Assembly (NCBI RefSeq): GCF_002257665.1
Contig: NZ_MQWB01000001.1
Span: forward strand, 2,215,711-2,279,710
DNA: 64,000 bases
Source: Rubricoccus marinus
GTDB lineage: Bacteria; Bacteroidota; Rhodothermia; Rhodothermales; Rubricoccaceae
Direction: 5' to 3'
In this document: one piece after another, positions 1-64,000 of the stretch
Layout of the letters: every line of letters begins with the position of its first letter
How positions within the stretch are numbered: position 1 is the stretch's first letter
Program-made: the position numbers and the translations under genes
The notes under the pieces: generated by a model
What the model was told of the DNA's origin: nothing
The model's database searches: none
What the model saw: only the letters and a program-made list of their open reading frames with translations

Positions 1-1128
1 GTCGATTCTGTCGGTGAGCCCGAGGACTTCGGCGCGGAGTACGTCGAGGGAGCCTTTCTCAAGCACCGGCACTTTATCGGCCCCAAGGTGGAGGCTGGGG
101 GTGACTGGCTGACGGGCCGCCGGTACATCATGGGCAACAACGACATCGACATGGCGCTCTGCGCGCCGACCGAGTCGATGCCGGAGGACACGTTCTACAA
201 GAACGCGACCCACGATGAGCTGGTTTACGTCCACGACGGCGAGGGCACGCTCCACACCGTCCTGGGCGACGTCGAGTTTCGGCAAGGCGACTACGTCCAC
301 GTGCCGCGCACGACGATCCACCGCTGGAGCTTTGCGGGCGACGTGCAGCCACGCCTCCTCGTGATGGAGTCGCCGACGGAGTTCCGGCCGCCCAAGCGCT
401 ACCGCAACGACATGGGCCAGCTCTTGGAGCACAGCCCGTACTGCGAGCGCGACTTCCGTCCGCCAGAGGCCCTCAACCCCATCGATCAGGAAGGCCGCTT
501 CACGGTCAAGATCAAGAAGCACGGCAAGCTGTTTCCGTTCGTCTACCGCTACCACCCGTTCGACGTGGTCGGGTGGGACGGGTACATGTACCCCAGCGCG
601 TTCTCGATCCATGACTTCGAGCCCATCACCGGCCGCATCCACCAGCCGCCGCCCGTCCACCAGACGTTCGAGGCGCGTGGCTTCGTGGTCTGCTCGTTCG
701 TGCCGCGTCTGTTCGACTACCACCCGGACAGCGTCCCGGCGCCGTACAACCACAGCAACATCGACTCCGACGAGGTGCTGTACTACGCCGAGGGCGACTT
801 CATGTCGCGCAAGGGCATCGGGCGGGGCAGCTTTACGCTCCACCCCGGCGGCATCCCGCACGGCCCGCACCCGGGCACGACGGAGGCGAGCATCGGCGCC
901 AAGGAAACGCACGAGTTGGCCGTGATGGTCGACACGTTCGCGCCGCTCAAGCTGACCAAGACGGCGCTGGAGATCGAGGAGCCGGACTACGTCCTTTCCT
1001 GGCAGCCTGAGAAGCACGGTCACCCGTTGCCGGACGCCGCACCCATCCCGCCCGGCGCGCAGATCTCCGGCGACGGGGCCTCTGGCGCTGTTCCCGACGG
1101 CCCGGCGATCGACGCCGCCAGAGGCTAA
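1..1128 (+). CDS. hmgA: homogentisate 1,2-dioxygenase, 5' end outside window
   Basis: Opens homogentisate to maleylacetoacetate in tyrosine and phenylalanine catabolism, using non-haem Fe(II) in the cytoplasm. The frame is open from base 1 (VDSVGEPEDFG...), so the gene starts upstream; the GTG at 88 is internal. Two cupin halves are visible. The N-terminal half has the HTVLGDVEFRQGDYVHVPRTT type strand pattern; the C-terminal half has PAPYNHSNIDSDEVLYY and LHPGGIPHGPHPG, which carry the His, Glu and His expected for the iron site. It matches the short bacterial HmgA form of about 385 residues. The last codons (SGDGASGAVPD) include a copy of the iterated motif. Followed by a strong palindromic terminator. 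Confidence 0.88.
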   Translation, partial: VDSVGEPEDFGAEYVEGAFLKHRHFIGPKVEAGGDWLTGRRYIMGNNDIDMALCAPTESMPEDTFYKNATHDELVYVHDGEGTLHTVLGDVEFRQGDYVHVPRTTIHRWSFAGDVQPRLLVMESPTEFRPPKRYRNDMGQLLEHSPYCERDFRPPEALNPIDQEGRFTVKIKKHGKLFPFVYRYHPFDVVGWDGYMYPSAFSIHDFEPITGRIHQPPPVHQTFEARGFVVCSFVPRLFDYHPDSVPAPYNHSNIDSDEVLYYAEGDFMSRKGIGRGSFTLHPGGIPHGPHPGTTEASIGAKETHELAVMVDTFAPLKLTKTALEIEEPDYVLSWQPEKHGHPLPDAAPIPPGAQISGDGASGAVPDGPAIDAARG

Positions 1129-1160
1129 GACCCGGCACACCTTCCAGAGACGGAGACTCC

Positions 1161-1192
1161 CGCCCCGCCAGAGGCCTCTGGCGGGGCGTTTT
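1161..1192. terminator. palindromic terminator built on the iterated motif
   Basis: A perfect 28-base palindrome (1161-1188, two 14-base arms) centred on AGGCCT, whose inner 16 bases are GCCAGAGGCCTCTGGC, followed by TTTT at 1189-1192. It lies 33 bases after the hmgA stop. The GC-rich stem followed by T residues is the classical intrinsic terminator shape. This is the clearest case in the window of the iterated motif being used as the stem. Confidence 0.75.
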
Positions 1193-1286
1193 GCGTGCGG
1201 TCGGCTCGGACTTCGCCGGCTCTTGCCCGCGCGGGAGGATCGGTGAGCGGAGGCGCTCGTGGGAAGGGCACACCTCTCCCAGCATC

Positions 1287-1913
1287 ATGACCATTCTCCT
1301 CGCAGGCGCCCACGGCGCCGTCGGCCAGCACATCCTCAAGCAGCTCTCCCAGGCCGGACACACCGTCCGCGCGATGATCCGCGACGAGGATCAATCCGAC
1401 CTCATCCGCTCGCTCGGCGGCGAGCCTCTCGTCTCCGACCTCACCGGCGACGTCTCCCAGGCGCCAGAGGACTGCGACGCCGTCATCTTCGCAGCGGGCT
1501 CCGGCGGCGAGGCCGTCGAAGACGTGGACCGCGACGGCGCCATCGCGCTGATCGACGCGACCGTGGCCTCTGGCGTGAGCCGGTTCGTGATGCTCTCCTC
1601 TATCGGCGCCGACGCGCCAGAGGAGGCCGACCAACTGCAGGACTACCTCCGCGCCAAGCACAAGGCCGACGAGCACCTGAAGGGCACGTCGCTGACCTAC
1701 ACCATCCTGCGCCCGACGACGCTGACGAACGGTGCGGCCACAGGCACAATCCACGTCGCGCCGTCCATCGACCGCGACGGACCGATGGAGAACGCACGCG
1801 AGGACGTGGCCGCCGCCCTCGTGGCGACGCTCACCATTTCCGAGACCGAGCGCGCCATCATTGAGATGACCTCTGGCGACACGCCGATCCGGGAGGCACT
1901 GGCGAGCCTGTAG
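1287..1913 (+). CDS. atypical SDR family NAD(P)-binding protein
   Basis: 208 residues. Starts MTILLAGAHGAVGQHILKQL, an N-terminal Rossmann strand with a GAxGxxG type dinucleotide loop, followed by DAVIFAAGSG and RFVMLSSIGAD. This is the layout of the NAD(P)H-binding atypical SDR group (YwnB/YhfK-like, NmrA-like). The Tyr-x-x-x-Lys pair is present as YLRAKHKAD near residue 122, so catalysis is possible, but the substrate cannot be told. ATG at 1287 is chosen because the Rossmann strand begins immediately after it; an in-frame extension to 1191 runs through the terminator and is unlikely. It stands alone between hmgA and the acyl-CoA synthetase. Confidence 0.82.
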   Translation: MTILLAGAHGAVGQHILKQLSQAGHTVRAMIRDEDQSDLIRSLGGEPLVSDLTGDVSQAPEDCDAVIFAAGSGGEAVEDVDRDGAIALIDATVASGVSRFVMLSSIGADAPEEADQLQDYLRAKHKADEHLKGTSLTYTILRPTTLTNGAATGTIHVAPSIDRDGPMENAREDVAAALVATLTISETERAIIEMTSGDTPIREALASL

Positions 1914-1992
1914 CGAAGCGCCCGGGAGCGTAGGACTAGGCGGGCGCCTCTGGCGATCTTGGGGCGTCCCCTCGCGCCAGACTCCCGCCCGC

Positions 1993-3966
<1,974 letters not shown>

Positions 3967-3984
3967 CGCCAGAGGCCTCTGGCG
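3967..3984. repeat. palindromic doublet of the iterated motif
   Basis: CGCCAGAGGCCTCTGGCG, an exact 18-base palindrome made of two inverted motif copies with an AGGCCT centre, starting directly after the acyl-CoA synthetase stop codon. Confidence 0.9.
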
Positions 3985-3991
3985 CGCAGAC

Positions 3992-4035
3992 ATAGAAAAG
4001 GGGCCGAAGCGTGTGCCTCGGCCCCCTTTTTCTAT
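3992..4035. terminator. bidirectional intrinsic terminator
   Basis: Inverted arms ATAGAAAAGGGGCCGAAG and CTCGGCCCCCTTTTTCTAT flank a short loop. The stem has a GC core with A/T tails on both sides, so transcripts arriving from either direction end in a U run. It lies between the convergent acyl-CoA synthetase (+) and glycine-zipper gene (-), as expected for a shared terminator. Confidence 0.85.
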
Positions 4036-4048
4036 CGCGAGCGGTCGC

Positions 4049-4576
4049 TTAGTACGTCGTGTAGACGTTGTCCGCGTTGTACTCATTGTAGCGCGTCTGG
4101 ACGTAGTCGCGGTCCTCGTCGGTCCGCGGGTGGACGCCGAGCATCATGCCGCCGTCCTTGACGTCGTTCTCGTAGATCTTGGCCTGGTCCTCGGGGATAC
4201 CAGCGCCCACGAGGGCACCGAGAAGGCTACCGGCAGCGCCGCCGGCGCCTGCGCCGGCGAGGGCGCCCGCCAGAGGTCCGGCGACTGCGCCGATGCCTGG
4301 AACGATGATCGCGCCGCCGATTCCGGCGATCGCGCCAATGATGCCGCCGAGCGTACCGCCCGTGGCGGCGCCGGCTCCTGCGCCTTCCATGGCCTTGGAG
4401 CCCTGCTCGATTTCGACCTCACCACCATCGTGGTATCGCTCGCGGGTGTCCTCGGACATCACGACGTGGAAGTCGTCGTCGGAGTAGCCGCGGGAGCGGA
4501 GGTCAGAAACGGTGCGGTCGAGGTCGTTGCGGTCGCGGAAGGTTCCAGCGACGAGGGGGCGATTGTCTGTAGTCAT
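4049..4576 (-). CDS. general-stress-like protein with glycine-zipper region
   Basis: 175 residues. The N-terminal 60 residues (VAGTFRDRNDLDRTVSDLRSRGYSDDDFHVV) resemble the YflT / general stress protein 17M fold. A long Gly/Ala/Ile-rich stretch follows (about residues 75-130, repeated GAxxG patterns), typical of glycine-zipper segments that insert in or pack against membranes. The acidic tail PEDQAKIYENDVKDGGMMLGVH is common in this family. Start ATG at 4576 is preferred over an upstream in-frame GTG/ATG because the homologous N terminus begins there. Role unknown; a stress function is inferred only from family resemblance. A perfect dyad lies 36 bases upstream of the start. Confidence 0.75.
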   Translation of the reverse strand: MTTDNRPLVAGTFRDRNDLDRTVSDLRSRGYSDDDFHVVMSEDTRERYHDGGEVEIEQGSKAMEGAGAGAATGGTLGGIIGAIAGIGGAIIVPGIGAVAGPLAGALAGAGAGGAAGSLLGALVGAGIPEDQAKIYENDVKDGGMMLGVHPRTDEDRDYVQTRYNEYNADNVYTTY

Positions 4577-4612
4577 GGTCAGAAGGGGGATAAAGAGAGG
4601 GGTAAGGGATAC

Positions 4613-4628
4613 TGTATGTGCACATACA
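4613..4628. promoter_or_regulatory. candidate operator dyad
   Basis: TGTATGTGCACATACA is a perfect 16-base palindrome, A/T-rich against a GC-rich background. It lies 36 bases upstream of the start of the glycine-zipper stress gene on the minus strand. Position and symmetry suit a dimeric repressor or activator site. No regulator is encoded next to it, so the cognate protein is unknown. Confidence 0.45.
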
Positions 4629-4697
4629 CGTTCCATCCTTCTCTCAAACCCTCAGGTCCCAGGAAATCCCCTACTCCCCGACGCGCGGTACGGACAC

Positions 4698-4715
4698 CGC
4701 CAGAGGCCTCTGGCG
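4698..4715. repeat. palindromic doublet abutting the FKBP stop codon
   Basis: CGCCAGAGGCCTCTGGCG, exact palindrome ending one base before the last base of the FKBP stop codon on the minus strand. Its position suggests a 3'-end stem-loop for that transcript, although no T run follows. Confidence 0.8.
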
Positions 4716-5141
4716 CTACGCGACGGAGTCCAGCGTGATCTCGAACGTGAGGTCCTGTCCCGCGAGCGCGTGGTTGGCGTCGAGCACGACCGAATCATCT
4801 GACAGCTCGGCGACCGTGACGACGACGACCTGGCCGTTGCCCATCCCCATCTGGAGGCGGTCGCCGATGCTGAGATCCGCGTCTGGCGGCATCTGGTCCC
4901 GGCCGACCGTCACGGTCTGATCGGGATCGACGTCGCCGTACGCCTCCTTCGCGGGGATCGTCACCGTCTTGGTCTCGCCGATCTCCATGCCGTCGACCGC
5001 TTTGTCGAAGCCCGGGACGACCTGGCCGGCGCCGAGCGTGAACTCCAGAGGCTCCCGGCCCGCGGACGAATCAAAGGTGGTCCCGTCGTCGAGGGTACCG
5101 GTGTAGTGGACGCGAACGGTGTCGCCGGAAGTTGCGGGCAT
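4716..5141 (-). CDS. FKBP-type peptidyl-prolyl cis-trans isomerase (SlyD-like)
   Basis: 141 residues, no signal peptide, so cytoplasmic. Catalyses proline isomerisation and acts as a folding helper. FKBP core: VRVHYTGTLDDGTTFDSS (6-23), VVPGFDKAVDGMEIGETKTVTIPAKEAYG (about 41-69). The second half QVVVVTVAELSDDSVVLDANHALAGQDLTFEI contains the NHALAG signature of the insert-in-flap (SlyD) group, but there is no His-rich metal-binding tail. ATG at 5141 directly precedes the fold; longer frames upstream overlap the divergent thioesterase. Divergently placed from that gene. Confidence 0.88.
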   Translation of the reverse strand: MPATSGDTVRVHYTGTLDDGTTFDSSAGREPLEFTLGAGQVVPGFDKAVDGMEIGETKTVTIPAKEAYGDVDPDQTVTVGRDQMPPDADLSIGDRLQMGMGNGQVVVVTVAELSDDSVVLDANHALAGQDLTFEITLDSVA

Positions 5142-5234
5142 GGAGCAGTCAAAAAGTGAGAGAGGGAGGATGCAGACCACCCGGGATCGGTTTCGGGCAC
5201 GGCGCCGTTTCGCCGGACCTCCACCCCCACGCCG

Positions 5235-5981
5235 ATGACCACGCCAGAGGCCCCGCTCATCTGGACCCAGCCGTTCCACGTCCGCGCCTACGAGGTCGGC
5301 CCCGGGGACGTGGCCTCGCCTCTGGCGGTGATGGACTACCTCCAAGAGGCCGCGGGCGAGCACGCGCAGGCGCTCGGCGTGGAGCACTTCGACATCGGCG
5401 AGCAGGGCGCGGCCTGGGTCCTTACCCGCTTCGCGATGGAGATCGACCGGCTCCCGACCTGGCGCGAAGCCGTCGAGGTGGAAACGTGGCCCAGCGGGCG
5501 CGACGGGCTCCGCGTCACCCGCGACCTCGTTCTCCGCGACGCCTCTGGCGCTACGCTTGTCCGGGCGCGAACGGTCTGGTTCGTCCTCGACCTCGCCCGC
5601 CGGCGTCCCATCCGCCTCCCTCCCGCCGTGGTCGCCCTCCACCCTCCCGACCGCGAAGCGGCGCTCGTGCTCGGCCCCGAGCCTATGGCGCCAGAGGCCG
5701 CGTCCGCCGATGTCGTCGGCCGGACGTTCGACGTGCGGCGCTCAGACCTAGACAGAAACGGGCACGCGAACAACGCGCGCTTCGCGGAATGGGCGCTCGA
5801 ATCCGCGCCCGCTGCTCGCGACTGGTCGCGCCTGCGGTCGCTCGACCTCGCGTTCAAGGGGGAAGCGCTCGCGGGCGAAACCGTCCTCTCCGAGGCCTCT
5901 GGCGACGCGACGCTCGCGCACGCGATCTTGCGGGAGTCCGACCGCCGCCTGCTCGCCACCGCCACCTCGACCTGGAGATGA
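5235..5981 (+). CDS. acyl-ACP thioesterase
   Basis: 248 residues, cytoplasmic. Releases free fatty acids from acyl-ACP. It is a double hotdog: the N-terminal half holds FHVRAYEVGPGDVASPLAVMDYLQEAAGEHAQALG and WVLTRFAMEIDRLPTWREAVEVETWPSG; the C-terminal half holds VRRSDLDRNGHANNARFAEWAL, the DxNxHxNN pattern characteristic of plant FatA/FatB-like and bacterial TesA-type acyl-ACP thioesterases. Its stop codon overlaps the start of the rhodanese gene (ATGA), so the two are probably translationally coupled. Confidence 0.85.
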   Translation: MTTPEAPLIWTQPFHVRAYEVGPGDVASPLAVMDYLQEAAGEHAQALGVEHFDIGEQGAAWVLTRFAMEIDRLPTWREAVEVETWPSGRDGLRVTRDLVLRDASGATLVRARTVWFVLDLARRRPIRLPPAVVALHPPDREAALVLGPEPMAPEAASADVVGRTFDVRRSDLDRNGHANNARFAEWALESAPAARDWSRLRSLDLAFKGEALAGETVLSEASGDATLAHAILRESDRRLLATATSTWR

Positions 5982-6367
5982 AGCGTTTTCCGACGTTTAC
6001 CGTTATCGCGATCGCCGCGATCCTTGTTTTCATCCTCGTCCAGCGCCTGATGGGCGGCGGCACATCGCTCTCGCCAGAGGCGTTCGTGGCGGCCTACGAG
6101 CCCGACCAGATCCTGCTCGACGTGCGCACGCCGGGCGAGTTCGAGGACGGCCACCTTGCCGGCGCCATCAACATGAACGTGACCTCGGGCGATTTCCGCG
6201 AGCGCGCCGCCACGCTCCCCATTGGCGAGCCCGTGTACGTGTACTGCGCCTCTGGCGTCCGATCCAGCCGCGCGGCGGCCGTCTTGGAAGAGTTGGGCCA
6301 CACTGAGGTGTACAACGTCGGCGGTTACGGGGAGCTGGCGCGAGCCGGCGCTGCCACCGAAGAGTAG
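5978..6367 (+). CDS. membrane-anchored rhodanese-like protein
   Basis: 129 residues. Residues 1-25 form an uncleaved signal anchor (MKRFPTFTVIAIAAILVFILVQRL), then a single rhodanese domain: LLDVRTPGEFEDGHLAGAINMNV and the active-site loop VYVYCASGVRSSRAA, with the catalytic Cys intact. Probably faces the periplasm and handles sulfane sulfur. The ATG overlaps the preceding thioesterase stop by four bases (ATGA). Confidence 0.85.
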   Translation: MKRFPTFTVIAIAAILVFILVQRLMGGGTSLSPEAFVAAYEPDQILLDVRTPGEFEDGHLAGAINMNVTSGDFRERAATLPIGEPVYVYCASGVRSSRAAAVLEELGHTEVYNVGGYGELARAGAATEE

Positions 6368-6388
6368 GCGGCCTCTGGCGCCAGCGGC

Positions 6389-7594
6389 CTACTCCCAGAA
6401 GGGATCCAGGTCCTGCGGCCCGGTCGCCCCGTCTTTGCCGAGCGGGCGCAGCGGCTGGAAAGAGCGCGGGTGCGAGGGGTTCGTGCGGCGGATCGAGGCT
6501 TTCGCGTCGGCCGCCTGCTGGATCACGGCTTCCGGGTTCGCGAAGGGGTCCTCAAACGTGCTCTGCACGGGCCGGACAGCCGGCGCGAGGCCGCGTCCAG
6601 GGATCGGCGCGTGCTGGAACAGCTTCGACGTCGGCTCCTCCGCCATCGGAGCGGATGTCGGCGGCGCGGTAGTCGTCGTCGTCGCGCCAGAGGCCGCTTG
6701 CGCGGAACCCGGGCGCGGCGCTCCAAGGCCGAAAGCAGGCGGAGGGGGTGGCGTGGGCTCGGTTGGTGGGAGGTCGGGCTCGTCTCCCAGGTCCTCGTCC
6801 GGGTTATACGCCCCTTTGATAGGCGCCGGCGCGATCAACTCCGGGAAGAACACGCGGGCGACTTCCGCCGCTGCGTAGGCGTAGTCCAACCCGCCACGGG
6901 ACATCACCTTCGCGTCAAAAACGGTCCGGCCGTTCCGAGCGGCGACAGCCAGCGACGAACTCGTGCGGATGGGTGTCTCCAGAATGCTCGCGGCGTACTT
7001 CTCCTTCAGGTACTCCGAGTACCGGGCGTGCCGGCTCAGGCGGCCGTCCACCTGGGTTAACAAGAACCGAGGCGCCTGGAGCCCAGGGTTGAGCTTGTTC
7101 CGCACCAGCCCGCACGTCTGCCACGTCTGCTCCGCGCCGACGACCGGCTGGTACTCCGGCGTAACGGGAATCAGGACAGCGTCGGAGGCGACAAGAGCGT
7201 TCATCGTGAACACCGAGACCGCCGCCGCCGTGTCGATAAGGATGAGGTCGTAATCGTGGCCCTCGGCCAGCGTTTCGCGCATCCAGAACACGTCCGTCGG
7301 GCGTGTCAGGCGCCGCTGCTCGCGCGTCATGTTCATCGACGCCCCGAGCACATCGAAGTGCGGGAAGCTCTGAACCGGGAGCTTCCGCAGGTCTCCCTCT
7401 GGGTGGATCAGCGCGAGGGAGGAGTGCTCCGTCCGCGGTTCGTTCGCACCAACGGTCCTCGTGAGAAAGCCCTGCGGGTCGAGGTCGACGAGGAGCACGC
7501 GGTGCCCCATGAGCCCGAAGGCCGCCGCGAGGTGAACAGAGGACGTCGTCTTACCGGTCCCGCCTTTGTGGTTGCAAATGGTGAGCGTAGCCAC
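6389..7594 (-). CDS. orphan ParA/Soj-type ATPase with proline-rich tail
   Basis: 401 residues. Deviant Walker A motif KGGTGKTTSSVH at residues 9-20, Walker A' region VLLVDLDPQGFLTRTVG, and DLILIDTAAAVSVFTMNALVASDAVLIPVTPEY as Walker B and following strand. This is a complete ParA-type MinD/ParA ATPase of about 255 residues. It is followed by about 145 residues of low-complexity Pro/Ala/Thr-rich tail ending DLDPFWE. GTG at 7594 is chosen because an AGGA lies seven bases upstream and the first strand starts at residue 3. There is no ParB gene or parS-like array next to it, so it is more likely a positioning ATPase for another cargo than the chromosome partition pair. Only one iterated-motif copy occurs in the gene. 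Confidence 0.8.
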   Translation of the reverse strand: MATLTICNHKGGTGKTTSSVHLAAAFGLMGHRVLLVDLDPQGFLTRTVGANEPRTEHSSLALIHPEGDLRKLPVQSFPHFDVLGASMNMTREQRRLTRPTDVFWMRETLAEGHDYDLILIDTAAAVSVFTMNALVASDAVLIPVTPEYQPVVGAEQTWQTCGLVRNKLNPGLQAPRFLLTQVDGRLSRHARYSEYLKEKYAASILETPIRTSSSLAVAARNGRTVFDAKVMSRGGLDYAYAAAEVARVFFPELIAPAPIKGAYNPDEDLGDEPDLPPTEPTPPPPPAFGLGAPRPGSAQAASGATTTTTAPPTSAPMAEEPTSKLFQHAPIPGRGLAPAVRPVQSTFEDPFANPEAVIQQAADAKASIRRTNPSHPRSFQPLRPLGKDGATGPQDLDPFWE

Positions 7595-7821
7595 AGATTT
7601 CCTTGGTGTCGAGGTCGTTGAAGATAGAGCGCTGGGGCTCCGCGGTGGGAGCGCCGGGCCCCTGGCGAGGTCCGTGCGCGAGTCCGCGCGGCGGGAGACG
7701 GCGCCAGAAGCCGGAACCATCCCATTCCATTGATGCCGGTTGAGAGGCCCGACGGGAGGCAAGTTTTCATAGTGGGACACGAGCCGCCGATACATCCCCC
7801 GCAACTCCTCTCCCCCTGCGC

Positions 7822-9483
7822 ATGGGCTCCCGCCACCGCCCCCGCCCGTTCGGCTCTCTCGGTTGGTCTCTCGCCGGAGGCCTGGCTCTGTCGCTGAGCT
7901 TCCCGCCTGTCGGATTCTATCCGCTGGCGTGGGTCGCACTTGTGCCGTTGCTCTCGCGGTGGGTCGGCCGCAAGGCGTCGCTGGCGCTCGCGCGGGAGAT
8001 CTACGCCGTCTTCCTCGTGGCCTCCGCCGCGACGGGCTTCTGGGCGCTCCACCTCCCCAACGAGTTGCAGTCCGCGCTCGCCGGGCTGGGCTTGCTCCTC
8101 GTCCCGCTCCCCATTACTGCGGCGTTCTGGGGGGCCGCGTGGGTCCGCGAGCGGTTTGGGCTGAAGCTGGGGCTTACCGCGTTGCTGGTGGACGTCCTCG
8201 CGGCTGAGTTTCTGACCCTCCACCTCCCCTTTGGAACGCCGTGGTCGGTTCTGGGCCACACCCAGGCGCTCGCGCTCCCGTTTATCCAGGCCGTCGAGAT
8301 TGGCGGCGTCCTGATGCTGTCGGCGTGGGTGCTCGCTCTCAACATCGCGGCGTTTATGGCGATCGAAGCGAGCCGGGCACCTGCACCGCGCCGCTGGGCT
8401 GACCGAGGCGTGGCCGTCGCCGCTTTTTCCGCGATCGTAGTGGTGGCGGCGCTCTACAGCACCGTTCGTACCGCCGGAGATGACGTGCCGCCCGGACACA
8501 TTCGCATCGGGATCGTGCAGCCTGACATCGCGGCGGACCGGTGGGAGGACCCGCAGGACGAAAAGCGAGTTCTGCACCTCGCGCGGGTCTCAGACGCCCT
8601 TCTCGCGGACTGGGCTACAGAAGAGACGGCGGCCAGCCGGTCCAACTTCGCCGCGACGCCTCGCCCGGACCTGCTGATCTGGCCGCGCAACTCGCTGCCC
8701 GTGTACGGCGACGTGGAGCGAGAGCGGGAGTTGTACCAGCGCCTCTCCACGTGGTCCACGCGACGCCGGACGCCGCTCCTGACCGGCGCACGCACCGCCA
8801 TCAACGACGAAGGACGGACGGACAAGGCCGCTCAGTTCTTCCCGCTCCCCATGAGCCGCTCGCAGCAGTCGGCGCTGCTCTTCGTCCCTTCCCAAGACGG
8901 CGCGACTCGCTACGATCAGTCGCGGAGAATCCCCATCCTCGAAGCCGTCCCGAGCGCCATCGCGCGGAGCGTGGGCGATGCCGTCCCGGCGTTCAAGCTG
9001 GGCTCGCGGCGGACGCTTCTCCCCGCAGGCCGCACGCATCTGGCGGCTTCGCTGGGCTACGAATCCGTCTTTGGCGACCACACGCGGCGGTTCGTGGACG
9101 ATGGCGCCAACCTCCTCGTTGCGATGTCACCGGCTACGGGCGGCCTCGCGGGCCGGCGCCAGCACCTGGCGTTTCTCCGCCTCCGCGCGCTGGAAACAGG
9201 CCGCGCCATCGTAGTCGCTGCGCCGAGTGGAGGCTCTGCCCTCGTCCTACCCGATGGCCGGGCGACACACCTGGTCTCCACGAACGTCCCCGAGGGTACA
9301 CGCGTGGAGGCGCCGATCTACTCCGGGAAAACGCTGTACGTGATGTACGGCGACTGGCTGGGGCAGCTCGCGCTCCTGATCGGGATCATCGGCCACGCCA
9401 CGTTCGCGTACATCAACCGCGTCCGCCCCAAAAAGGCACCACGGAGCCGCTCCATGGCGCGGATGCGCCGCGTGCCCGGCTGA
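7822..9483 (+). CDS. Lnt-like membrane protein lacking the catalytic triad
   Basis: 553 residues. The N-terminal third has about six hydrophobic helices (LALSLSFPPVGFYPLAWVALVPLL onward), as in apolipoprotein N-acyltransferase, followed by a nitrilase-type domain from about residue 225 (IRIGIVQPDIAADRWEDPQ) and a last TM near 520. By eye alignment to E. coli Lnt, the catalytic Glu in WPE is Arg289 (IWPRNSLP). The Lys in YxKxxLVPFGE is Gln366 (YDQSRRIPILE) and the Cys in ICYE is Gly412 (SLGYESVFGD). The two supporting Glu residues are kept. Known Lnt acylates lipoprotein N termini; this protein probably cannot. Not a degraded gene: the frame is intact and the fold conserved. Confidence 0.72.
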   Translation: MGSRHRPRPFGSLGWSLAGGLALSLSFPPVGFYPLAWVALVPLLSRWVGRKASLALAREIYAVFLVASAATGFWALHLPNELQSALAGLGLLLVPLPITAAFWGAAWVRERFGLKLGLTALLVDVLAAEFLTLHLPFGTPWSVLGHTQALALPFIQAVEIGGVLMLSAWVLALNIAAFMAIEASRAPAPRRWADRGVAVAAFSAIVVVAALYSTVRTAGDDVPPGHIRIGIVQPDIAADRWEDPQDEKRVLHLARVSDALLADWATEETAASRSNFAATPRPDLLIWPRNSLPVYGDVERERELYQRLSTWSTRRRTPLLTGARTAINDEGRTDKAAQFFPLPMSRSQQSALLFVPSQDGATRYDQSRRIPILEAVPSAIARSVGDAVPAFKLGSRRTLLPAGRTHLAASLGYESVFGDHTRRFVDDGANLLVAMSPATGGLAGRRQHLAFLRLRALETGRAIVVAAPSGGSALVLPDGRATHLVSTNVPEGTRVEAPIYSGKTLYVMYGDWLGQLALLIGIIGHATFAYINRVRPKKAPRSRSMARMRRVPG

Positions 9484-9611
9484 GCCTCTGGCGCACGGGT
9501 CCGGGTGCCTCTGGCGTGACGCGCCCAGGCGCACGCGCTGTGCCGTCTGGCCTCTGGCGCTGTCGCCAGAAGCGGAGCGCGGGTAGGTTCGGGCGTCCCC
9601 CACGTCCGCCT

Positions 9612-10208
9612 GTGATCAGCCTCCACGCCCCCCTCGTTCTCGCCTCCGCCTCGCCACGTCGGCGCGACCTTCTCGCCCGCCTCGGCCTCGACTTCGACGT
9701 GCTCCCGAGCGGAGCCGACGAGACGTGGCCCGAGGCGACGCCCCCCGGACCCGCCGCCGAGATCATCGCGTCGCGCAAAGCGCGCGACGTCGCGCGCCAG
9801 AGGCCCGAAGCGCTGGTCCTGGGCGCGGACACGGTGGTCGTGCTTGACGGCGACGTTCTGGGCAAGCCCCGCACGCCAGAGGATGCTCGCGCCACGCTTG
9901 CGCGGCTTTCGGGACGGAGCCACACGGTCTACACCGGGCCGTCACTGATCCACGGCGAACGCCACGTGACGGCACACGAGGCGACCGAGGTCACGTTCGC
10001 GCCTCTGGCGGCGTCCGAGATCGAGGCCTACGTCGCGACGGGCTCACCGATGGACAAAGCGGGCGCGTACGGCATCCAGGACGACCTGGGATCGCTCTTC
10101 GTGGCGCGCATCGAGGGCGACTTTTTCAACGTGGTGGGGTTGCCGCTGCACCGGCTGTACCAAACGCTGAGAGAGCACTTCGGCGCGGGGTTGAAGGCTC
10201 CGGCGTAA
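9612..10208 (+). CDS. maf: Maf family nucleoside triphosphate pyrophosphatase
   Basis: 198 residues, cytoplasmic. Hydrolyses dTTP/UTP or modified nucleotides to monophosphates. Signatures: LVLASASPRRRDLLARLGLDF near the N terminus, SRKARDVA, LGADTVVVLDGDVLGKPRTPEDA, and TGSPMDKAGAYGIQ near residue 146. GTG at 9612 places the first strand at residue 6; the upstream in-frame stretch overlaps the Lnt-like gene and is not homologous. Several ARQRP and PLA tripeptides derive from the iterated motif. Confidence 0.9.
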   Translation: MISLHAPLVLASASPRRRDLLARLGLDFDVLPSGADETWPEATPPGPAAEIIASRKARDVARQRPEALVLGADTVVVLDGDVLGKPRTPEDARATLARLSGRSHTVYTGPSLIHGERHVTAHEATEVTFAPLAASEIEAYVATGSPMDKAGAYGIQDDLGSLFVARIEGDFFNVVGLPLHRLYQTLREHFGAGLKAPA

Positions 10209-10340
10209 AGGCCTCTGGCGTAGCGTCGTCATTGGGCATCGTTTGGGCGGCCTGCGCCAGAGGAGACCGTGCGGTTTCAGCGCGATGCCCGGAACCGTTC
10301 TCTCTCTAGAGCCCTTCAGCCCTCGAGATTCCTCCCTCGT

Positions 10341-10898
10341 ATGACACGCTCAGCCCTCCTCCTCGCCCTTCTCCTGCCCCTGGCGGCCTGCGGGTCCGAC
10401 GACACGCCAGAGGCCGACGGCTCTATCGCCGACGCTGCCAACGCCATCGAGGCGCTCCCCGCCTCCGACGGGACGAACGCGTCGCCCGCGGGAGGCGCGA
10501 CGGTTGTGGACATGGTGGCCGATGCGCGCGACCTGACCACGCTCCGGCGGCTCCTCCGCGAAACCGGCCTCGTCGACGAACTCGCGGCCGAGGGTCCCTA
10601 CACCCTTTTCGCGCCGTCCGACGACGCCTTCGCCGCGATCGACCTGGACGCCGCCTCGTCTGATATGGAGGCGCTCAAGGCCACGCTTCGGAGTCACGTG
10701 CTCCCCATCCGGATGCTCTCCGGGGACTTGGACTTTGAGCAGAGCATCGAGGCCGCCAGCGGCGCCGTGCTCGATGTCGTGCCCGGCAGCCCGCCCGCCG
10801 TCGCCTCTGGCGGCGTGCGCGCCACCGTCCTCCGCGCGGACCTCGACGCCACCAACGGCGTGGTCCACGTCGTAGACGCTGTCCTTTCTGCCAACTAG
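10341..10898 (+). CDS. FAS1 (fasciclin) domain lipoprotein
   Basis: 185 residues. Signal peptide with lipobox LAAC (Cys20) predicts lipid anchoring. A Ser/Ala/Asp-rich linker follows, then one FAS1 domain: TVVDMVADARDLTTLRRLLRETGLVDEL, GPYTLFAPSDDAFAAI, and NGVVHVVDAVL near the C terminus. FAS1 domains mediate adhesion and protein-protein contacts in the envelope. ATG at 10341 is the one that yields the signal peptide. It sits close before the SDR gene. Confidence 0.88.
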   Translation: MTRSALLLALLLPLAACGSDDTPEADGSIADAANAIEALPASDGTNASPAGGATVVDMVADARDLTTLRRLLRETGLVDELAAEGPYTLFAPSDDAFAAIDLDAASSDMEALKATLRSHVLPIRMLSGDLDFEQSIEAASGAVLDVVPGSPPAVASGGVRATVLRADLDATNGVVHVVDAVLSAN

Positions 10899-10904
10899 CT
10901 CCCT

Positions 10905-10922
10905 CGCCAGAGGCCTCTGGCG
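10905..10922. repeat. palindromic doublet of the iterated motif
   Basis: CGCCAGAGGCCTCTGGCG lies between the FAS1 stop (10898) and the SDR start (10928), filling most of the 29-base gap. A stem here would sit at the ribosome-binding region of the SDR gene. Confidence 0.85.
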
Positions 10923-10927
10923 CCGCC

Positions 10928-11677
10928 ATGACTGCACCTGTCCACGTACTTCTCGGCGGCTCCGGCGGCATCGGCTCCGCGCTCGCGCGTGCGCTCGCGG
11001 CCTCTGGTGCTACCGTTGTCCTCGGCGCCCGCACACCGGAGAAGCTCTCCGCCCTCGCCGGCGAGATCGGCGCCGAAGCCTTCACGCTCGATGCCACCGA
11101 CTACGGCCAGGTAGAGGGGCTCGTCAAAGGCGCGATGGAGCGCCACGGGCGCGTGGACGGCGTCGTCAACCTCGTGGGCAGCATCGACCTCAAGCCCGCG
11201 CACGCCATGAAGGTGGAGGCGTTCGAGGAGACGATGCGCCTCAACCTCTTCACCGCGTTCTACGCCGTGAAAGCGGCAGCGAGCGTGATGACGAAAAACG
11301 ACGAGCCTAAAGGCGGATCCGTCGTGCTGATGTCGAGCGTGGCTGCGCAGTACGGTCTCGCCAACCACGAGGCCGTCGCGGCGGCCAAAGCGGGCATTGA
11401 AGGCATGGTACGCGCCGCGGCGTCCACCTACGCGCCACGCGGCATCCGCGTCAACGCCGTCGCGCCGGGCCTTGTCCGCACGCCTCTGGCGGGCCGGCTC
11501 GTCGCCAGCGACGCCGCCGTGGAGGCGTCGGCGGCCATGCACCCGCTTGGCCGCATCGGCGAGCCGGACGACTTGGTGGGCGCACTGACGCTTCTCCTCG
11601 ACCGCGAGCGCGCGGGTTGGATTACTGGTGAGACGATTTCGGTGGACGGCGGCTTCGCGCACGCGCGGCCCCGCTAG
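10928..11677 (+). CDS. classical short-chain dehydrogenase/reductase
   Basis: 249 residues, cytoplasmic. NAD(P)-binding loop GGSGGIGSALARAL near residues 10-23. The catalytic region reads VVLMSSVAAQYGLANHEAVAAAKAGIEG. Ser is present at SSVA, but the usual YxxxK position reads HEAVAAAK, so the catalytic Tyr appears replaced by His while the Lys is kept. The C-terminal RIGEPDDLVGALTLLLDRERAGWITGETISVDGGF is typical of FabG-like enzymes. Substrate unknown; the Tyr change makes activity uncertain. Confidence 0.85.
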   Translation: MTAPVHVLLGGSGGIGSALARALAASGATVVLGARTPEKLSALAGEIGAEAFTLDATDYGQVEGLVKGAMERHGRVDGVVNLVGSIDLKPAHAMKVEAFEETMRLNLFTAFYAVKAAASVMTKNDEPKGGSVVLMSSVAAQYGLANHEAVAAAKAGIEGMVRAAASTYAPRGIRVNAVAPGLVRTPLAGRLVASDAAVEASAAMHPLGRIGEPDDLVGALTLLLDRERAGWITGETISVDGGFAHARPR

Positions 11678-11779
11678 CCTGCCCGGAGCCTCTGACGCCA
11701 GAGGCGCACCCTGAGATCTCGTGCCGGGCGAACGGCGGCGGCCTCTGGCGCGTGCGGAGTCCGCACCTCTCTCCTTCCG

Positions 11780-13327
11780 ATGCCCGCCCGCCTCGTCCTC
11801 GTCCTCGGCGACCATCTCGCCCCGGACCACCCCGCCCTCCGCGACGCCGATCCCGCTGAGACAGTCGTGTGCATGGCCGAGGTCCGCCACGAAGCGGACC
11901 TGTTCCCCAACCACCGCCAGAGGCTCGCGTACTTCTTCAGCGCCATGCGGCACTTCGCCGCCGCGCGCCGCGAAGGCGGCTGGACGGTGGACTACCAGGA
12001 GTTGACGGAGGCCTCTGGCGCGGATTCGCTCCCGGCGTTTCTGCGCGCCAAGATCCGCGAGCACGCGCCAGAGGCCGTCGTGATGGTGGAGGCAGGGAGG
12101 CTCTCATTGGAGGCCGAGATCCGGGAGGTCTGCGAGGCCGAAGGCGTACCGCTCGACCTCCGCGAGAACGACCATTTCGCCTGCTCCCGCGCCGAGTTCG
12201 CGGAGTGGCTCGACGGCCGCAAGCGGGTCCTGATGTACGACTTCTACCGCTCGCTTCGGACGCGCCACGGCATTCTCCTGGACGAGGCCGGCGGACCAGA
12301 AGGCGGCTCGTGGTCGCTCGACGCCGAGAACCAGCAGTCGTTTGGCAAAAAGGGACCCGGCCTCTTACCCGACGCCAAGCGCCCCGCCGCCAGCGGCCTT
12401 TCGCAAGACGTGGTCGCGATGGTGAACGAGCAGTTCCCGGACGGCTGGGGCGAGACCGAGTCCTTCGCCTGGCCCGTCACGCCAGAGGCCGCGGAGGCCG
12501 CCTTCGAGACCTTCGTGACGGAGCGGCTCCCGGAGTTCGGCACCTTTCAGGACGCGATGTGGACGCAGCAGCCGTGGCTCTACCACGCGCTGATCTCGCC
12601 AGCGATGAACGTGGGCCTCATCGAGCCTCTGGCGATGGCGCGGCGCGTGGAGGCCGCCTACCGCGCCGGCAAGGTGCCGATCAACGCCGCCGAAGGCTTT
12701 ATCCGTCAGATCCTGGGCTGGCGCGAGTTCATGCGCGGCGTCTACACCGCCTTCCACGACCGGCTCCACACGGACAACGTGCTAGAAGCCCACGAGCCGC
12801 TGCCCGAGTTCTACTGGACCGGAGAGACCCATATGGCCTGCGTCCGCGACGTCGTCACGCAGCTCCAGGAGCACGCCTACGCGCACCACATCCAGCGCTT
12901 GATGGTGACTGGGCTGTTCGCGCAGCTTCTCGGCGTGGAGCCTCTGGCGGTGCACGCGTGGTACATGGCGTACTACGTGGACAGCGTGGAGTGGGTCACG
13001 CTGCCCAACGTGATCGGCATGAGCCAGTTCGCCACCGGCAGCCTGTTCACCACCAAGCCCTACGTTGCCAGCGGCGCCTACGTCGACCGGATGAGCAACT
13101 ACTGCTCCGGGTGCCGCTACAATCCCAAAGAAGCCTCTGGCGAGAAGGCGTGTCCGTTCACCACGCTCTACTGGGACTTCCTCTCGCGCCACCGCGCGCT
13201 TCTCGAGGGCAACAACCGGATGGCCTTCCAGCTCCGCAACCTGGACCGCAAAACGCCAGAGGCTCTAGAGGCCATCGGCGAGCGAGCCGATGGCGTCCGC
13301 GCGATGGCCCGCGAAGGGACGCTGTAA
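11780..13327 (+). CDS. Fe-S cluster (6-4) photolyase / cryptochrome-like protein (PhrB/CryB family)
   Basis: 515 residues. N-terminal deoxyribodipyrimidine photolyase-related domain (LVLVLGDHLAPDHPALRDADP) and C-terminal FAD-binding helical domain (INAAEGFIRQILGWREFMRGVY, WVTLPNVIGMSQFATGSLFTTKPYVASG). Four cysteines at 354, 442, 445 and 458 (context NYCSGCRYNP and ACPF) have the same spacing as the [4Fe-4S] ligands of Agrobacterium PhrB. The family repairs (6-4) photoproducts with blue light, using FAD and a lumazine antenna. ATG at 11780 begins the first strand. It converges on rimK with a motif palindrome between them. Confidence 0.9.
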   Translation: MPARLVLVLGDHLAPDHPALRDADPAETVVCMAEVRHEADLFPNHRQRLAYFFSAMRHFAAARREGGWTVDYQELTEASGADSLPAFLRAKIREHAPEAVVMVEAGRLSLEAEIREVCEAEGVPLDLRENDHFACSRAEFAEWLDGRKRVLMYDFYRSLRTRHGILLDEAGGPEGGSWSLDAENQQSFGKKGPGLLPDAKRPAASGLSQDVVAMVNEQFPDGWGETESFAWPVTPEAAEAAFETFVTERLPEFGTFQDAMWTQQPWLYHALISPAMNVGLIEPLAMARRVEAAYRAGKVPINAAEGFIRQILGWREFMRGVYTAFHDRLHTDNVLEAHEPLPEFYWTGETHMACVRDVVTQLQEHAYAHHIQRLMVTGLFAQLLGVEPLAVHAWYMAYYVDSVEWVTLPNVIGMSQFATGSLFTTKPYVASGAYVDRMSNYCSGCRYNPKEASGEKACPFTTLYWDFLSRHRALLEGNNRMAFQLRNLDRKTPEALEAIGERADGVRAMAREGTL

Positions 13328-13353
13328 AGGAGGCTGGGGCGAAACCGAGCCTG

Positions 13354-13371
13354 GCCTCTGGCGCCAGAGGC
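13354..13371. repeat. palindromic doublet between convergent genes
   Basis: GCCTCTGGCGCCAGAGGC, the second palindromic arrangement (GGCGCC centre), lies between the photolyase stop and the rimK stop and touches the last base of the latter. It could end transcripts from both sides, though it lacks T tails. Confidence 0.8.
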
Positions 13372-14264
13372 TAGTACGCCGGCGCCTTTGGCGTGGCCTG
13401 CTTGTCGATGTAGTCGATGATCTTGCCGGCCACGTCGATCTCCGTCGCCTTCTCGACGCCTTCGAGGCCGGGCGAGGAGTTGACCTCCAGCACGAGCGGC
13501 CCGCGGTCGCTGCGGAGGATGTCCACGCCGCCGACGCGGAGGCTCAGCGCCTTGCAAGCCGCGACGGCCGTTTTGCGCTCGGCGGGCGTGATCTTCGTCG
13601 CGTAGGCCGAGCCGCCGCGGTGGAGGTTGGAGCGGAACTCGCCCTCGGCGCCCTGCCGCACCATGCTCGCCACCACCTTGTCGCCGACCACGAGCAGGCG
13701 CACGTCGGCGCCGCCGGCCTCTTTGACGAACTCCTGCACCAGCAGGTACGCCTTCATGCCGCGGAACGCCTGGATCACGCTTTCCGCCGCCTTTTTGGTC
13801 TCGCAGAGGACGACGCCCACGCCCTGCGTGCCCTCCAAGAGCTTGACGATTACCGGCGGGCCACCGACCGCGCGGATGAGGTCCTCAGCCGACTCGGGGT
13901 CGTGCGCGAACGCCGTGAGCGGGAGCCCGATGCCCGCCTTCGCCAGGAGCTGGTGGCTCCGGAGCTTGTCGCGTGAGCGCTGGATCCCGACCGAGCCATT
14001 GAGGCACCACGCGCCCGTCGCCTCGAACTGCCGCACCATCGCGAGGCCGTAGAACGTGATGGACGCGCCGATGCGCGGGATCACCGCGTCGAACTTCTCC
14101 AGCTTCTCCCCGTGCAGATGCACCTCCGGGCCGCTGGCGGTGAGGTGCGCCGTGCAGCGCAGCGTGTCCAGCACGTGGACCTCGTGGCCCTTCTCTTCGG
14201 CCGCCTCAATGAGGCGCTTCGTGGAGTAAAGGGAAGCGTTCCGGGTGAGGACGGCGATGCGCAT
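13371..14264 (-). CDS. rimK: RimK-type ATP-grasp glutamate ligase
   Basis: 297 residues, cytoplasmic. RimK adds glutamate residues to the C terminus of ribosomal protein S6; related enzymes ligate other amino acids. N-terminal PreATP-grasp ([50 protein letters not shown]). ATP-grasp core: [70 protein letters not shown], and the metal-binding [23 protein letters not shown]. Length matches E. coli RimK (300). No peptidase or RimB-like partner is adjacent. Confidence 0.9.
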
Positions 14265-14536
14265 GTCGGCAGGGATGTGGGGGGACGATGGTACCGCATC
14301 GGACTCGCCAGAGGCATGCTTGCCAGATGAAGGTTCGCCCCGGCCTCTGGCGAGCCGGCCCGTTTAGTGCCTCTGGCGTCTCCTGAGGCCACCTGACCGA
14401 ACGCGACCCGTGTCCGCACGAGAGACGTCGCGGCGCGACGGCCACGTGATGCAGCGCCTGAGTGTACCAGATGGCTACGCTCCGTTCGCAATGGCGCCGT
14501 TCCTCTCGGGGCGGCGAAGCGCCGCCGCGCCAGAGG

Positions 14537-15058
14537 CTACGCCGTCCACTTCGGCGCGCTGAGGGCGAGCGCCCACACGGCCAGCGCCGCGATCACGAAC
14601 GCCACGCCGACCGCTTCCGCGTGGTCCAGCCAGCCGATGGGCGCGAGCAGGTTGTACCAGTCGTGGGACTCGCGGGACAGGTTGCCGAGCAGCGGGAGCG
14701 ACCGGGCCTTTGCGTCGGCAGCGTAGACCGAGACGTCGATGAGGCTCTGGCCCGTCCAGAACGCGCCGAGTTGGAAGCCTACGCGTGAGCCCCACGTCAG
14801 CGCGCTCCACGCGACGATGGCGGGCAGGAGAACCTGGAGAATCGAGCCGCCCGCGATCTCTAGCGTCCGCCCGAAAAAGCGAAAAAAGAAGTGCCCCGCC
14901 TCGTGCACGATGAGGTCCATCGAGTGGAACAGCATCCACGGCACCCCGGCCCAGCCTCTGGCGCCGAAGTCCACCCACAGGAAGTAGGCACACGCCGGGA
15001 CAAGCGCGAGCGATACCACCCAGCGTTCGAGGTCCAGCGTGCGTCCTGCAAGCGTCAT
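14537..15058 (-). CDS. HEAGH membrane metalloprotease-like protein
   Basis: 173 residues with about four hydrophobic segments. The second contains MDLIVHEAGHFFFRFFGRTLE, a HExxH zinc motif inside a transmembrane helix, as in small site-2-protease-like or M50-like proteins. The PDZ domain and the second NPDG motif of true site-2 proteases are not obvious; a possible third ligand is Asp in GWLDHAEA near the C terminus. Such short M50-like proteins are common and mostly uncharacterised. The 272 bases between this gene and rimK hold a few motif copies and no gene I can support. Confidence 0.65.
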   Translation of the reverse strand: MTLAGRTLDLERWVVSLALVPACAYFLWVDFGARGWAGVPWMLFHSMDLIVHEAGHFFFRFFGRTLEIAGGSILQVLLPAIVAWSALTWGSRVGFQLGAFWTGQSLIDVSVYAADAKARSLPLLGNLSRESHDWYNLLAPIGWLDHAEAVGVAFVIAALAVWALALSAPKWTA

Positions 15059-15225
15059 GGGGATTGTATCGGCCTCTGGCGAGCGGATTCAAGACGTTGC
15101 GCCAGAGGCTCCGCGGCGCGTGTCCGTTTCGCCTCAAGAGCGGGCCGCTCGGGCGCAACTCCGCCGCGCTGCATCCGAAAGCACGCCGACCGGCGTTACC
15201 CTCCCCCGGCGTCTCTCCCCACGCG

Positions 15226-16179
15226 TTGCCCGTCTCCCCCGCCCCCTCCGACCGCCTCACGCCAGAGGCCCTCGCCCGCATCGGCTCGCTGGAGCTGCGC
15301 GCGCGGCTCATCGTGGAGGGCTTTATCACGGGCATGCACCGGAGCCCGTACCACGGCTTCTCGGTCGAGTTCGCGCAGCACCGGCCGTACAACCGAGGCG
15401 ACGAACTCCGCCACGTGGACTGGAAGGTGTGGGCACGCAAGGACCGCTGGATGGTCAAGCAGTACGAGGAGGAGACCAACCTGCGCCACGCCGTGGTCCT
15501 GGACACGAGCCCGTCCATGCGCTACGCCGGGGCCTCTGGCGTGAGCAAGCTGGCCTACGGCGCCACGCTCGGCGCCGCGCTCCACACGCTGATGGTGCGC
15601 CAGCGCGACGCGACCGGCCTCGCCGCCTTCGATTCCACGCTGCACACGCTCGTGCCGCCGCGCGCCGCGCGCGCCCACCTCCGCGCCCTTCTCGCCACGC
15701 TGGACCGGCTGGAGTCCGCGCCCGCCACGCCTCCGGCGCCAGAGGCCGAGACCGGGGCCTCTGGCGTCGCCCGCGCGCTGGACGAAGTCGCCGAGCGGCT
15801 GCCCAAGCGCTCGCTCGTCACCATCATCTCCGACCTGTTCGAGACGATGGACGGCGCCGCCGAGATCGCCAAGGCGCTCCGCCACCTCCGCCACCGCGGC
15901 CACGAGGTCCTCGTCTTCCACGTGCTCGACGCCAAGACCGAACGCGACTTCGCCTTCGACGACCTCCCCGTTCGGATGCGAGACATGGAGACCGGCGAGA
16001 CGCTCACGCTCCAACCCGCCCAGCTCCGCGAGCACTACCGCGAGGCCTCTGGCGCGTTCTTCAACGACTTCAAGCGCCGCTGCCGCGAGATCGAGGCCGA
16101 CTACGTGCTCCTCGACACCGCGCAGCCGTACGACCACGCGCTTTCCGCGTACCTCCAGAAGCGCAAACGGCTCTTCTAG
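15226..16179 (+). CDS. DUF58 domain protein (MoxR-associated, vWA-like)
   Basis: 317 residues from the TTG at 15226. Core motif GFSVEFAQHRPYNRGDELRHVDWKVWARKDRWMVKQYEEE is the DUF58 signature, followed by a von Willebrand A-like fold with LDTSPSMRY (metal-site DxSxS) and TIISDLFETMDGAAEIAKAL. DUF58 proteins normally work with a MoxR AAA+ ATPase; none lies in this window. An ATG at 15064 gives 54 more residues that are rich in motif-derived Arg/Pro and not family-like, so the later start is preferred but uncertain. Confidence 0.78.
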   Translation: MPVSPAPSDRLTPEALARIGSLELRARLIVEGFITGMHRSPYHGFSVEFAQHRPYNRGDELRHVDWKVWARKDRWMVKQYEEETNLRHAVVLDTSPSMRYAGASGVSKLAYGATLGAALHTLMVRQRDATGLAAFDSTLHTLVPPRAARAHLRALLATLDRLESAPATPPAPEAETGASGVARALDEVAERLPKRSLVTIISDLFETMDGAAEIAKALRHLRHRGHEVLVFHVLDAKTERDFAFDDLPVRMRDMETGETLTLQPAQLREHYREASGAFFNDFKRRCREIEADYVLLDTAQPYDHALSAYLQKRKRLF

Positions 16180-16267
16180 CCCGCCGCCGCCCCGCCCTCG
16201 GGGCGCCAAAGGCCTCCCCGCTGTGGGCGCCCGCCCACCCCACGTTTACTCACCGCTACACCCCCTG

Positions 16268-17842
16268 ATGACTCACCGCTTCGCCCTCGCCGCGCTCGGC
16301 CTCGCACTCCTCGCGCCAGAGGCCATCGCGCAAACGCCAGACGCCGCCGAGGACCCGGCGCTCGTCCAGCGCTACCAAGCCACCATCACCCCGGCCGAGC
16401 TCGCCGGCCACCTCTACGTCTACGCCGACGACTACATGGCCGGCCGCGATACCGGAGAGCCCGGCCAGCGCTTTGCCGCGACGTACCTCGCGGGCCAGTA
16501 CGCCACCATGGGCGTAACTCCGATGGGCACCGCCGAGGCCACCAACTACGGCGTGGACGGCTACCGCCAGCCGTTCATGCTGGACAACAAGCGGATGGTC
16601 TCCATGAACTACAGCGTCACCCGCGGCGGCGCCGAGATCATGACCGGCGCCATCCCGCTCGCCGGCGACGCCATGCTCAACCTCATTCCGTTTCGGGGCG
16701 AGATCACCGACGCTTCCCCGGCGCCCCTCGTGTGGGCCGGCGACGGCTCCGACGTGGACGACCTCGACGTGCGCGACGCCTACGTCATGTTCGCCGTCAC
16801 CGATCAGGCGTCCATGATGCCGACGGCGCAGAAGTTCATGGACATGGGCGCCCGCGCCGTCGTGCTCCCGGCCTCCCCCACCGTGGACCGCTTCCAGCGG
16901 ATGGCTTCCGGCCTCACGCGCGGCCGCCTCGCGCTCCCCTCGCCAGAGGCCTCTGGCGACGACCCGGTGATCCTGCTCACCGGCCTCGACGTGGCGAGCA
17001 TGATGGTCGGCAAGGAGGGCATGACCGCGGAGGACTTCACCGCGATGGAGGCCGGCCCCACGGGCGCGATGATCTCCGTCTCGATAGAGTACGAGAACAA
17101 CCAGGTGGAGACGGAGAACGTCGTCGCGATGGTGGAGGGCTCGGACCCGCTGCTCAAGGACGAGTTCGTCATCATCTCCGCCCACCTCGACCACGTCGGC
17201 ACGCGTGACGTAGAGGAGGGCGAGGACGGCATCTTCAACGGCGCCGACGACGACGGATCGGGCACGATCTCGATCCTGGAGATCGCCGAGGCCTTCCAGA
17301 CCGCCGCCGCTGACGGCAACGGACCGCGCCGCAGCATCCTCTTCCTCCACGTCACCGGCGAGGAGAAGGGCCTGCTGGGCTCGGCGTACTTCGCGGACAT
17401 GGAGCCGCTCGTGCCCCTGGAGCAGACGGTCGCGAACCTCAACATCGACATGATCGGCCGCTACGACCCCGAGCGCCGCTTCGACACCACGGACTACGTG
17501 TACATCATCGGCGGTGACCTCATCTCGCAGGACATCTCCGACTGGAACGAGACCGTGAACGACGTGACGGGCACGGAGCTCCTGCTCTCTGACCGCTTCA
17601 ACTCGCCGGACGACCCGAACCAGTTCTTCCGCCGCTCAGACCACTGGAACTTCGGCAAGCACGACATCCCGTTCATCTTCTACTTCACCGGCACGCACGA
17701 GGATTACCACGCCGTCGGTGACAGCCCGGACAAGATCGACTACGACCGGATGGCGAAGATCTCCCGCCTCGTCTTCGGCACCGCGTGGCACATCGCCAAC
17801 ACGGACGAGCGCCCCGCCGTCAGCGGCGTCGGCTTCAACTAG
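16268..17842 (+). CDS. secreted M28 family zinc aminopeptidase
   Basis: 524 residues with a signal peptide (MTHRFALAALGLALLAPEAIAQ). Zinc-binding pattern of M28: FVIISAHLDHVG, then NGADDDGSGTISILEIAEAF (bridging Asp), LHVTGEEKGLLGSAYF (catalytic Glu-Glu), NLNIDMIGR (Asp) and the late His in THEDYHAVGDSPDKIDY. A PA-like insert occupies the region before, roughly residues 130-290. Probably acts in the periplasm or outside the cell on peptides. ATG at 16268 gives the signal peptide. It carries a palindromic motif doublet in frame (encoding PEASG) near residue 226. Confidence 0.9.
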   Translation: MTHRFALAALGLALLAPEAIAQTPDAAEDPALVQRYQATITPAELAGHLYVYADDYMAGRDTGEPGQRFAATYLAGQYATMGVTPMGTAEATNYGVDGYRQPFMLDNKRMVSMNYSVTRGGAEIMTGAIPLAGDAMLNLIPFRGEITDASPAPLVWAGDGSDVDDLDVRDAYVMFAVTDQASMMPTAQKFMDMGARAVVLPASPTVDRFQRMASGLTRGRLALPSPEASGDDPVILLTGLDVASMMVGKEGMTAEDFTAMEAGPTGAMISVSIEYENNQVETENVVAMVEGSDPLLKDEFVIISAHLDHVGTRDVEEGEDGIFNGADDDGSGTISILEIAEAFQTAAADGNGPRRSILFLHVTGEEKGLLGSAYFADMEPLVPLEQTVANLNIDMIGRYDPERRFDTTDYVYIIGGDLISQDISDWNETVNDVTGTELLLSDRFNSPDDPNQFFRRSDHWNFGKHDIPFIFYFTGTHEDYHAVGDSPDKIDYDRMAKISRLVFGTAWHIANTDERPAVSGVGFN

Positions 17843-17883
17843 CCTCTGGCGGAACCCGCCCTCTCCGGCGAGTGGACCTCAAC

Positions 17884-17955
17884 GCCTCTGGCGCCAGAGG
17901 CCACTCGCCAGACAGACCTGCGGCCCCGACGCTACGTGCGTCGGGGCCGCTTCTC
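17884..17955. terminator. terminator region between convergent genes
   Basis: Two structures. 17884-17901 is the palindrome GCCTCTGGCGCCAGAGGC. 17920-17950 is a hairpin with 13-base arms (GCGGCCCCGACGC and its complement) around a 5-base loop, followed by TTCTCGTT. It sits between the M28 gene (+) and the penicillin acylase gene (-). A further motif palindrome follows at 17970-17987. Confidence 0.75.
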
Positions 17956-17996
17956 GTTGGTACCGCACGCGCCAGAGGCCTCTGGCGCAGGAGGCC

Positions 17997-20204
17997 TCAA
18001 CGCGCGATGACGACGCGGCGCGTCTGCACGTGCTCGCCGGTCTGCACGCGGAGCGTGTAGGTCCCAGCGGCCAGACCCGTGGCGTCCAACGTCACCCGCT
18101 GCTCTCCCGTGGCGCGCTGCTCGGTGAGCGATACGACCTCGCGGCCCAACACGTCCACGAGCGACAGGCGCACCTCGGCGCCAGAGGCCAGCGTGAGATC
18201 AATGGCGAGCGCGCCCACCGTTGGGTTGGGGTAGACCGCGCCGAGGGCGGCGCCCGTGGCCTCTGGCGGGAGCGCGGTGTCCGTCCCGGCGCTGAAGCCA
18301 AACGTCTTCATCCGCACCGGCTCCTCGCCGATGGAGGAGATGTAGAGCGGCCACTGGTCCGAGAAGTGCGGGCTCGGGACGCCAGCGGCGGAGATGAAGC
18401 CGCTCTGCCCGGGAGGAATCACGTTCTCAGCGCGCGTCACGCTGCCGTCGGCAAAGCTCAGGACTTGCTGGTACGTGCCGGGGTACTCCTGGTACTCCGG
18501 GTTGGAGCGGACGACTCGGGTCAGTTCCTGAACCTCCTCGAACGTGATGCCATCGCCAGAGGCCTGGGCGGTTTCCAGGTGTTGCTGCAGGTACGCGGCG
18601 CCGTCGAACGTGCGCGTGTAGCCGCCGGGCTTCGTGTCGGTCCAGTCCACGTTGTCGCCCTGGTCCCAGTCCGCCGAGGGCTTGTTGTTCCAGTTCACGA
18701 GGATGGGCTGCGTGAAGTTGACGGCCTGCGGGTGGTCCTCGAAAGGCACGATGCCGGTCCACTCCTCGGTCCCGACGCCAGAGGCCGGCAACCGGGGGTC
18801 CACGGCACGCTCGGGGTAGCGCCCGACGTGCCAGTACGCCACGTTCTGCTCCGTGTCGGCGTAGAAGAGGTTGAACGACATCGGGATCTCGCTCGCCACC
18901 TGCTCCCAGTCGGAGAGCGACGTGGACTGCCACGCGCTGTAGAACGCCTCCACCATCTCCAGTTCGCGGTCCCAGAACGCGTACTGGTAGGCGAACACGC
19001 GCCCACCCGCGAAGTCCTCGGCGTAGACCGGCCCGTGGACCGTGCGGAAGTGCGTGTACGCCACGTCATCGGCGCCCAGCACGCGGATCTGGTCCGTGAG
19101 CACCTCGAACGCACGCGGCTCGCCGTTGTAGACGTAGCTCGTGGACGAAGCCAGCGTCTCCACGAACGTGTCCGTGTTATCGGTAAAGCCCGTCGTGAGC
19201 GTCCACGCGCGCTGATCCTCTGGCGTGCCGACGCGGCCGATGATGACGCCCATAATGCCCGGGACGGTCATGCCCGCGATGTGGAAGCCGCCGTCGATGG
19301 CGATCTCGACCTCGCTGGTCACGGCCTTGGCCGTCTGCGACGGGTTGCCCATCTGCGGGGCGCCGAGCAGCATGGCGTCGCCAGAGGCCGAGACGTTGGC
19401 TTTCACGAGCGCCGCGAACGATCCCAGCTTGAGCGGCACGCCGAGGCCTCGGAGATACGCCTCCATGGCCTCGCGCTCGGCGCGGAGCGCCGCCACCATC
19501 TCGGGGTCCACCGAACCCACGCCAGAGGCCTCTGGCGCGGGCGCACTCGCGCCGACGGTCGGCACGATGGAGTCGAGCGTCGTGAAGGCCTCGGGGTCGT
19601 TGATGGGCCGGTTGGCGTCGAACCACTCCTGGCCGTTGGCCTCTAGCTCGGCGAGGCGCGCGAGTTCGTCGCCGCCGACTTCGCCGAAGCGGCGCATAAA
19701 GAACTGCAAGACCGCGACCGCCTTGTCGCGGTCCCAGCGCTCGATGGGACCCTGGTTGAGCGGAAACTGCGTGTACTCGAACGGCTTGTAGGTCGCCGCG
19801 TCGGACTCGGCGAGGTCGATGTACGCGTTGATGCCCGCGATGTAGGCGTCGAGGCCGTCGCGGATGGCCAGGGGCAGCGCGTCGAACTGCGCCGCGCGCT
19901 CGGCGGGCGTGTAAAAAACGGTGCGGACGGCCTGGTCGGTGGAGAGCGCTGCGGAGCCCTGAATCTCCGAGAGGCGGCCTGTGGCCGCGCGCCAGAACGT
20001 CTCCATCTGGAACAGCCGGTCCTGCGCCACGGCCCAGCCCTGCGCGTAGAAGCCGCCGACCTCGGAGCTCGCGGTGATACGCGGAACGCCGTACGCGTCG
20101 CGGCTGATGACGACCGAGGAGCCGTCGGGCGCCGTCAGGGTCTGGGCCTCTGGCGCCGAAGCGGTGAGGAGGAGCGCGGCAAGCGCGAGGACGCAATATC
20201 TCAT
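17997..20204 (-). CDS. penicillin acylase family N-terminal nucleophile hydrolase with T9SS sorting domain
   Basis: 735 residues with a signal peptide (MRYCVLALAALLLTASAPEAQ). Residues 25-255 look like the alpha part (VVISRDAYGVPRITASSEVGGFYAQGWAVAQDRLFQMETF), and the beta part begins at a Gly-Ser (262), the expected autoproteolysis and nucleophile position (LGSFAALVKANVSASGD). Members cleave amides such as beta-lactam side chains or acyl-homoserine lactones; the substrate here is unknown. The last 75 residues (AVYPNPTVGALAIDLTLASG ... AGTYTLRVQTGEHVQTRRVVI) are a type A C-terminal sorting domain, so export should be through the type IX system. ATG 20204 is chosen for the signal peptide. Confidence 0.88.
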   Translation of the reverse strand: MRYCVLALAALLLTASAPEAQTLTAPDGSSVVISRDAYGVPRITASSEVGGFYAQGWAVAQDRLFQMETFWRAATGRLSEIQGSAALSTDQAVRTVFYTPAERAAQFDALPLAIRDGLDAYIAGINAYIDLAESDAATYKPFEYTQFPLNQGPIERWDRDKAVAVLQFFMRRFGEVGGDELARLAELEANGQEWFDANRPINDPEAFTTLDSIVPTVGASAPAPEASGVGSVDPEMVAALRAEREAMEAYLRGLGVPLKLGSFAALVKANVSASGDAMLLGAPQMGNPSQTAKAVTSEVEIAIDGGFHIAGMTVPGIMGVIIGRVGTPEDQRAWTLTTGFTDNTDTFVETLASSTSYVYNGEPRAFEVLTDQIRVLGADDVAYTHFRTVHGPVYAEDFAGGRVFAYQYAFWDRELEMVEAFYSAWQSTSLSDWEQVASEIPMSFNLFYADTEQNVAYWHVGRYPERAVDPRLPASGVGTEEWTGIVPFEDHPQAVNFTQPILVNWNNKPSADWDQGDNVDWTDTKPGGYTRTFDGAAYLQQHLETAQASGDGITFEEVQELTRVVRSNPEYQEYPGTYQQVLSFADGSVTRAENVIPPGQSGFISAAGVPSPHFSDQWPLYISSIGEEPVRMKTFGFSAGTDTALPPEATGAALGAVYPNPTVGALAIDLTLASGAEVRLSLVDVLGREVVSLTEQRATGEQRVTLDATGLAAGTYTLRVQTGEHVQTRRVVIAR

Positions 20205-20338
20205 GGGGCTGAGGTCGGGTTCGCTCGCACGGTACAACGCCCACCTGTTCTCCGCAATGGGGAGAAGCCTTGCCCCCGGGGCTCCGCGCCAGAGGCCCCT
20301 GGCGCCGGGTAGCTTGCCGCTCCCCTCCCGCCCCGCCT

Positions 20339-21526
20339 GTGCTCGACCGCATCCGCTCCCTCACCGACAGCGGCCACGCCGACGTGGTCCGCCTCCGCCG
20401 ACAGATCCACCGCGCACCCGAACTGGCGTTCGAGGAGCACGAGACCGCCGCGCTCATCGCGCAGACGTTGCGGGAGATCGGCCTGGAGCCCACTACAGGC
20501 GTCGGCAAAACGGGCGTCGTTGCGCACATCGAAGGCGCGCAGCCAGGCCCGGTCCGCGCGCTCCGCGCCGACATCGACGCGTTGCCCATCCGCGAGGCCA
20601 ACACGTTCAGCTTCGCGAGCCAGAACGAGGGGAAGATGCACGCCTGTGGCCACGACGGGCACACCGCCATGCTGCTCGGCGTCGCGCGCGTGCTCCACGC
20701 GTTGCGGGAGGACCTCGCCGGGACGGTCCGGCTGGTTTTCCAGCCCAGCGAGGAGAAGGCGCCCGGCGGCGCCAAGATCATGATCGAGGAGGGCGTGCTG
20801 GACGAGATGGACGGCGTTGGCGCGCCAGAGGCCATCCTGGGGCAGCATGTGGTCCCGCACCTGGACTCCGGCGTGATCGGCGTGCGTGGCGGCGCGTTCA
20901 TGGCGAGCGCGGACGAGATCTATCTGACCGTCCACGGCCAAGGTGGGCACGCCGCGGCGCCTCACCTCCTCGTCGACCCCGTGATGGCGCAGGCGCACAT
21001 CCTGACGGCGCTCCAGACCGTGATCTCTCGCCACCGCCCGCCCGGCGTTCCCAGCCTGCTCTCCTTTGGCCGCGTCGAAGCCGACGGCGCCACGAACATC
21101 GTCCCGGACGACGTGCGGCTGATCGGCACGTTCCGGTCCATGGACGAGGACTGGCGCTGGGAGGCGCACCGCCTGATCCGTCGCGTGGCGGAGCACACCG
21201 CGCTCGCGCTCGGGGCCACGTGCGAGGTCGAGATCGTCGTCGGCTACCCCTCGCTGGTCAACGACGAACGCCTGGCCTCTGGCGTGGCCGCGCTCGCGCG
21301 CGAGTTCCTGGGCGCCGAGCGCGTGGTGGAGGTCCCAGAGTGGTACGCCGCCGAGGACTTCGCGTGGTACACCCGCGAGGTCCCGGGCTGCTTCTACGTG
21401 CTCGGCACGGGCTCCGACGAGGCCGACAGCCGCCACGGCCTCCACACGCCACGGTTCACGCTAGACGAGGAGGCCATGCGCACCGGCGTCGGCCTGATGG
21501 CCGCGCTCGCGATGCGGGGAGTCTGA
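20339..21526 (+). CDS. M20D family metal-dependent amidohydrolase
   Basis: 395 residues, cytoplasmic. Hydrolyses N-acyl amino acids or related amides. Signatures: VVRLRRQIHRAPELAFEEHETAALI, RALRADIDALPI, HACGHDGHTAMLLG (metal ligands), VFQPSEEKAPGGAKIMIEEG, and the dimerisation domain VHGQGGHAAAPHLLVDPV. The late metal ligand region is HGLHTPRFTLDEEAM. GTG at 20339 is chosen because family homology begins there; the in-frame upstream part is motif-rich noncoding sequence. Confidence 0.9.
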   Translation: MLDRIRSLTDSGHADVVRLRRQIHRAPELAFEEHETAALIAQTLREIGLEPTTGVGKTGVVAHIEGAQPGPVRALRADIDALPIREANTFSFASQNEGKMHACGHDGHTAMLLGVARVLHALREDLAGTVRLVFQPSEEKAPGGAKIMIEEGVLDEMDGVGAPEAILGQHVVPHLDSGVIGVRGGAFMASADEIYLTVHGQGGHAAAPHLLVDPVMAQAHILTALQTVISRHRPPGVPSLLSFGRVEADGATNIVPDDVRLIGTFRSMDEDWRWEAHRLIRRVAEHTALALGATCEVEIVVGYPSLVNDERLASGVAALAREFLGAERVVEVPEWYAAEDFAWYTREVPGCFYVLGTGSDEADSRHGLHTPRFTLDEEAMRTGVGLMAALAMRGV

Positions 21527-21643
21527 GCCTCTGGCGTTTCAGAGTTGCGCGCGCGTGCCGCGCCAGAGGCCTGAACGGCGCGACGGAGCCGTTGGCACAT
21601 CGGTTGCTGCGCTCCCGCTGTCCTCTCCCCCTCGCGCGCGCCC

Positions 21644-22285
21644 GTGCCGATCCCTCTCGACGACGCCTTCCACCTTCTCGACCTCGAACGTGAGGCCTCG
21701 CTCTCCGACGCCAAAAAGGCTCGGCGCGAGCTCGCGATGGTGTGGCACCCCGACCGCTTCCCGGAAAACCAGGAGCTCCAGTCCCGCGCGGTCGAGAAGA
21801 TCAAGCGCATCAACGAGGCCTACGAGCAGGTCACCGACTACCTCCGCGTCTCTGCCCCCAGCCAGCAGCTGATGGCGAAGCCTGCCGCCACCGAGGCGCC
21901 AGAGGCCGCGCGCAAAACCGTCACGCTGTGCTGCGTGCCCACCGACGAGACCCGGCTGTCCTGCAGCCTCGGCCTCGAAGTCGGCGGGGACCGCTTCGCG
22001 GAAATCCTGACGACGGGCTCCACCGTGCCTTGCGCCGCGGCCAAGACGTTTACCAACGCGCGCGATTTCCAGGAAGCGCTCACCATCCGCGTTATCTGCG
22101 GGGACGGCGCCCTCCCCGCGTCCTCTGCCGACGGCCTGGGCCGCGTGACGTTTGTGGACCTTCCGCCCCGCCCCCGCGGCTTTTTGCGGATGCAGGTCGT
22201 CTTCGCGATCGACGACAAAGGCACCGTCGCCATCGGCGCGACGGACCTCGACTCTGGCGAGCCGGTCCTCGTCAGCACGGACTGA
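21644..22285 (+). CDS. J-domain protein fused to an Hsp70-type substrate-binding beta domain
   Basis: 213 residues. Residues 4-68 are a J domain: FHLLDLEREASLSDAKKARRELAMVWHPDRFP with the HPD triad at 35-37 and RINEAYEQVTDYL as helix IV. After a linker, residues about 90-212 resemble the beta-sandwich substrate-binding domain of DnaK. SLGLEVGGDRFAEILTTGSTVP matches the DnaK SLGIET...LI..NTTIP segment, ALTIRVICGDG matches VTIHVLQGE, and RGFLRMQVVFAIDDKGTVAIGATD matches [24 protein letters not shown]. No nucleotide-binding domain is present. It may stimulate Hsp70 through the J domain and hold a client itself. GTG start directly before the fold. Alignment was by eye. Confidence 0.75.
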   Translation: MPIPLDDAFHLLDLEREASLSDAKKARRELAMVWHPDRFPENQELQSRAVEKIKRINEAYEQVTDYLRVSAPSQQLMAKPAATEAPEAARKTVTLCCVPTDETRLSCSLGLEVGGDRFAEILTTGSTVPCAAAKTFTNARDFQEALTIRVICGDGALPASSADGLGRVTFVDLPPRPRGFLRMQVVFAIDDKGTVAIGATDLDSGEPVLVSTD

Positions 22286-22403
22286 CGCCTCTGGCGGTAC
22301 GCCAGGGACCGCGCCTCGCGCCAGAGGCCCACGGGACGGGCCGGCCTCTGGCGAAGGCTCCGCGGAGGCCGATCCCTCCCGTGGAGGCGGCGTATCCTCC
22401 AGC

Positions 22404-22907
22404 ATGAACGCTTTCAGCTCCCTCCCAGACTCGGCCCGGCTCTGGCTTTTCGCCGCCGACGCTCCGATCTCTGACGACACCCTGGCGCAGGTCCGCGCCT
22501 TTCTCCCCACCTGGGCCAGCCACGGCCGTCCTGTCACCGCTGCCGCGGAGCGCGTGGCGGACTCCGTGCTCGCCGTCGCGGCGGTGATCTCGCCCGAGGA
22601 GTTCAACGCCGGCGTCTCCGGTTGCGGCATCGACGCGATGACGCACGCTGTGGAAGCCGCCTTCGGGGCCACAGGCCTTGCCCAGGCCTCGCCTCTGGCG
22701 GTGAGCTACCGCGACGCGGAGGACACGTGGCAGTCGGTCCCGCGCTCGGCCTTCCGCAAACTCGCTCGCGCGGGGGAGGTCAGCGGCCAGACTCCGGTCC
22801 TGGACCTCACCCCGACCGACCTCGGCACGCTCCGCGCCAGAGGCGCCGTCCGCCCGGCCTCCGAGGCGTGGCACGGCGCGGCGTTCGCGCTCGGCGTCCC
22901 GGCCTAG
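22404..22907 (+). CDS. conserved Bacteroidota protein often labelled ABC transporter ATPase
   Basis: 167 residues, no signal peptide, no Walker motifs. The pattern SARLWLFAADAPISDDTLAQVRAFLPTWASHGRPVTAA, SGCGIDAMTHAVE and SEAWHGAAFALG matches a family widespread in Bacteroidota that databases call ABC transporter ATPase without any ATPase signature. Function unknown. The potassium-channel gene starts one base after its stop, so the two are cotranscribed. Confidence 0.7.
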   Translation: MNAFSSLPDSARLWLFAADAPISDDTLAQVRAFLPTWASHGRPVTAAAERVADSVLAVAAVISPEEFNAGVSGCGIDAMTHAVEAAFGATGLAQASPLAVSYRDAEDTWQSVPRSAFRKLARAGEVSGQTPVLDLTPTDLGTLRARGAVRPASEAWHGAAFALGVPA

Positions 22908-22908
22908 C

Positions 22909-23958
22909 GTGGCGGCGCGGCCTCGGGCCTCTGGCGCAGGCCGCGAGCTTGCCGTCGGCGCGGCGGTGGTTACCGGCCTGATGGGCGTCGGGACGGCGGG
23001 GTACGCGCTCCTGGAAGGGATGCGGCTGCTGGACGCGCTCTACATGACGTTTATCACGCTGACCACCATCGGGTTCACCGAGGTCGGCACGCTGAGCGAC
23101 GCCGGGCGCGTGTTCACGATGGTGATCGCCACCGTCGGCATCGGTACGTTCGCCACGCTCGCCACGCGGGCGGTTCAGATCATCGTCCTCAACGCCAACT
23201 TCCGGTCCCGGCGCATGCAACGGCGCATCGATTCCCTCTCCGGCCACTACGTCATCTGCGGCTTCGGCCGCATCGGTGAGCGCGTGGCGACCGACCTCCG
23301 CGAGGCCGGCCGCGACCTCGTCGTGATCGACCGCAGCGACGAGCCCGCCGAGCAGTTGGAGAACCAGGGCTTCCTCTTCGTGCAGGGGAACGCCGAGGAA
23401 GAGGAGATCCTCCGCGCCGCCGGGCTTGAGCGCGCCGCCGGGCTCATCCTTGTCCTCCCCCAGGACGCCGCGAACGTGTTCGTGGCCCTTTCGGCCCGCG
23501 AGATCCGGCCAGAAGCCGGTCCCGACGGCCTGTTCATCGTCGCACGGACCAACGAGCAGTCGGCGTTGAACAAGCTCAAGCGCGCCGGCGCCGACAAGGT
23601 CATCTCCCCGCTGGAGATCGGCGCCGACCGCATCGCGCAGACCATCCTGCGGCCTCGCGTGGACCGCTTCATGGAAAAGGTCCTCGGCGTCGGCGCGCTG
23701 GACTTCGACCTGGAGGAGATCCGCGTGTCCGAAGGGAGCCTCCTGGACGGCCGCTCGCTCGTGGAGGTGGACTTCCGCCGCCGGTACAACGCCATCGTCG
23801 TCGGCGTGCTCAAGGCCTCTGGCGACTGGCGGTTCAACCCCGACGCGACCGTCCCGCTCGACGCTGGTGACACGTTGATCGTGCTGGGCTCCCCGGCACG
23901 CATCGGCGAGATCCGCGCCGGCGGGCAGATGTCGCTCCCCGGGCAATCGGTGAAGTAG
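22909..23958 (+). CDS. two-TM potassium channel subunit with RCK domain
   Basis: 349 residues. TM1 (ELAVGAAVVTGLMGVGTAGYALL), pore helix and filter at 52-59 reading TTIGFTEV, TM2 (VFTMVIATVGIGTFATLATRAV), then a RCK N domain (GHYVICGFGRIGERVATDLREAGRDLVVIDRSDE, about 110-230) and a TrkA-C domain at the C terminus. The filter is TIGFTE where typical potassium channels have TVGYGD. GTG start one base after the preceding stop. Confidence 0.85.
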   Translation: MAARPRASGAGRELAVGAAVVTGLMGVGTAGYALLEGMRLLDALYMTFITLTTIGFTEVGTLSDAGRVFTMVIATVGIGTFATLATRAVQIIVLNANFRSRRMQRRIDSLSGHYVICGFGRIGERVATDLREAGRDLVVIDRSDEPAEQLENQGFLFVQGNAEEEEILRAAGLERAAGLILVLPQDAANVFVALSAREIRPEAGPDGLFIVARTNEQSALNKLKRAGADKVISPLEIGADRIAQTILRPRVDRFMEKVLGVGALDFDLEEIRVSEGSLLDGRSLVEVDFRRRYNAIVVGVLKASGDWRFNPDATVPLDAGDTLIVLGSPARIGEIRAGGQMSLPGQSVK

Positions 23959-23972
23959 CCGCGGCCTCTGGC

Positions 23973-24000
23973 GAGTTCCGAGTTCCGAGTTCCGAGTTCC
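23973..24000. repeat. four tandem copies of heptamer GAGTTCC
   Basis: Exact 7-base tandem repeat, four units, immediately downstream of the potassium-channel gene. One of several heptanucleotide repeats in intergenic positions of this window. Confidence 0.95.
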
Positions 24001-24021
24001 GAGAGAAGCTGTTCGGCGCGG

Positions 24022-24039
24022 GCCTCTGGCGCCAGAGGC
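24022..24039. repeat. palindromic doublet of the iterated motif
   Basis: GCCTCTGGCGCCAGAGGC between the two heptamer repeats in the gap before rsmI. It may serve as the 3' stem-loop of the potassium-channel transcript. Confidence 0.85.
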
Positions 24040-24071
24040 GGTCGGAACTTTTCAGGCACCGCGGAGCCTTA

Positions 24072-24853
<782 letters not shown>

Positions 24854-24876
24854 GCCTCTGGCGTCTCCCTCTCCCT

Positions 24877-25452
24877 ATGCGTTTTCTCATCTTCGCTCTC
24901 GTCCTCGCCTCCGCCTCGGCGTGCGCGCAGTCCACGCCGGAGGCGCCCACTGAGGCGCTGGACCTTCGCGATCACACGACGATCCGCACCGCCGATGCGA
25001 CGCCAGAGGCGCCGCTCTCCGAGGGCTCTGGCTCCGCCGAGGAGTCCGACGCTGAGGCGGCGGTCCGCGACATCGTGGCTGGAGACGGCGTGCACGTGGT
25101 CCATTTCTGGGCGCCTTGGTGTGGCAACTCCATCAACGAGCTCCGCTCGGGCATCGCCGAGGTGGTCGACGCGAACCCCGACGTGACGTTTACCTACGTG
25201 ACCGTCCGCAACGACGGCGAAGACGGCGCCTCCACGCTCGCGCGGTACGGCGTGCCGGAGCGCGTAGAGGTTCTCGCGCATCCCGGCGGCAAGCCCGTCG
25301 TCTTCCTCGGGCGCCCTATCACGTGGACGCCTACCACGTGGGTGTTCAACCGCAACGGCACGCTCGCCTACGCCTTCAACTACGGCGAGGTCTCGCCCGT
25401 GCTTCTCTCCCAAGCCATCGCCGACGCCCAGAGCGATTGGCACCACGACTGA
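24877..25452 (+). CDS. thioredoxin-fold lipoprotein with a single-cysteine WCGNS site
   Basis: 191 residues. Signal peptide MRFLIFALVLASASAC with a lipobox Cys at 16, an acidic linker, then a thioredoxin-like domain: VHVVHFWAPWCGNSINELRSGIAEVVDANPDVTFTYVTV. The CxxC of TlpA/ResA proteins is reduced to CGNS, so only the first Cys remains. The cis-Pro region TWTPTTWVFNRNGTLAYAFNYGEV is kept. Such a site could act as a thiol peroxidase or glutathionyl-type exchanger, but not as a dithiol oxidoreductase. It lies 5 bases before a paralogue without signal peptide. Confidence 0.75.
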   Translation: MRFLIFALVLASASACAQSTPEAPTEALDLRDHTTIRTADATPEAPLSEGSGSAEESDAEAAVRDIVAGDGVHVVHFWAPWCGNSINELRSGIAEVVDANPDVTFTYVTVRNDGEDGASTLARYGVPERVEVLAHPGGKPVVFLGRPITWTPTTWVFNRNGTLAYAFNYGEVSPVLLSQAIADAQSDWHHD

Positions 25453-25457
25453 TCCCT

Positions 25458-25907
25458 GTGTCTGAGTTCCCGTTTTCTCCCCCCTCCACCGACGCCGAGC
25501 GCGCCGTCGCTACCGCCGTCGCCAGAGGTGGCATCCAGGTCGTCGTGTTCTGGGCCGACTGGTGCGGCAACTCCATCTCGCAACTGGAGCGCGGCCTGGC
25601 CGACGCCATCGCCGAGCACGAGGACGTGGGCTTCACCTTCGTCTCGCTCTGGGCCTCTGGCGCCAGCGGCCTGGACACGTTGCGGGCGTACGGCATCCCC
25701 GAGCGCGCCGAGGTCGTCGCGCAGCCCGGCGTGGGGCAGGACGCGCCGAAGGAGTACCGCGACACGCAGTTCCTTGGCCTTCCCGTCACGTGGATCCCCA
25801 CGACCTGGGTGTTCCGCGAAGGCCGGCTCGCGTACGCCTTCAACTACGGCGAGGTCACGCACGAGCAACTAGACGCCGCCATCGAAGGCGCGAAGAGCGC
25901 CTGGTAA
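25458..25907 (+). CDS. thioredoxin-fold protein, cytosolic paralogue with WCGNS site
   Basis: 149 residues, GTG start, no signal peptide. Domain IQVVVFWADWCGNSISQLERGLADAIAEHEDVGFTFVSLW ... VTWIPTTWVFREGRLAYAFNYGEVTHEQLDAAIEGA aligns along its length with the preceding lipoprotein, including CGNS and the AYAFNYGEV strand, so the pair arose by tandem duplication. Together they may place the same chemistry on both sides of the membrane. The in-frame sequence before 25458 overlaps the previous gene and is not family-like. Confidence 0.72.
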   Translation: MSEFPFSPPSTDAERAVATAVARGGIQVVVFWADWCGNSISQLERGLADAIAEHEDVGFTFVSLWASGASGLDTLRAYGIPERAEVVAQPGVGQDAPKEYRDTQFLGLPVTWIPTTWVFREGRLAYAFNYGEVTHEQLDAAIEGAKSAW

Positions 25908-26226
25908 CCTCTGGCGCTGGCAATGCACGGGGAGGCTCGTTGCCACGCCAGAGGCTTCTGGCGGTGCGCGGTGCCTCTGCCGGCGTGCGGTGCTTCCCCG
26001 CTCATCAACGTGTCATCCAGACAGAGCGAAGCGACGAGGGATCTAGCCAGGTCCTCACGCCAGAGGCGTGTTCAGCGTGCGGGCATCCGGTGACTAGATC
26101 CCTCGGCACGCTCGGGATGTCACGCTAGGGGCCTCGCTGCCGCACCTCGCTCTACGCACGGAAGCGCCGGGGCCTCTGGCGCCATAGGGTTCTGCCACTG
26201 GTCCCTTCCCACTGCCAACTGGGCCG
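25908..26226. other. intergenic region with motif copies and an inverted repeat
   Basis: 319 bases without a gene I can support. It holds several iterated-motif copies, the REPIN-like element described separately (26012-26123), and a degenerate CCACTGG/CCCTTCCC repeat just before the prfA stop. Confidence 0.7.
26012..26123. repeat. REPIN-like inverted pair (GAGCGAAGCGA...GGGATCTAG type)
   Basis: The left arm at 26012-26048 (GTCATCC, AGAGCGAAGCGACGAGGG, ATCTAG) is matched in inverse by the right arm at 26091-26123 (CTAGATCCCTCG, GCACGCTCGGGATGTCAC). The arms share GTCATCC, GAGCG and GAGGGATCTAG. Sequences of this type occur as dispersed intergenic repeats in many bacterial phyla. No RAYT transposase is encoded in the window. 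Confidence 0.7.
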
Positions 26227-27303
26227 CTACCCCGCGTCGTCCATGCGGGACGCGCGGTCGGCGAGGTGGAGGGCGTGGATGATGGGGTCCAGGTTGCCGT
26301 CCAAGATGTTCTGGAGCGCGTGGTTCTTGTCGTCCCCCTCCAGGCGGTGGTCCGTTACGCGGCCCTGAGGCCAGTTGTAGGTGCGGATCTTGCCGGAGCG
26401 GTCGCCGGACCCCACCATCTCGTTGCGCATCGCGGAGCGCTCGGCGTCGGCCTCGTCTCGCTTGAGCTGGTAGAGGCGCGAGCGGAGGACGCGGAGGGCC
26501 TTGTCGCGGTTTTTGTGCTGGCTCTTCTCGTCCTGGATGCTCACCACCAACCCGGTCGGGATGTGCGTGATGCGGACGGCGGAGTCCGTCGTGTTGACGC
26601 TCTGCCCGCCGGGGCCGGAGGAGCGATACACGTCGATGCGCATGTCCTGGGCGCGAAGCTCGACGTCCAGTTCCTCGGCCTCGGGCAAGACGGCGACGGT
26701 CGCGGCCGACGTGTGGATGCGGCCCTGGCTTTCCGTGCTCGGCACACGCTGCACGCGGTGCGTGCCGCCCTCGAACTTCATCTCGCCGAAGACGCCCTTG
26801 CCCTTGAGCGCGAACGTGATCTCTCGGAAGCCGCCTGCGGTGCCCTCCGAGAGGTCCATGACTTCCACCTTCCACCCCTTGTTGGCCGCAAACTTGTTGT
26901 AGAGCTCGAACAGGTCACCTGCGAACAGCGCCGCCTCGTCGCCGCCCGCCCCGGACCGGATCTCGATGATGGCGTCGCGCGCGTCGGTCGGGTCCTTGGG
27001 GACGAGGAGTTCCTCCATCTCCGCCTCGGCGGCCTCAAGCTTCGGCTTGATCTCGTCCAGCTCCATCGCGGCCATCTCGGCCAGTTCGCCGCTCTCGCCA
27101 GAGGCCATCTCTTTCAGGTCGGCCGCCTCCTGCCGCAGCTCGTCCAGCCGTTCCGAGAGCCGCGCGATGGGCTCCAGGTCCGAAAGCTCGCGCCCGAGCG
27201 TTTCGAGCGTTTTGGGATCGCTCGCCGCCTCTGGCGTCGACATGTCGGCAAGGACCTCTTTGTATCGGTCGAGGGCGCTCTGGAGGGCTTCGGGGCGGGA
27301 CAT
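26227..27303 (-). CDS. prfA: peptide chain release factor 1
   Basis: 358 residues, cytoplasmic; recognises UAA and UAG. N-terminal coiled-coil domain ([27 protein letters not shown]), RF1 recognition segment [18 protein letters not shown] with PST at the tripeptide anticodon position (RF2 would have SPF), and the peptidyl-hydrolysis GGQ at 232-234 in [17 protein letters not shown]. coli RF1 has GGQ at 233-235, so the length is standard. No prmC methyltransferase gene is adjacent. Confidence 0.95.
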
Positions 27304-27404
27304 GCGGGGCGCGGGAGTGGGGACGCGAAGGTACGCGGGAGCCCAGGCGCGCGGCGTGTGAGAAGCCGGGAAGGTTTGCCGCGCGCGCCAGAGGCCGGAG
27401 CCGT

Positions 27405-28010
27405 CTAGGCGTCCACGCCGGGCACGCGGGGCAGCGCGACGGCTCGGCTGCTGAGGTCCGCGAGGTTCAACTCCACCGCCGCAGGCTGGCCTTCAAAGGC
27501 GTAGGTGAAGACGACGGCCTCTGGCGAGACCCGGAAATCGCCCAGGTCGGAATCGAAGCGCTCCACGAGCGTGCGGCGTCCTGTCCCGTCGGGCGACACG
27601 ACGACGAGGCTGCGCTCGTCTCTCGCTGTCAGTTGCTCGTCGCCGTCGGTGTCGCGCGCGACGACGGTGTAGACGACCGCGCGCGTGTCCGTCTCCCCCG
27701 CTGTCACGTCTCGGCGGTCGAGGATGCGCGCCGCGTTGCTCGGGAAGAGCCAGCGGCCCTGGCGGGCCTCGGTGTCGTAGAACAACACGTTGACGGTCGC
27801 GCCTGACGGGTCAGAATACGAGGAGCGACCTCGCGAGCTCTCCGACGTGACCCTAGCGCCCAGGTCTGCCGTCAGCACCGGCGTTCCGGCCACGCGCTGG
27901 AAGTCTTGCAACGTGACCTCTGGCGCGTCGCTATCGTCAGGGGCCGCGTCGGCGCGGCATCCGCCAATGGCGAGCATAAACAGGAGCGCGGTGGCGAGGA
28001 AAGCAGGCAT
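27405..28010 (-). CDS. lipoprotein of unknown function
   Basis: 201 residues. Signal peptide with lipobox IGGC (Cys18), then a beta-rich domain ([89 protein letters not shown]) that reads like a partial propeller or jelly roll. No family recognised. It is the last gene of the minus-strand envelope operon, 78 bases after the PEGA gene, so it may be a partner of that complex. Confidence 0.65.
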
Positions 28011-28088
28011 CGGTCGGGCGAGGGGTTCGCGGGTCGAGACGTACGCCCTCGCCAGAAGATGCGCCTCTGGCGCCAGAGGCCCGTCGCT

Positions 28089-28886
28089 CTACCGGATCGC
28101 GAAGCGGATCGCGAGGATGCCGAGGCTGGCGGTGGAGACGCCGAGCGCGACGCCAGAGATCGTGTCGTAGCGGATCGCGTCGTCGCGGAGGTCGTCGTTG
28201 CCGCGCAGCATGCTCGTCGTGCCGCGGTACTGGTCGTCGGCGGCGTCCGCCTGGAACTTGTAGTGCACCGCGACGGCGCCAGCGGCGATGGCTGCAACGC
28301 CGAAGCCGATGTCGAGCGCCGTCCGCGCCGTGTTGCGTCGCTGCGTGGGGAGCGCGTACGCGACGAGGTCCGCCTCCGTCGCGCCATCCGGCCGGAGGAC
28401 GAGCGCGACCTTGCCGCCGGCCTCTGGCGCGGCGACGGACGCATCGGCGTAGCCGTCCAACGAGGCCACCAGCCGACCACGGAGCGGCTCCGGGCGGTCC
28501 AGCACGAGCGGCGTGACGCCGAGGGCCTCTTGCGTGCCATCGGGGTGGACCAGCAGCACCTCGGCGTGCAGCGGCAGCGACTCGATGCGCGTCCTCACGG
28601 GGAGGTCCAGCGCGAGCGTCAGCGTCTCGCCAGAGGCCACGGCTGCGCTCGCATCCGCGCGGCGCGCGTCCCACCCCACGCCGGCCTCCACGAGCGCGAC
28701 GGCGTAGGTCTGCGCCGCGAGCGCGAACGGCCCTTCGGACGCGGCGCCCAGCACCACGCCGTCCGCGACGACGAGTGCCTCTGGCGTCGAGGTCTCGATG
28801 GCGAGGTAGCCCGGGGACTGCGCCGCGGCGGCGCCAGAGGCGAACAGGAACGCGAGGGTCAACAGGCGCATGGGGGTCTGGCGCAT
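28089..28886 (-). CDS. PEGA-like envelope protein with two C-terminal TMs
   Basis: 265 residues. Signal peptide (MRQTPMRLLTLAFLFASGAAAAQ) followed by about two PEGA-like repeats (GYLAIETSTPEALVVADGVVLGAASEGPFALAAQTYAVALV and LHAEVLLVHPDGTQEALGVTPLVLDRPEPLRGRLVASLDGYAD). There is a hydrophobic segment near 195-212 (ALDIGFGVAAIAAGAVAVHY) and another near the C terminus (ISGVALGVSTASLGILAIRFAI). PEGA domains bind envelope surfaces or carry sugars. The start is two bases after the stop of the BamB-like gene; an internal ATG five codons later is also possible. Confidence 0.65.
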   Translation of the reverse strand: MRQTPMRLLTLAFLFASGAAAAQSPGYLAIETSTPEALVVADGVVLGAASEGPFALAAQTYAVALVEAGVGWDARRADASAAVASGETLTLALDLPVRTRIESLPLHAEVLLVHPDGTQEALGVTPLVLDRPEPLRGRLVASLDGYADASVAAPEAGGKVALVLRPDGATEADLVAYALPTQRRNTARTALDIGFGVAAIAAGAVAVHYKFQADAADDQYRGTTSMLRGNDDLRDDAIRYDTISGVALGVSTASLGILAIRFAIR

Positions 28887-28888
28887 GG

Positions 28889-30040
28889 TCAGCGGGTGGC
28901 GACCCCGGCGGGCCGGAAGCCGTAGATGTAGTAGGGTTCGGCGAGGACGACGACGGTCCCGTCGGCCGAAGCGAGTCCAGCCGAGATGCGGCCTCGGAGT
29001 TCGTCGCGCCAGAGCTCGTCGCCAGAGGCCGCGTCGAGCGCGATCAGCTCACGGCGGTACGTGCCGACGTATACCATCCCGCCGGAAACCAACGGGGCGG
29101 CGCCCACGCCACCGTCGTAGCTCGTCGTCCACCGCTGCTCGCCCGTTTGTACGTCCCATGCCGTTACGGTCCCGTCCGTCGCGCCCGCGACGGCAATCCC
29201 GTCGGCGATGGAGGGCGTCCCCCAACGCGCCAGCGGCGCGCCCTGTGCGCTCCACAGCCGCTCGCCTCTGGCCCCGAAGGCCGCGACGCGGCCGCGCGTG
29301 GTCGGCACGACGAGCGTTTCGCCGTCGGTCGCGGGTGTGCGGTAGATCGGGGCGCCCGCGTCGGCGGTCCAGGCGATGTCACCCGACACTGGGTCGTAGG
29401 CGCGGACCGTCCCCTCGGTATCGGCCACGATGGCGAGAGCTCCCATCGCCAGAGGCGTCGCGCGGATCTGCGCCGTCGTGTCGGGCCTCTGGCGCCAGGC
29501 GACCGCCCCGTCAAAGCGGTCGATGCCGAGGACCGTCCCGTCGTTCGTCGCAGCGACGATCAGCGCGCCCATCACGAGCGGGCCGGCCATGAACGAGCCC
29601 TCGCGGACGGCCCACGCGCGACTCGCGGTCACGGCATTGTAGGCCAAGAGCCCGCCGCGCTCTTTGGTCAGCGGGATGTACATCATCGGCCCGGAGACCG
29701 CGATGGGCCCTTCGATGGCCTCGCCGACCTCGCCTTTCCCCGCGCCCTCGCCAGAGGCCGCGTCGAACACGAACACTTTCCCATCGCGCGTGCCGACGAC
29801 CATGCGGCCGTCGTCGGTCACCAAAGGCGCGTCGGGCCCGAAGCCGGCCTCGGCGTTGATGCGCCACACCTGCTCCAGCGGCGGGGCGGGAGCCGCTTCC
29901 GGCGCGGCCGCCGCGCCGAAGGGCTTGTTCACTTTGACGGTGTTGCAGCCCGCGAGCACGGCCAGCACGCACAGCGCGACGGCAAGGCCTCTGGCGCCAG
30001 AGGCGGGACGTGAGGGAGCGGGCTCGGGGAGAGTCGGCAT
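28889..30040 (-). CDS. BamB-like PQQ-type beta-propeller lipoprotein
   Basis: 383 residues. N-terminal hydrophobic segment with lipobox LAGC (Cys32), then at least seven PQQ-like blades with the repeated pattern VVGTRDGKVFVFDAASGE, TEGTVRAYDPVSGDIAW, ATDGTVTAWDVQTGEQRW and GTYRRELIALDAASGDELW. This is the architecture of BamB, an accessory of outer-membrane protein assembly. It follows the barrel protein with zero spacing (stop TAG at 30041, ATG at 30040), suggesting tight co-expression. A role with that barrel is inferred from the operon only. Confidence 0.8.
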   Translation of the reverse strand: MPTLPEPAPSRPASGARGLAVALCVLAVLAGCNTVKVNKPFGAAAAPEAAPAPPLEQVWRINAEAGFGPDAPLVTDDGRMVVGTRDGKVFVFDAASGEGAGKGEVGEAIEGPIAVSGPMMYIPLTKERGGLLAYNAVTASRAWAVREGSFMAGPLVMGALIVAATNDGTVLGIDRFDGAVAWRQRPDTTAQIRATPLAMGALAIVADTEGTVRAYDPVSGDIAWTADAGAPIYRTPATDGETLVVPTTRGRVAAFGARGERLWSAQGAPLARWGTPSIADGIAVAGATDGTVTAWDVQTGEQRWTTSYDGGVGAAPLVSGGMVYVGTYRRELIALDAASGDELWRDELRGRISAGLASADGTVVVLAEPYYIYGFRPAGVATR

Positions 30041-33000
30041 CTAGAAGTCGTACCCGAAGAAGAACTGCGTGAACGGCTCGCGCTCGTCGAACTGGAAGCC
30101 GTCCCAGAAGCGGTAGCCGACGTCGTAGCGGAGCACGAAGGCGCCGAAGAGGTTGAGCCGCGCCCCAGCGCCGACCGAGCCGAACGTCTTGCCGATGGTC
30201 TGGCTGTTGAGGTTGTACAGGTCCGGTCCCGTCCCGTCCTCGTTCCACGCGTGCGCGGCGTCCACGAACAGCGCGCCTTTCAGCCCCGCCACGCCAAAGG
30301 CGCCCAGGACGGGCGAGATCAGGTACGGCGCCTTCACGATGGGGAAGCGGAGCTCCTGCGACGTAAAGAGGAGCCGTTGCGCGCGGATGCGGAGCAGCGG
30401 GAAGCCTCTGGCGGACCACGAGCCGCCGATCAGGTTGTAGCGCGCGCGGCGGCCGACGTTTGCACGGGCCAGCCCCCACGAGGCGAACGTGATGTCGTTC
30501 GTGATCCGGGCGTAGTGCCGCACGTCCGCGTTCAGCGTGTAATAGCTCAGTGCTGACTGGAGCAGGTCTGTCGAGTAGCCCACGCCGGCGTTCGCGCGCC
30601 AGCCGTCGATGGGGCCGAACATGCTATACAGCGCGTTGTCGTGCGCGAGCGCCATGTAGTTCGAGAACGTCAGGGTCTTGAGCGTGTCGAACTGGAGGCC
30701 TCCGCTGCCGTCGAGGTCGCCGAGGAGTTCCTTGGAGCTGTAGCCCAGCGACGTGGAGAGGTCCACGCGGCGGAACGTGGAGAGCGGGTAGCTCACGAGT
30801 CCTAGCGCGCCGTGAATCTGCTGGTAGCTCGGGATCGCGTCTACCTGGTCGGGGTCGCCGCGGTCGAAGAGCGGGCCGGCGCGGCGGAAGACGCCATAGC
30901 CCACGTTCGCGCGGCGGCCGACATGGATGCGTGTCGCGGAAACGTTCAGCCCGTCCAAGAACGAGCGCCCGATGCGGCTGGAGCTGTAGGCGCTGACGTA
31001 GATCCGGTCATCGCCCAGCATGTCCGAAAACGCGATGGCAGCGCCACCGGCGTTGTAGTCCGCCGTCGCGGCGGTCGCAAAAGAGCCGCCGGCCACATCG
31101 AGCGCGTAGCGACGCTTGTATGGCCGGGCGCGCGTCGTGTCGCTCACCGCATAGCGCGGGTACTCCCACGCCTCACTCGGCGCGGGCGCCGTGACCGCGA
31201 GCCTCTGGCGCGGCTGCGCAAAGGCGGAGTCGGCGTCGAAGGCGCGAACGGTCCAGCGGAAGTCCTCGAACGCGGCGAACACGAGCGTGCTGTCGTCGGC
31301 CCAGAACGGGTCGTAGGCGGCGCCGGTGAACTCCGTGAGCTGGCGCACCTCGACAGCGGGCGGGGCCATCCCGCGAGAGGCAGAACCCGGTGCCAGAGGC
31401 TCGGCGGAGGTATCGGAGTCGGGTGCGAAGGCGACCGTTACGGTCTCGCCAGAGGCCGGAGCGGTGAGGCGCCGGGCGGCGCTGGCCGTCACGAACGGCT
31501 CGTCGAGCGGGGCCTCTGGCGAGAGGTCCGCCACCCAGAGGTTCTGCGCGCTGAACTTGCCGTCGGCCTCGCGGTGCGCGCTGACGTAGGCGAGGTGCTG
31601 GCCGTCCGGGCTGTAGCGCGGCGCCACGTCCACCTGCGGACCCGAGGTGATGTAGCCGATCTCGTCGGTCTCCAGGTCGTAGCGGAAGATGTTGAAGATG
31701 GGCGTGCCCGGTCCCGCGAACGCCGTGCGGTCGGACGAGAACGCGAGGCTCAGGCCGTCGGGCGAGAAGTCGGGGTCACGGTCGTCGTAGGCGTCGCGGG
31801 TGAGCTGGCGCAAGAGGCCCGCGCCGGCCGGGCCGCCGTCGCGGTCGTAGAGGAAGAGGTCTGCCAGGCCGTTCCGGCCAATGCCCGTAAACGCGACCTG
31901 CCGCCCATCTGCGGAGACCGTGGGCGAGTAGATGCCCACCAGTTCGTCGAAGCCCAGCATCTCCACGCGGCGCCTCTGGCGGAGATCGTGGAGGTGGATC
32001 ACGTCGCGCTCGCCGCGCTTGGTCACGAACGCGAGCAGGCCATCGTCGCTGACGTCCATCCGGCTCTCGAAGAGGTGGAACGCCTCGTAGTCCAGGTTTT
32101 TGCCCGCGCGGACGATGACCTCGGGCTTCGCCAGAGGCTCCAGGTCGGCGCCGACAGGCGTGGCGAGGATCTCGGAGTAGCCGCCGCGGTTGGCGACGCT
32201 CAGGACTTCGCGGCGCCCGTCCGGCCACGTGTGCACAACGGGCTTGAAGTGCGCGCCTCTGGCGGCCACAGGCCGCGAGGCGAGCGAGGGCACGTCGGCG
32301 TCTTCGAGCTTGGGGAGGTACTGCTCGCGGATCCACGTCCACCACTTGTCCGAGACGACGTGGAAGTCCTCGCCCATGACGTACTCCACGACTTTGGAGA
32401 AGTCGTCGTCGCGCCAGGAGTTCTCGATTAGGTCCAGGATGCGCTCCTCGCCGTACGTCTCGGCCACGAAGCGGCAGAACGCCTCGCCCTCCTTGTACAT
32501 CACGAAGGAGCCCGCGATGCGGTCCATGTCGTCGAGCTGTACGAAGAAGTTGGACGCGACGGCGTCGCGGATGATCATCTCGTGCTGGTGGTCCGGCTCG
32601 CCGCTCCAGTATTCCGCCAAGCCCTCGGTAAACCACAGCGGCACGAACCGATCCACCGGGCGGCGGTGGTCCCGGAGCACGCGCGCGAGCTTGTTGAACG
32701 TGAACACGTGCACCAGCTCGTGCTGGACGACACGCGTAAAGCGCTGCACGTTGCCATCGGCCGGGATGACCACGCGGCCTTTGAGGAACTCGAAAAAGCC
32801 GCCCACGCCGTCCGGTATAAAGCCGGGCGTCGTGTTGGTCTGCTTGAAGTGCAGGTTGCTCGCGTAGAAGAGCATCGGCACCCGGTGGTTGAACGAGAAC
32901 GCGAAGCGGTTCTCCAGTTCCACGTACGCCTCCTCTGCCGCCTGCGCCCCGATCTCGGCCAGTTCCCGCTCCTCCGGGTAGTAGTAGATGTCGAAGTGCT

Positions 33001-33190
33001 CGGTCTCCAGGATGTGCCAGTCGAAGTCGTCGTACTGAACTTTATTTCGCCCGAAGCCCTGCGCGTCGGCCTCTGGCGCCAGAGGCCCGACCACCAGTGC
33101 GAGCGTGAGCGCCGCCGCCAGGGGCGCGATGCGGGAAGAGACGAAACCGGCCCGGGCGCGAGGGCCGGGCCGGGGAGCGCGAGCGAACAT
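30041..33190 (-). CDS. outer-membrane barrel protein with metallopeptidase and TolB-propeller domains
   Basis: 1049 residues, signal peptide near the N terminus. Three parts can be seen. (1) A gluzincin-type peptidase domain, about residues 30-270, with the zinc motif HELVH in RVVQHELVHVFTFN and the downstream FTEGLAEYW. (2) A TolB/PD40 propeller, about 280-680, with repeats such as RDPDFSPDGLSLAFSSDRTAF and VAPRYSPDGQHLAYVSAHRE. (3) A C-terminal beta-barrel, about 700-1049, with alternating aromatic strands (FTSQELRFPIVKAPY, GARLNLFGAFVLRYDVGYRFWDGF) ending in FFFGYDF. The final Phe is typical of barrels assembled by BamA. Overall it resembles PD40-plus-barrel proteins of Rhodothermota. Head gene of the operon. 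Confidence 0.75.
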   Translation of the reverse strand: MFARAPRPGPRARAGFVSSRIAPLAAALTLALVVGPLAPEADAQGFGRNKVQYDDFDWHILETEHFDIYYYPEERELAEIGAQAAEEAYVELENRFAFSFNHRVPMLFYASNLHFKQTNTTPGFIPDGVGGFFEFLKGRVVIPADGNVQRFTRVVQHELVHVFTFNKLARVLRDHRRPVDRFVPLWFTEGLAEYWSGEPDHQHEMIIRDAVASNFFVQLDDMDRIAGSFVMYKEGEAFCRFVAETYGEERILDLIENSWRDDDFSKVVEYVMGEDFHVVSDKWWTWIREQYLPKLEDADVPSLASRPVAARGAHFKPVVHTWPDGRREVLSVANRGGYSEILATPVGADLEPLAKPEVIVRAGKNLDYEAFHLFESRMDVSDDGLLAFVTKRGERDVIHLHDLRQRRRVEMLGFDELVGIYSPTVSADGRQVAFTGIGRNGLADLFLYDRDGGPAGAGLLRQLTRDAYDDRDPDFSPDGLSLAFSSDRTAFAGPGTPIFNIFRYDLETDEIGYITSGPQVDVAPRYSPDGQHLAYVSAHREADGKFSAQNLWVADLSPEAPLDEPFVTASAARRLTAPASGETVTVAFAPDSDTSAEPLAPGSASRGMAPPAVEVRQLTEFTGAAYDPFWADDSTLVFAAFEDFRWTVRAFDADSAFAQPRQRLAVTAPAPSEAWEYPRYAVSDTTRARPYKRRYALDVAGGSFATAATADYNAGGAAIAFSDMLGDDRIYVSAYSSSRIGRSFLDGLNVSATRIHVGRRANVGYGVFRRAGPLFDRGDPDQVDAIPSYQQIHGALGLVSYPLSTFRRVDLSTSLGYSSKELLGDLDGSGGLQFDTLKTLTFSNYMALAHDNALYSMFGPIDGWRANAGVGYSTDLLQSALSYYTLNADVRHYARITNDITFASWGLARANVGRRARYNLIGGSWSARGFPLLRIRAQRLLFTSQELRFPIVKAPYLISPVLGAFGVAGLKGALFVDAAHAWNEDGTGPDLYNLNSQTIGKTFGSVGAGARLNLFGAFVLRYDVGYRFWDGFQFDEREPFTQFFFGYDF

Positions 33191-33338
33191 GTGCCGGGTG
33201 GGGTTCCACAGGCACGATAGGGCCGGTCTTCTGGCCGGGCAAGGGCACAACGCTGAGCCGGCCGTATGTGCGCTGGGCGGGCGCCAGAGGCGGGTGGGTG
33301 GTTAGGCCAGCCGGACCGAACCTCTGTAGTATCTGTGA

Positions 33339-33962
33339 ATGAGAGTGACCTTCATGTCCCGTCAACTGCTCTGCCTACTAGCCGCCACCCTTTTCCCGGG
33401 ATGCGCACCTCTGCTCGAATCACCCTCTGACATTGAGCGAAGGTGCGGAAGAGCGTATGCCCACATGATGGATGGGTGTGTCGCAGATTTCGCAGCCGCA
33501 GAACTGGGCCCGATCTCAGAATCGACGGGAGATCGCGTCGCGCGGATTCATTGGGGAGGAACGTCGATCGAGATTATTCAGGACACTTCTGGATGCTCTG
33601 CTACAGTCTACACATTCGGAGTTCGGCCGCCAGATAGCAGCTCTCGGCCTATTCCCTTCCTTAACGCGTTAGACGTCCCGGTGCGAGGCGGTTGCTCCCG
33701 GTTGTTGTCGGAGTTGGAAGCGCGAGGAGCGATGAGCACAGGAGATGCTCGATATGGAGGGGTGGTCTACTTCCATGACTTTACGACCCCGGTGATCTCG
33801 ATGAGGGTCGGCTCGCGCACAAATGCGTTCGCGTTCATGTCCACAGGCCCCCAGTCATCCTACATCGACCTGGATGTCAAGCAGAGGCGACTTGAGGACA
33901 TCTTTGTGGCCGCGTTCCCCGAGCACGCTCCTTACCGCAACGCAATGTGGTACAGCAGTTAG
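33339..33962 (+). CDS. lipoprotein of unknown function with atypical base composition
   Basis: 207 residues. Lipobox LFPGC gives a lipid-anchored protein; several other cysteines (CGRAYAHMMDGC, SGCS, GGCS) may form disulfides. No family recognised. The coding sequence is visibly less GC-rich than its neighbours, uses AGA, GGA and TCA codons freely, and has no copy of the iterated motif, whereas flanking genes have many. Probably a recent acquisition. Starts at 33339 (MRVTF) or 33354 (MSRQLLC); the second gives a more typical signal peptide. Confidence 0.65.
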   Translation: MRVTFMSRQLLCLLAATLFPGCAPLLESPSDIERRCGRAYAHMMDGCVADFAAAELGPISESTGDRVARIHWGGTSIEIIQDTSGCSATVYTFGVRPPDSSSRPIPFLNALDVPVRGGCSRLLSELEARGAMSTGDARYGGVVYFHDFTTPVISMRVGSRTNAFAFMSTGPQSSYIDLDVKQRRLEDIFVAAFPEHAPYRNAMWYSS

Positions 33963-33969
33963 AAGCAAC

Positions 33970-33987
33970 CGCCAGAGGCCTCTGGCG
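33970..33987. repeat. palindromic doublet of the iterated motif
   Basis: CGCCAGAGGCCTCTGGCG begins 7 bases after the stop of the atypical lipoprotein gene and may mark the downstream edge of an inserted segment or act as its 3' stem. Confidence 0.85.
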
Positions 33988-34073
33988 CCGCGCGAGCTTT
34001 CCGCGCGCACGTCGAGATCGGCCCCCGCCCCCCTACGTTGCCCGGACCAACCGCCTCCACGAGGCACACCCCC

Positions 34074-34205
34074 ATGGGCGACAAATCACCGAAGTCCACG
34101 AACAAGAAGTCCAAACAGCACGACGCGAAGTCGGCCGCGACGAAGAAGCAGAAAAAGGCGATTCAGGACGCGAAGCACGTCGCGCCCGCCCCCGGCAAGA
34201 AGTAG
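34074..34205 (+). CDS. small lysine-rich protein
   Basis: 43 residues: starts MGDKSPKSTNKKSKQHD and ends HVAPAPGKK, with 14 Lys. Start ATG 34074, stop TAG 34203-34205. Short proteins starting MGDKSPKSK and rich in Lys/Gln occur across many bacterial phyla, usually unannotated because of their size. The sequence suggests a nucleic-acid-binding or disordered cationic protein; no function is established that I can cite. Confidence 0.65.
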   Translation: MGDKSPKSTNKKSKQHDAKSAATKKQKKAIQDAKHVAPAPGKK

Positions 34206-34269
34206 CCGCGCCGCTCGCCAGAGGCTTCGGTGCGGCGGCCTCTGGCGAGCCTGGCGTTGGTCAAGCCCC

Positions 34270-34287
34270 GCCTCTGGCGCCAGAGGC
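34270..34287. repeat. palindromic doublet between convergent genes
   Basis: GCCTCTGGCGCCAGAGGC, touching the last base of the Pgi/Pmi stop codon on the minus strand and lying downstream of the small lysine-rich gene on the plus strand. Confidence 0.85.
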
Positions 34288-35333
34288 TACCCCGCGAGGA
34301 CGCCCTTGAGCTTCTGGATCGTCTCCACGGGCGTGGGGTCCACGCCTTTGCGCATGGCGAGCCAGAAGCTGGCCCAGTCTCCCAACTGCACGAGCGAGAG
34401 CATCCGCGCCAGAGGCGTCTCGCATTCGCTCTCGATCTCGCGCCAGCCGGCGACCCTCCGCGCGACGAGTTCTCGCGTGATCTCGAAGCGACGACGCACC
34501 TGCTTGTGGTCGCCTGCGTCGGTCAGCGCGAGGATCTGCATCCGGTCCGAGACCTCTGGCGGGATGGACTCGAAGGCCATGATCTCGTTGTGGTCCAGTT
34601 CGGGGAAGACATTGCCGTAGGCGGGATGCTTCGCGTTCTCGTGGATCTGCGTGCGCCAGCGCATCCCAACGGGTTCCAGCAGGCCGGGACCGGTGTAGAC
34701 GACGGGCAGGTGTCCCTCCATCGCGCCGGAGACTTCGCGCGCGAGGTTGTTCCGGTCGTCCTGGTTGTAGGCGTCGGCACGCTCGCGGGCCTCTCCGAGG
34801 GCGGTCAAAAACTCGGAGTCCGTCAGCGAAAGCTGTCCCCCATCGCGAAAGGCGCGGAGGAGCACGCCGAGCGAGTAGCCCAGCGCCGCTCGCGGCTGCA
34901 AGCCGCCCGAGATCGTCACGACCGGCCGGCCGGCCATGCGCTCCGCCAGAGGCCCGCCCGATGTGATCGCAGCAGTCCGCGCACCGGAGGCCTCGGCGGC
35001 ATCCAAGCCGCTCAGCGTCTCCTCCGTCCCGCCGGAATAGGACGACGCGATGACGAGCGTCCGCTCTCCCACCCACGCGGGTAGGTCATAGGCGCGGTTC
35101 ACCACCACCGGCACCGTGGCCTCTGGCGCCGCAAGCGCGCGCACCAAGTCGGCGCCGATGGCCGAGCCCCCCATGCCGAGCACGACGATGCCGTTGAGGT
35201 CATCGGCGTCGAGGCCGAAGGCGTGCGCGTCCGCGCCGCGCTGCCAGCCCTCGGCGAGGTGATCCGGGAAGGCGGCGATGGCGCCGCGCATGTCTTGGGG
35301 ATCGAGGTCGGCGTCGAACAGGGAGCGGGGCAT
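34287..35333 (-). CDS. bifunctional phosphoglucose/phosphomannose isomerase
   Basis: 348 residues, cytoplasmic. Interconverts glucose-6-P or mannose-6-P with fructose-6-P. Two SIS-like halves: GIVVLGMGGSAIGADLVRAL and LVIASSYSGGTEETLSGLDAAEASGARTAAITSGGPLAE in the first, GHLPVVYTGPGLLEPVGMRWRTQIHENAKHPAYGNVFPELDHNEIMAFE in the second. The ENAKHPAYxNVFPELDHNE block with the catalytic His and Glu is the family signature. Length fits the archaeal/Bacteroidota type bifunctional enzyme. No standard pgi gene is seen in the window. Confidence 0.9.
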   Translation of the reverse strand: MPRSLFDADLDPQDMRGAIAAFPDHLAEGWQRGADAHAFGLDADDLNGIVVLGMGGSAIGADLVRALAAPEATVPVVVNRAYDLPAWVGERTLVIASSYSGGTEETLSGLDAAEASGARTAAITSGGPLAERMAGRPVVTISGGLQPRAALGYSLGVLLRAFRDGGQLSLTDSEFLTALGEARERADAYNQDDRNNLAREVSGAMEGHLPVVYTGPGLLEPVGMRWRTQIHENAKHPAYGNVFPELDHNEIMAFESIPPEVSDRMQILALTDAGDHKQVRRRFEITRELVARRVAGWREIESECETPLARMLSLVQLGDWASFWLAMRKGVDPTPVETIQKLKGVLAG

Positions 35334-35547
35334 GGGACGGAGAGGAATAGAGGGATGCGCGATGGAGGGATACGGCCTCTGGCGGAGCGCCGCGCCAGAG
35401 GCTCAGTATCGGCACGGGCGCGGGAATCCGTAGAGGCCGCTGCGGATGTGTTCGAGAGCGAAGCGCCAGAGGCTCCTGGCGATGTCGAACGAGGCGATGT
35501 CAACCGACTCCCTTTCCCCTGTGCAGGGCCAACACTCGTTAGATATC

Positions 35548-35716
35548 GTCATTCCCGCGCACGCGGGAATTCAGGGTGACGACTGCCAGGGGGCGCCGGT
35601 CTCGAACGCTCAGGAAGGAGCGATGCAACGGGACCGCCTCTGGCGCGCGTCCGGCGCGAATCCGGCCGGCGGGAAATTTGCCCGGTACTCTGGATTCCCG
35701 CCTTCGCGGGAATGAC
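35548..35716. repeat. REPIN-like pair of ATTCCC-N8-GGGAAT elements
   Basis: Left element 35551-35570 (ATTCCCGCGCACGCGGGAAT) preceded by GTC. Right element 35694-35713 (ATTCCCGCCTTCGCGGGAAT) preceded by CTGG and followed by GAC. The flanks are inverted, so the pair faces each other across 123 bases. The 6-8-6 form is that of the Neisseria dRS3 element and of widespread GTCATTCCCGCG repeats. Confidence 0.75.
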
Positions 35717-35852
35717 GCCGGGTGGGGACGGTGCCCGGATGCAAGAGGGACGCTCCAAGTGACACCGGAGGCAAGGCGACGTGCAGCACTGGCCCCGGCG
35801 CATCGTATCCAACCGGCCTCTGGCGCCAGAGGCCGGGCGCGCATCCGCCATT

Positions 35853-35894
35853 GGCCATTCCCTACTGACCACTCCCTACTGGCCACTCCCCACA
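35853..35894. repeat. three degenerate 14-base tandem units
   Basis: GGCCATTCCCTACT, GACCACTCCCTACT and GGCCACTCCCCACA in direct succession, ending 10 bases before the ptsI stop. The unit length is twice seven, like the heptamer repeats elsewhere. Confidence 0.85.
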
Positions 35895-35904
35895 AGCCTC
35901 TTAC

Positions 35905-37734
35905 CTACCGCCGAACAGCGTCGTCGGCGCCGAGAAGCGCGGCGAGGTCGCGGTTGTGGCAGACGAGCCAGTAGTCCAGCAGGCGACCAACCGCGTCGGC
36001 GTCGGGCTGGCGGAGGGCGCGTGTGGCGAGGTCGCGGGCCTCGTCCATGGTGAGCGCGCGGAGCACGCGCTTGACGAGCGAGAGGTACGCCGGGCTGGCC
36101 GAGAGCGAGTCAACGCCGAGGCCGACGAGGAGCGGCGTGATGCGCGGATCGGCGGCCATCTCGCCGCAGACGCTGACGGGGATGCCTCTGGCGTGCGCGG
36201 CCTCCACCGTCTGCGCGATGAGGCCGAGCACGGCCGGGTGCAACTCGCGGTAGCGCCCTGCCACCAAGTCGTTGCCGCGATCCACGGCGAGGGTGAACTG
36301 CGTGAGGTCGTTCGTGCCGATGGAGAAAAAGTCCGAGACGCGAGCGAATCGGTCTGCCATAAGGGCCACGGCGGGCACCTCCACCATGATGCCGACCTGG
36401 ATGTCGCTGCGGTGCTCCACTCCCGCCTCTTCCAACTCAGCGATCACCTCGCGGATGGCCGCGCGCGTCAGGCGCACCTCGTCCAACGACGAGACCATGG
36501 GCAGGAGCAGCCGGGCCGGCGCGTCGGTCTCGCCAGAGGCCGCGGCGGCGCGCAGGATGGCACGGATCTGCGGGCGCAGGATCTCAGGCTTGTCTAGCAG
36601 GATGCGGAGCCCGCGCCAGCCCAGGAACGGGTTGGCCTCGCGGCGCGCCATGGGCAACACCTTGTCGCCGCCGAGGTCCAACAACCGGAACGTGACGGCG
36701 TGCGGCGCCGCGGCGGCGACGGCATCTCGGTAAACCTCGAACTGCTGCTCCTCGTCCAGAGCGCGGCCCTGGGTCAGGAACAGCATCTCGGTCCGGAACA
36801 GGCCTACGCCCTCGGCGCCGAAGGTGTGCAGGAGCGGGAATTCCTGGGGGAACTCCACGTTCGCCTGGAGCGAGACGTGGTGGCCGTCGGCGGTCTCGGA
36901 CGGCTCGGCGACCACCTCGTCGCGCGTGGCTTCCAGGTTCGCGAAGCGCGCCTGCTTTTCCGTGTAGGCCTCTCGCGTCTCGTCGGTCGGGTTGACGATC
37001 ACGCGGCCGGAGAAGCCGTCCACGATCACTTCGTCGCCGGGGTTCACCTGCGCGGCCAGGCCGTGGAGGCTGACCGACGTGGGCACGCCAAGCGCGCGGG
37101 CCATGATGGAGACGTGACTCGTCGGCCCCCCGTGGTCTAGCACGACGCCGAGCACGCCGTGCCGGCTGAACAGCAGCACGTCCGCCGCCGTCAGGTTCTT
37201 GGCGATAACGATGCGGTTCTTGTCGATCCGCGAGACCGCCCGGCCATGCTGGAGGTTGCGCAGCACGCGGTTCTGCACATCGAAAAAATCGCCCGCGCGG
37301 TCACGGAGCAGCGGGCTGTCGCTGGCGAGGAGCCTCTGGCGGTGCTCGTCCAGCACTTCCTGCGTGGCCCAGCCGGCGCCCATGCGCCGCTTGCGGATAA
37401 AGTCGTGGACGCGGTCGTAGAACTGGCTGTCGCGGAGGATGAGCGCCTGGGCGTCGAAGATGCCTGCCGAGCCGTCGCCGAGCTTCTGACGCGCGATCAG
37501 GCGGATCTTGCCCAACTCACGCTCACTGCGCGCGATGGCCCGCTCGAACCGCTCGGCCTCCGCCTCGATCTCGTCCTCTCCCAACTCCTGCGGATCCGCC
37601 TGGTACGCCCCGCCCGCGTACAAATACACCGGCCCCACCGCTACGCCCGGCGAAACGCCGATGCCGTCCACGACGATCTCCCCGCGCGTCTGAGCGGCGG
37701 CGTCCGCGGCGTCGTGGAGTTCAGGGAGCGGCAT
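35905..37734 (-). CDS. ptsI: PTS enzyme I (phosphoenolpyruvate-protein phosphotransferase)
   Basis: 609 residues, cytoplasmic. Transfers phosphate from PEP to HPr. The N-terminal HPr-binding and phospho-His domain has His207 in LDHGGPTSHVSIMARALGVP. The C-terminal PEP-binding barrel has LGWRGLRILLDKPEILRPQIRAILRAA, IQVGIMVEVPAVALMADRFARVSDFFSIGTNDLTQFTLAVDRGND and VSVCGEMAADPRITPLLVGLGVDSLS. Complete length. It lies downstream of ptsH on the same strand. No sugar-specific EII gene is in the window, so a regulatory rather than transport role is possible. Confidence 0.93.
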   Translation of the reverse strand: MPLPELHDAADAAAQTRGEIVVDGIGVSPGVAVGPVYLYAGGAYQADPQELGEDEIEAEAERFERAIARSERELGKIRLIARQKLGDGSAGIFDAQALILRDSQFYDRVHDFIRKRRMGAGWATQEVLDEHRQRLLASDSPLLRDRAGDFFDVQNRVLRNLQHGRAVSRIDKNRIVIAKNLTAADVLLFSRHGVLGVVLDHGGPTSHVSIMARALGVPTSVSLHGLAAQVNPGDEVIVDGFSGRVIVNPTDETREAYTEKQARFANLEATRDEVVAEPSETADGHHVSLQANVEFPQEFPLLHTFGAEGVGLFRTEMLFLTQGRALDEEQQFEVYRDAVAAAAPHAVTFRLLDLGGDKVLPMARREANPFLGWRGLRILLDKPEILRPQIRAILRAAAASGETDAPARLLLPMVSSLDEVRLTRAAIREVIAELEEAGVEHRSDIQVGIMVEVPAVALMADRFARVSDFFSIGTNDLTQFTLAVDRGNDLVAGRYRELHPAVLGLIAQTVEAAHARGIPVSVCGEMAADPRITPLLVGLGVDSLSASPAYLSLVKRVLRALTMDEARDLATRALRQPDADAVGRLLDYWLVCHNRDLAALLGADDAVRR

Positions 37735-37738
37735 CGGT

Positions 37739-37771
37739 GGGGACTGGGGACTAAGGGGTGGGGACGGGGGC
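37739..37771. repeat. GGGGACT-type heptamer repeat upstream of ptsI
   Basis: The leader of ptsI (minus-strand gene starting at 37734) contains GGGGACTGGGGACT followed by the related AGGGGTGGGGACGGGGG. This is a short degenerate heptanucleotide tract. Like the CGCATCC repeat before rsmI, it directly precedes a start codon. Confidence 0.55.
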
Positions 37772-37878
37772 TCGCAGAGACAGATCTCCTACGGAGAGCC
37801 TCTGGCGCCAGAGGCGAGCGATTCGGAGCGGACAGGAGGCTTTCTGCCAGTCCCTAGCCTCCGAAACCCAGCCCCTCA

Positions 37879-38148
37879 CTACACGGGCTCTCCAAAGCCG
37901 GACTCGAAGAGCGCTTCGAGCGCGTCGGCGGCGTCGGCTTCATCGGGGCCGTCGAACTGGAGTTCAAGTGTGGCGCCCTGCTCGGCCGCGAGCGTCATCA
38001 CGCCGATGATGCTTTTGCCGTTGATCTCGTAGCCGTCCTTCTTGATAAAGAACTCCGCGGCGAAGCGAGCGGCCTCGCGGACGATCATCGAGGCGGGCCG
38101 GGTATGGACCCCTGCGCGGTTGCGGACGGTGACCTCGCGTGTGAGCAT
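37879..38148 (-). CDS. ptsH: HPr phosphocarrier protein
   Basis: 89 residues, cytoplasmic. Phospho-acceptor His15 in NRAGVHTRPASMIV, and Ser46 in GKSIIGVMTLAAEQGATLEL at the position phosphorylated by HPr kinase in other phyla. Upstream of ptsI by 144 bases on the same strand. No HPr kinase gene is seen here. Confidence 0.93.
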   Translation of the reverse strand: MLTREVTVRNRAGVHTRPASMIVREAARFAAEFFIKKDGYEINGKSIIGVMTLAAEQGATLELQFDGPDEADAADALEALFESGFGEPV

Positions 38149-38223
38149 GGGACGGACGGATTGGAGAGCGGCGAAGATAGCCGCGTGGCCTCTGGCGAAG
38201 CGGCGCGACGAGGCGGCGGGCGT

Positions 38224-39219
38224 CTACTTGCCGCGCGTGGCGAGGGCGTGGGCGAGAACGCGGAGGGCGTCGGCCGCGCCAGAGGCGGGCAGCACGTCCA
38301 GACCGGCTTCGCCCCGCGCGGCGTAAGCCTGCGCCTCGCCAGAGGCTTCGGAGAGCACGCCAAGCCGCTCCATACGCTCGCGGGCGTCGCCGATGGCCTC
38401 TGGCGCGAGGCCACCGTCGAGGGCGCCGTCGAAAAACGCCCGGTCGGCCTCGCGTCCCTCCTCGCCAGAGGCCTCGATGGCGCGCAGGAGGAGCCACGTG
38501 CGCTTGCCCTCGCGGAGGTCCCCGCCGATGGGCTTGCCGAGGTCGGCTTCGGTTGCGGCGATGTCCAGCACGTCGTCCTGGAGTTGGAAGGCGCGGCCGA
38601 GGGCGTGGGCGGCCTCGCGGAGGCGGCGGCGCTCGTCGTCGGACGCGCCGCCGATCAGGGCGCCGAGGTCGAAGGCGAGTTCGAGCAACGCGCCCGTCTT
38701 GCCGTCGATCATCGCGAGGTAGTCGTCGGGCGTGACGTCGTGGCGGGTTTCGAAGGCGAGGTCGAGCGCCTGGCCTTCGCAGAGGCTCGCCACCATCGCG
38801 TGATAGGATTCGAGCGCGTCGCCCAGGCGGTCCGTCTCGGTCCGGCGCAAGAGGTCGCCGGCGAGCGAGAACAGCAGGTCGCCGGCGAGGATGGCCGTGC
38901 TCGTGCCCCACTCAGCGTAGACCGTCGGCGCGCCGCGGCGCGTGGCGGACTTGTCCATGATGTCGTCGTGGACGAGCGTGAACGTGTGGAACACCTCGGT
39001 CGCGAGCGCGGCGGGCATCGCGCGGCGGCGGGCGTCCGCGCCCCCGAACGCCTCGGCGGTGAGGAGCACGATGGCGGGGCGCCACATCTTGCCGCGCCCA
39101 CGCAGCGCGTGGTGGACGGGCGCGTAGAGCACCTCTGGCGTGGTGGGCACGTCGAGGACGTCGAGCGCGGCGTCGACATCAGCGACGGCGGAGGCGAGGG
39201 CGGGCGGAAGGCTGGACAC
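38224..39219 (-). CDS. polyprenyl (geranylgeranyl/farnesyl-type) diphosphate synthase
   Basis: 331 residues, cytoplasmic. Chain-elongating trans-prenyltransferase: first aspartate-rich motif DDIMD at 85-89 (FTLVHDDIMDKSATRRGAPTVY) and second DDVLD (FQLQDDVLDIAA) near 221. The usual GGKRxRP substrate loop reads RGRGKMWRPAIVLL, a noticeable variant. Product chain length cannot be fixed by eye; the residue five before DDIMD is bulky (Phe80 region), suggesting a short product. A C-terminal extension after about 265 is rich in motif-derived ASGE/PEA. Precedes ptsH in transcription order. Confidence 0.85.
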   Translation of the reverse strand: MSSLPPALASAVADVDAALDVLDVPTTPEVLYAPVHHALRGRGKMWRPAIVLLTAEAFGGADARRRAMPAALATEVFHTFTLVHDDIMDKSATRRGAPTVYAEWGTSTAILAGDLLFSLAGDLLRRTETDRLGDALESYHAMVASLCEGQALDLAFETRHDVTPDDYLAMIDGKTGALLELAFDLGALIGGASDDERRRLREAAHALGRAFQLQDDVLDIAATEADLGKPIGGDLREGKRTWLLLRAIEASGEEGREADRAFFDGALDGGLAPEAIGDARERMERLGVLSEASGEAQAYAARGEAGLDVLPASGAADALRVLAHALATRGK

Positions 39220-39253
39220 AAGCGTGGGAAAGCGGAGGCCGTCACGAACGCGA

Positions 39254-39284
39254 GAGGCCGCGCCCGGATTCCAGGCGCGGCCTC
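39254..39284 (-). terminator. hairpin downstream of adk
   Basis: Arms GAGGCCGCGCC (39254-39264) and its complement (39274-39284) enclose a 9-base loop. It sits between the adk stop and the polyprenyl synthase start on the minus strand. There is no T run, so termination is uncertain; it may only stabilise the 3' end. Confidence 0.45.
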
Positions 39285-39340
39285 GGCGGTTGCGCGCGGC
39301 GCGGAGGCCTCTGGCGCCAGAGGCTCAGGGTGTGGTGGGG

Positions 39341-39991
39341 CTAGATGCCGGAAAGCCCGCGGGTGTCCGCGATGGCGTCGGCGACGCGGCCCTGCACGTC
39401 GTCCAGTGCGCCGGTCCCGTCCACCTCAAAAAAGCTGGAGCGCTCGCGGAAGAACACCTCCAGCGGCTGCGTCTCGCGGTGGTACTCACCCAGGCGCGTG
39501 CGAATGGCGTCCGGGTGGTCGTCCGTGCGGTGCACGAGCCGGTCGGCGGGCACGTCCTCTGGCGGCGGGTTGAAGTCGAGGTGGTAGATCGCGCCCGTCT
39601 GCGAATCCGTGCGGCGGCGCGAGAGGCGCGTCACGATGTCCTCCTCGGGGACGACGAGGCTGACGACGGCGGTGATCGGCGCGTCGTGATCGGCGAGGTG
39701 CTGCATGAGCCACTCGGCCTGCGGGATCGTGCGCGGGTAGCCGTCCAGCACGAAGGCGTCGTAGTCCATCTCCTCCAGCTTTTCCGCGACGAGGCCATTG
39801 GTCACGGAATCGGGCACGAGGAGGCCGTCGCGGATGTAGCGGTCGGCGTCCTGGCCCAGGGGCGTCTGCGCCTTGATGGCGGCGCGAAACAGGTCACCGG
39901 TGGAGAGGTGCACGAGGCCGTGCTGCTCGGCGAGCCGCTTGGCCTGTGTGCCTTTGCCCGCACCGGGAGGGCCGAAGAGGACGAGACGCAT
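39341..39991 (-). CDS. adk: adenylate kinase
   Basis: 216 residues, cytoplasmic; ATP + AMP to 2 ADP. P-loop GPPGAGKGTQ at 7-16, AMP-binding STGDLFRAAI, DGYPRTIPQAEWL, long LID domain (RLSRRRTDSQTGAIYHLDFNPPPEDVPADRLVHRTDDHPDAIRTRL) without the zinc cysteines seen in Gram-positive forms. ATG at 39991 is the family N terminus (MRLVLFGPPGAGKGT); longer frames upstream overlap the divergent phosphatidyltransferase gene. Confidence 0.95.
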   Translation of the reverse strand: MRLVLFGPPGAGKGTQAKRLAEQHGLVHLSTGDLFRAAIKAQTPLGQDADRYIRDGLLVPDSVTNGLVAEKLEEMDYDAFVLDGYPRTIPQAEWLMQHLADHDAPITAVVSLVVPEEDIVTRLSRRRTDSQTGAIYHLDFNPPPEDVPADRLVHRTDDHPDAIRTRLGEYHRETQPLEVFFRERSSFFEVDGTGALDDVQGRVADAIADTRGLSGI

Positions 39992-40076
39992 CGGGAATGG
40001 GGGTAGGTGAGGGCGCGAAGATACCCGGCCGCGCCAGGGGCTCCTGTGAAGGGTGCGTCGCGTTCTCGGTTCCCGG

Positions 40077-40094
40077 GCCTCTGGCGCCAGAGGC
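40077..40094. repeat. palindromic doublet between divergent genes
   Basis: GCCTCTGGCGCCAGAGGC lies 39 bases upstream of the CDP-alcohol transferase start and within the promoter region shared with adk. A terminator role makes no sense in a divergent gap, so not all palindromes end transcripts. Confidence 0.85.
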
Positions 40095-40132
40095 CTCTGC
40101 GCCCCGCTACCTTCGCGCCCCCTCCCCTGCCG

Positions 40133-40870
40133 ATGGCCCACGACCGAGAGATCCGCACCCTGACCGGCCGCTTTGAGCGGTGGGCGCTGCCGCGCATGGC
40201 GGCGCGGCTGCCGCTGTGGGTCACGCCCGACGTGCTGACGAGCGCGGGGATCGCCGCGGCGATGGTGGGCGGTCTCGGGTTCGTGCTCGCGGGGCGCACG
40301 GGCGCCCTCGCGTGGCTGCACCTCACGTCGCTTGCGCTCGTGGCGCATTGGGCGGCGGACAGTCTGGACGGCACGCTCGCGCGCCAGAGGCGGATTGAGC
40401 GGCCCCGCTACGGCACGTTCGTGGACCACACATCGGACGCGATCTCGGCGTGGCTCCTCCTGGGCGGGCTGGCGGCCTCGGGGCTTGTGCGGCCGTGGCT
40501 CGCGCTCGCCGCGCTCGCGGGCTACCTCTCGCACTTCGGCTTCGCTTTTGTCGTCGCCACCGCCAGAGGCGTGCTGCGCCTCGCGCCGACGGGCGGCCTG
40601 GGGCCGACCGAACTCCGCCTCGTCGTCATCGCAGCGTGCACGGCCGTGTGGGCGACCGGCAATCCAGCGTGGCCTCTGGCGGGCGCGATGTGGACCCTGT
40701 TCGACGGGCTCGTGGCGGGTGCGGCCGTAATCCTCGTCCTCACGTGGCTCGTCGCCGCGGCGCGCGAACGCGCAGAGCTTGCACGGCTCGATCCCACGCC
40801 AAACGGAGATCCGCCAGAGGCCTCTGGCGAGCAGACTACGCCGGGACGCGCACCGGATCGCCCGGCTTGA
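40133..40870 (+). CDS. CDP-alcohol phosphatidyltransferase family membrane protein
   Basis: 245 residues with about five to six TMs. The catalytic pattern D-x2-DG-x2-AR-x8/9-G-x3-D-x3-D is intact as DSLDGTLARQRRIERPRYGTFVDHTSD (about residues 73-99). Members condense a CDP-alcohol with a second alcohol to make phospholipids; the particular alcohols cannot be told. ATG at 40133. Its 3' end overlaps the convergent MOSC gene by 35 bases, with a motif palindrome (40812-40829) just before the overlap encoding PEASG. Confidence 0.82.
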   Translation: MAHDREIRTLTGRFERWALPRMAARLPLWVTPDVLTSAGIAAAMVGGLGFVLAGRTGALAWLHLTSLALVAHWAADSLDGTLARQRRIERPRYGTFVDHTSDAISAWLLLGGLAASGLVRPWLALAALAGYLSHFGFAFVVATARGVLRLAPTGGLGPTELRLVVIAACTAVWATGNPAWPLAGAMWTLFDGLVAGAAVILVLTWLVAAARERAELARLDPTPNGDPPEASGEQTTPGRAPDRPA

Positions 40871-41300
40871 CCTCGCCCTCCTGAAGGACGCGGGCGTACC
40901 AGCGCGTCTCGCCGGGCACGCGGTCGGGCTTGATGCGCTTGAAGTTGCCGCCCGCGAAGTAGGCCTTGATGGTGCTGCACGGCTCGACGCGCGAGGTGAG
41001 TTGGAGGCGCAGATCGTCGCCCACCTCGATCTCGCTGCCGACGTCCAGCACGCTCCAATCCAGCCCGGCGACCGTCAGGTTCTCCCCCACCGCGCCGGGG
41101 AAGATGGGGTGCCCCTCGTCCTGAAGCGTCTGGATCAACTCGACGGGAAAGAGGCAAACCGCTCGCTCCGGGCCGCCGTGGACCTTGGGGTGGTTCACGC
41201 TATCGCCCTCCAACCCGAGGCGGGTGACGTGCGCCGAACCCACCGCGCGCTTGGGGACGCCGCCATCGGAGACGTTGACTTGGAGGACGCGAGCGGGCAT
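40836..41300 (-). CDS. MOSC domain protein
   Basis: 154 residues, cytoplasmic. MOSC domains bind molybdenum cofactor or carry sulfur. Signatures: LGLEGDSVNHPKVHGGPERAVCLFP, FPGAVGENLTVAGLDW, IEVGDDLRLQLTSRVEPCSTIKAYF with the conserved Cys. No molybdoenzyme lies near; stand-alone MOSC proteins like YiiM are linked to detoxification of N-hydroxylated bases. Overlaps the convergent CDP-alcohol transferase at its 3' end. Confidence 0.85.
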   Translation of the reverse strand: MPARVLQVNVSDGGVPKRAVGSAHVTRLGLEGDSVNHPKVHGGPERAVCLFPVELIQTLQDEGHPIFPGAVGENLTVAGLDWSVLDVGSEIEVGDDLRLQLTSRVEPCSTIKAYFAGGNFKRIKPDRVPGETRWYARVLQEGEVKPGDPVRVPA

Positions 41301-41339
41301 GACGCCAGAGGCTGTGAGCCCTCAAGATCCGCCGCCCAG

Positions 41340-41357
41340 GCCTCTGGCGCCAGAGGC
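41340..41357. repeat. palindromic doublet of the iterated motif
   Basis: GCCTCTGGCGCCAGAGGC just before the DUF547 stop (41378) on the minus strand, in the gap to the MOSC gene start. As an RNA stem after the DUF547 transcript it could be a 3' end structure. Confidence 0.8.
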
Positions 41358-41377
41358 CGCGCCGTCATCGCAGGAGG

Positions 41378-42217
41378 CTAGCGCGCGCGGTTGACGGTCC
41401 AGTCGTAGGCGAAGCGCACGTCGCGTGCGGCCTTGAGTTGGGCGCGCGTCTTGCCGCGAAGCGCCGAGCGGATCGCGGCGGCATCGCGGCGGTTGGCTGG
41501 CATCGCCGCCAGGAGCGCGTCGCCCAGGGGCCTCTGGCGTGTTTCCCAATCGGCGCCGTACCAGTCCGCGAGCGAGGAGAGCGTCACGGTCCCGCCAGAG
41601 GCGGTGGCGAAGCGGCTGGAGCCCGTCCACTCGCGCATCGCGCGGTCCAGCGTGGCGTTCAGCGACGACGCCGAAAACGCGCGCGGCTGGAGGCGCGGGC
41701 ACGAAAGGGCCGCGCAGTTGAGCGCAACGTGGATGCGAGGATCCAGCCGCGACGGGCGCAGCGCGCGAAGCCCGGCGGGGACGCCGCCGCCATCCACCTG
41801 CCTCTGGCGCCGGAGCGCGCCGTGCTCGATCTGGTTGAGCGTTGCGCGGGTCCCGGCGATGGGGAACGGCGTCTCGAAAAAGGCACCGAAGAGAGACTGG
41901 CGCTCCAGGTTCGTCGCGCGGGGGTGTGCGAGGACGCGCTCCAGCACGCGAGCGTTGTAGGCGTTGACGAGGAACGCCGTTTTCTGCGCGTCCGTCCGGA
42001 GCGCGCCGGGGTCCTGGCTCGCGATAGCGCTCAGCGCCGCGTCCAGGTCGGCACGGTGCGAGCGCGCAAGAAGCGCGTAGTTCACGCGCCCATCGGGCTG
42101 CACCACGGCGCCCAGCACGCGGTTCAACGGCCCCTCCACATCGGACTGGGCCACGGCAGGCAGCGCCGCCAGAGGCAGCGCGAGAAACAGAGAGGCGAGC
42201 GCGAGGAATCGGGTCAT
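41378..42217 (-). CDS. secreted DUF547 protein
   Basis: 279 residues, signal peptide MTRFLALASLFLALPLAALPAVAQ. DUF547 pattern: ALRTDAQKTAFLVNAYNARVLERVLAHP, FFETPFPIAGTRATLNQIEHGALR, DPRIHVALNCAALSCPRL, and SLADWYGADWE. The conserved Cys pair in ALNCAALSCP is present. The family is related to transglutaminase-like cysteine proteins, but activity is not established. ATG 42217 is chosen for the signal peptide. Confidence 0.85.
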   Translation of the reverse strand: MTRFLALASLFLALPLAALPAVAQSDVEGPLNRVLGAVVQPDGRVNYALLARSHRADLDAALSAIASQDPGALRTDAQKTAFLVNAYNARVLERVLAHPRATNLERQSLFGAFFETPFPIAGTRATLNQIEHGALRRQRQVDGGGVPAGLRALRPSRLDPRIHVALNCAALSCPRLQPRAFSASSLNATLDRAMREWTGSSRFATASGGTVTLSSLADWYGADWETRQRPLGDALLAAMPANRRDAAAIRSALRGKTRAQLKAARDVRFAYDWTVNRAR

Positions 42218-42311
42218 GCTCCGAGAACGCGCCGCTGGCGGGAACGAGTGCGCGAGGGTTCGGAGGCCTCTGGCGCGCCGTTCCTTTAGAACAGCCCTAA
42301 CAGAACCGGCT

Positions 42312-42396
42312 GTCGTTGCGAGCGCAAGCGAAGCCATCTCGACACGCCGAGGGTTGAGTGACGAGATCACCGCGTCACTGTGTTCCTCGCGATGAC
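42312..42396. repeat. REPIN-like inverted pair (GTCATTGCGAG type)
   Basis: Left arm 42312-42341 (GTCGTTGCGAG, GCAAGCGAAG, CCATCTCG) and right arm 42362-42396, which reads in inverse GTCATCGCGAGGAACAC and GTGATCTCG. The outer GTCRTYGCGAG and inner ATCTCG blocks are complementary, giving a long imperfect hairpin between the DUF1573 and DUF547 genes. Confidence 0.7.
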
Positions 42397-42421
42397 ACCA
42401 GTAGGGTTTTGGTAGGCGGTC

Positions 42422-43117
42422 TTACTCTACCGTCGCAATGAGATGGAGCGTCTTGACCGGCTGTGCAGCGTCGTCGGTGTCCAGCGTGAGCGTGACCTCG
42501 GTCGTCTGCCCGCGCGCGGGCTCATCGATCATCGCCATCACGGCCATAACGTCGCCGGGGTAGATGGGGCGCTGCGGAAACACCGTCCGCACGCCTTCGC
42601 CAGAGGCCGTCACGCTCGCGATGCGCACGGGCCGGTCGCCGGTGTGCTGGAAGCGGAAGACCTCCTGCACCGGCGTGCCCGGCACGGGGAGCACCTCGGC
42701 GCGCTCGCGGTCGAACGTCAGCGCGCCCATCTCGACGCCCGCACCCACGAACGCCGCCGTCACTTCGCCCAGGATGCGGAGCGTGACCACGCCGGCCTCT
42801 GGCGTGGCGACCATCACGGTCTTCTCGAACGGGCCGGACCGGCCCTCGGAATCGAAGGCAACCGTGACCTCACCGCTGGCGCCGGGCGCGACGGGCTCGC
42901 TTGTCCAGCGTGGCGCGGTGCAGCCGCAGGAGGCTTCCACCTGGCTCAGCGCCAGAGGCGCATCGCCCGCGTTGGTGAAGCGGAACGTGTGCGTCACGGT
43001 CTTGCCCTCGGTGAACGTGCCGAAGTCGTGGCGCGGCGTCTCGAAGACGAGCTGGCCCTGGGCGTTCACGCCAGAGGCGAGGAGGAGAAGGATGGCGAAA
43101 AGGGAGAGGCGAAGCAT
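42422..43117 (-). CDS. secreted DUF1573 protein
   Basis: 231 residues with a signal peptide (MLRLSLFAILLLLASGVNAQ). Two Ig-like beta domains: LVFETPRHDFGTFTEGKTVTHTFRFTNAGDAPLALSQVEASCGCTAPRW is the DUF1573 signature with the CGC triad, and a second domain from about residue 130 (MGALTFDRERAEVLPVPGTPVQEVFRFQHTGDRPVRIASV). Common and multicopy in Bacteroidota; function unknown, presumably an envelope binding module. Confidence 0.85.
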   Translation of the reverse strand: MLRLSLFAILLLLASGVNAQGQLVFETPRHDFGTFTEGKTVTHTFRFTNAGDAPLALSQVEASCGCTAPRWTSEPVAPGASGEVTVAFDSEGRSGPFEKTVMVATPEAGVVTLRILGEVTAAFVGAGVEMGALTFDRERAEVLPVPGTPVQEVFRFQHTGDRPVRIASVTASGEGVRTVFPQRPIYPGDVMAVMAMIDEPARGQTTEVTLTLDTDDAAQPVKTLHLIATVE

Positions 43118-43140
43118 AGAGAGAGGGGCAGAAACGGGAA

Positions 43141-43171
43141 CGCGCCAGAGGCGACCGGGGCCTCTGGCGCG
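43141..43171 (-). terminator. motif-built hairpin after the E1 fusion gene
   Basis: Arms CGCGCCAGAGGC (43141-43152) and GCCTCTGGCGCG (43160-43171) with a 7-base loop; on the minus strand it is followed by TTCCCGTTTC. It sits 23 bases after the E1 stop. The two arms are oppositely oriented motif copies extended by CGC/GCG. Confidence 0.6.
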
Positions 43172-43193
43172 TGAAACAGACGGGGGCGGGCGT

Positions 43194-45491
43194 CTAGTAC
43201 GCGAGAACGGCGCGGGCGCCCTCCATCACGTCGTCGTCCTGCGGAAGGACCACCTTTTCGAGCGGGTCCGCGTAGGGAATGTGCGAGAAGGCGCCGGCGA
43301 CGCGCTTGACCGGCGCGTCGAGGTACGGGAACGCGGCGTCGGAGATCTGCGCGGCGATCTCGGCGCCGAAGCCCATGAACTCGTGGTCCTCATACGCGAC
43401 GAGCACGCGGCCCGTCTTTTTGGCGCTCGCGAGAACCGTCTCGGTGTCGAACGGCATGAACGAGCGCACGTCGATCACCTCGACGTTTACGCCTTCCTTC
43501 TCCAACGCCTTCGCCACGTTGAGCGCCTTGTAGACAAGCGCGCCCCACGTCACGATGGTGAGGTCCGAGCCCTCGCGCGCGACGGCAGCCTTGCCGAGCG
43601 GGGTGAGGTAGTCCGCGCCGGGCTCGGGGCGCCGGGCGGGCCCCTGGCGGTAGAGCGCCTTGTGCTCCAAGAAGATCACCGGGTCCTCGCCGCGGATCGC
43701 GCTCTTGAGCAGCCCCTTCGCGTCGGCCGCGTTGGACGGCATGACGACCTGCAAGCCGGGGAAGTGGCTGAACATGGCCTCCACGTTCTGGCTGTGGCAG
43801 AGCCCGCCGTGGATGTAACCGCCTGCGGGCACGCGGATCACCATCGGGCACGCCCACTCACCGCGCGAGCGATAGCGGAAGCTGGCGACCTGGTTGCGGA
43901 TCTGCTGCATCGCAGGCCAGATGTAGTCCGCGAACTGGATCTCGACGACGGGCTTGTACCCCGCTGCGGCGAGCCCGACCGCGCTGCCGATCACGCTGTG
44001 CTCCGCCAGAGGCGAGTTAAAGCAGCGGTCGCCGTACTTGGCCGTGAGGCCGCGCGTGGCGGTAAAGACGCCGCCCTTGCCGCCGCCCACGTCCTCGCCG
44101 TAGACGAGCACGCGCTCGTCGCGCTCCATCTCCTCGTCCATCGCGTGGTTGATGGCGTCCACCATCACGACGAGGTCGCCGGTCTCGCCAGAGGCCTCGT
44201 ACTCGCGCGTGTCCTCGCCCTCGTAGTAGACGTGCGTCGTCGCCTCGGATGGGTCCGGGTCGGGCTCGGCCTCGATGGTTTTGGCGAGCGCGTCGATCTC
44301 CTTGGCGACCTCGGTCCGCAGCGCTTCCACCTCGGCGTCGGTCATGATGCCGGCCTCGATGAGGCGCGCGGAGAAGCTCGCGATGGGGTCCCGCTTGGCG
44401 TCGGCCTCGATGCTCTCGGCCGTGCGGTACTTCTTGTGGTCGTCCGAGGAGGAGTGCGGGAGCAGGCGCACCACGTCGGCGTGGAGGGCCACAGGCCCGT
44501 TGCCCGCGCGGGCGTGCGCGACGGCCGCTTGCGCGACGGCGTAGCTCTCGAAGAAGTCCGTGCCGTCGTAACGCATCCGGGCCATGCCGGGGTAGCCGCC
44601 AAGGATGGGCCAGATGGAGCCGCTGGCGGTCTGCTCCGAGCGCGGGACGGAGATGGCGTAGCCGTTGTCCTGCACGTGGAAGAGGACCGGCAGGCTCTCG
44701 CGAGCGGCCCAGTTCATGGCCTCGTGGAAGGCGCCCTGGCTCGTGGAGCCGTCGCCGCCGGAGACGTAGACCACCTTCTTCTCGCCCGCGCCGTTGTCGC
44801 CGTCGCGCTTGATGGCGAGCCCGAACCCGACCGCCGGCACGAACTGCGCGCCGACCGACGAGGACGTCGTCATGATGTTGAGGCCGCGGTGGCCGAAGTG
44901 CTCCGGCATCTGGCGGCCGCCGCCGAACACGTCGTCCTTTTTGGCGAAGTGCGCCCGTAGCACGTCCGCCGGCGTCATGCCGACTTCGAGCGACGTGCCC
45001 AGGTCGCGGTAGTACATGCAGAACCAGTCGTGCCCGCCTTTGAGGTGCGTCGCGAGCGCGACCTGCGCCGCCTCGTGCCCCATGCTGCCGATGTGGAAGA
45101 AGCCCTTTCCCTGCTTGAGCAGGGTCAGCATCTTGTCGTCCAGCTTGCGCGAGGTCATCATCGTGCGGAGCACAGCTTTGAGCTCGTCCGGGTCGAAGTC
45201 CTCCGGCCCGACGGGCGTGACCTCCAGGTCGCCTTCGGGGCCCTTGGCCTCGGCGTCCAGCTTGGCCTCTGGCGACGCGTCGTCGTAGGACTCGGTGATC
45301 TCCTCGATGGCGGTCTCGCCAGAGGCCTCTGTGGGCGCCGCGTCGTTTGCGCGAGCCTCTGGCGCGCCGTCGCCGCCGGTCTCGTCCGGCGTCAGGAGCG
45401 GGTGCGCAACGAAGCCGCCGTCGTCGGACGGCAGCGGCGCGGGCGGGAACGAATCGTCCTGAAAGTCGGGGGTCGGGTTGTCGGCGGCCAT
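43194..45491 (-). CDS. 2-oxo acid dehydrogenase E1, fused alpha and beta subunits
   Basis: 765 residues, cytoplasmic, thiamine-diphosphate enzyme of a branched-chain (or pyruvate) dehydrogenase complex. The first 95 residues form a disordered acidic extension. E1-alpha spans about 100-420: GHEAAQVALATHL, DWFCMYYRDLGTSLEVGM, and the ThDP motif GGDGSTSQGAFHEAMNWAARESLPVLFHVQDNGYAIS. E1-beta spans about 440-765: VLVYGEDVGGGKGGVFTATRGL, FNSPLAEHSVIGSAVGLAAAGYKPVVEIQFADYIWPAMQQIRNQVA, RVPAGGYIHGGLCHSQNVEAMFSHFPGLQVVMPS. Fused forms are common in Bacteroidota. No E2 or E3 gene is in the window. Confidence 0.9.
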   Translation of the reverse strand: MAADNPTPDFQDDSFPPAPLPSDDGGFVAHPLLTPDETGGDGAPEARANDAAPTEASGETAIEEITESYDDASPEAKLDAEAKGPEGDLEVTPVGPEDFDPDELKAVLRTMMTSRKLDDKMLTLLKQGKGFFHIGSMGHEAAQVALATHLKGGHDWFCMYYRDLGTSLEVGMTPADVLRAHFAKKDDVFGGGRQMPEHFGHRGLNIMTTSSSVGAQFVPAVGFGLAIKRDGDNGAGEKKVVYVSGGDGSTSQGAFHEAMNWAARESLPVLFHVQDNGYAISVPRSEQTASGSIWPILGGYPGMARMRYDGTDFFESYAVAQAAVAHARAGNGPVALHADVVRLLPHSSSDDHKKYRTAESIEADAKRDPIASFSARLIEAGIMTDAEVEALRTEVAKEIDALAKTIEAEPDPDPSEATTHVYYEGEDTREYEASGETGDLVVMVDAINHAMDEEMERDERVLVYGEDVGGGKGGVFTATRGLTAKYGDRCFNSPLAEHSVIGSAVGLAAAGYKPVVEIQFADYIWPAMQQIRNQVASFRYRSRGEWACPMVIRVPAGGYIHGGLCHSQNVEAMFSHFPGLQVVMPSNAADAKGLLKSAIRGEDPVIFLEHKALYRQGPARRPEPGADYLTPLGKAAVAREGSDLTIVTWGALVYKALNVAKALEKEGVNVEVIDVRSFMPFDTETVLASAKKTGRVLVAYEDHEFMGFGAEIAAQISDAAFPYLDAPVKRVAGAFSHIPYADPLEKVVLPQDDDVMEGARAVLAY

Positions 45492-45754
45492 AGGGGGTCG
45501 AAAGAGGGGCGGATCGGAAGTCGCGCTGGAACCGCTTCCAGGCGGCGGGACGCAAAGGCGGAACGGGCAGGCAGGGTCTGCGCCGCCGGCCCTCGGAATA
45601 TACCCGCAGGCCCCTGGCGGGGTCCCGAGTGGGACGCCCGGGCGCCGGTGCAGTTCTCCTCTTGCGCGCCAGAGGCCGGTGCAGAACCCTCTGCCTCCTG
45701 CCGCCCTATCCCGCGCCCGCACGTACTTTAGAGGCGCTCTGCCCCCCGCCGACG

Positions 45755-46366
45755 ATGCATCGATTCCCCCTCCTCGCGCTGGTGCTCTTCGCCGCACCTG
45801 CTTTTGCCCAGGACGCCCTGGACTTCTCCTCGGACGCTCCCCGCGTGCTCCACACAGTAGTCACCGAGGTGAAAGGCCCCGACGGCACCCCGGCGATGTA
45901 CCGGTACACGACGACCTACGACCCCGCCCGCGGCGAGTACGTCCGCACGGTTGAGGATGAGGCCTCTGGCGCGACGGTCAAGCGCGAGGTGCTGCCGTCC
46001 ATCATGCGCGGCCCGACGCCCGAGGAGGCGGAAGCGGCACAACAACTCATCAAAGCCGACGTCGAGCTGTCCGCGCTGATCGGCGCGGCGGAGTACCCCG
46101 TAGAGGTGGTGGGCGGCTTCCCACTCGTCCGCGAGGCCGACGCGGGCTTCTGCGGCCCCGGCACGCGCTGCATGCAGTTCGACATCCTGGAGATGGTGCC
46201 CGATCAGCGCGCAGCCCGTCGCATCCGCTTCGTGGTCGTGGACATGCGCCGCGGCGAGGTCGTCGCGCGTGATCTCGACCCCGAGCTTCAGGGCAACCTC
46301 GCCAACCCCGCCATCCGCACCGATTCCCGGGCTCGCGGTCTCGCGTTCCCGTCCGACTCCCAGTAG
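45755..46366 (+). CDS. secreted protein of unknown function
   Basis: 203 residues with a signal peptide (MHRFPLLALVLFAAPAFAQ). No family recognised. The body is beta-rich near the N terminus (RVLHTVVTEVKGPDGTPAMYRYTTTYDPARGEYVRTVED) and has an isolated Cys pair in GFCGPGTRCMQFDIL. It ends 6 bases before the copper-amine-oxidase-like gene, so the two are probably one transcript and may act together outside the membrane. Confidence 0.6.
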   Translation: MHRFPLLALVLFAAPAFAQDALDFSSDAPRVLHTVVTEVKGPDGTPAMYRYTTTYDPARGEYVRTVEDEASGATVKREVLPSIMRGPTPEEAEAAQQLIKADVELSALIGAAEYPVEVVGGFPLVREADAGFCGPGTRCMQFDILEMVPDQRAARRIRFVVVDMRRGEVVARDLDPELQGNLANPAIRTDSRARGLAFPSDSQ

Positions 46367-46372
46367 GCTCCG

Positions 46373-47815
46373 ATGACCAAGACGCTCTCTTTCCTCGCCG
46401 CCGCGCTGCTCTTCCTCGCGCTTGCGCCAGAGGCCCAGGCGCAGGTCGCGGCCACGGACCTCAACTGCACCACCAACAGCCGCAGCGGTGACCCCCGCGC
46501 GGCGCCCAACGGGCACATCTCCTGGCCTGCGGACGATCCCGTTTGGGAGTTCGACTTTCTCCGCCCCGGCAACAGCACCACGCAGGACGGCACAGGCCTC
46601 GAAATCCGCGACGTGTACTACGATGGGCGCTTGGTCATGAAAAAGGGCAACGTGCCCGTCCTCAACGTGGAGTACGACCCCGGCGCGGGCGGCTGCGGCT
46701 GCTTCCGCGACTGGCAGTACGACGAGTCCAGCTTTATCGCGGACGGCGTGGACCCGCAAAACACGTGCTTTGCGCAGTCCACGCCGGGCGACGTGCAGAC
46801 CACGTGCGAATACGTCAACCGACCCACGTGCGACCCGCGCGTGACCAACCCCAACGCGTCGGGTTACTGCGGAGAGTCCCCATACCCGCAGAACTTCGGG
46901 TTCGAGGGCGTTGCCGTAGAGGACTACGGCGACGAGCTAGTGCTAACGATGCACACGAGCGCGGGCTGGTACCGGTACCGCATGAAGTGGCACTTCTACC
47001 TCGACGGCCGCATCTGGCCCGAGTACTCCTTCGCGGCCGGCCGCGCGACGTGCACCGAGAAGGGCCACAGGCACCACGCCTACTGGCGCTTCGACTTCGA
47101 CCTGGAGGGCACGCCCAATAACGACATCGTGCGCGAGCACAACGCCGCTGGCGTCGTGATGCAGTTCGACCGCGAGGCTGACCGGACGTGGGGCAACCCC
47201 GCCGACGGTGTGTACTGGACGGTGGAGGACGCGCAGACGCGGAAGGGCTACGGCATCTACCCAAGCGACGAGGACCTCAAGCTGCCCATCGATGCCTTTT
47301 CCAAGACCGACGCGCTCGTGCTCCAATACGACGCGACCGAGATGGACGACGGCAGTGTGGGGTGCGCGATCGACTACCAGAGCGAGCAGAACAACGAGAG
47401 CATCGTCGGCGAGGACATCGTGTTCTGGTATCGTTCCAGCGCGCTGCACCAAGCCGGTAACCCCTGGGAGTGCGACATCGTGGGCCCCGAGTTGCGCCCG
47501 CTCACGTTCGGCGTCGCCGGAGAGCCGCAGCCTGCGACCACCGCGGACAACGGCTTCCGTCTGGACACGGCCGGACCCAACCCGTTCACGCCGTTCACGT
47601 CAGTCCGCTTCCAGATCCCCGAGGCGGGATCGGTCGTGCTCGACCTCTATGACTCGCTCGGCCGCAAGGTCCAGACGCTGTTCGAGGGCGACGTAGCCGG
47701 GCAGCGCGACGAGACGGTCCGCATCAACGGCTTCGGCCTGCCGAGCGGGACGTACACCGTCCGCCTGAGCAGCGGCGGCCAGCAAGCCACGACGCGCGTT
47801 GTGCTCGTGCGCTAG
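46373..47815 (+). CDS. secreted copper-amine-oxidase-like protein with T9SS sorting domain
   Basis: 480 residues with a signal peptide to about 24. Residues 70-385 resemble the catalytic beta-sandwich of copper amine oxidases. The similar blocks are GLEIRDVYYDGRLVMKKGNVPVLNVEYD, WYRYRMKWHFYLDGRIWPEYSFAA, GHRHHAYWRFDFDLEG (His232/234/235 at the copper-ligand HxH position) and SIVGEDIVFWYRSSALH. The topaquinone site NYD/E reads WYR (199-201): Tyr is kept, but Asn and the acid are not. Ten or more Cys suggest disulfides. The last 80 residues (NPFTPFTSVRFQIPEAGSVVLDLYDSLGRKVQTLF ... TTRVVLV) are a type A sorting domain. Similarity judged by eye; enzymatic activity is doubtful. Confidence 0.6.
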   Translation: MTKTLSFLAAALLFLALAPEAQAQVAATDLNCTTNSRSGDPRAAPNGHISWPADDPVWEFDFLRPGNSTTQDGTGLEIRDVYYDGRLVMKKGNVPVLNVEYDPGAGGCGCFRDWQYDESSFIADGVDPQNTCFAQSTPGDVQTTCEYVNRPTCDPRVTNPNASGYCGESPYPQNFGFEGVAVEDYGDELVLTMHTSAGWYRYRMKWHFYLDGRIWPEYSFAAGRATCTEKGHRHHAYWRFDFDLEGTPNNDIVREHNAAGVVMQFDREADRTWGNPADGVYWTVEDAQTRKGYGIYPSDEDLKLPIDAFSKTDALVLQYDATEMDDGSVGCAIDYQSEQNNESIVGEDIVFWYRSSALHQAGNPWECDIVGPELRPLTFGVAGEPQPATTADNGFRLDTAGPNPFTPFTSVRFQIPEAGSVVLDLYDSLGRKVQTLFEGDVAGQRDETVRINGFGLPSGTYTVRLSSGGQQATTRVVLVR

Positions 47816-47838
47816 AGGCCTCTGGCGTTTCCGCCCTG

Positions 47839-47872
47839 CGGCCCGGTCTCCCAGCGGAGGCCGGGCCGTTTT
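47839..47872 (+). terminator. intrinsic terminator
   Basis: Stem CGGCCCGG (47839-47846) with CCGGGCCG (47861-47868), 14-base loop, then TTTT. It lies 23 bases after the amine-oxidase-like gene. A second hairpin made of inverted motif copies (47888-47915) follows. Confidence 0.75.
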
Positions 47873-47983
47873 CGCGAGGGGCGTGACGCCAGAGGCCCCG
47901 CGCGCGGCCTCTGGCGCGCAAGGTCCTGCCAGACGGAAGCCCCGCCAGATATCTTCCGGGCCGCCTCCCCACCCCGCTCCCGC

Positions 47984-49690
47984 ATGTCCGACCGCCCCGA
48001 GCACCCCCTGATCCCCGACGGCGACGAGCCGATCACGCCCGACCCGAACCGCTCGCCTGAGTCGGTGAACTCCCCCGAGGAGTTCCCGCATTCACCAGAG
48101 GCGATTCCGAGCGCGGCCTCTGGCGAGACGGGGACTGAGCGCGGGTGGTTCAGCCGGTTCTTGAAGGCCGTGGAGTGGCTGGGCAACCTTCTCCCCCACC
48201 CGGTCACGCTTTTTGCGCTGTTCGCGCTCGCGGTCGTGATCATAAGCGGCATCGCGGGGTGGATGGACCTCGCGGTGGAGGACCCGCGGCCCGAAGGCGC
48301 CGGGGGCCGCGCCGAGGATGGCATGATCCGCGCCGTCAGCCTGATGACGGGCGAAGGGCTGCGGATGATCGTGAGCAACCTGGTGACCAATTTTACCAGC
48401 TTCGTCCCGCTCGGGACGGTCCTCGTGGCGCTGCTGGGCGTGGGCGTAGCGGAGCACTCCGGTCTGCTCACGGCGGGGATCCGGCTGCTCGTCCAGAAGG
48501 CGCCCGCGCGGCTCATGACGTTTGCGGTCGTGCTGGCCGGAATCCTTTCCAACACCGCCAGCGAGATGGGCTACGTGGTCCTGATCCCTCTGGCGGCCGT
48601 GGTGTTCCACGCGCTCGGGCGTCATCCTCTGGCGGGGCTCGCCGCGGCGTTCGCGGGCGTCTCCGGCGGCTACTCGGCCAACCTCCTCATCGGCACCGTG
48701 GACCCGTTGCTCGCGGGCATCACGCAAGAGGCCGCGCAACTGATCGACCCGACGTACGAGGTCCACGCGGCGGTGAACTACTACTTCATGGCCGTCAGCA
48801 CGTTCATGATCGCGGGGATCGGCACGTGGGTGACACACCGGTTCGTGGAGCCGCAACTGGGCACGTACGACCCGTCCAAGGCCGGCGACGACGTGCCGCC
48901 GCCGCGGATGGAGGCTCTGGCGCCGCGCGAGGTGCGCGGGCTGAAAATGGCCGGCCTCGCGATCCTGGGCGTCATCGCGCTGTTCGCGCTGACGATCGTG
49001 CCGGAGTGGGGCGTGCTCCGCGACCCCGAAACGGGCGACGTGCTCAGGAGCCCGTTCCTGCGCGGGATTGTGGCGCTGATCTTCGTGTTCTTCCTCGTGC
49101 CGGGCGTCGTCTACGGGTGGGTGACGGGCAGCATGAAGTCCGACAAGGACGTGGTGGACGGAATGGCGAAGTCGATGTCCACGCTCGGGCTGTACATCGT
49201 GCTCGTGTTCTTCGCGGCGCAGTTCGTGGCCTTTTTCGGCTGGACCAACCTCGGCGCCATCCTCGCCGTTACGGGCGCCAACGGGCTGGAGGCGGCGAAT
49301 CTCACCGGCCCGCTCGTGTTCATCCCGTTCATCCTGATGTGCTGCTTCGTGAACCTCATGCTGGGCAGCGCGAGCGCGCAGTGGGCGGTGACGGCGCCCA
49401 TCTTCGTGCCGATGCTAATGCTGATCGGCTTCTCGCCAGAGGTGATCCAGGCCGCGTACCGCATCGGCGACTCCACGACCAACATCATCACGCCGATGAT
49501 GAGCTACTTCGGGCTCATCCTCGCCTTTGTCGTCCGCTACGACCGCAAAGCCGGCGTGGGCACGATGGTGGCGATGATGCTGCCGTACACCATCTTTTTC
49601 CTTATCGGCTGGGTCGCGTTGTTCTACCTCTGGGTGTTCGGGCTGGGCCTGCCGGTCGGGCCAGAAGCGCCGACGTTTTACACGCCCTAG
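47984..49690 (+). CDS. AbgT family transporter
   Basis: 568 residues, inner membrane, about eleven to twelve TMs. After a hydrophilic N-terminal tail of 50 residues, the sequence WLGNLLPHPVTLFALFALAVVIIS and MIVSNLVTNFTSFVPLGTVLVALLGVGVAEHSGLL is typical of AbgT/MtrF. The hairpin signature SNTASEMGYVVLIPLAAVVFHALGRHPLAGLAAAFAGVSGGYSAN and the late GDSTTNIITPMMSYFGLIL are present. Members import p-aminobenzoyl-glutamate or export sulfonamides; which applies here is unknown. Confidence 0.92.
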   Translation: MSDRPEHPLIPDGDEPITPDPNRSPESVNSPEEFPHSPEAIPSAASGETGTERGWFSRFLKAVEWLGNLLPHPVTLFALFALAVVIISGIAGWMDLAVEDPRPEGAGGRAEDGMIRAVSLMTGEGLRMIVSNLVTNFTSFVPLGTVLVALLGVGVAEHSGLLTAGIRLLVQKAPARLMTFAVVLAGILSNTASEMGYVVLIPLAAVVFHALGRHPLAGLAAAFAGVSGGYSANLLIGTVDPLLAGITQEAAQLIDPTYEVHAAVNYYFMAVSTFMIAGIGTWVTHRFVEPQLGTYDPSKAGDDVPPPRMEALAPREVRGLKMAGLAILGVIALFALTIVPEWGVLRDPETGDVLRSPFLRGIVALIFVFFLVPGVVYGWVTGSMKSDKDVVDGMAKSMSTLGLYIVLVFFAAQFVAFFGWTNLGAILAVTGANGLEAANLTGPLVFIPFILMCCFVNLMLGSASAQWAVTAPIFVPMLMLIGFSPEVIQAAYRIGDSTTNIITPMMSYFGLILAFVVRYDRKAGVGTMVAMMLPYTIFFLIGWVALFYLWVFGLGLPVGPEAPTFYTP

Positions 49691-49746
49691 GGCCTCTGGC
49701 GTCGAAGCCTCTGGCGCTCGGCGCGAAACGCGGACACACCACACGC

Positions 49747-49767
49747 GGACACACCAGCGGTGTGTCC
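49747..49767. repeat. perfect hairpin GGACACACC-N3-GGTGTGTCC
   Basis: Nine-base arms with a 3-base loop, preceded by a direct repeat of CGCGGACACACC. It lies between the AbgT gene and lhgO, with no T run. It resembles dispersed GTAGGGACACACC-type repeats seen in diverse bacterial genomes. The following GTTCGAATCCCAGC looks like a tRNA T loop, but no tRNA can be folded. Confidence 0.75.
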
Positions 49768-49908
49768 CTACGCGAGTTCGAATCCCAGCCCACCCGTCCG
49801 ACAACGGCTATCCAGATCTCAGGTGTAGGGCTTCGGATGCTGCACGACGTGCCGATACTCCCGGAATGAACCCTCTCCCCCACACCCGCGCCGCTGGCGC
49901 CAGAGGCC

Positions 49909-51102
49909 GTGCCTAAGCGCGTCGTCATCATCGGCGGCGGCATTGTGGGGCTGGCGACGGCCCGCGCGCTCGTCGCCAGCGGGAGGCCTCTGGCGATCAC
50001 GATCCTGGAGAAGGAGAGCACCGTGGCGACGCACCAGACGGGCCGCAACTCGGGCGTGCTTCATGCCGGGCTGTACTACCGCCCCGGCTCGCGCAAGGCG
50101 CGGCTGTGCCGGGAGGGCAAGGCCGAGATGGAGGCCTACTGCACCGAGCGCGGCATCCCGTGGACGCGGAGCGGCAAGCTCGTAGTCGCCGTTGCGCCAG
50201 AGGAACTCCCGCGCCTGGAAGCCTTGCGCGAGCGAGCGGGCCAGAACGGCGTTGAGGTAGAGCGCCTCGCGCCAGAGGCCATGCGCGAGCGCGAGCCGCA
50301 CGTGTCGGGCGTGGGCGCGCTCTGGGTGCCGGAGACCGGCGTGGTGGATTACGGCGTGGTCTCACGAGCCCTCGCAGCCGAACTCCGAGAAGCGGGCGTG
50401 GACATCCAGACGGGCGTAGCGGTCACGGGCGGGCACGAGACCGCCTCTGGCGTCGTGGTGGAAACCGAGGCGAGACCCGTGGACGCGGACGTGCTGGTCA
50501 ACTGCGCCGGGCTCTTTGCCGACCGCGTCGCGCGGCTGTTCGGCGTCGCGCCAGAGGTGCTGCTCGTTCCTTTCCGCGGCGAGTACGCTGACCTCGCGCC
50601 ACAGGCGCACCATCTGGTTCGCGGCCTGATCTACCCGGTCCCGGACCCCGCCTTCCCGTTTCTCGGCGTCCACCTCACGCGCTCGGTGGATGGACACGTC
50701 CATGCCGGACCGAGCGCGGCGCTGGCGTTCGCCCGCGAGGGCTACACGTTCGGGACGCTCAAGGTGGGCGAGCTCGCCGAGTCGCTCGGCGCCAGAGGCT
50801 TCCGCACGCTCGCGCGGCAGCACTGGCGGATGGGGCTCGGCGAGTTGGGCCGGTCCGTCAGCCTGGGGGCGTTCTGGCGCGCGGCGCGGCGGCTGGTGCC
50901 GGAGCTCAAGCGCGAGCACGTCGCCAGAGGCTCCTCTGGCGTCCGCGCGCAGGCGGTGCGGCCAGACGGGTCGCTGGCGGACGACTTCGTGATCGAGCAG
51001 ACGCGGCGGGCGGTGCACGTCATCAACGCGCCGTCTCCAGCCGCGACCGCCTCGCTGGCCATCGGGCGGGAGATCGCCGCCGAGGCGCTCGCGAGGGCGT
51101 AG
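49909..51102 (+). CDS. lhgO: L-2-hydroxyglutarate oxidase/dehydrogenase
   Basis: 397 residues. FAD-dependent oxidation of L-2-hydroxyglutarate to 2-oxoglutarate, feeding electrons to the membrane quinone pool in E. coli. Rossmann FAD motif VVIIGGGIVGLATARAL (5-21), then ILEKESTVATHQTGRNSGVLHAGLYYRPGSRKARLCREG, the diagnostic LhgO block with the His-Ala-Gly-Leu-Tyr-Tyr string. C-terminal FVIEQTRRAVHVINAPSPAATASLAIGREIA. GTG start immediately before the first strand. It carries many motif copies, including both orientations within 20 bases near residue 342. Confidence 0.92.
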   Translation: MPKRVVIIGGGIVGLATARALVASGRPLAITILEKESTVATHQTGRNSGVLHAGLYYRPGSRKARLCREGKAEMEAYCTERGIPWTRSGKLVVAVAPEELPRLEALRERAGQNGVEVERLAPEAMREREPHVSGVGALWVPETGVVDYGVVSRALAAELREAGVDIQTGVAVTGGHETASGVVVETEARPVDADVLVNCAGLFADRVARLFGVAPEVLLVPFRGEYADLAPQAHHLVRGLIYPVPDPAFPFLGVHLTRSVDGHVHAGPSAALAFAREGYTFGTLKVGELAESLGARGFRTLARQHWRMGLGELGRSVSLGAFWRAARRLVPELKREHVARGSSGVRAQAVRPDGSLADDFVIEQTRRAVHVINAPSPAATASLAIGREIAAEALARA

Positions 51103-51104
51103 AG

Positions 51105-51122
51105 GCCTCTGGCGCCAGAGGC
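51105..51122. repeat. palindromic doublet after lhgO
   Basis: GCCTCTGGCGCCAGAGGC beginning 3 bases after the lhgO stop. Candidate 3' stem for that transcript. Confidence 0.85.
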
Positions 51123-51217
51123 CCAGACGGGGCACGAAGAGGCCGTGGCGCGGGGTTAGCTTCCGGCGGCGCAAAAATCCGCGCCACTCTCCGATTTTCG
51201 ACCTCAGGCCCCCCTGC

Positions 51218-54121
51218 ATGTCCGGGAAGCAACTCGACCGCCTCGTCGCGGCAGGCGTTTTCGTCTACGCCCTCGTCCTCTACCTCGCCTCGATGGCCGA
51301 GACGTCCCCGTTCTGGGACTCCGGCGAGTTCATCGCCATCTCGTACGGGTTGCAGGTGAGCCACCCGCCGGGCGCGCCCTTCTACATGATCGTGGGTCGC
51401 TTTTTCGCGATGTTCGCGCCGCTGTTCTCGGCGTTCTCGCCCGAGCCGGTGGCCTTCGCGGTCAACCTCGTATCGGTGCTCAGCAGTGCGCTGACGGTTT
51501 TGCTGACGCACATCGTGATCGTGCGCCTCTCGCGGGTCTGGCTGGGCACGCCGGAGACGTGGTCGGGATGGCAACGCACGGCGGCCAACGTAGGCGGCGC
51601 GATCGGCGCGCTGACGTTCGCGGCCACGGACTCGTTCTGGTTTAACGCTGTCGAGGCGGAGGTCTACGGCATGTCCATGCTATTCACGGCGGCGGTCGTG
51701 TGGCTGGCGCTGGTCTGGCGCGAGCGCACGCGCGAGGAGGAGGCCTCCATCCGCGCCAGAGGCGACCACCCGTTTGGGCTTCACGCAGACCGGCTCCTCG
51801 TGGCCATCGCGTACCTCTTCGGTTTGGCCATCGGTGTCCACCTCCTGAACGTGCTCGCGCTGTTCTTCGTCGCGCTGATCGTGTACTTCGAGAAGGTGGA
51901 GCGCGCGGAGTGGACGGCGGGTAAGAACACGCTAATGATGCTCGCGACGGGGCTCGTGGCATCGGTCATCTTCGTGGCGATCTACCCCGGCGTGGTGCAG
52001 TGGCTGCCCACGATGGCGGCAGCCGTTGGGTCTCCCCTGTTCTTCCTGTTCTTCGTCGTGGCGGTCTTGGCCGCGGCGGTCTGGTGGACGCAGAAGAACC
52101 ACAAGCCTATCGCGAACCTGATCGCGCTTTCGGCGACGGTGGTCATCATCGGGTACTCCTCGTACGCGGTCATCTTTATCCGCTCCGGCGCCGATCCGCC
52201 CATCGACGAGAACGACCCGGAGACAGCGGACGCCATCGTGAGCTACCTCAAGCGCGAGCAGTTCGGCTCCACGCCGTTGCTCAAGGGCTACACCTACGAG
52301 CCCTCGTCCGGCATGGTCGGCTACGTCGCCGACGCGTCCGGTCAGCTCCGCGAGGCGCCAGAGGTCACGTTCCCGCGCCGTCACTCGATGGACCCGAACC
52401 ACATCAACGTCTACCGGGAGTACAGCTCGGACATGGACTACTTCATTCGGTACCAGCTCGGGCACATGTTCGGGCGGTACTTCATGTGGCAGTTCACCGG
52501 GAAGGCGGCCGATACGCAAGACGCGAGTTGGATCGCGTTCCCGTGGCAGAAGTCCGACGCCGCCGGACTGACGCCGAGCGAGAGGGCCGGCCAGAATGCG
52601 TATTGGGGGCTTCCGCTCCTGCTCGGATTGCTGGGCCTCGCCTTCCACACGCAGAAGGATTGGCGACGGGCGCTGGCTGTGTTCATCCTCTTTATCGTCT
52701 CGGGCGTGGGCATCATCGTCTACCTCAACCAGACGCCGATGCAGCCGCGCGAGCGCGACTACTCGTACGTCGGGGCGTTCTTCGCCTTCTCACTGTGGAT
52801 CGGCATCGGGGCCACAGGCCTGGTGCAACTCACGGCGGAGGCGTTGAAGAACAGCGCGGCGATGCAGAAGTGGGCGCCTCTGGCAGTGGGTGCGCTCATC
52901 TTCGTCGCCGTGCCCGGGTGGATGGCCGTCGAGAACTACGACGACCACGACCGCTCCGGCCGCCGCATCGCGACCGACTTCGCGCGCAACATGTTGGAGA
53001 GCACGGCCCCCAACGCCATCCTCTTCACCAACGGCGACAACGACACCTTCCCGCTGTGGTACCTCCAGGAGGTCATGGGCGTGCGCCGCGATGTGCGCGT
53101 GGTGAACCTCTCGCTGCTCAACACGCAGTGGTACATCAAGCAACTCAAGAACCAGTACAGCCGCGACAGCGCGCCGCTGCCGTTTACCCTTACGGATGCA
53201 CAGGTGGACGGTCTCCAGCCGGTCTACGACTTCCCGGCTGGGGAGTACTCGCTTCCGGTGGACCGCCAGAGGCTGCTCGACGAGACCGTTGCGGGCCGCC
53301 TGGACCCCGCTTCGTTGCCGACAGAGATGCGGTGGAACCTGAAGGGGCGCCCGAGCCCGATCTCCCAGGATCGGAGCGCGCTCTACGTGGCGGACATCGC
53401 GGTCTTGGACATTTTGAAAGCCAATGCGGAGCAGGGATGGGAACGGCCCATCTACTTCGCGTCCACGGTCGGGCCGGATTCAGAACTCGACTTGCAGCCG
53501 TTCTTCCAGAACGAGGGGCTCGCGCGGCGCGTCGTCCCGATCCAGCGCCCCGGCGTTGGCCCCGATGGGTTCGTCGTTCCTGAGATCGCGCAGGACCGCC
53601 TGAGCAAGTTCAAGTTTGATGGCCTGGCCGATCCGAGCGTGTACCTGGATCAGAACGCGCGCAGCATGGCCGACAGCTACCGCCGGACGGTGGGCAGCCT
53701 CGCGTCGGGTCTTGCCGAGAAGGGCCAGCGCGACGAAGCGCGTGCGCTTCTGGCGCGGATGGACAGAGAGATCCCTGCCTCCACGGTCCCGGCGTCGTTC
53801 GCGAGCCTGTACACGCTTGCCGAGGCGTACAGCGTACTCGGAGACAAGCAGGGCCTGGTAAGCACAATGCAGCGCGCCGAGGATCAAGCCCTCGCACGCT
53901 TGGACGCGGCGACAACGCAGAGCCAGCAGCAGACCGCGCTCCAGTACATCCAGCTCGTTCAGATGGCGTACATCACCGGCGAGGCGTTCGACGCCGCCGC
54001 GGCCTTCTCCAACCGCCTGGCCGACAAGGTGGGCGATCCCGCCATCCGCCAGTCGGCCGAGCAGTTCCGCCAGCAGGCCGAAGCCATGAACGCCCCGCCA
54101 GAGCCCGCCGCGCAGCAGTAG
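51218..54121 (+). CDS. DUF2723 integral membrane protein (glycosyltransferase-like)
   Basis: 967 residues. The first 280 residues carry the DUF2723 block: LASMAETSPFWDSGEFIAISYGLQVSHPPGAPFYMIVGRFFAMFAP, with the Asp-Ser-Gly-Glu motif. About thirteen TMs extend to residue 580, followed by a soluble periplasmic part (TNGDNDTFPLWYLQEVMGVRRDVRVVNLSLLNTQWYIKQL) and a helical TPR-like C terminus (about 810-967). The family is widespread in Bacteroidota and related to protein O-mannosyltransferase-type GT-C enzymes; a glycosyl transfer role is inferred. Iterated-motif copies are fewer than in neighbours. Confidence 0.87.
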   Translation: MSGKQLDRLVAAGVFVYALVLYLASMAETSPFWDSGEFIAISYGLQVSHPPGAPFYMIVGRFFAMFAPLFSAFSPEPVAFAVNLVSVLSSALTVLLTHIVIVRLSRVWLGTPETWSGWQRTAANVGGAIGALTFAATDSFWFNAVEAEVYGMSMLFTAAVVWLALVWRERTREEEASIRARGDHPFGLHADRLLVAIAYLFGLAIGVHLLNVLALFFVALIVYFEKVERAEWTAGKNTLMMLATGLVASVIFVAIYPGVVQWLPTMAAAVGSPLFFLFFVVAVLAAAVWWTQKNHKPIANLIALSATVVIIGYSSYAVIFIRSGADPPIDENDPETADAIVSYLKREQFGSTPLLKGYTYEPSSGMVGYVADASGQLREAPEVTFPRRHSMDPNHINVYREYSSDMDYFIRYQLGHMFGRYFMWQFTGKAADTQDASWIAFPWQKSDAAGLTPSERAGQNAYWGLPLLLGLLGLAFHTQKDWRRALAVFILFIVSGVGIIVYLNQTPMQPRERDYSYVGAFFAFSLWIGIGATGLVQLTAEALKNSAAMQKWAPLAVGALIFVAVPGWMAVENYDDHDRSGRRIATDFARNMLESTAPNAILFTNGDNDTFPLWYLQEVMGVRRDVRVVNLSLLNTQWYIKQLKNQYSRDSAPLPFTLTDAQVDGLQPVYDFPAGEYSLPVDRQRLLDETVAGRLDPASLPTEMRWNLKGRPSPISQDRSALYVADIAVLDILKANAEQGWERPIYFASTVGPDSELDLQPFFQNEGLARRVVPIQRPGVGPDGFVVPEIAQDRLSKFKFDGLADPSVYLDQNARSMADSYRRTVGSLASGLAEKGQRDEARALLARMDREIPASTVPASFASLYTLAEAYSVLGDKQGLVSTMQRAEDQALARLDAATTQSQQQTALQYIQLVQMAYITGEAFDAAAAFSNRLADKVGDPAIRQSAEQFRQQAEAMNAPPEPAAQQ

Positions 54122-54212
54122 CCTCTGGCGCCCGAGCCTCTCCCCCCACGCCTCTGGCGCGGCCCTGTCCCCGCCAGAGGCGTACCTTCCGCCTCCGCTT
54201 CCCGCCACCTGC

Positions 54213-54626
54213 ATGGCCCTCTCCCCCGCCGACTTCGACCGCATCGCTAGCGCGCTGGGCGTGGACCCCGAACGCGAAGGCGACCTCGTCCGGTTCTCGC
54301 TCTCCGACGCCGCCAGCGGCCGCACGCTCGTGCTGGAGATCATGCCGACAACCGACGACGGATCGCTCGTGACGGTGTACAGCCAGGTGGCGCACCTCCA
54401 GCTTCAAGGATGCGAAGCGGTCGTCGCTTCAGAAGAGCTGGGAGAGGCGCTGTTCATGGCGCGTGAGGGGGCGCGCGTGAGCGGCCTCGTCGTAGAGCGC
54501 GGCGCCGGGTGCTCGCTCTATGCCAACGTCCCCGAGCGCCTCCTCTCCGCCGACTTCACGTCGCTCGCGCCAGAGGTGATGCAGAGCGCCGTGGTGCTCT
54601 CGCTCGGCGAGACGATGTTCGAGTAG
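54213..54626 (+). CDS. conserved hypothetical protein
   Basis: 137 residues, no signal peptide or TM. MALSPADFDRIASALGVDPEREGDLVRFSLSDAASGRTLVLEIMP suggests a small alpha/beta fold. No family recognised. It ends 2 bases before ybeY and is probably cotranscribed. Confidence 0.6.
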   Translation: MALSPADFDRIASALGVDPEREGDLVRFSLSDAASGRTLVLEIMPTTDDGSLVTVYSQVAHLQLQGCEAVVASEELGEALFMAREGARVSGLVVERGAGCSLYANVPERLLSADFTSLAPEVMQSAVVLSLGETMFE

Positions 54627-54628
54627 GG

Positions 54629-55090
54629 ATGGAGACCGAGGGAGCGGGCGCGGAACCGCCAGAGGCCTCTGGCGGCCTCGACGTGTACCTGGAACACGAG
54701 AGCCTTTCGCTACGCGAGGCCGACGTGCGCGCCCTCGCTGACCGCATCGCAGCGGGCGAGAACGTGCGGTGGCACGAGGTCGGCATCATCCTGGGCGATC
54801 ACGCGCTCGTTCACGACCTCAACCGGGAGTGGCTGGGCCACGACTGGGAAACCGACGTCGTCTCGTTCCCGCTCGATGAGGAGGCACGCGCCAGAGGCGT
54901 GATCGAGGGCGAGGTCTACGTGGACCTGGACACGGCGCGCGAGGTCGCGCCAGAGGTGGACGCGACGTTTGAGCACGAGGCGCTTCGATACGTCGCGCAC
55001 GGGTTGCTCCACTTGGTGGGGTACGACGACGCGACGGACGAGGAGCGGGCGGTCATGAGGGGCCTAGAAGACCGCTACCTGGCAGGCTGA
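54629..55090 (+). CDS. ybeY: endoribonuclease YbeY (rRNA maturation factor)
   Basis: 153 residues, cytoplasmic; needed for 16S rRNA 3'-end maturation in other bacteria. Core LNREWLGHDWETDVVSFPLDE and the zinc motif EHEALRYVAHGLLHLVGYDDATDEE. The third ligand of the H-x3-H-x5-H triad reads Asp (GYDD) rather than His, a substitution that also occurs in Bacteroidota forms. The N-terminal 20 residues include a PEASG from a palindromic motif pair (54657-54674) shortly after the start. Confidence 0.88.
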   Translation: METEGAGAEPPEASGGLDVYLEHESLSLREADVRALADRIAAGENVRWHEVGIILGDHALVHDLNREWLGHDWETDVVSFPLDEEARARGVIEGEVYVDLDTAREVAPEVDATFEHEALRYVAHGLLHLVGYDDATDEERAVMRGLEDRYLAG

Positions 55091-55238
55091 CGGCCTCTGG
55101 CGGAACCATCGTGCGACGGCGGAGGGGATTTGGTCGGATTCGTTTGCGTTCGGCGGCTTCGGTGACTATTCATGGAGACGGCGTGAACGAGGACGAGCGG
55201 TCACGCCCTGGATCCGTTCACCAGCTTCCACTCTGGAC

Positions 55239-55529
55239 ATGCAGCAACCTCGCATCACCGCCCGACAGTTCGACGCCAGCGATGGCCTCCGCGCACACAT
55301 CGCCAAGCAGATGGGCAGCCTCGACCGTTTATACGACGGGATCCACGACCCGCGCGTCGTGCTCGCAGAGCAATCCGGTAGCAAGCGAGCCGAAGTCGCA
55401 CTCCGCGTCTACCGTCAGACGCTCACCGCCAGCGCCGAAGCGAGTTCTCACGAGTCCGCCGTCGACGAAGCCGTCCGCCAGATGCGCCGCCGCGTCCTCC
55501 GCTACAAAGCCCGCCTGAGGCGGAAGTAG
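55239..55529 (+). CDS. hpf: ribosome hibernation promoting factor (short HPF/RaiA type)
   Basis: 96 residues, cytoplasmic. ITARQFDASDGLRAHIAKQMGSLDRLYDGIHDPRVVLAEQ and AEVALRVYRQTLTASAEASSHESAVDEAVRQMRRRVLRYKARLRRK match the S30AE domain. There is no C-terminal dimerisation domain, so it is the short form. It likely stabilises inactive ribosomes under stress. Confidence 0.88.
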   Translation: MQQPRITARQFDASDGLRAHIAKQMGSLDRLYDGIHDPRVVLAEQSGSKRAEVALRVYRQTLTASAEASSHESAVDEAVRQMRRRVLRYKARLRRK

Positions 55530-55548
55530 CTCCTTCTCCCCGCTTTTA

Positions 55549-55581
55549 GACGCCAGAGGCCACTCGTCCGCCTCTGGCGTC
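55549..55581. terminator. motif-built hairpin between hpf and metF
   Basis: Arms GACGCCAGAGG (55549-55559) and CCTCTGGCGTC (55571-55581), an 11-base stem with an 11-base loop, made from oppositely oriented motif copies. CTTTT precedes it, which on the minus strand gives AAAAG after the stem. It lies between convergent genes and probably acts for both. Confidence 0.6.
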
Positions 55582-55620
55582 GCTGTATCTAAGGGCCGCC
55601 CCGCTTCCGTCGGCAGGAAG

Positions 55621-56574
55621 CTAAGCCCGCAGCGGCTCCACCACCCGCTGCACGTGCGCGGGGTTGGACATGATGTAGAAGTGAATGCCCGGGGCGCCAG
55701 CGGCCAGCAACTCCTCGGACTGCTGGCGGGCCCACTCGATGCCCACGTCGGGCACGCGCGCGTCGTCGGCCGCTTCGACCTCAGCGGCGAGGGCTTCCGG
55801 GATCTCGACCTTGAACGTGCGGGGCAGCGTGCGGAGGTGTCGCTTGGTGGTCAGGATCTTCAAGCCTGGAACGATCGGGACGTTGATGCCCACGTTTCGG
55901 CAGCGCTCGACGAAGTCGATGTACTGCGACGTGTCGAAAAACATCTGCGTCACGATGTAATCCGCCCCGGCCTCCACCTTCCGTTTGAGGTTGAGCACGT
56001 CCCACGTCCGGTTTGGCGCCTCCTCATGCTTCTCGGGGTAGCCGCCAACGCCGATGCAGAAGTTCGTCGGCGCCGCATCCAGCAGCCCCTCGTCCAGATA
56101 CTCGCCTGCGTTCATCGCCGAGATCTGGCGGACGAGGTCTTCCGCGTACACGTTGCTGCTCCGCCCGGGCCTCTCGCGTTTGGCGACGCTGACATCATCC
56201 CCACGGACAGCCAAGACGTTGTGGATGCCGAGGTAGTTGAGCTCGATCAGCGCATCTTCCGTCTCCTCTCGCGTGAACCCCCGGCACAGCACGTGCGGGA
56301 CGGCGTCAATGCCGAAACGGTGCTGGATGGCAGCGCATAGCCCTAGCGTGCCGGGCCTCTTGCGCTTGACGCGGCGCTTGATTGTGCCGTCGGGCATCTC
56401 GTCATACGTCGCCTCCGCCGCGTGGCTCGTCACGTCGATAAACGGCGGATCGAACGGCTTCAGCGCGTCCACGATTTCCAGCACGTCCGAAACCGAGCTC
56501 CCGCGCTTTGGCGGGATGATCTCGTAGGAGATAAGCGGCTCGGTCGCCTGCTCGTAGTGCTCGATGACTTTCAT
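55621..56574 (-). CDS. metF: methylenetetrahydrofolate reductase
   Basis: 317 residues, cytoplasmic. Reduces 5,10-methylene-THF to 5-methyl-THF with FAD. Signatures: ISYEIIPPKRGSSVSDVLEIVDALKPFDPPFIDVTSHAAE, VLCRGFTREETEDALIELNYLGIHNVLAVRGDD, CIGVGGYPEKHEEAPN, KRKVEAGADYIVTQMFFDTSQYIDFVERCRNVGINVPIVPGLKILTT. Length is close to E. coli MetF (296). It is the last minus-strand gene before the hpf/metF terminator and is separated from the oxidase operon by 66 bases, so may be read through from it. Confidence 0.93.
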   Translation of the reverse strand: MKVIEHYEQATEPLISYEIIPPKRGSSVSDVLEIVDALKPFDPPFIDVTSHAAEATYDEMPDGTIKRRVKRKRPGTLGLCAAIQHRFGIDAVPHVLCRGFTREETEDALIELNYLGIHNVLAVRGDDVSVAKRERPGRSSNVYAEDLVRQISAMNAGEYLDEGLLDAAPTNFCIGVGGYPEKHEEAPNRTWDVLNLKRKVEAGADYIVTQMFFDTSQYIDFVERCRNVGINVPIVPGLKILTTKRHLRTLPRTFKVEIPEALAAEVEAADDARVPDVGIEWARQQSEELLAAGAPGIHFYIMSNPAHVQRVVEPLRA

Positions 56575-56640
56575 GGGAGACCTTGTGCCTCTGGCGAGGA
56601 GCCAGGAGTAGAGAGAAAAACGCGGAGCAGCGCCAGAGGC

Positions 56641-56961
56641 TTAGTTCCTGCGGCGCCAGAGGTCCTCCTGGAGAGGGTTGCGGCCTCCCTCCTCGATCTC
56701 CGCCTCGACGCGCTGGCGCATGGGCATGACCGGCCAGACCGGATGGTGCCGCTGCTCCTCCATGATGTCCGCAAGCTGGACGGGGACGGGTTGCCCTCGC
56801 CGCTTCGCGATCTCGCGCCCGATGCCTTTATCGAACGGAAGCTCGTCGTCCGGAAACACCACCCGCCACATCGTCACCAGTGTCCAGATCACCATCAGGA
56901 TCAGCACTGGAACGGCGACGAGCACGAACCCAGTGGCGATAGCGGCGATGGGAAGCTGCAT
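56641..56961 (-). CDS. small one-TM protein of the oxidase operon
   Basis: 106 residues. One N-terminal TM (IAAIATGFVLVAVPVLILMVIWTLVTMW), then a soluble tail with KGIGREIAKRRGQPVPVQLADIMEEQRHHP. No family recognised. It follows the subunit IV gene by 20 bases on the same strand and may be a small accessory or assembly subunit of the oxidase. Confidence 0.55.
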   Translation of the reverse strand: MQLPIAAIATGFVLVAVPVLILMVIWTLVTMWRVVFPDDELPFDKGIGREIAKRRGQPVPVQLADIMEEQRHHPVWPVMPMRQRVEAEIEEGGRNPLQEDLWRRRN

Positions 56962-56981
56962 AGGAGTGCGGCGGGATGGGC

Positions 56982-57581
56982 TCAGTCGGTAACGACGACG
57001 TCGTTGGCACTAGCGTCCGCCTCTACAGCCGGCAGCGCGTTTTCTGTAGGCGTGTTGGCGGCATCCATCGCCGCGCCGGCGTCTGCCGATCCAGCGGCGT
57101 TCGGGAAGAGGTCCGCATCGGGCTCGGTTACCAACGGCACCGCTTCAAATGCGGGCGCGAGCGCCTCGCTCTCCCGGGTCGCCTCCAGAATCCCGGCCTC
57201 GATCTCGTCAATCGGCGTCGCAGACTGCTCCTCGAACGTGTCGCGGAAGCCCGTATCGAGATAGGTGAACGTCAGGAAGATGACGAGGAAGACGATGGAG
57301 CCTACGAACGCGAGAAGGTTCGTTCCGCCGTCGTACTTAAGCCCCATGAAGTAGGCCGCGACGAAGTACGCCTTTCCGCCCGCGATGAGGAGTGCGACCG
57401 GAACCGAGAACGCGCCAAGGTGGATGACTCCATTCTGTTCCATCCAGCCCAACGCGACCGTCAGGACCGTAAGGCCAACAAGGATGCCGATCGTCCGAAG
57501 GAGAAGAGCCGGGGAGGCGACGTGGTGCCCGCCATGACCGGTGTGCTCGTCGTGTCCGTCTGCGTGTGCTGCGTGTGCCAT
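56982..57581 (-). CDS. cytochrome c oxidase subunit IV (CtaF-like) with long acidic tail
   Basis: 199 residues. His-rich N terminus (MAHAAHADGHDEHTGHGGHH) and three TMs between about 27 and 110 (LLRTIGILVGLTVLTVALGW, VALLIAGGKAYFVAAYFMGL, NLLAFVGSIVFLVIFLTFTYLD). This is the pattern of small oxidase subunit IV. Residues 115-199 are an acidic Ala/Glu-rich tail not usual for the family. Lies in a conserved order after subunits II, I, III. Confidence 0.78.
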   Translation of the reverse strand: MAHAAHADGHDEHTGHGGHHVASPALLLRTIGILVGLTVLTVALGWMEQNGVIHLGAFSVPVALLIAGGKAYFVAAYFMGLKYDGGTNLLAFVGSIVFLVIFLTFTYLDTGFRDTFEEQSATPIDEIEAGILEATRESEALAPAFEAVPLVTEPDADLFPNAAGSADAGAAMDAANTPTENALPAVEADASANDVVVTD

Positions 57582-57645
57582 CGTGCGTGATGCGTGGGAT
57601 CCGAGTCCGCCAGAGGCCGCGTGTGGAGGCCTCTGGCGTTGCCCT

Positions 57646-58686
57646 CTAGATCAGGTACATCAGGGGGAAAAGGAAAATCCAGATGATGTCGACGATGTGC
57701 CAGTACAGGCCCACGTTCTCGACCGGGGTGTAGTAGACGCTCGTGTAGCGGCCGCGCTGTGCCTTCACCGCGAGGATGCCCATCGCGATCATGCCGATGA
57801 TGATGTGCAGGCCGTGGATGCCCGTCATCACGTAGTAGATCGAGAAGAAGATGCCGGCACGAGGGTTCGAGAAGATGGCGCCTTCGCGTCCATGTCCCTC
57901 CTCGTGCTCGCCGTCCGCGGCGTGGCCTGTGGCCTCCGCGAGAGCGTTTTCGGTCTCTTCGAGGCTCCGCTCTGCTCCCACCTCGGGGTTCGCCTCCGGC
58001 ATGTCCACAGCACCGGGTGCGATCTGCTCGGCTTCGCCCGTCGGGCTCTCGCCAGAGGCGCCTTCGGTCACGTCGAGCTGCTGGCCATCCTCGCCGATAA
58101 CGGCCGCTGGCGCGAGCACCGCCGTACCAGCGGTGAGCTCTGCGATGGTTGGCGTGCCTTCATCGAGTTGGAAGTACTTCCCGGGGTAGATGCCCAGCTC
58201 AAACTTGTGGGTGTACTCGAAGTACTTCACCAGCATAAAGCCACCCGCCAGCGCTACGGTCAGCCAGAGCATGCCGACAAGCAGCTTGCGGTTGTCGGTC
58301 TGCGCCGCACGGATCGCCCAGGCGACAGTCAAGGATGACGCCAGAAGCACGAGCGTGTTAAACGCGCCCAAGAGCGTGTCCAGCTGCGTGCTCGCCTCCT
58401 GGAACAGGTCCGGGTACCACGCGCGATAGATCGCGTAGGCAACGAACATTCCGCCGAAGAGCAGAACCTCCGTTACGAGGAACAGCCACATCCCCAGCTT
58501 CGACGCTTCGAACTGCTGCTCGGCGCTGATGAAGTGGTGCTGCAAGTGCGCCGGATGCATCTGGCCATCGTGGCCCTTCAGCATCAGCTCGCCGTGGTGG
58601 CCGTCGCCTCCGTGCCCGTGGTCGCCAGAGGCCGGGGCCTCTGGCGCGTGCGGGTCGTCGACGGTCAGGGTGGTCGGGTTCGCCAT
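57646..58686 (-). CDS. cytochrome c oxidase subunit III with an acidic insertion
   Basis: 346 residues. Typical TMs: KLGMWLFLVTEVLLFGGMFVAYAIYR, LLGAFNTLVLLASSLTVAWAIRAA, LLVGMLWLTVALAGGFMLVKYFEY, and after a gap GIFFSIYYVMTGIHGLHIIIGMIAMG and WHIVDIIWIFLFPLMYLI. Between the fourth and fifth, about residues 180-272 form an acidic, Gly/Glu/Ala-rich insertion. The His-rich N-terminal 50 residues are also extra. Its stop is 2 bases from the next start in the operon frame (subunit I stop side). Confidence 0.88.
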   Translation of the reverse strand: MANPTTLTVDDPHAPEAPASGDHGHGGDGHHGELMLKGHDGQMHPAHLQHHFISAEQQFEASKLGMWLFLVTEVLLFGGMFVAYAIYRAWYPDLFQEASTQLDTLLGAFNTLVLLASSLTVAWAIRAAQTDNRKLLVGMLWLTVALAGGFMLVKYFEYTHKFELGIYPGKYFQLDEGTPTIAELTAGTAVLAPAAVIGEDGQQLDVTEGASGESPTGEAEQIAPGAVDMPEANPEVGAERSLEETENALAEATGHAADGEHEEGHGREGAIFSNPRAGIFFSIYYVMTGIHGLHIIIGMIAMGILAVKAQRGRYTSVYYTPVENVGLYWHIVDIIWIFLFPLMYLI

Positions 58687-58688
58687 GT

Positions 58689-60527
58689 TTAGGAAAGGCT
58701 GTCAGGCTGGCTCGTGCCGTCGTCGATAAAACGCTCGTTCTGCGCGACGCCTACGGTCACGTCCGGGACCGGCGCCGCGTGTCCGTCTCCGCTCATGCCG
58801 TCGCCAGAGGCGCCGTAGAGGGCCGCGTTGTAGTCGTACGGGCCGTGGGTGACGAGCGGGGTGTGATGGAAGTTGTGGTGGTCCGGCGGCGTGGTGGCCG
58901 CGGTCCATTCCAGCGTCGCGCCGCCCCACGGGTTGCCCGGTGCGGGCTTGCCCTTCCAGAGCGACCACATGCCGTTCGCCCAGACGACCATCAGGCCCAG
59001 ACCGAGGACCCAGGAGCCCACCGTCGAGATCTGGTGCAGCGGCTCGAGCCACGGCATGTCGGGGTAGTCGTAGTAGCGGCGGGGCATGCCTTGGCTACCC
59101 ATGATGAACTGGATAAAGAACGTCATGTTGAAGCCCAGGAAGACGAGAAGCGCCGAGACCTTGCCAGCCGTCTCGTTGTAGAGCTTGCCCGTCATCTTTG
59201 GCCACCAGTAGTGGAGGCCGCCGAGCATCGCCATTACCGTTCCACCCATCATCACGTAGTGGAAGTGGGCAACGACGAAGTACGTGTCGTGCAGGTGGAT
59301 GTCGACGGAGAGCGCGCCCACCATGATGCCCGTCACGCCACCGATGGTGAACAGGAAGAGGAACGTCAGCGCGTAAAGCATCGGCGTCTGAAGCCAGACG
59401 CTGCCCTTGTACATCGTCCAGACCCAGTTAAAGATCTTGATGCCGGACGGGATGCCGATCAGGAACGTGATCAGGCTGAAGATCACCGAGCTCACCGGGC
59501 TCTGTCCCGAGGTGAACATGTGGTGGCCCCACACGAGGAAGCCCAACAGCGCGATGGCAACCGACGAGAGCGCGACAGCACGGTAGCCGTACACCCTCTG
59601 GCGCGAGAACGTGCCCATCAGCTCCGAGACCACGCCAAAGGCGGGCAGGATCATGATGTACACGGCCGGGTGGCTGTAGAACCAGAAGAAGTGCTGGAAC
59701 AGTACTGGGTCCCCTCCCAGCGCCGGATCAAAGATGCCGATCTGGAGCACGCGCTCCAGGAACAGCAGCAGCATCGTGATACCGATCACGGGCGTGGCCA
59801 AAATCTGCACGATGGACGTCGCGTAGATGGACCAGAGGAAGAGCGGCATCCGGTTCCACGTCATCCCCGGCGCGCGCATCTTGTGGATGGTCACGATAAA
59901 GTTGAGCCCGGTCAGGATGGACGAGAAGCCCATAATGAACACGCCCAACCCCATGAACAGAACGCCATCCACCGTCTCCTTGGAGTACGGCGTGTAGAAC
60001 GTCCAGCCCGTGTCCACGCCACCAAAGGCGAGGCCGGTCAGCGCCACAACGGCGCCGATGCCGTAGATGTAGAAGCTCGCGAGGTTGAGCTTCGGGAACG
60101 CCACGTCCTTCGCGCCGATCATGATCGGCAAGAGGAAGTTGCCCAGCGACGCCGGGATGGACGGGACGATGAACAGGAAGACCATCACGATGCCGTGCAT
60201 CGTGAACACCTGGTTGTAGGTGTCGGCCGTCATGATCGTCTCGCCCTGCGTGAACAGCTCAAGGCGCACCGCCAGCGCCAGGAAGCCGCCAACGGCGAAC
60301 GCCAGCGAGACCGAGGCCAAGTACATCAGGCCGATGCGCTTGTGGTCGACCGTGGTCATCCACTCCCACGCGATCGCGCGGAAGCGGGCAAAGCCGGTGA
60401 CCTCGGGGCCCGGACCGGGCTCGTGGAGGTAGTTATGGACGGGCTCGTGGCCCTGCGGATAGCCCGGGTTCTTCGGCGCGGCCGGAGCCGGGCGCGAACG
60501 AACGGGGGCGGGAGTCAGCGTCGCCAT
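58689..60527 (-). CDS. cytochrome c oxidase subunit I (A2 type, caa3)
   Basis: 612 residues, twelve TMs. Reduces oxygen at the haem a3-CuB site. Haem ligand His111 ([13 protein letters not shown]), YSHPAVY at 284-290 replaces the GHPEVY of A1 oxidases, which is the A2-type signature with Tyr-Ser in place of the D-channel Glu, as in Rhodothermus marinus caa3. CuB His pair in WGHHMFTSG. The gene has no iterated-motif copy except close to its 3' end. Sits between subunits II and III. Confidence 0.92.
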
Positions 60528-60557
60528 GACGTGGGGGGAGGTTGGCTGCTGTGGGGT

Positions 60558-61694
60558 TTACTGTCCTGTCGTGATGCCAACGGCGTCGGCAGGAGCACCT
60601 GCGCCCTGACCGGGCGTGGCCTCTGGCGCGCCGTCGACATCGACCTCGGCGCTCTCGTCAACGGAGATGCCGCCTTCGGAAGGCTTCAGGAGTTCCTCTG
60701 GCGCCGCCGCGCCGCTGAGGTCCTTGATGTACGCGATGATGCCTTTGAGTTGTCCGTCGTCGAGCTTGCCCTGATACGCCGGCATCTGGTTCTGGTATCC
60801 CGCAACGATCTTGTTTCCGGGGTACAGAATCGACTCGATGATGTACGCGTCGTCGACAACGGCGCTCGTGCCATCTGTGAACTGGTGGGTGTTGCCCCAG
60901 ATGCCCTGCCACGAGGGGCCGGTACCTGCGGAGCCATCGATGCTGTGGCACGTGGAGCACTGCTGCTTCTCATACAGCAGGGCGCCGTACTCCACGAGGG
61001 AGTTGTCTCCCTGACCGGCGCCTCCGCCAGAGGCCACCCAGTCGTTGAACTCCTGGCGGCCGACGACCTTGATGAGGGCGCCCATGTTGGAGTGAGCCGT
61101 GCCGCAGTACTCCGTACAGAGCACCTGGTACGTGCCTTCCTCTTTCGCCTCGAACCAGACGTAGCTGTATCGGTTCGGGATCACGTCGTGCTTGATTCTG
61201 AACTCAGGGACGTAGAAGCTGTGCAACACGTCCTGGCTCGTCATCTGAAGCTTGATCGGCGTGTTGACGGGCACGACGATCTCGCCCGTTGTCTGAATCC
61301 CGTTGTTGTACTCGAAGGACCAGAACCACTTCTGCCCCTTGACATTGATCTCGTACGCGTTGGCAGGCGGAATGCTCGTACCGACATAGCTCGTGAAGCC
61401 CCAGAAGAAGACGGCGACCACGAGAAGCGTCGGGACGATGACCCAGACTAGTTCGAGGAACTTGCTCTCCTTGACATCCACCGCGCGGTCCGCCGTCGTT
61501 TTGCGGCGGTACTTCCAGACGAAGTACACCATCGCCGCCGCCACGATGAGCGTCAGAAGCGTGGAGGTGTAGAGGATGAAGTTGAACAGGCCGTCGATCT
61601 GATGCGCGGTCGTGGATTCCTGAGGGGGAAGCCAGAGGCCGTTCTCGCCGGTGAAGAACTCCTGCCGGGTTGCGACTGTGTCCTGGATCTGCAT
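60558..61694 (-). CDS. cytochrome c oxidase subunit II with fused cytochrome c domain
   Basis: 378 residues. Two TMs (INFILYTSTLLTLIVAAAMVYFVWKY-type region near 35-60 and LVWVIVPTLLVVAVFFWGF), a CuA domain (VLHSFYVPEFR; VLCTEYCGTAHSNMG with the two Cys and His), then a haem c domain CSTCHSIDGSAGTGPSW and the axial Met in QNQMPAYQGKL. The fused cytochrome c makes this a caa3-type enzyme. The C terminus after 325 is acidic. Confidence 0.92.
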   Translation of the reverse strand: MQIQDTVATRQEFFTGENGLWLPPQESTTAHQIDGLFNFILYTSTLLTLIVAAAMVYFVWKYRRKTTADRAVDVKESKFLELVWVIVPTLLVVAVFFWGFTSYVGTSIPPANAYEINVKGQKWFWSFEYNNGIQTTGEIVVPVNTPIKLQMTSQDVLHSFYVPEFRIKHDVIPNRYSYVWFEAKEEGTYQVLCTEYCGTAHSNMGALIKVVGRQEFNDWVASGGGAGQGDNSLVEYGALLYEKQQCSTCHSIDGSAGTGPSWQGIWGNTHQFTDGTSAVVDDAYIIESILYPGNKIVAGYQNQMPAYQGKLDDGQLKGIIAYIKDLSGAAAPEELLKPSEGGISVDESAEVDVDGAPEATPGQGAGAPADAVGITTGQ

Positions 61695-61717
61695 GGGTCG
61701 TGCGCGCGAGAGGCGCG

Positions 61718-62617
61718 TTAGGCTGCTGGCGTGGCACCAGCAGGAAAATCGGGGTCGGGTGCGTCAGCGTTCTGTCGCTGCACTTCGCGGCGCCAGAAGA
61801 ACGCGAGCCCACCAATAAGGGCGAGCATGAGGGCGCCGCCGCCCCACTTCATTACGCCGAGGATGGCGAGAGAGTAGGACCGAGCGTCGGGGTCGAACTG
61901 GTAGCACGTGAGCAGAATGCGGTCGACGGTAGAACCGACGGTGCCTTGTCCGGCCTCCACGAGAGCCAGCTTGAAATCGCGCTGGGGAAACATCACGCCG
62001 TAGAGGTAGCGTGTCACGGTGCCGTCGGGGCTCAGGAAAACAAGAACCGCGTTGTGCGCGAACTCTTGTGTCTTGGCATCCCACGCAAACTCGAATCCGG
62101 CTTCGGACGTGAACTGCTCGATCGCGTCCTCCTCGCCCGTCCAGAAGTGGAAGCCGCTGGCGGCGCCGGGCTTGTCCACGAGGGGTACGTACTTCTCCTT
62201 GGCGCCAGAGGCCAGTGCGGGCGTATCGCGAGAGTCGAACGAGAGCGCGAGAGCGGTGTAGTCTTCGCCGGGCTGCAAGTCGGACTCCGCCATCGCGTCC
62301 GCGAAGCCATCCAACACGAGGCTGCAGAGCATCGGGCAGTTGTAATACACGAACGACACCACGACCGGCTTGCCCTGGTTCAGCAGGTCGCCGATGCGGA
62401 CGATCTCGCCGTCGCTGTCCACGAACTGCGTTTCTGGGGAGACCTTGTCCCCGAGCCGTTCGATAACGCCCACGCCGCCTTGCAACCGGTTCGGGAGCGC
62501 GCCTTCAGGCTGCTGGCCCTCGATGGGAGCGGGCTGCGTGCTCATGACCTGCGCCTCCGCTCCACCCGTGATGGCGACGGCCATCAACGTCAGGAATAGA
62601 ATGCGGAGGCGGGTCAT
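61718..62617 (-). CDS. SCO1/SenC copper chaperone
   Basis: 299 residues with a signal peptide (LFLTLMAVAITGGAEA) and a C-terminal TM (GVMKWGGGALMLALIGGLAFFW). The copper-binding Cys94 and Cys98 lie in YYNCPMLCSLVLDGFADAM, with the later conserved His in EFAHNAVLVFLSPDG. Delivers copper to the CuA site of subunit II, next door downstream. Confidence 0.88.
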   Translation of the reverse strand: MTRLRILFLTLMAVAITGGAEAQVMSTQPAPIEGQQPEGALPNRLQGGVGVIERLGDKVSPETQFVDSDGEIVRIGDLLNQGKPVVVSFVYYNCPMLCSLVLDGFADAMAESDLQPGEDYTALALSFDSRDTPALASGAKEKYVPLVDKPGAASGFHFWTGEEDAIEQFTSEAGFEFAWDAKTQEFAHNAVLVFLSPDGTVTRYLYGVMFPQRDFKLALVEAGQGTVGSTVDRILLTCYQFDPDARSYSLAILGVMKWGGGALMLALIGGLAFFWRREVQRQNADAPDPDFPAGATPAA

Positions 62618-62623
62618 GGGTGT

Positions 62624-63385
62624 CTACTCGTCGGAGTCGGTTCTGGGAAGGGTCAACAAGGCATCTCCATCCACGCCGACTTCTTCGTCGGTCGTCGGCT
62701 GCGCGCTCACGCCGGAGGGCGCGTCGGTAGCCGTCTCAGGAACGGGAGCCGTCATCGCACCGCGCGAGGAGGCCGCGCGCACGGCGCGGCGGGGTGCGAG
62801 CTCGATGGGCGCAACGTTGAAGCCGGCGCGCGTGGCCGCCAGAGGCGTCGCGCCTGCAACGGCTTCACCGCTGAGCGCTGCCTCGGCCGTACCGCTGGCG
62901 TAGCTCCGAGCGACGTCCTCCATCGCGACCCCGATGGGGAGTGTGTAGGTCGAATCAGCCTTCATGCCGTAGTCGCCGAGCTGCGCTTGCGCCTGCGCGT
63001 TCAGAAGTTGCCCCTCTGGCGCGAGTTCGACCTGCCCTTCTGCGGTGTCCTCTGTCGCGTCGAGCTTCGGCGCGTAGAAGAACCAGAAAACGCTGCCCGC
63101 CAGGAGCGCAACGGTCACGAGGATCGCGAGCGTGATGCCCATGATCTGACCGCTTTCGATCCCCTCCTCCTCCACGCCAGCGGCGTCGAGCTGCTCCTCG
63201 GCCTCTGGCGAATCGGTGACTTCCTCCGCGACCTCGGCAGAGGCCGTAGAGAGTAAGCCGGGAAGCGGGCCTCCGGGCTCGTCCTGCTCGGGGCGGACGC
63301 CAGAGGCTACAGCTTCGGGGCGCATCCCTTCCTGGGACTCCGGGAGGGGCTCGTCGCGGTGTGGATCGGGGGTCGTGTCGGCCAT
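62624..63385 (-). CDS. one-TM acidic protein between ActF and Sco
   Basis: 253 residues. The N-terminal 80 residues are acidic and disordered; one TM lies near 84-104 (IMGITLAILVTVALLAGSVFWFFYAP), with a soluble Ala/Thr-rich C-terminal domain. No family recognised. Position between the alternative complex III genes and the Sco gene suggests an assembly or supercomplex factor. ATG 63385 is used; a dyad lies 45 bases upstream. Confidence 0.6.
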   Translation of the reverse strand: MADTTPDPHRDEPLPESQEGMRPEAVASGVRPEQDEPGGPLPGLLSTASAEVAEEVTDSPEAEEQLDAAGVEEEGIESGQIMGITLAILVTVALLAGSVFWFFYAPKLDATEDTAEGQVELAPEGQLLNAQAQAQLGDYGMKADSTYTLPIGVAMEDVARSYASGTAEAALSGEAVAGATPLAATRAGFNVAPIELAPRRAVRAASSRGAMTAPVPETATDAPSGVSAQPTTDEEVGVDGDALLTLPRTDSDE

Positions 63386-63429
63386 CGGGTGTGGGGTCAG
63401 GCTCTCCAACGGGAGTACCTGCGGCTTGT

Positions 63430-63447
63430 TTTCACTCCAGAGTGAAA
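63430..63447. promoter_or_regulatory. candidate operator dyad before the caa3 operon
   Basis: TTTCACTCCAGAGTGAAA is a perfect 18-base inverted repeat (8-base arms, CA centre), A/T-rich for this genome. It lies 45 bases before the start of the one-TM gene that heads the oxidase cluster. It may be a regulator site that lets the oxidase genes be controlled apart from alternative complex III. Confidence 0.45.
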
Positions 63448-63460
63448 GTTAGGACGAGAC

Positions 63461-63479
63461 GACCGGGTTCCAACCGGTC
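63461..63479 (-). terminator. short hairpin after actF
   Basis: Arms GACCGG and CCGGTC with a 7-base loop, 11 bases after the actF stop on the minus strand. No T run follows, so it is at most a weak terminator or attenuator between complex III and oxidase genes. Confidence 0.4.
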
Positions 63480-63489
63480 GCGCCTGACT

Positions 63490-64000
63490 TTACACGTTCT
63501 CGAACCGGAGCGAGTCGTTGAAGTACGGGTCGTTGTACGGCGTCATCGCGTGGCGAGTCGACCGCAGGATCGTTGCCCCCACGAGGACGAGGGCGAAGCC
63601 CAGGCCACACAGCACGTCCACCATGTGGAACGCAGCGGGGACGAGGTGCTCACGCAACGTCGCGTCCAGCACGTCGGGGTCCAGAGCCGTCTGCCCTGCT
63701 TCGGCGAGGGCCTCTGGCGCCAGAGGCGCGGTCTGGAGGCTCGCAAGAGCGGTCTGCACGCCCTCGACGGCAGGCGCAAGCGTGGAGTACGCCTCGGCAC
63801 CGTGCTCTGCAGGGATGATGGATGGCATCGCGATCCACCACAGATCGATCCAGTGCATGACGAGGAGCCATACGGCCATCGTCGCCAACAGGGGGAACAG
63901 CCGCTTGCTGAAGCGGGGCAGCAGAATGAGGAACGGCAGGACGAAGTTGACCCATACGAGGGCCTTACCGACGGTCCCGTAGCCCTCGAAGGCGCGCTTG
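63490..64000 (-). CDS. actF: alternative complex III subunit ActF, 5' end outside window
   Basis: At least 170 residues are visible; the frame stays open to base 63999. The translated start of the visible part is KRAFEGYGTVGKALVWVNFVLPFLILLPRFSKRLFPLLATMAVWLLVMHWIDLWWIAMPSI in several hydrophobic segments, which matches the quinone-binding NrfD-like subunit ActF of alternative complex III. ACIII oxidises menaquinol and passes electrons to caa3 oxidase directly. The rest of the act operon should lie beyond the right edge. Confidence 0.8.
   Translation of the reverse strand, partial: KRAFEGYGTVGKALVWVNFVLPFLILLPRFSKRLFPLLATMAVWLLVMHWIDLWWIAMPSIIPAEHGAEAYSTLAPAVEGVQTALASLQTAPLAPEALAEAGQTALDPDVLDATLREHLVPAAFHMVDVLCGLGFALVLVGATILRSTRHAMTPYNDPYFNDSLRFENV

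Follow-up and report, generated by a model that had tools for sequence, protein, structure and literature searches.

We found that three adjacent genes of Rubricoccus marinus, here designated A, B and C, are a genuine conserved gene unit, which probably specifies a second, protease-equipped machine building or policing the outer membrane. They lie in a 64-kb stretch of DNA (the whole analysed stretch, hereafter the window) from a 4.43 Mb genome assembly (Table 1). An earlier note on this DNA had described a four-gene operon, and all four genes were recovered with the positions and spacings it gave: the ATG of B abuts the TAG of A (0 bases), and B and C are separated by 2 bases. We measured 78 bases between C and ORF D. 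The note gave no strand; all four genes are on the minus strand.

Table 1. Genes of the A-B-C locus and features of protein A (window positions)
Feature	Position	Strand	Description	Evidence
Gene A	30041-33190	minus	1049 aa, peptidase-propeller-Omp85 barrel, N-terminal signal helix	Pfam, 60-orthologue alignment, AF2, Foldseek
Gluzincin-type peptidase domain of A	32303-33034	minus	residues ~53-296; model helices 148-174 and 185-196	Peptidase_MA_2
HELVH zinc-binding motif of A	32708-32722	minus	residues 157-161	
WFTEGLAEY motif of A	32609-32635	minus	residues 186-194; Glu189 is the putative third zinc ligand	
TolB/PD40-type beta-propeller of A	31193-32275	minus	residues ~306-666, ~six blades	PD40, TolB profile, Foldseek
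16-stranded Omp85 barrel of A	30044-31105	minus	residues 696-1049, terminal FFFGYDF	
Omp85 loop-6 motif GGSWSARGF of A	30401-30427	minus	residues 922-930, between strands 11/12	
Gene B	28889-30040	minus	383 aa, BamB-like propeller lipoprotein, lipobox Cys32	
Gene C	28089-28886	minus	265 aa, signal helix, two PEGA-like domains, hydrophobic helical hairpin 182-264	
ORF D	27405-28010	minus	201 aa, lipoprotein-like, outside the conserved unit	

The domain composition proposed for the lead protein, i.e., a gluzincin, a TolB-type propeller and an outer-membrane barrel, was recovered by Pfam, AlphaFold2 (AF2) and Foldseek. In Pfam, Peptidase_MA_2 matches residues 146-288 with 33.8 bits, just above its curated cut-off of 32.4, PD40 is matched in four stretches (66.6 bits, also above the curated cut-off), and Omp85 covers residues 811-1049 (32.5 bits against a curated cut-off of 24). 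The AF2 model, computed with 60 orthologues as input (mean pLDDT 80, pTM 0.77), runs from a signal helix through a mixed alpha-beta peptidase domain and a propeller (residues 306-666) to 16 strands (696-1047), with the HExxH motif on helix 148-174 and Glu189 on helix 185-196. Foldseek aligned this model with BamA barrels in the PDB (TM normalized by target length ≤0.64, E ~4e-9) and with TolB (E ~3e-10). Thus, the barrel prediction, on whose failure the earlier note had staked its reading, holds by strand count, structural match and Pfam Omp85 alike. No POTRA domain was detected in A by Pfam or in the AF2 model, residues 53-666 being taken up by the peptidase and the propeller.

Both elements that define a gluzincin, HExxH and a downstream glutamate ligand, are present in the A sequence. 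His157, Glu158, His161, Glu189 and Glu193 are identical in all 60 aligned orthologues, which come from several phyla, as is Arg928 of the L6 motif, which is followed by Gly929 (58/60) and an F, Y or W at residue 930 (55/60). In BamA, the L6 motif VRGF sits between strands 11 and 12. Given the invariant zinc-site residues and Arg928 and the near-constant Gly929, we conclude from the alignment that the zinc protease of A is probably active and the Omp85 signature intact.

The BamB-like lipoprotein partner was likewise recognizable. B matches PQQ_2/BamB in Pfam (1.1e-40), its sequence profile matches BamB structures, and it combines two features of BamB, a lipoprotein signal, with the lipobox Cys32 invariant across 32 orthologues, and a PQQ-type propeller. 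Against the BamB profile TIGR03300 it scores 158.4 bits, far below the curated cut-off of 285.2, though it is still the top match in its own genome. The same applies across 40 genomes of the order: no protein exceeds the cut-off in any of them, and the best, sub-threshold, BamB matches are the B-type genes next to A. In three genomes lacking A (G155, G203 and G207), there is no BamB match of any strength. As for C, Pfam PEGA is matched by 37 of 50 aligned orthologues (best 2e-20), while the window protein itself has no Pfam match. Its AF2 model (pLDDT 92.6) shows, besides a signal helix, a pair of PEGA-like beta domains and two long helices, the latter bearing hydrophobic stretches according to hydropathy analysis; thus, C probably resides in the inner membrane. 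Foldseek returned only generic beta-sandwich domains for C, among them usher plugs and NTE domains. The presence of a probable PEGA protein in the unit is supported by PEGA in the orthologues and by the co-occurrence with A described below.

A scan of the genome collection yielded at least 508 confirmed relatives of A; near relatives are labelled, for example, Rubricoccaceae, Rubrivirga or Rhodothermales. Among the matches listed, 80 loci were retained, from Rhodothermales, Ignavibacteria, Kryptonia, Calditrichota and KSB1; these are not independent lineages, yet their range is multi-phylum. A Rhodothermus MAG (L096) is among the carriers of the unit. Where at least 1.5 kb of sequence is available beyond A, the next gene is B in 70 of 72 loci (adjacent genes only, a distant unrelated match at L130 being left out), and where at least 2.5 kb is available, C follows in 59 of 65 loci. 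In 296 sampled genomes of the GTDB phylum, A was detected in 70 (E ≤ 1e-100) and C in 64: both occur in 63 genomes, A only in 7, C only in 1 and neither in 225, so that 63 of the 71 genomes with either gene possess both (Fisher p ~4e-55, with genomes treated as unrelated). The unit is missing from relatives in family f7 of the order and family f14 of the class, which manage without it; therefore, it is not universally required. Among the 80 listed loci, the wider synteny includes ptsI and pgi upstream and a CvpA-like gene downstream, names which we take from our reading of the sequences, each recurring in 29-40 loci, and no cargo gene is linked to the unit. The shared housekeeping synteny and the lack of a linked cargo gene point to a general role for A-B-C. 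In the window, the genes upstream of A (34287-37734) encode a bifunctional phosphoglucose/mannose isomerase-like protein and a PTS enzyme I-like protein, and such genes are present at about half of the listed A loci, across phyla.

ORF D does not belong to this unit. We found no D homologue in the 80 A-containing loci among the matches listed, and relatives of D were detected in only 2 of 8 other genomes of the family, on contigs other than that of A where A could be placed (in G006, the D relative is on contig C3 and A on C11). D was therefore rejected as a fourth member. Thus, of the four-gene operon and the co-occurrence expected of it, the A-B-C part stood, while D dropped out. On its own account, D is a lipoprotein-like ORF that only a few members of the family carry.

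Protein A is not the cell's BamA. It scores 18.7 bits against the BamA profile TIGR03303 (cut-off 297), whereas a canonical BamA encoded elsewhere in the genome reaches 342.6 bits; a further protein elsewhere matches the profile with 145 bits. Nor can A be taken for TolB: it scores 74.5 bits, under the equivalog cut-off, and only its propeller is TolB-like. No protein of the genome exceeds the TolB cut-off. As far as fold and homology are concerned, the description of the locus as paralogous to parts of the Bam and Tol systems is correct.

The genome also encodes three proteins that resemble A in the N-terminal half and keep HExxH, L034 (4775-8347), L035 (5504-9022) and L036 (4807-8127); L034 and L035 match Omp85 above the cut-off and carry RG(F/Y/S) motifs near the C-terminus. 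We found no B or C homologue next to L034-L036 or their counterparts L038-L042 in relatives, and a maximum-likelihood tree, from which L036 was omitted as too gappy, separates the A orthologues from the placeable paralogues by a 100/100 branch. On these grounds the paralogues were rejected as carriers of the A-B-C unit. Proteins of the L034-L036 type also occur in genomes of the order and class that lack A.

That such paralogues do without B and C fits the idea that A is an outer-membrane-anchored envelope protease, with the barrel as anchor and the propeller as a substrate gate, and with no assembly activity. Peptidases gated by a propeller are a common type, and tricorn and S9 peptidases appear among the propeller matches. 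In PlpD, whose enzyme domain is periplasmic, no protein assembly or translocation is known, unlike in other studied Omp85 proteins, so that fusion of an enzyme to an Omp85 barrel does not by itself imply a role in assembly (PMC11116518). This reading appears rather unlikely to us, as A keeps the L6 motif and the aromatic C-terminus of assembly factors and is tightly linked to a BamB relative.

We prefer to view A-B-C as an Omp85-type outer-membrane machine which may act alongside the ordinary BamA and have built-in proteolytic quality control of outer-membrane proteins (OMPs), a proposal whose chances we judge to be even. That the locus encodes an assembly, export or processing machine, as suggested earlier, can reasonably be inferred from the Omp85 barrel. 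The quality-control part follows a working analogy with BepA, which degrades OMPs stalled on BAM (PMC8423444, PMC13067283). In the proposed mechanism, A would be inserted in the outer membrane via its 16-stranded BamA-type barrel, with the TolB-like propeller and the presumably active zinc protease hanging into the periplasm in place of POTRA. B, anchored as a lipoprotein, would probably dock on A, and the helical hairpin of C would probably hold this protein in the inner membrane, with its PEGA domains reaching across. Client barrel or surface proteins might first be taken up by the propellers, then be folded or handed on at the seam of the barrel of A, and be clipped or degraded on site by the fused protease; the whole would amount to BamA, BamB and a BepA-like protease in one unit. 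The analysis establishes the genes and their conserved linkage, the domains of the proteins, the invariant active site of A, its predicted barrel with the loop-6 motif and its presence alongside a canonical BamA; complex formation, the periplasmic side of the protease, the membrane location of C, the client class and insertase activity are what we infer. Besides the precedent of PlpD, two observations count against the assembly reading: BamB binds BamA through POTRA (PMC13067283), the part that A lacks, and the f7 and f14 relatives have no A-B-C.

The fusion of the barrel to a protease would also suit a secretion or processing channel, in which exported proteins would travel through or past the barrel and be cleaved by A as a sheddase or a pro-peptide remover, with B and C as docking factors; protein translocation is an activity of TpsB-type Omp85 relatives (PMC4104836). 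We consider this unlikely: no cargo gene is linked to the unit in the 80 listed loci, the inheritance of A-B-C looks housekeeping, and the barrel of A is BamA-type and not an obvious pore. A role in lipid or LPS transport, keeping outer-membrane lipid balance while the protease trims partners, seems very improbable; C may bridge the membranes, and passages of PMC11014939 and PMC11116518 tie TAM and PlpD to lipids, but the unit encodes no lipid-transfer groove domain of the TamB/AsmA type and has no other pointer to lipids.

With regard to known systems, A-B-C shares with E. coli BAM (BamA-BamB) the 16-stranded barrel, the L6 RG(F/Y) between strands 11/12 and a BamB-like PQQ propeller lipoprotein. 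It differs in that A has no POTRA, carries a fused protease and a second propeller and coexists with a separate canonical BamA, and B scores under the equivalog cut-off for BamB. BepA, LoiP and YcaL, M48 periplasmic metalloproteases, are, as A is predicted to be, envelope zinc proteases, and BepA acts on BAM-stalled OMPs, but these are separate proteins of another peptidase family, whereas in A the Peptidase_MA_2 domain and the barrel belong to a single polypeptide. PlpD (patatin-Omp85) shares with A the fusion of an enzyme domain to an Omp85 barrel; its enzyme is a patatin lipase with no known BamB-like partner, while A has a gluzincin and a propeller. The BAM of F. johnsoniae, from the same GTDB phylum, is also of a lineage-specific design, in that case with an extracellular canopy; BamB, a propeller and a metalloprotease go unmentioned in its description (PMC12611786).

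The propeller-barrel architecture itself was catalogued by Heinz and Lithgow (2014), whose main text names a WD40-Omp85 subfamily and likens it to a BamA-BamB fusion; the barrel-based Omp85 definition given there does not demand POTRA (PMC4104836). By that main-text description, WD40-Omp85 proteins possess, like A, a TolB-like propeller N-terminal to the Omp85 barrel and no POTRA, but the main text mentions neither a gluzincin or HExxH domain in them nor a BamB-like or PEGA gene linked to them, and it applies "metalloprotease" only to a PF00149 subfamily. According to this text, the subfamilies other than Lipo and TamA are scattered, in contrast to the conserved multi-phylum A-B-C triplet (PMC4104836). 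In the mostly non-subscription literature, we found no characterised peptidase-propeller-Omp85 protein and no account of its HExxH domain or of the A-B-C triplet. The earlier statement that no characterised example is known thus stands for function and not for the propeller-barrel architecture: the fold class of A was already known, whereas the peptidase domain and the B and C partners are not reported in the 2014 main text.

Separate from A-B-C, and possibly the bigger finding, is the abundance of the 10-mer GCCTCTGGCG, found in 227 copies in the window, e.g., at 28063-28080, 29987-30004 and 33069-33086, against 0.57 expected from shuffling. The 4.43 Mb genome contains 14,176 copies (7049/7127 on the two strands; reversed control 24/37), with a mean spacing of 280 bases, 73% of them within long ORFs in all frames. 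Each of the other 113 genomes of the order has no more than a background number, at most ~100 copies (36/63 in a congener), and the 10-mer is apparently confined to the species R. marinus within its order. Copies often form overlapping inverted pairs, GCCTCTGGCGCCAGAGGC (14) or CGCCAGAGGCCTCTGGCG (10), and one copy falls inside the L6 motif of A (30404-30413). The element resembles a DNA-uptake sequence or a HIP1-like element. The window also holds two adjacent related thioredoxin-like ORFs (24850-25907), in which WCGNS replaces the usual CxxC motif.

More broadly, and with somewhat less than even confidence, we propose that a BAM-like second machine may exist across several FCB phyla. In it, the place of POTRA would be taken by a protease and a TolB-type propeller, the BamB relative of the lineage would serve this machine and not BamA, and insertion and proteolytic quality control would be combined in one polypeptide. 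The envelope proteases with a known part in policing OMP assembly, DegP, BepA, YcaL and LoiP, are separate proteins, and how they reach BAM is only partly understood (PMC13067283). If the proposal is true, A would be a natural fusion showing how barrel and protease activities couple, and A-B-C would offer an explanation of the whereabouts of BamB in a Bacteroidota lineage, as well as a defined, testable three-protein complex.
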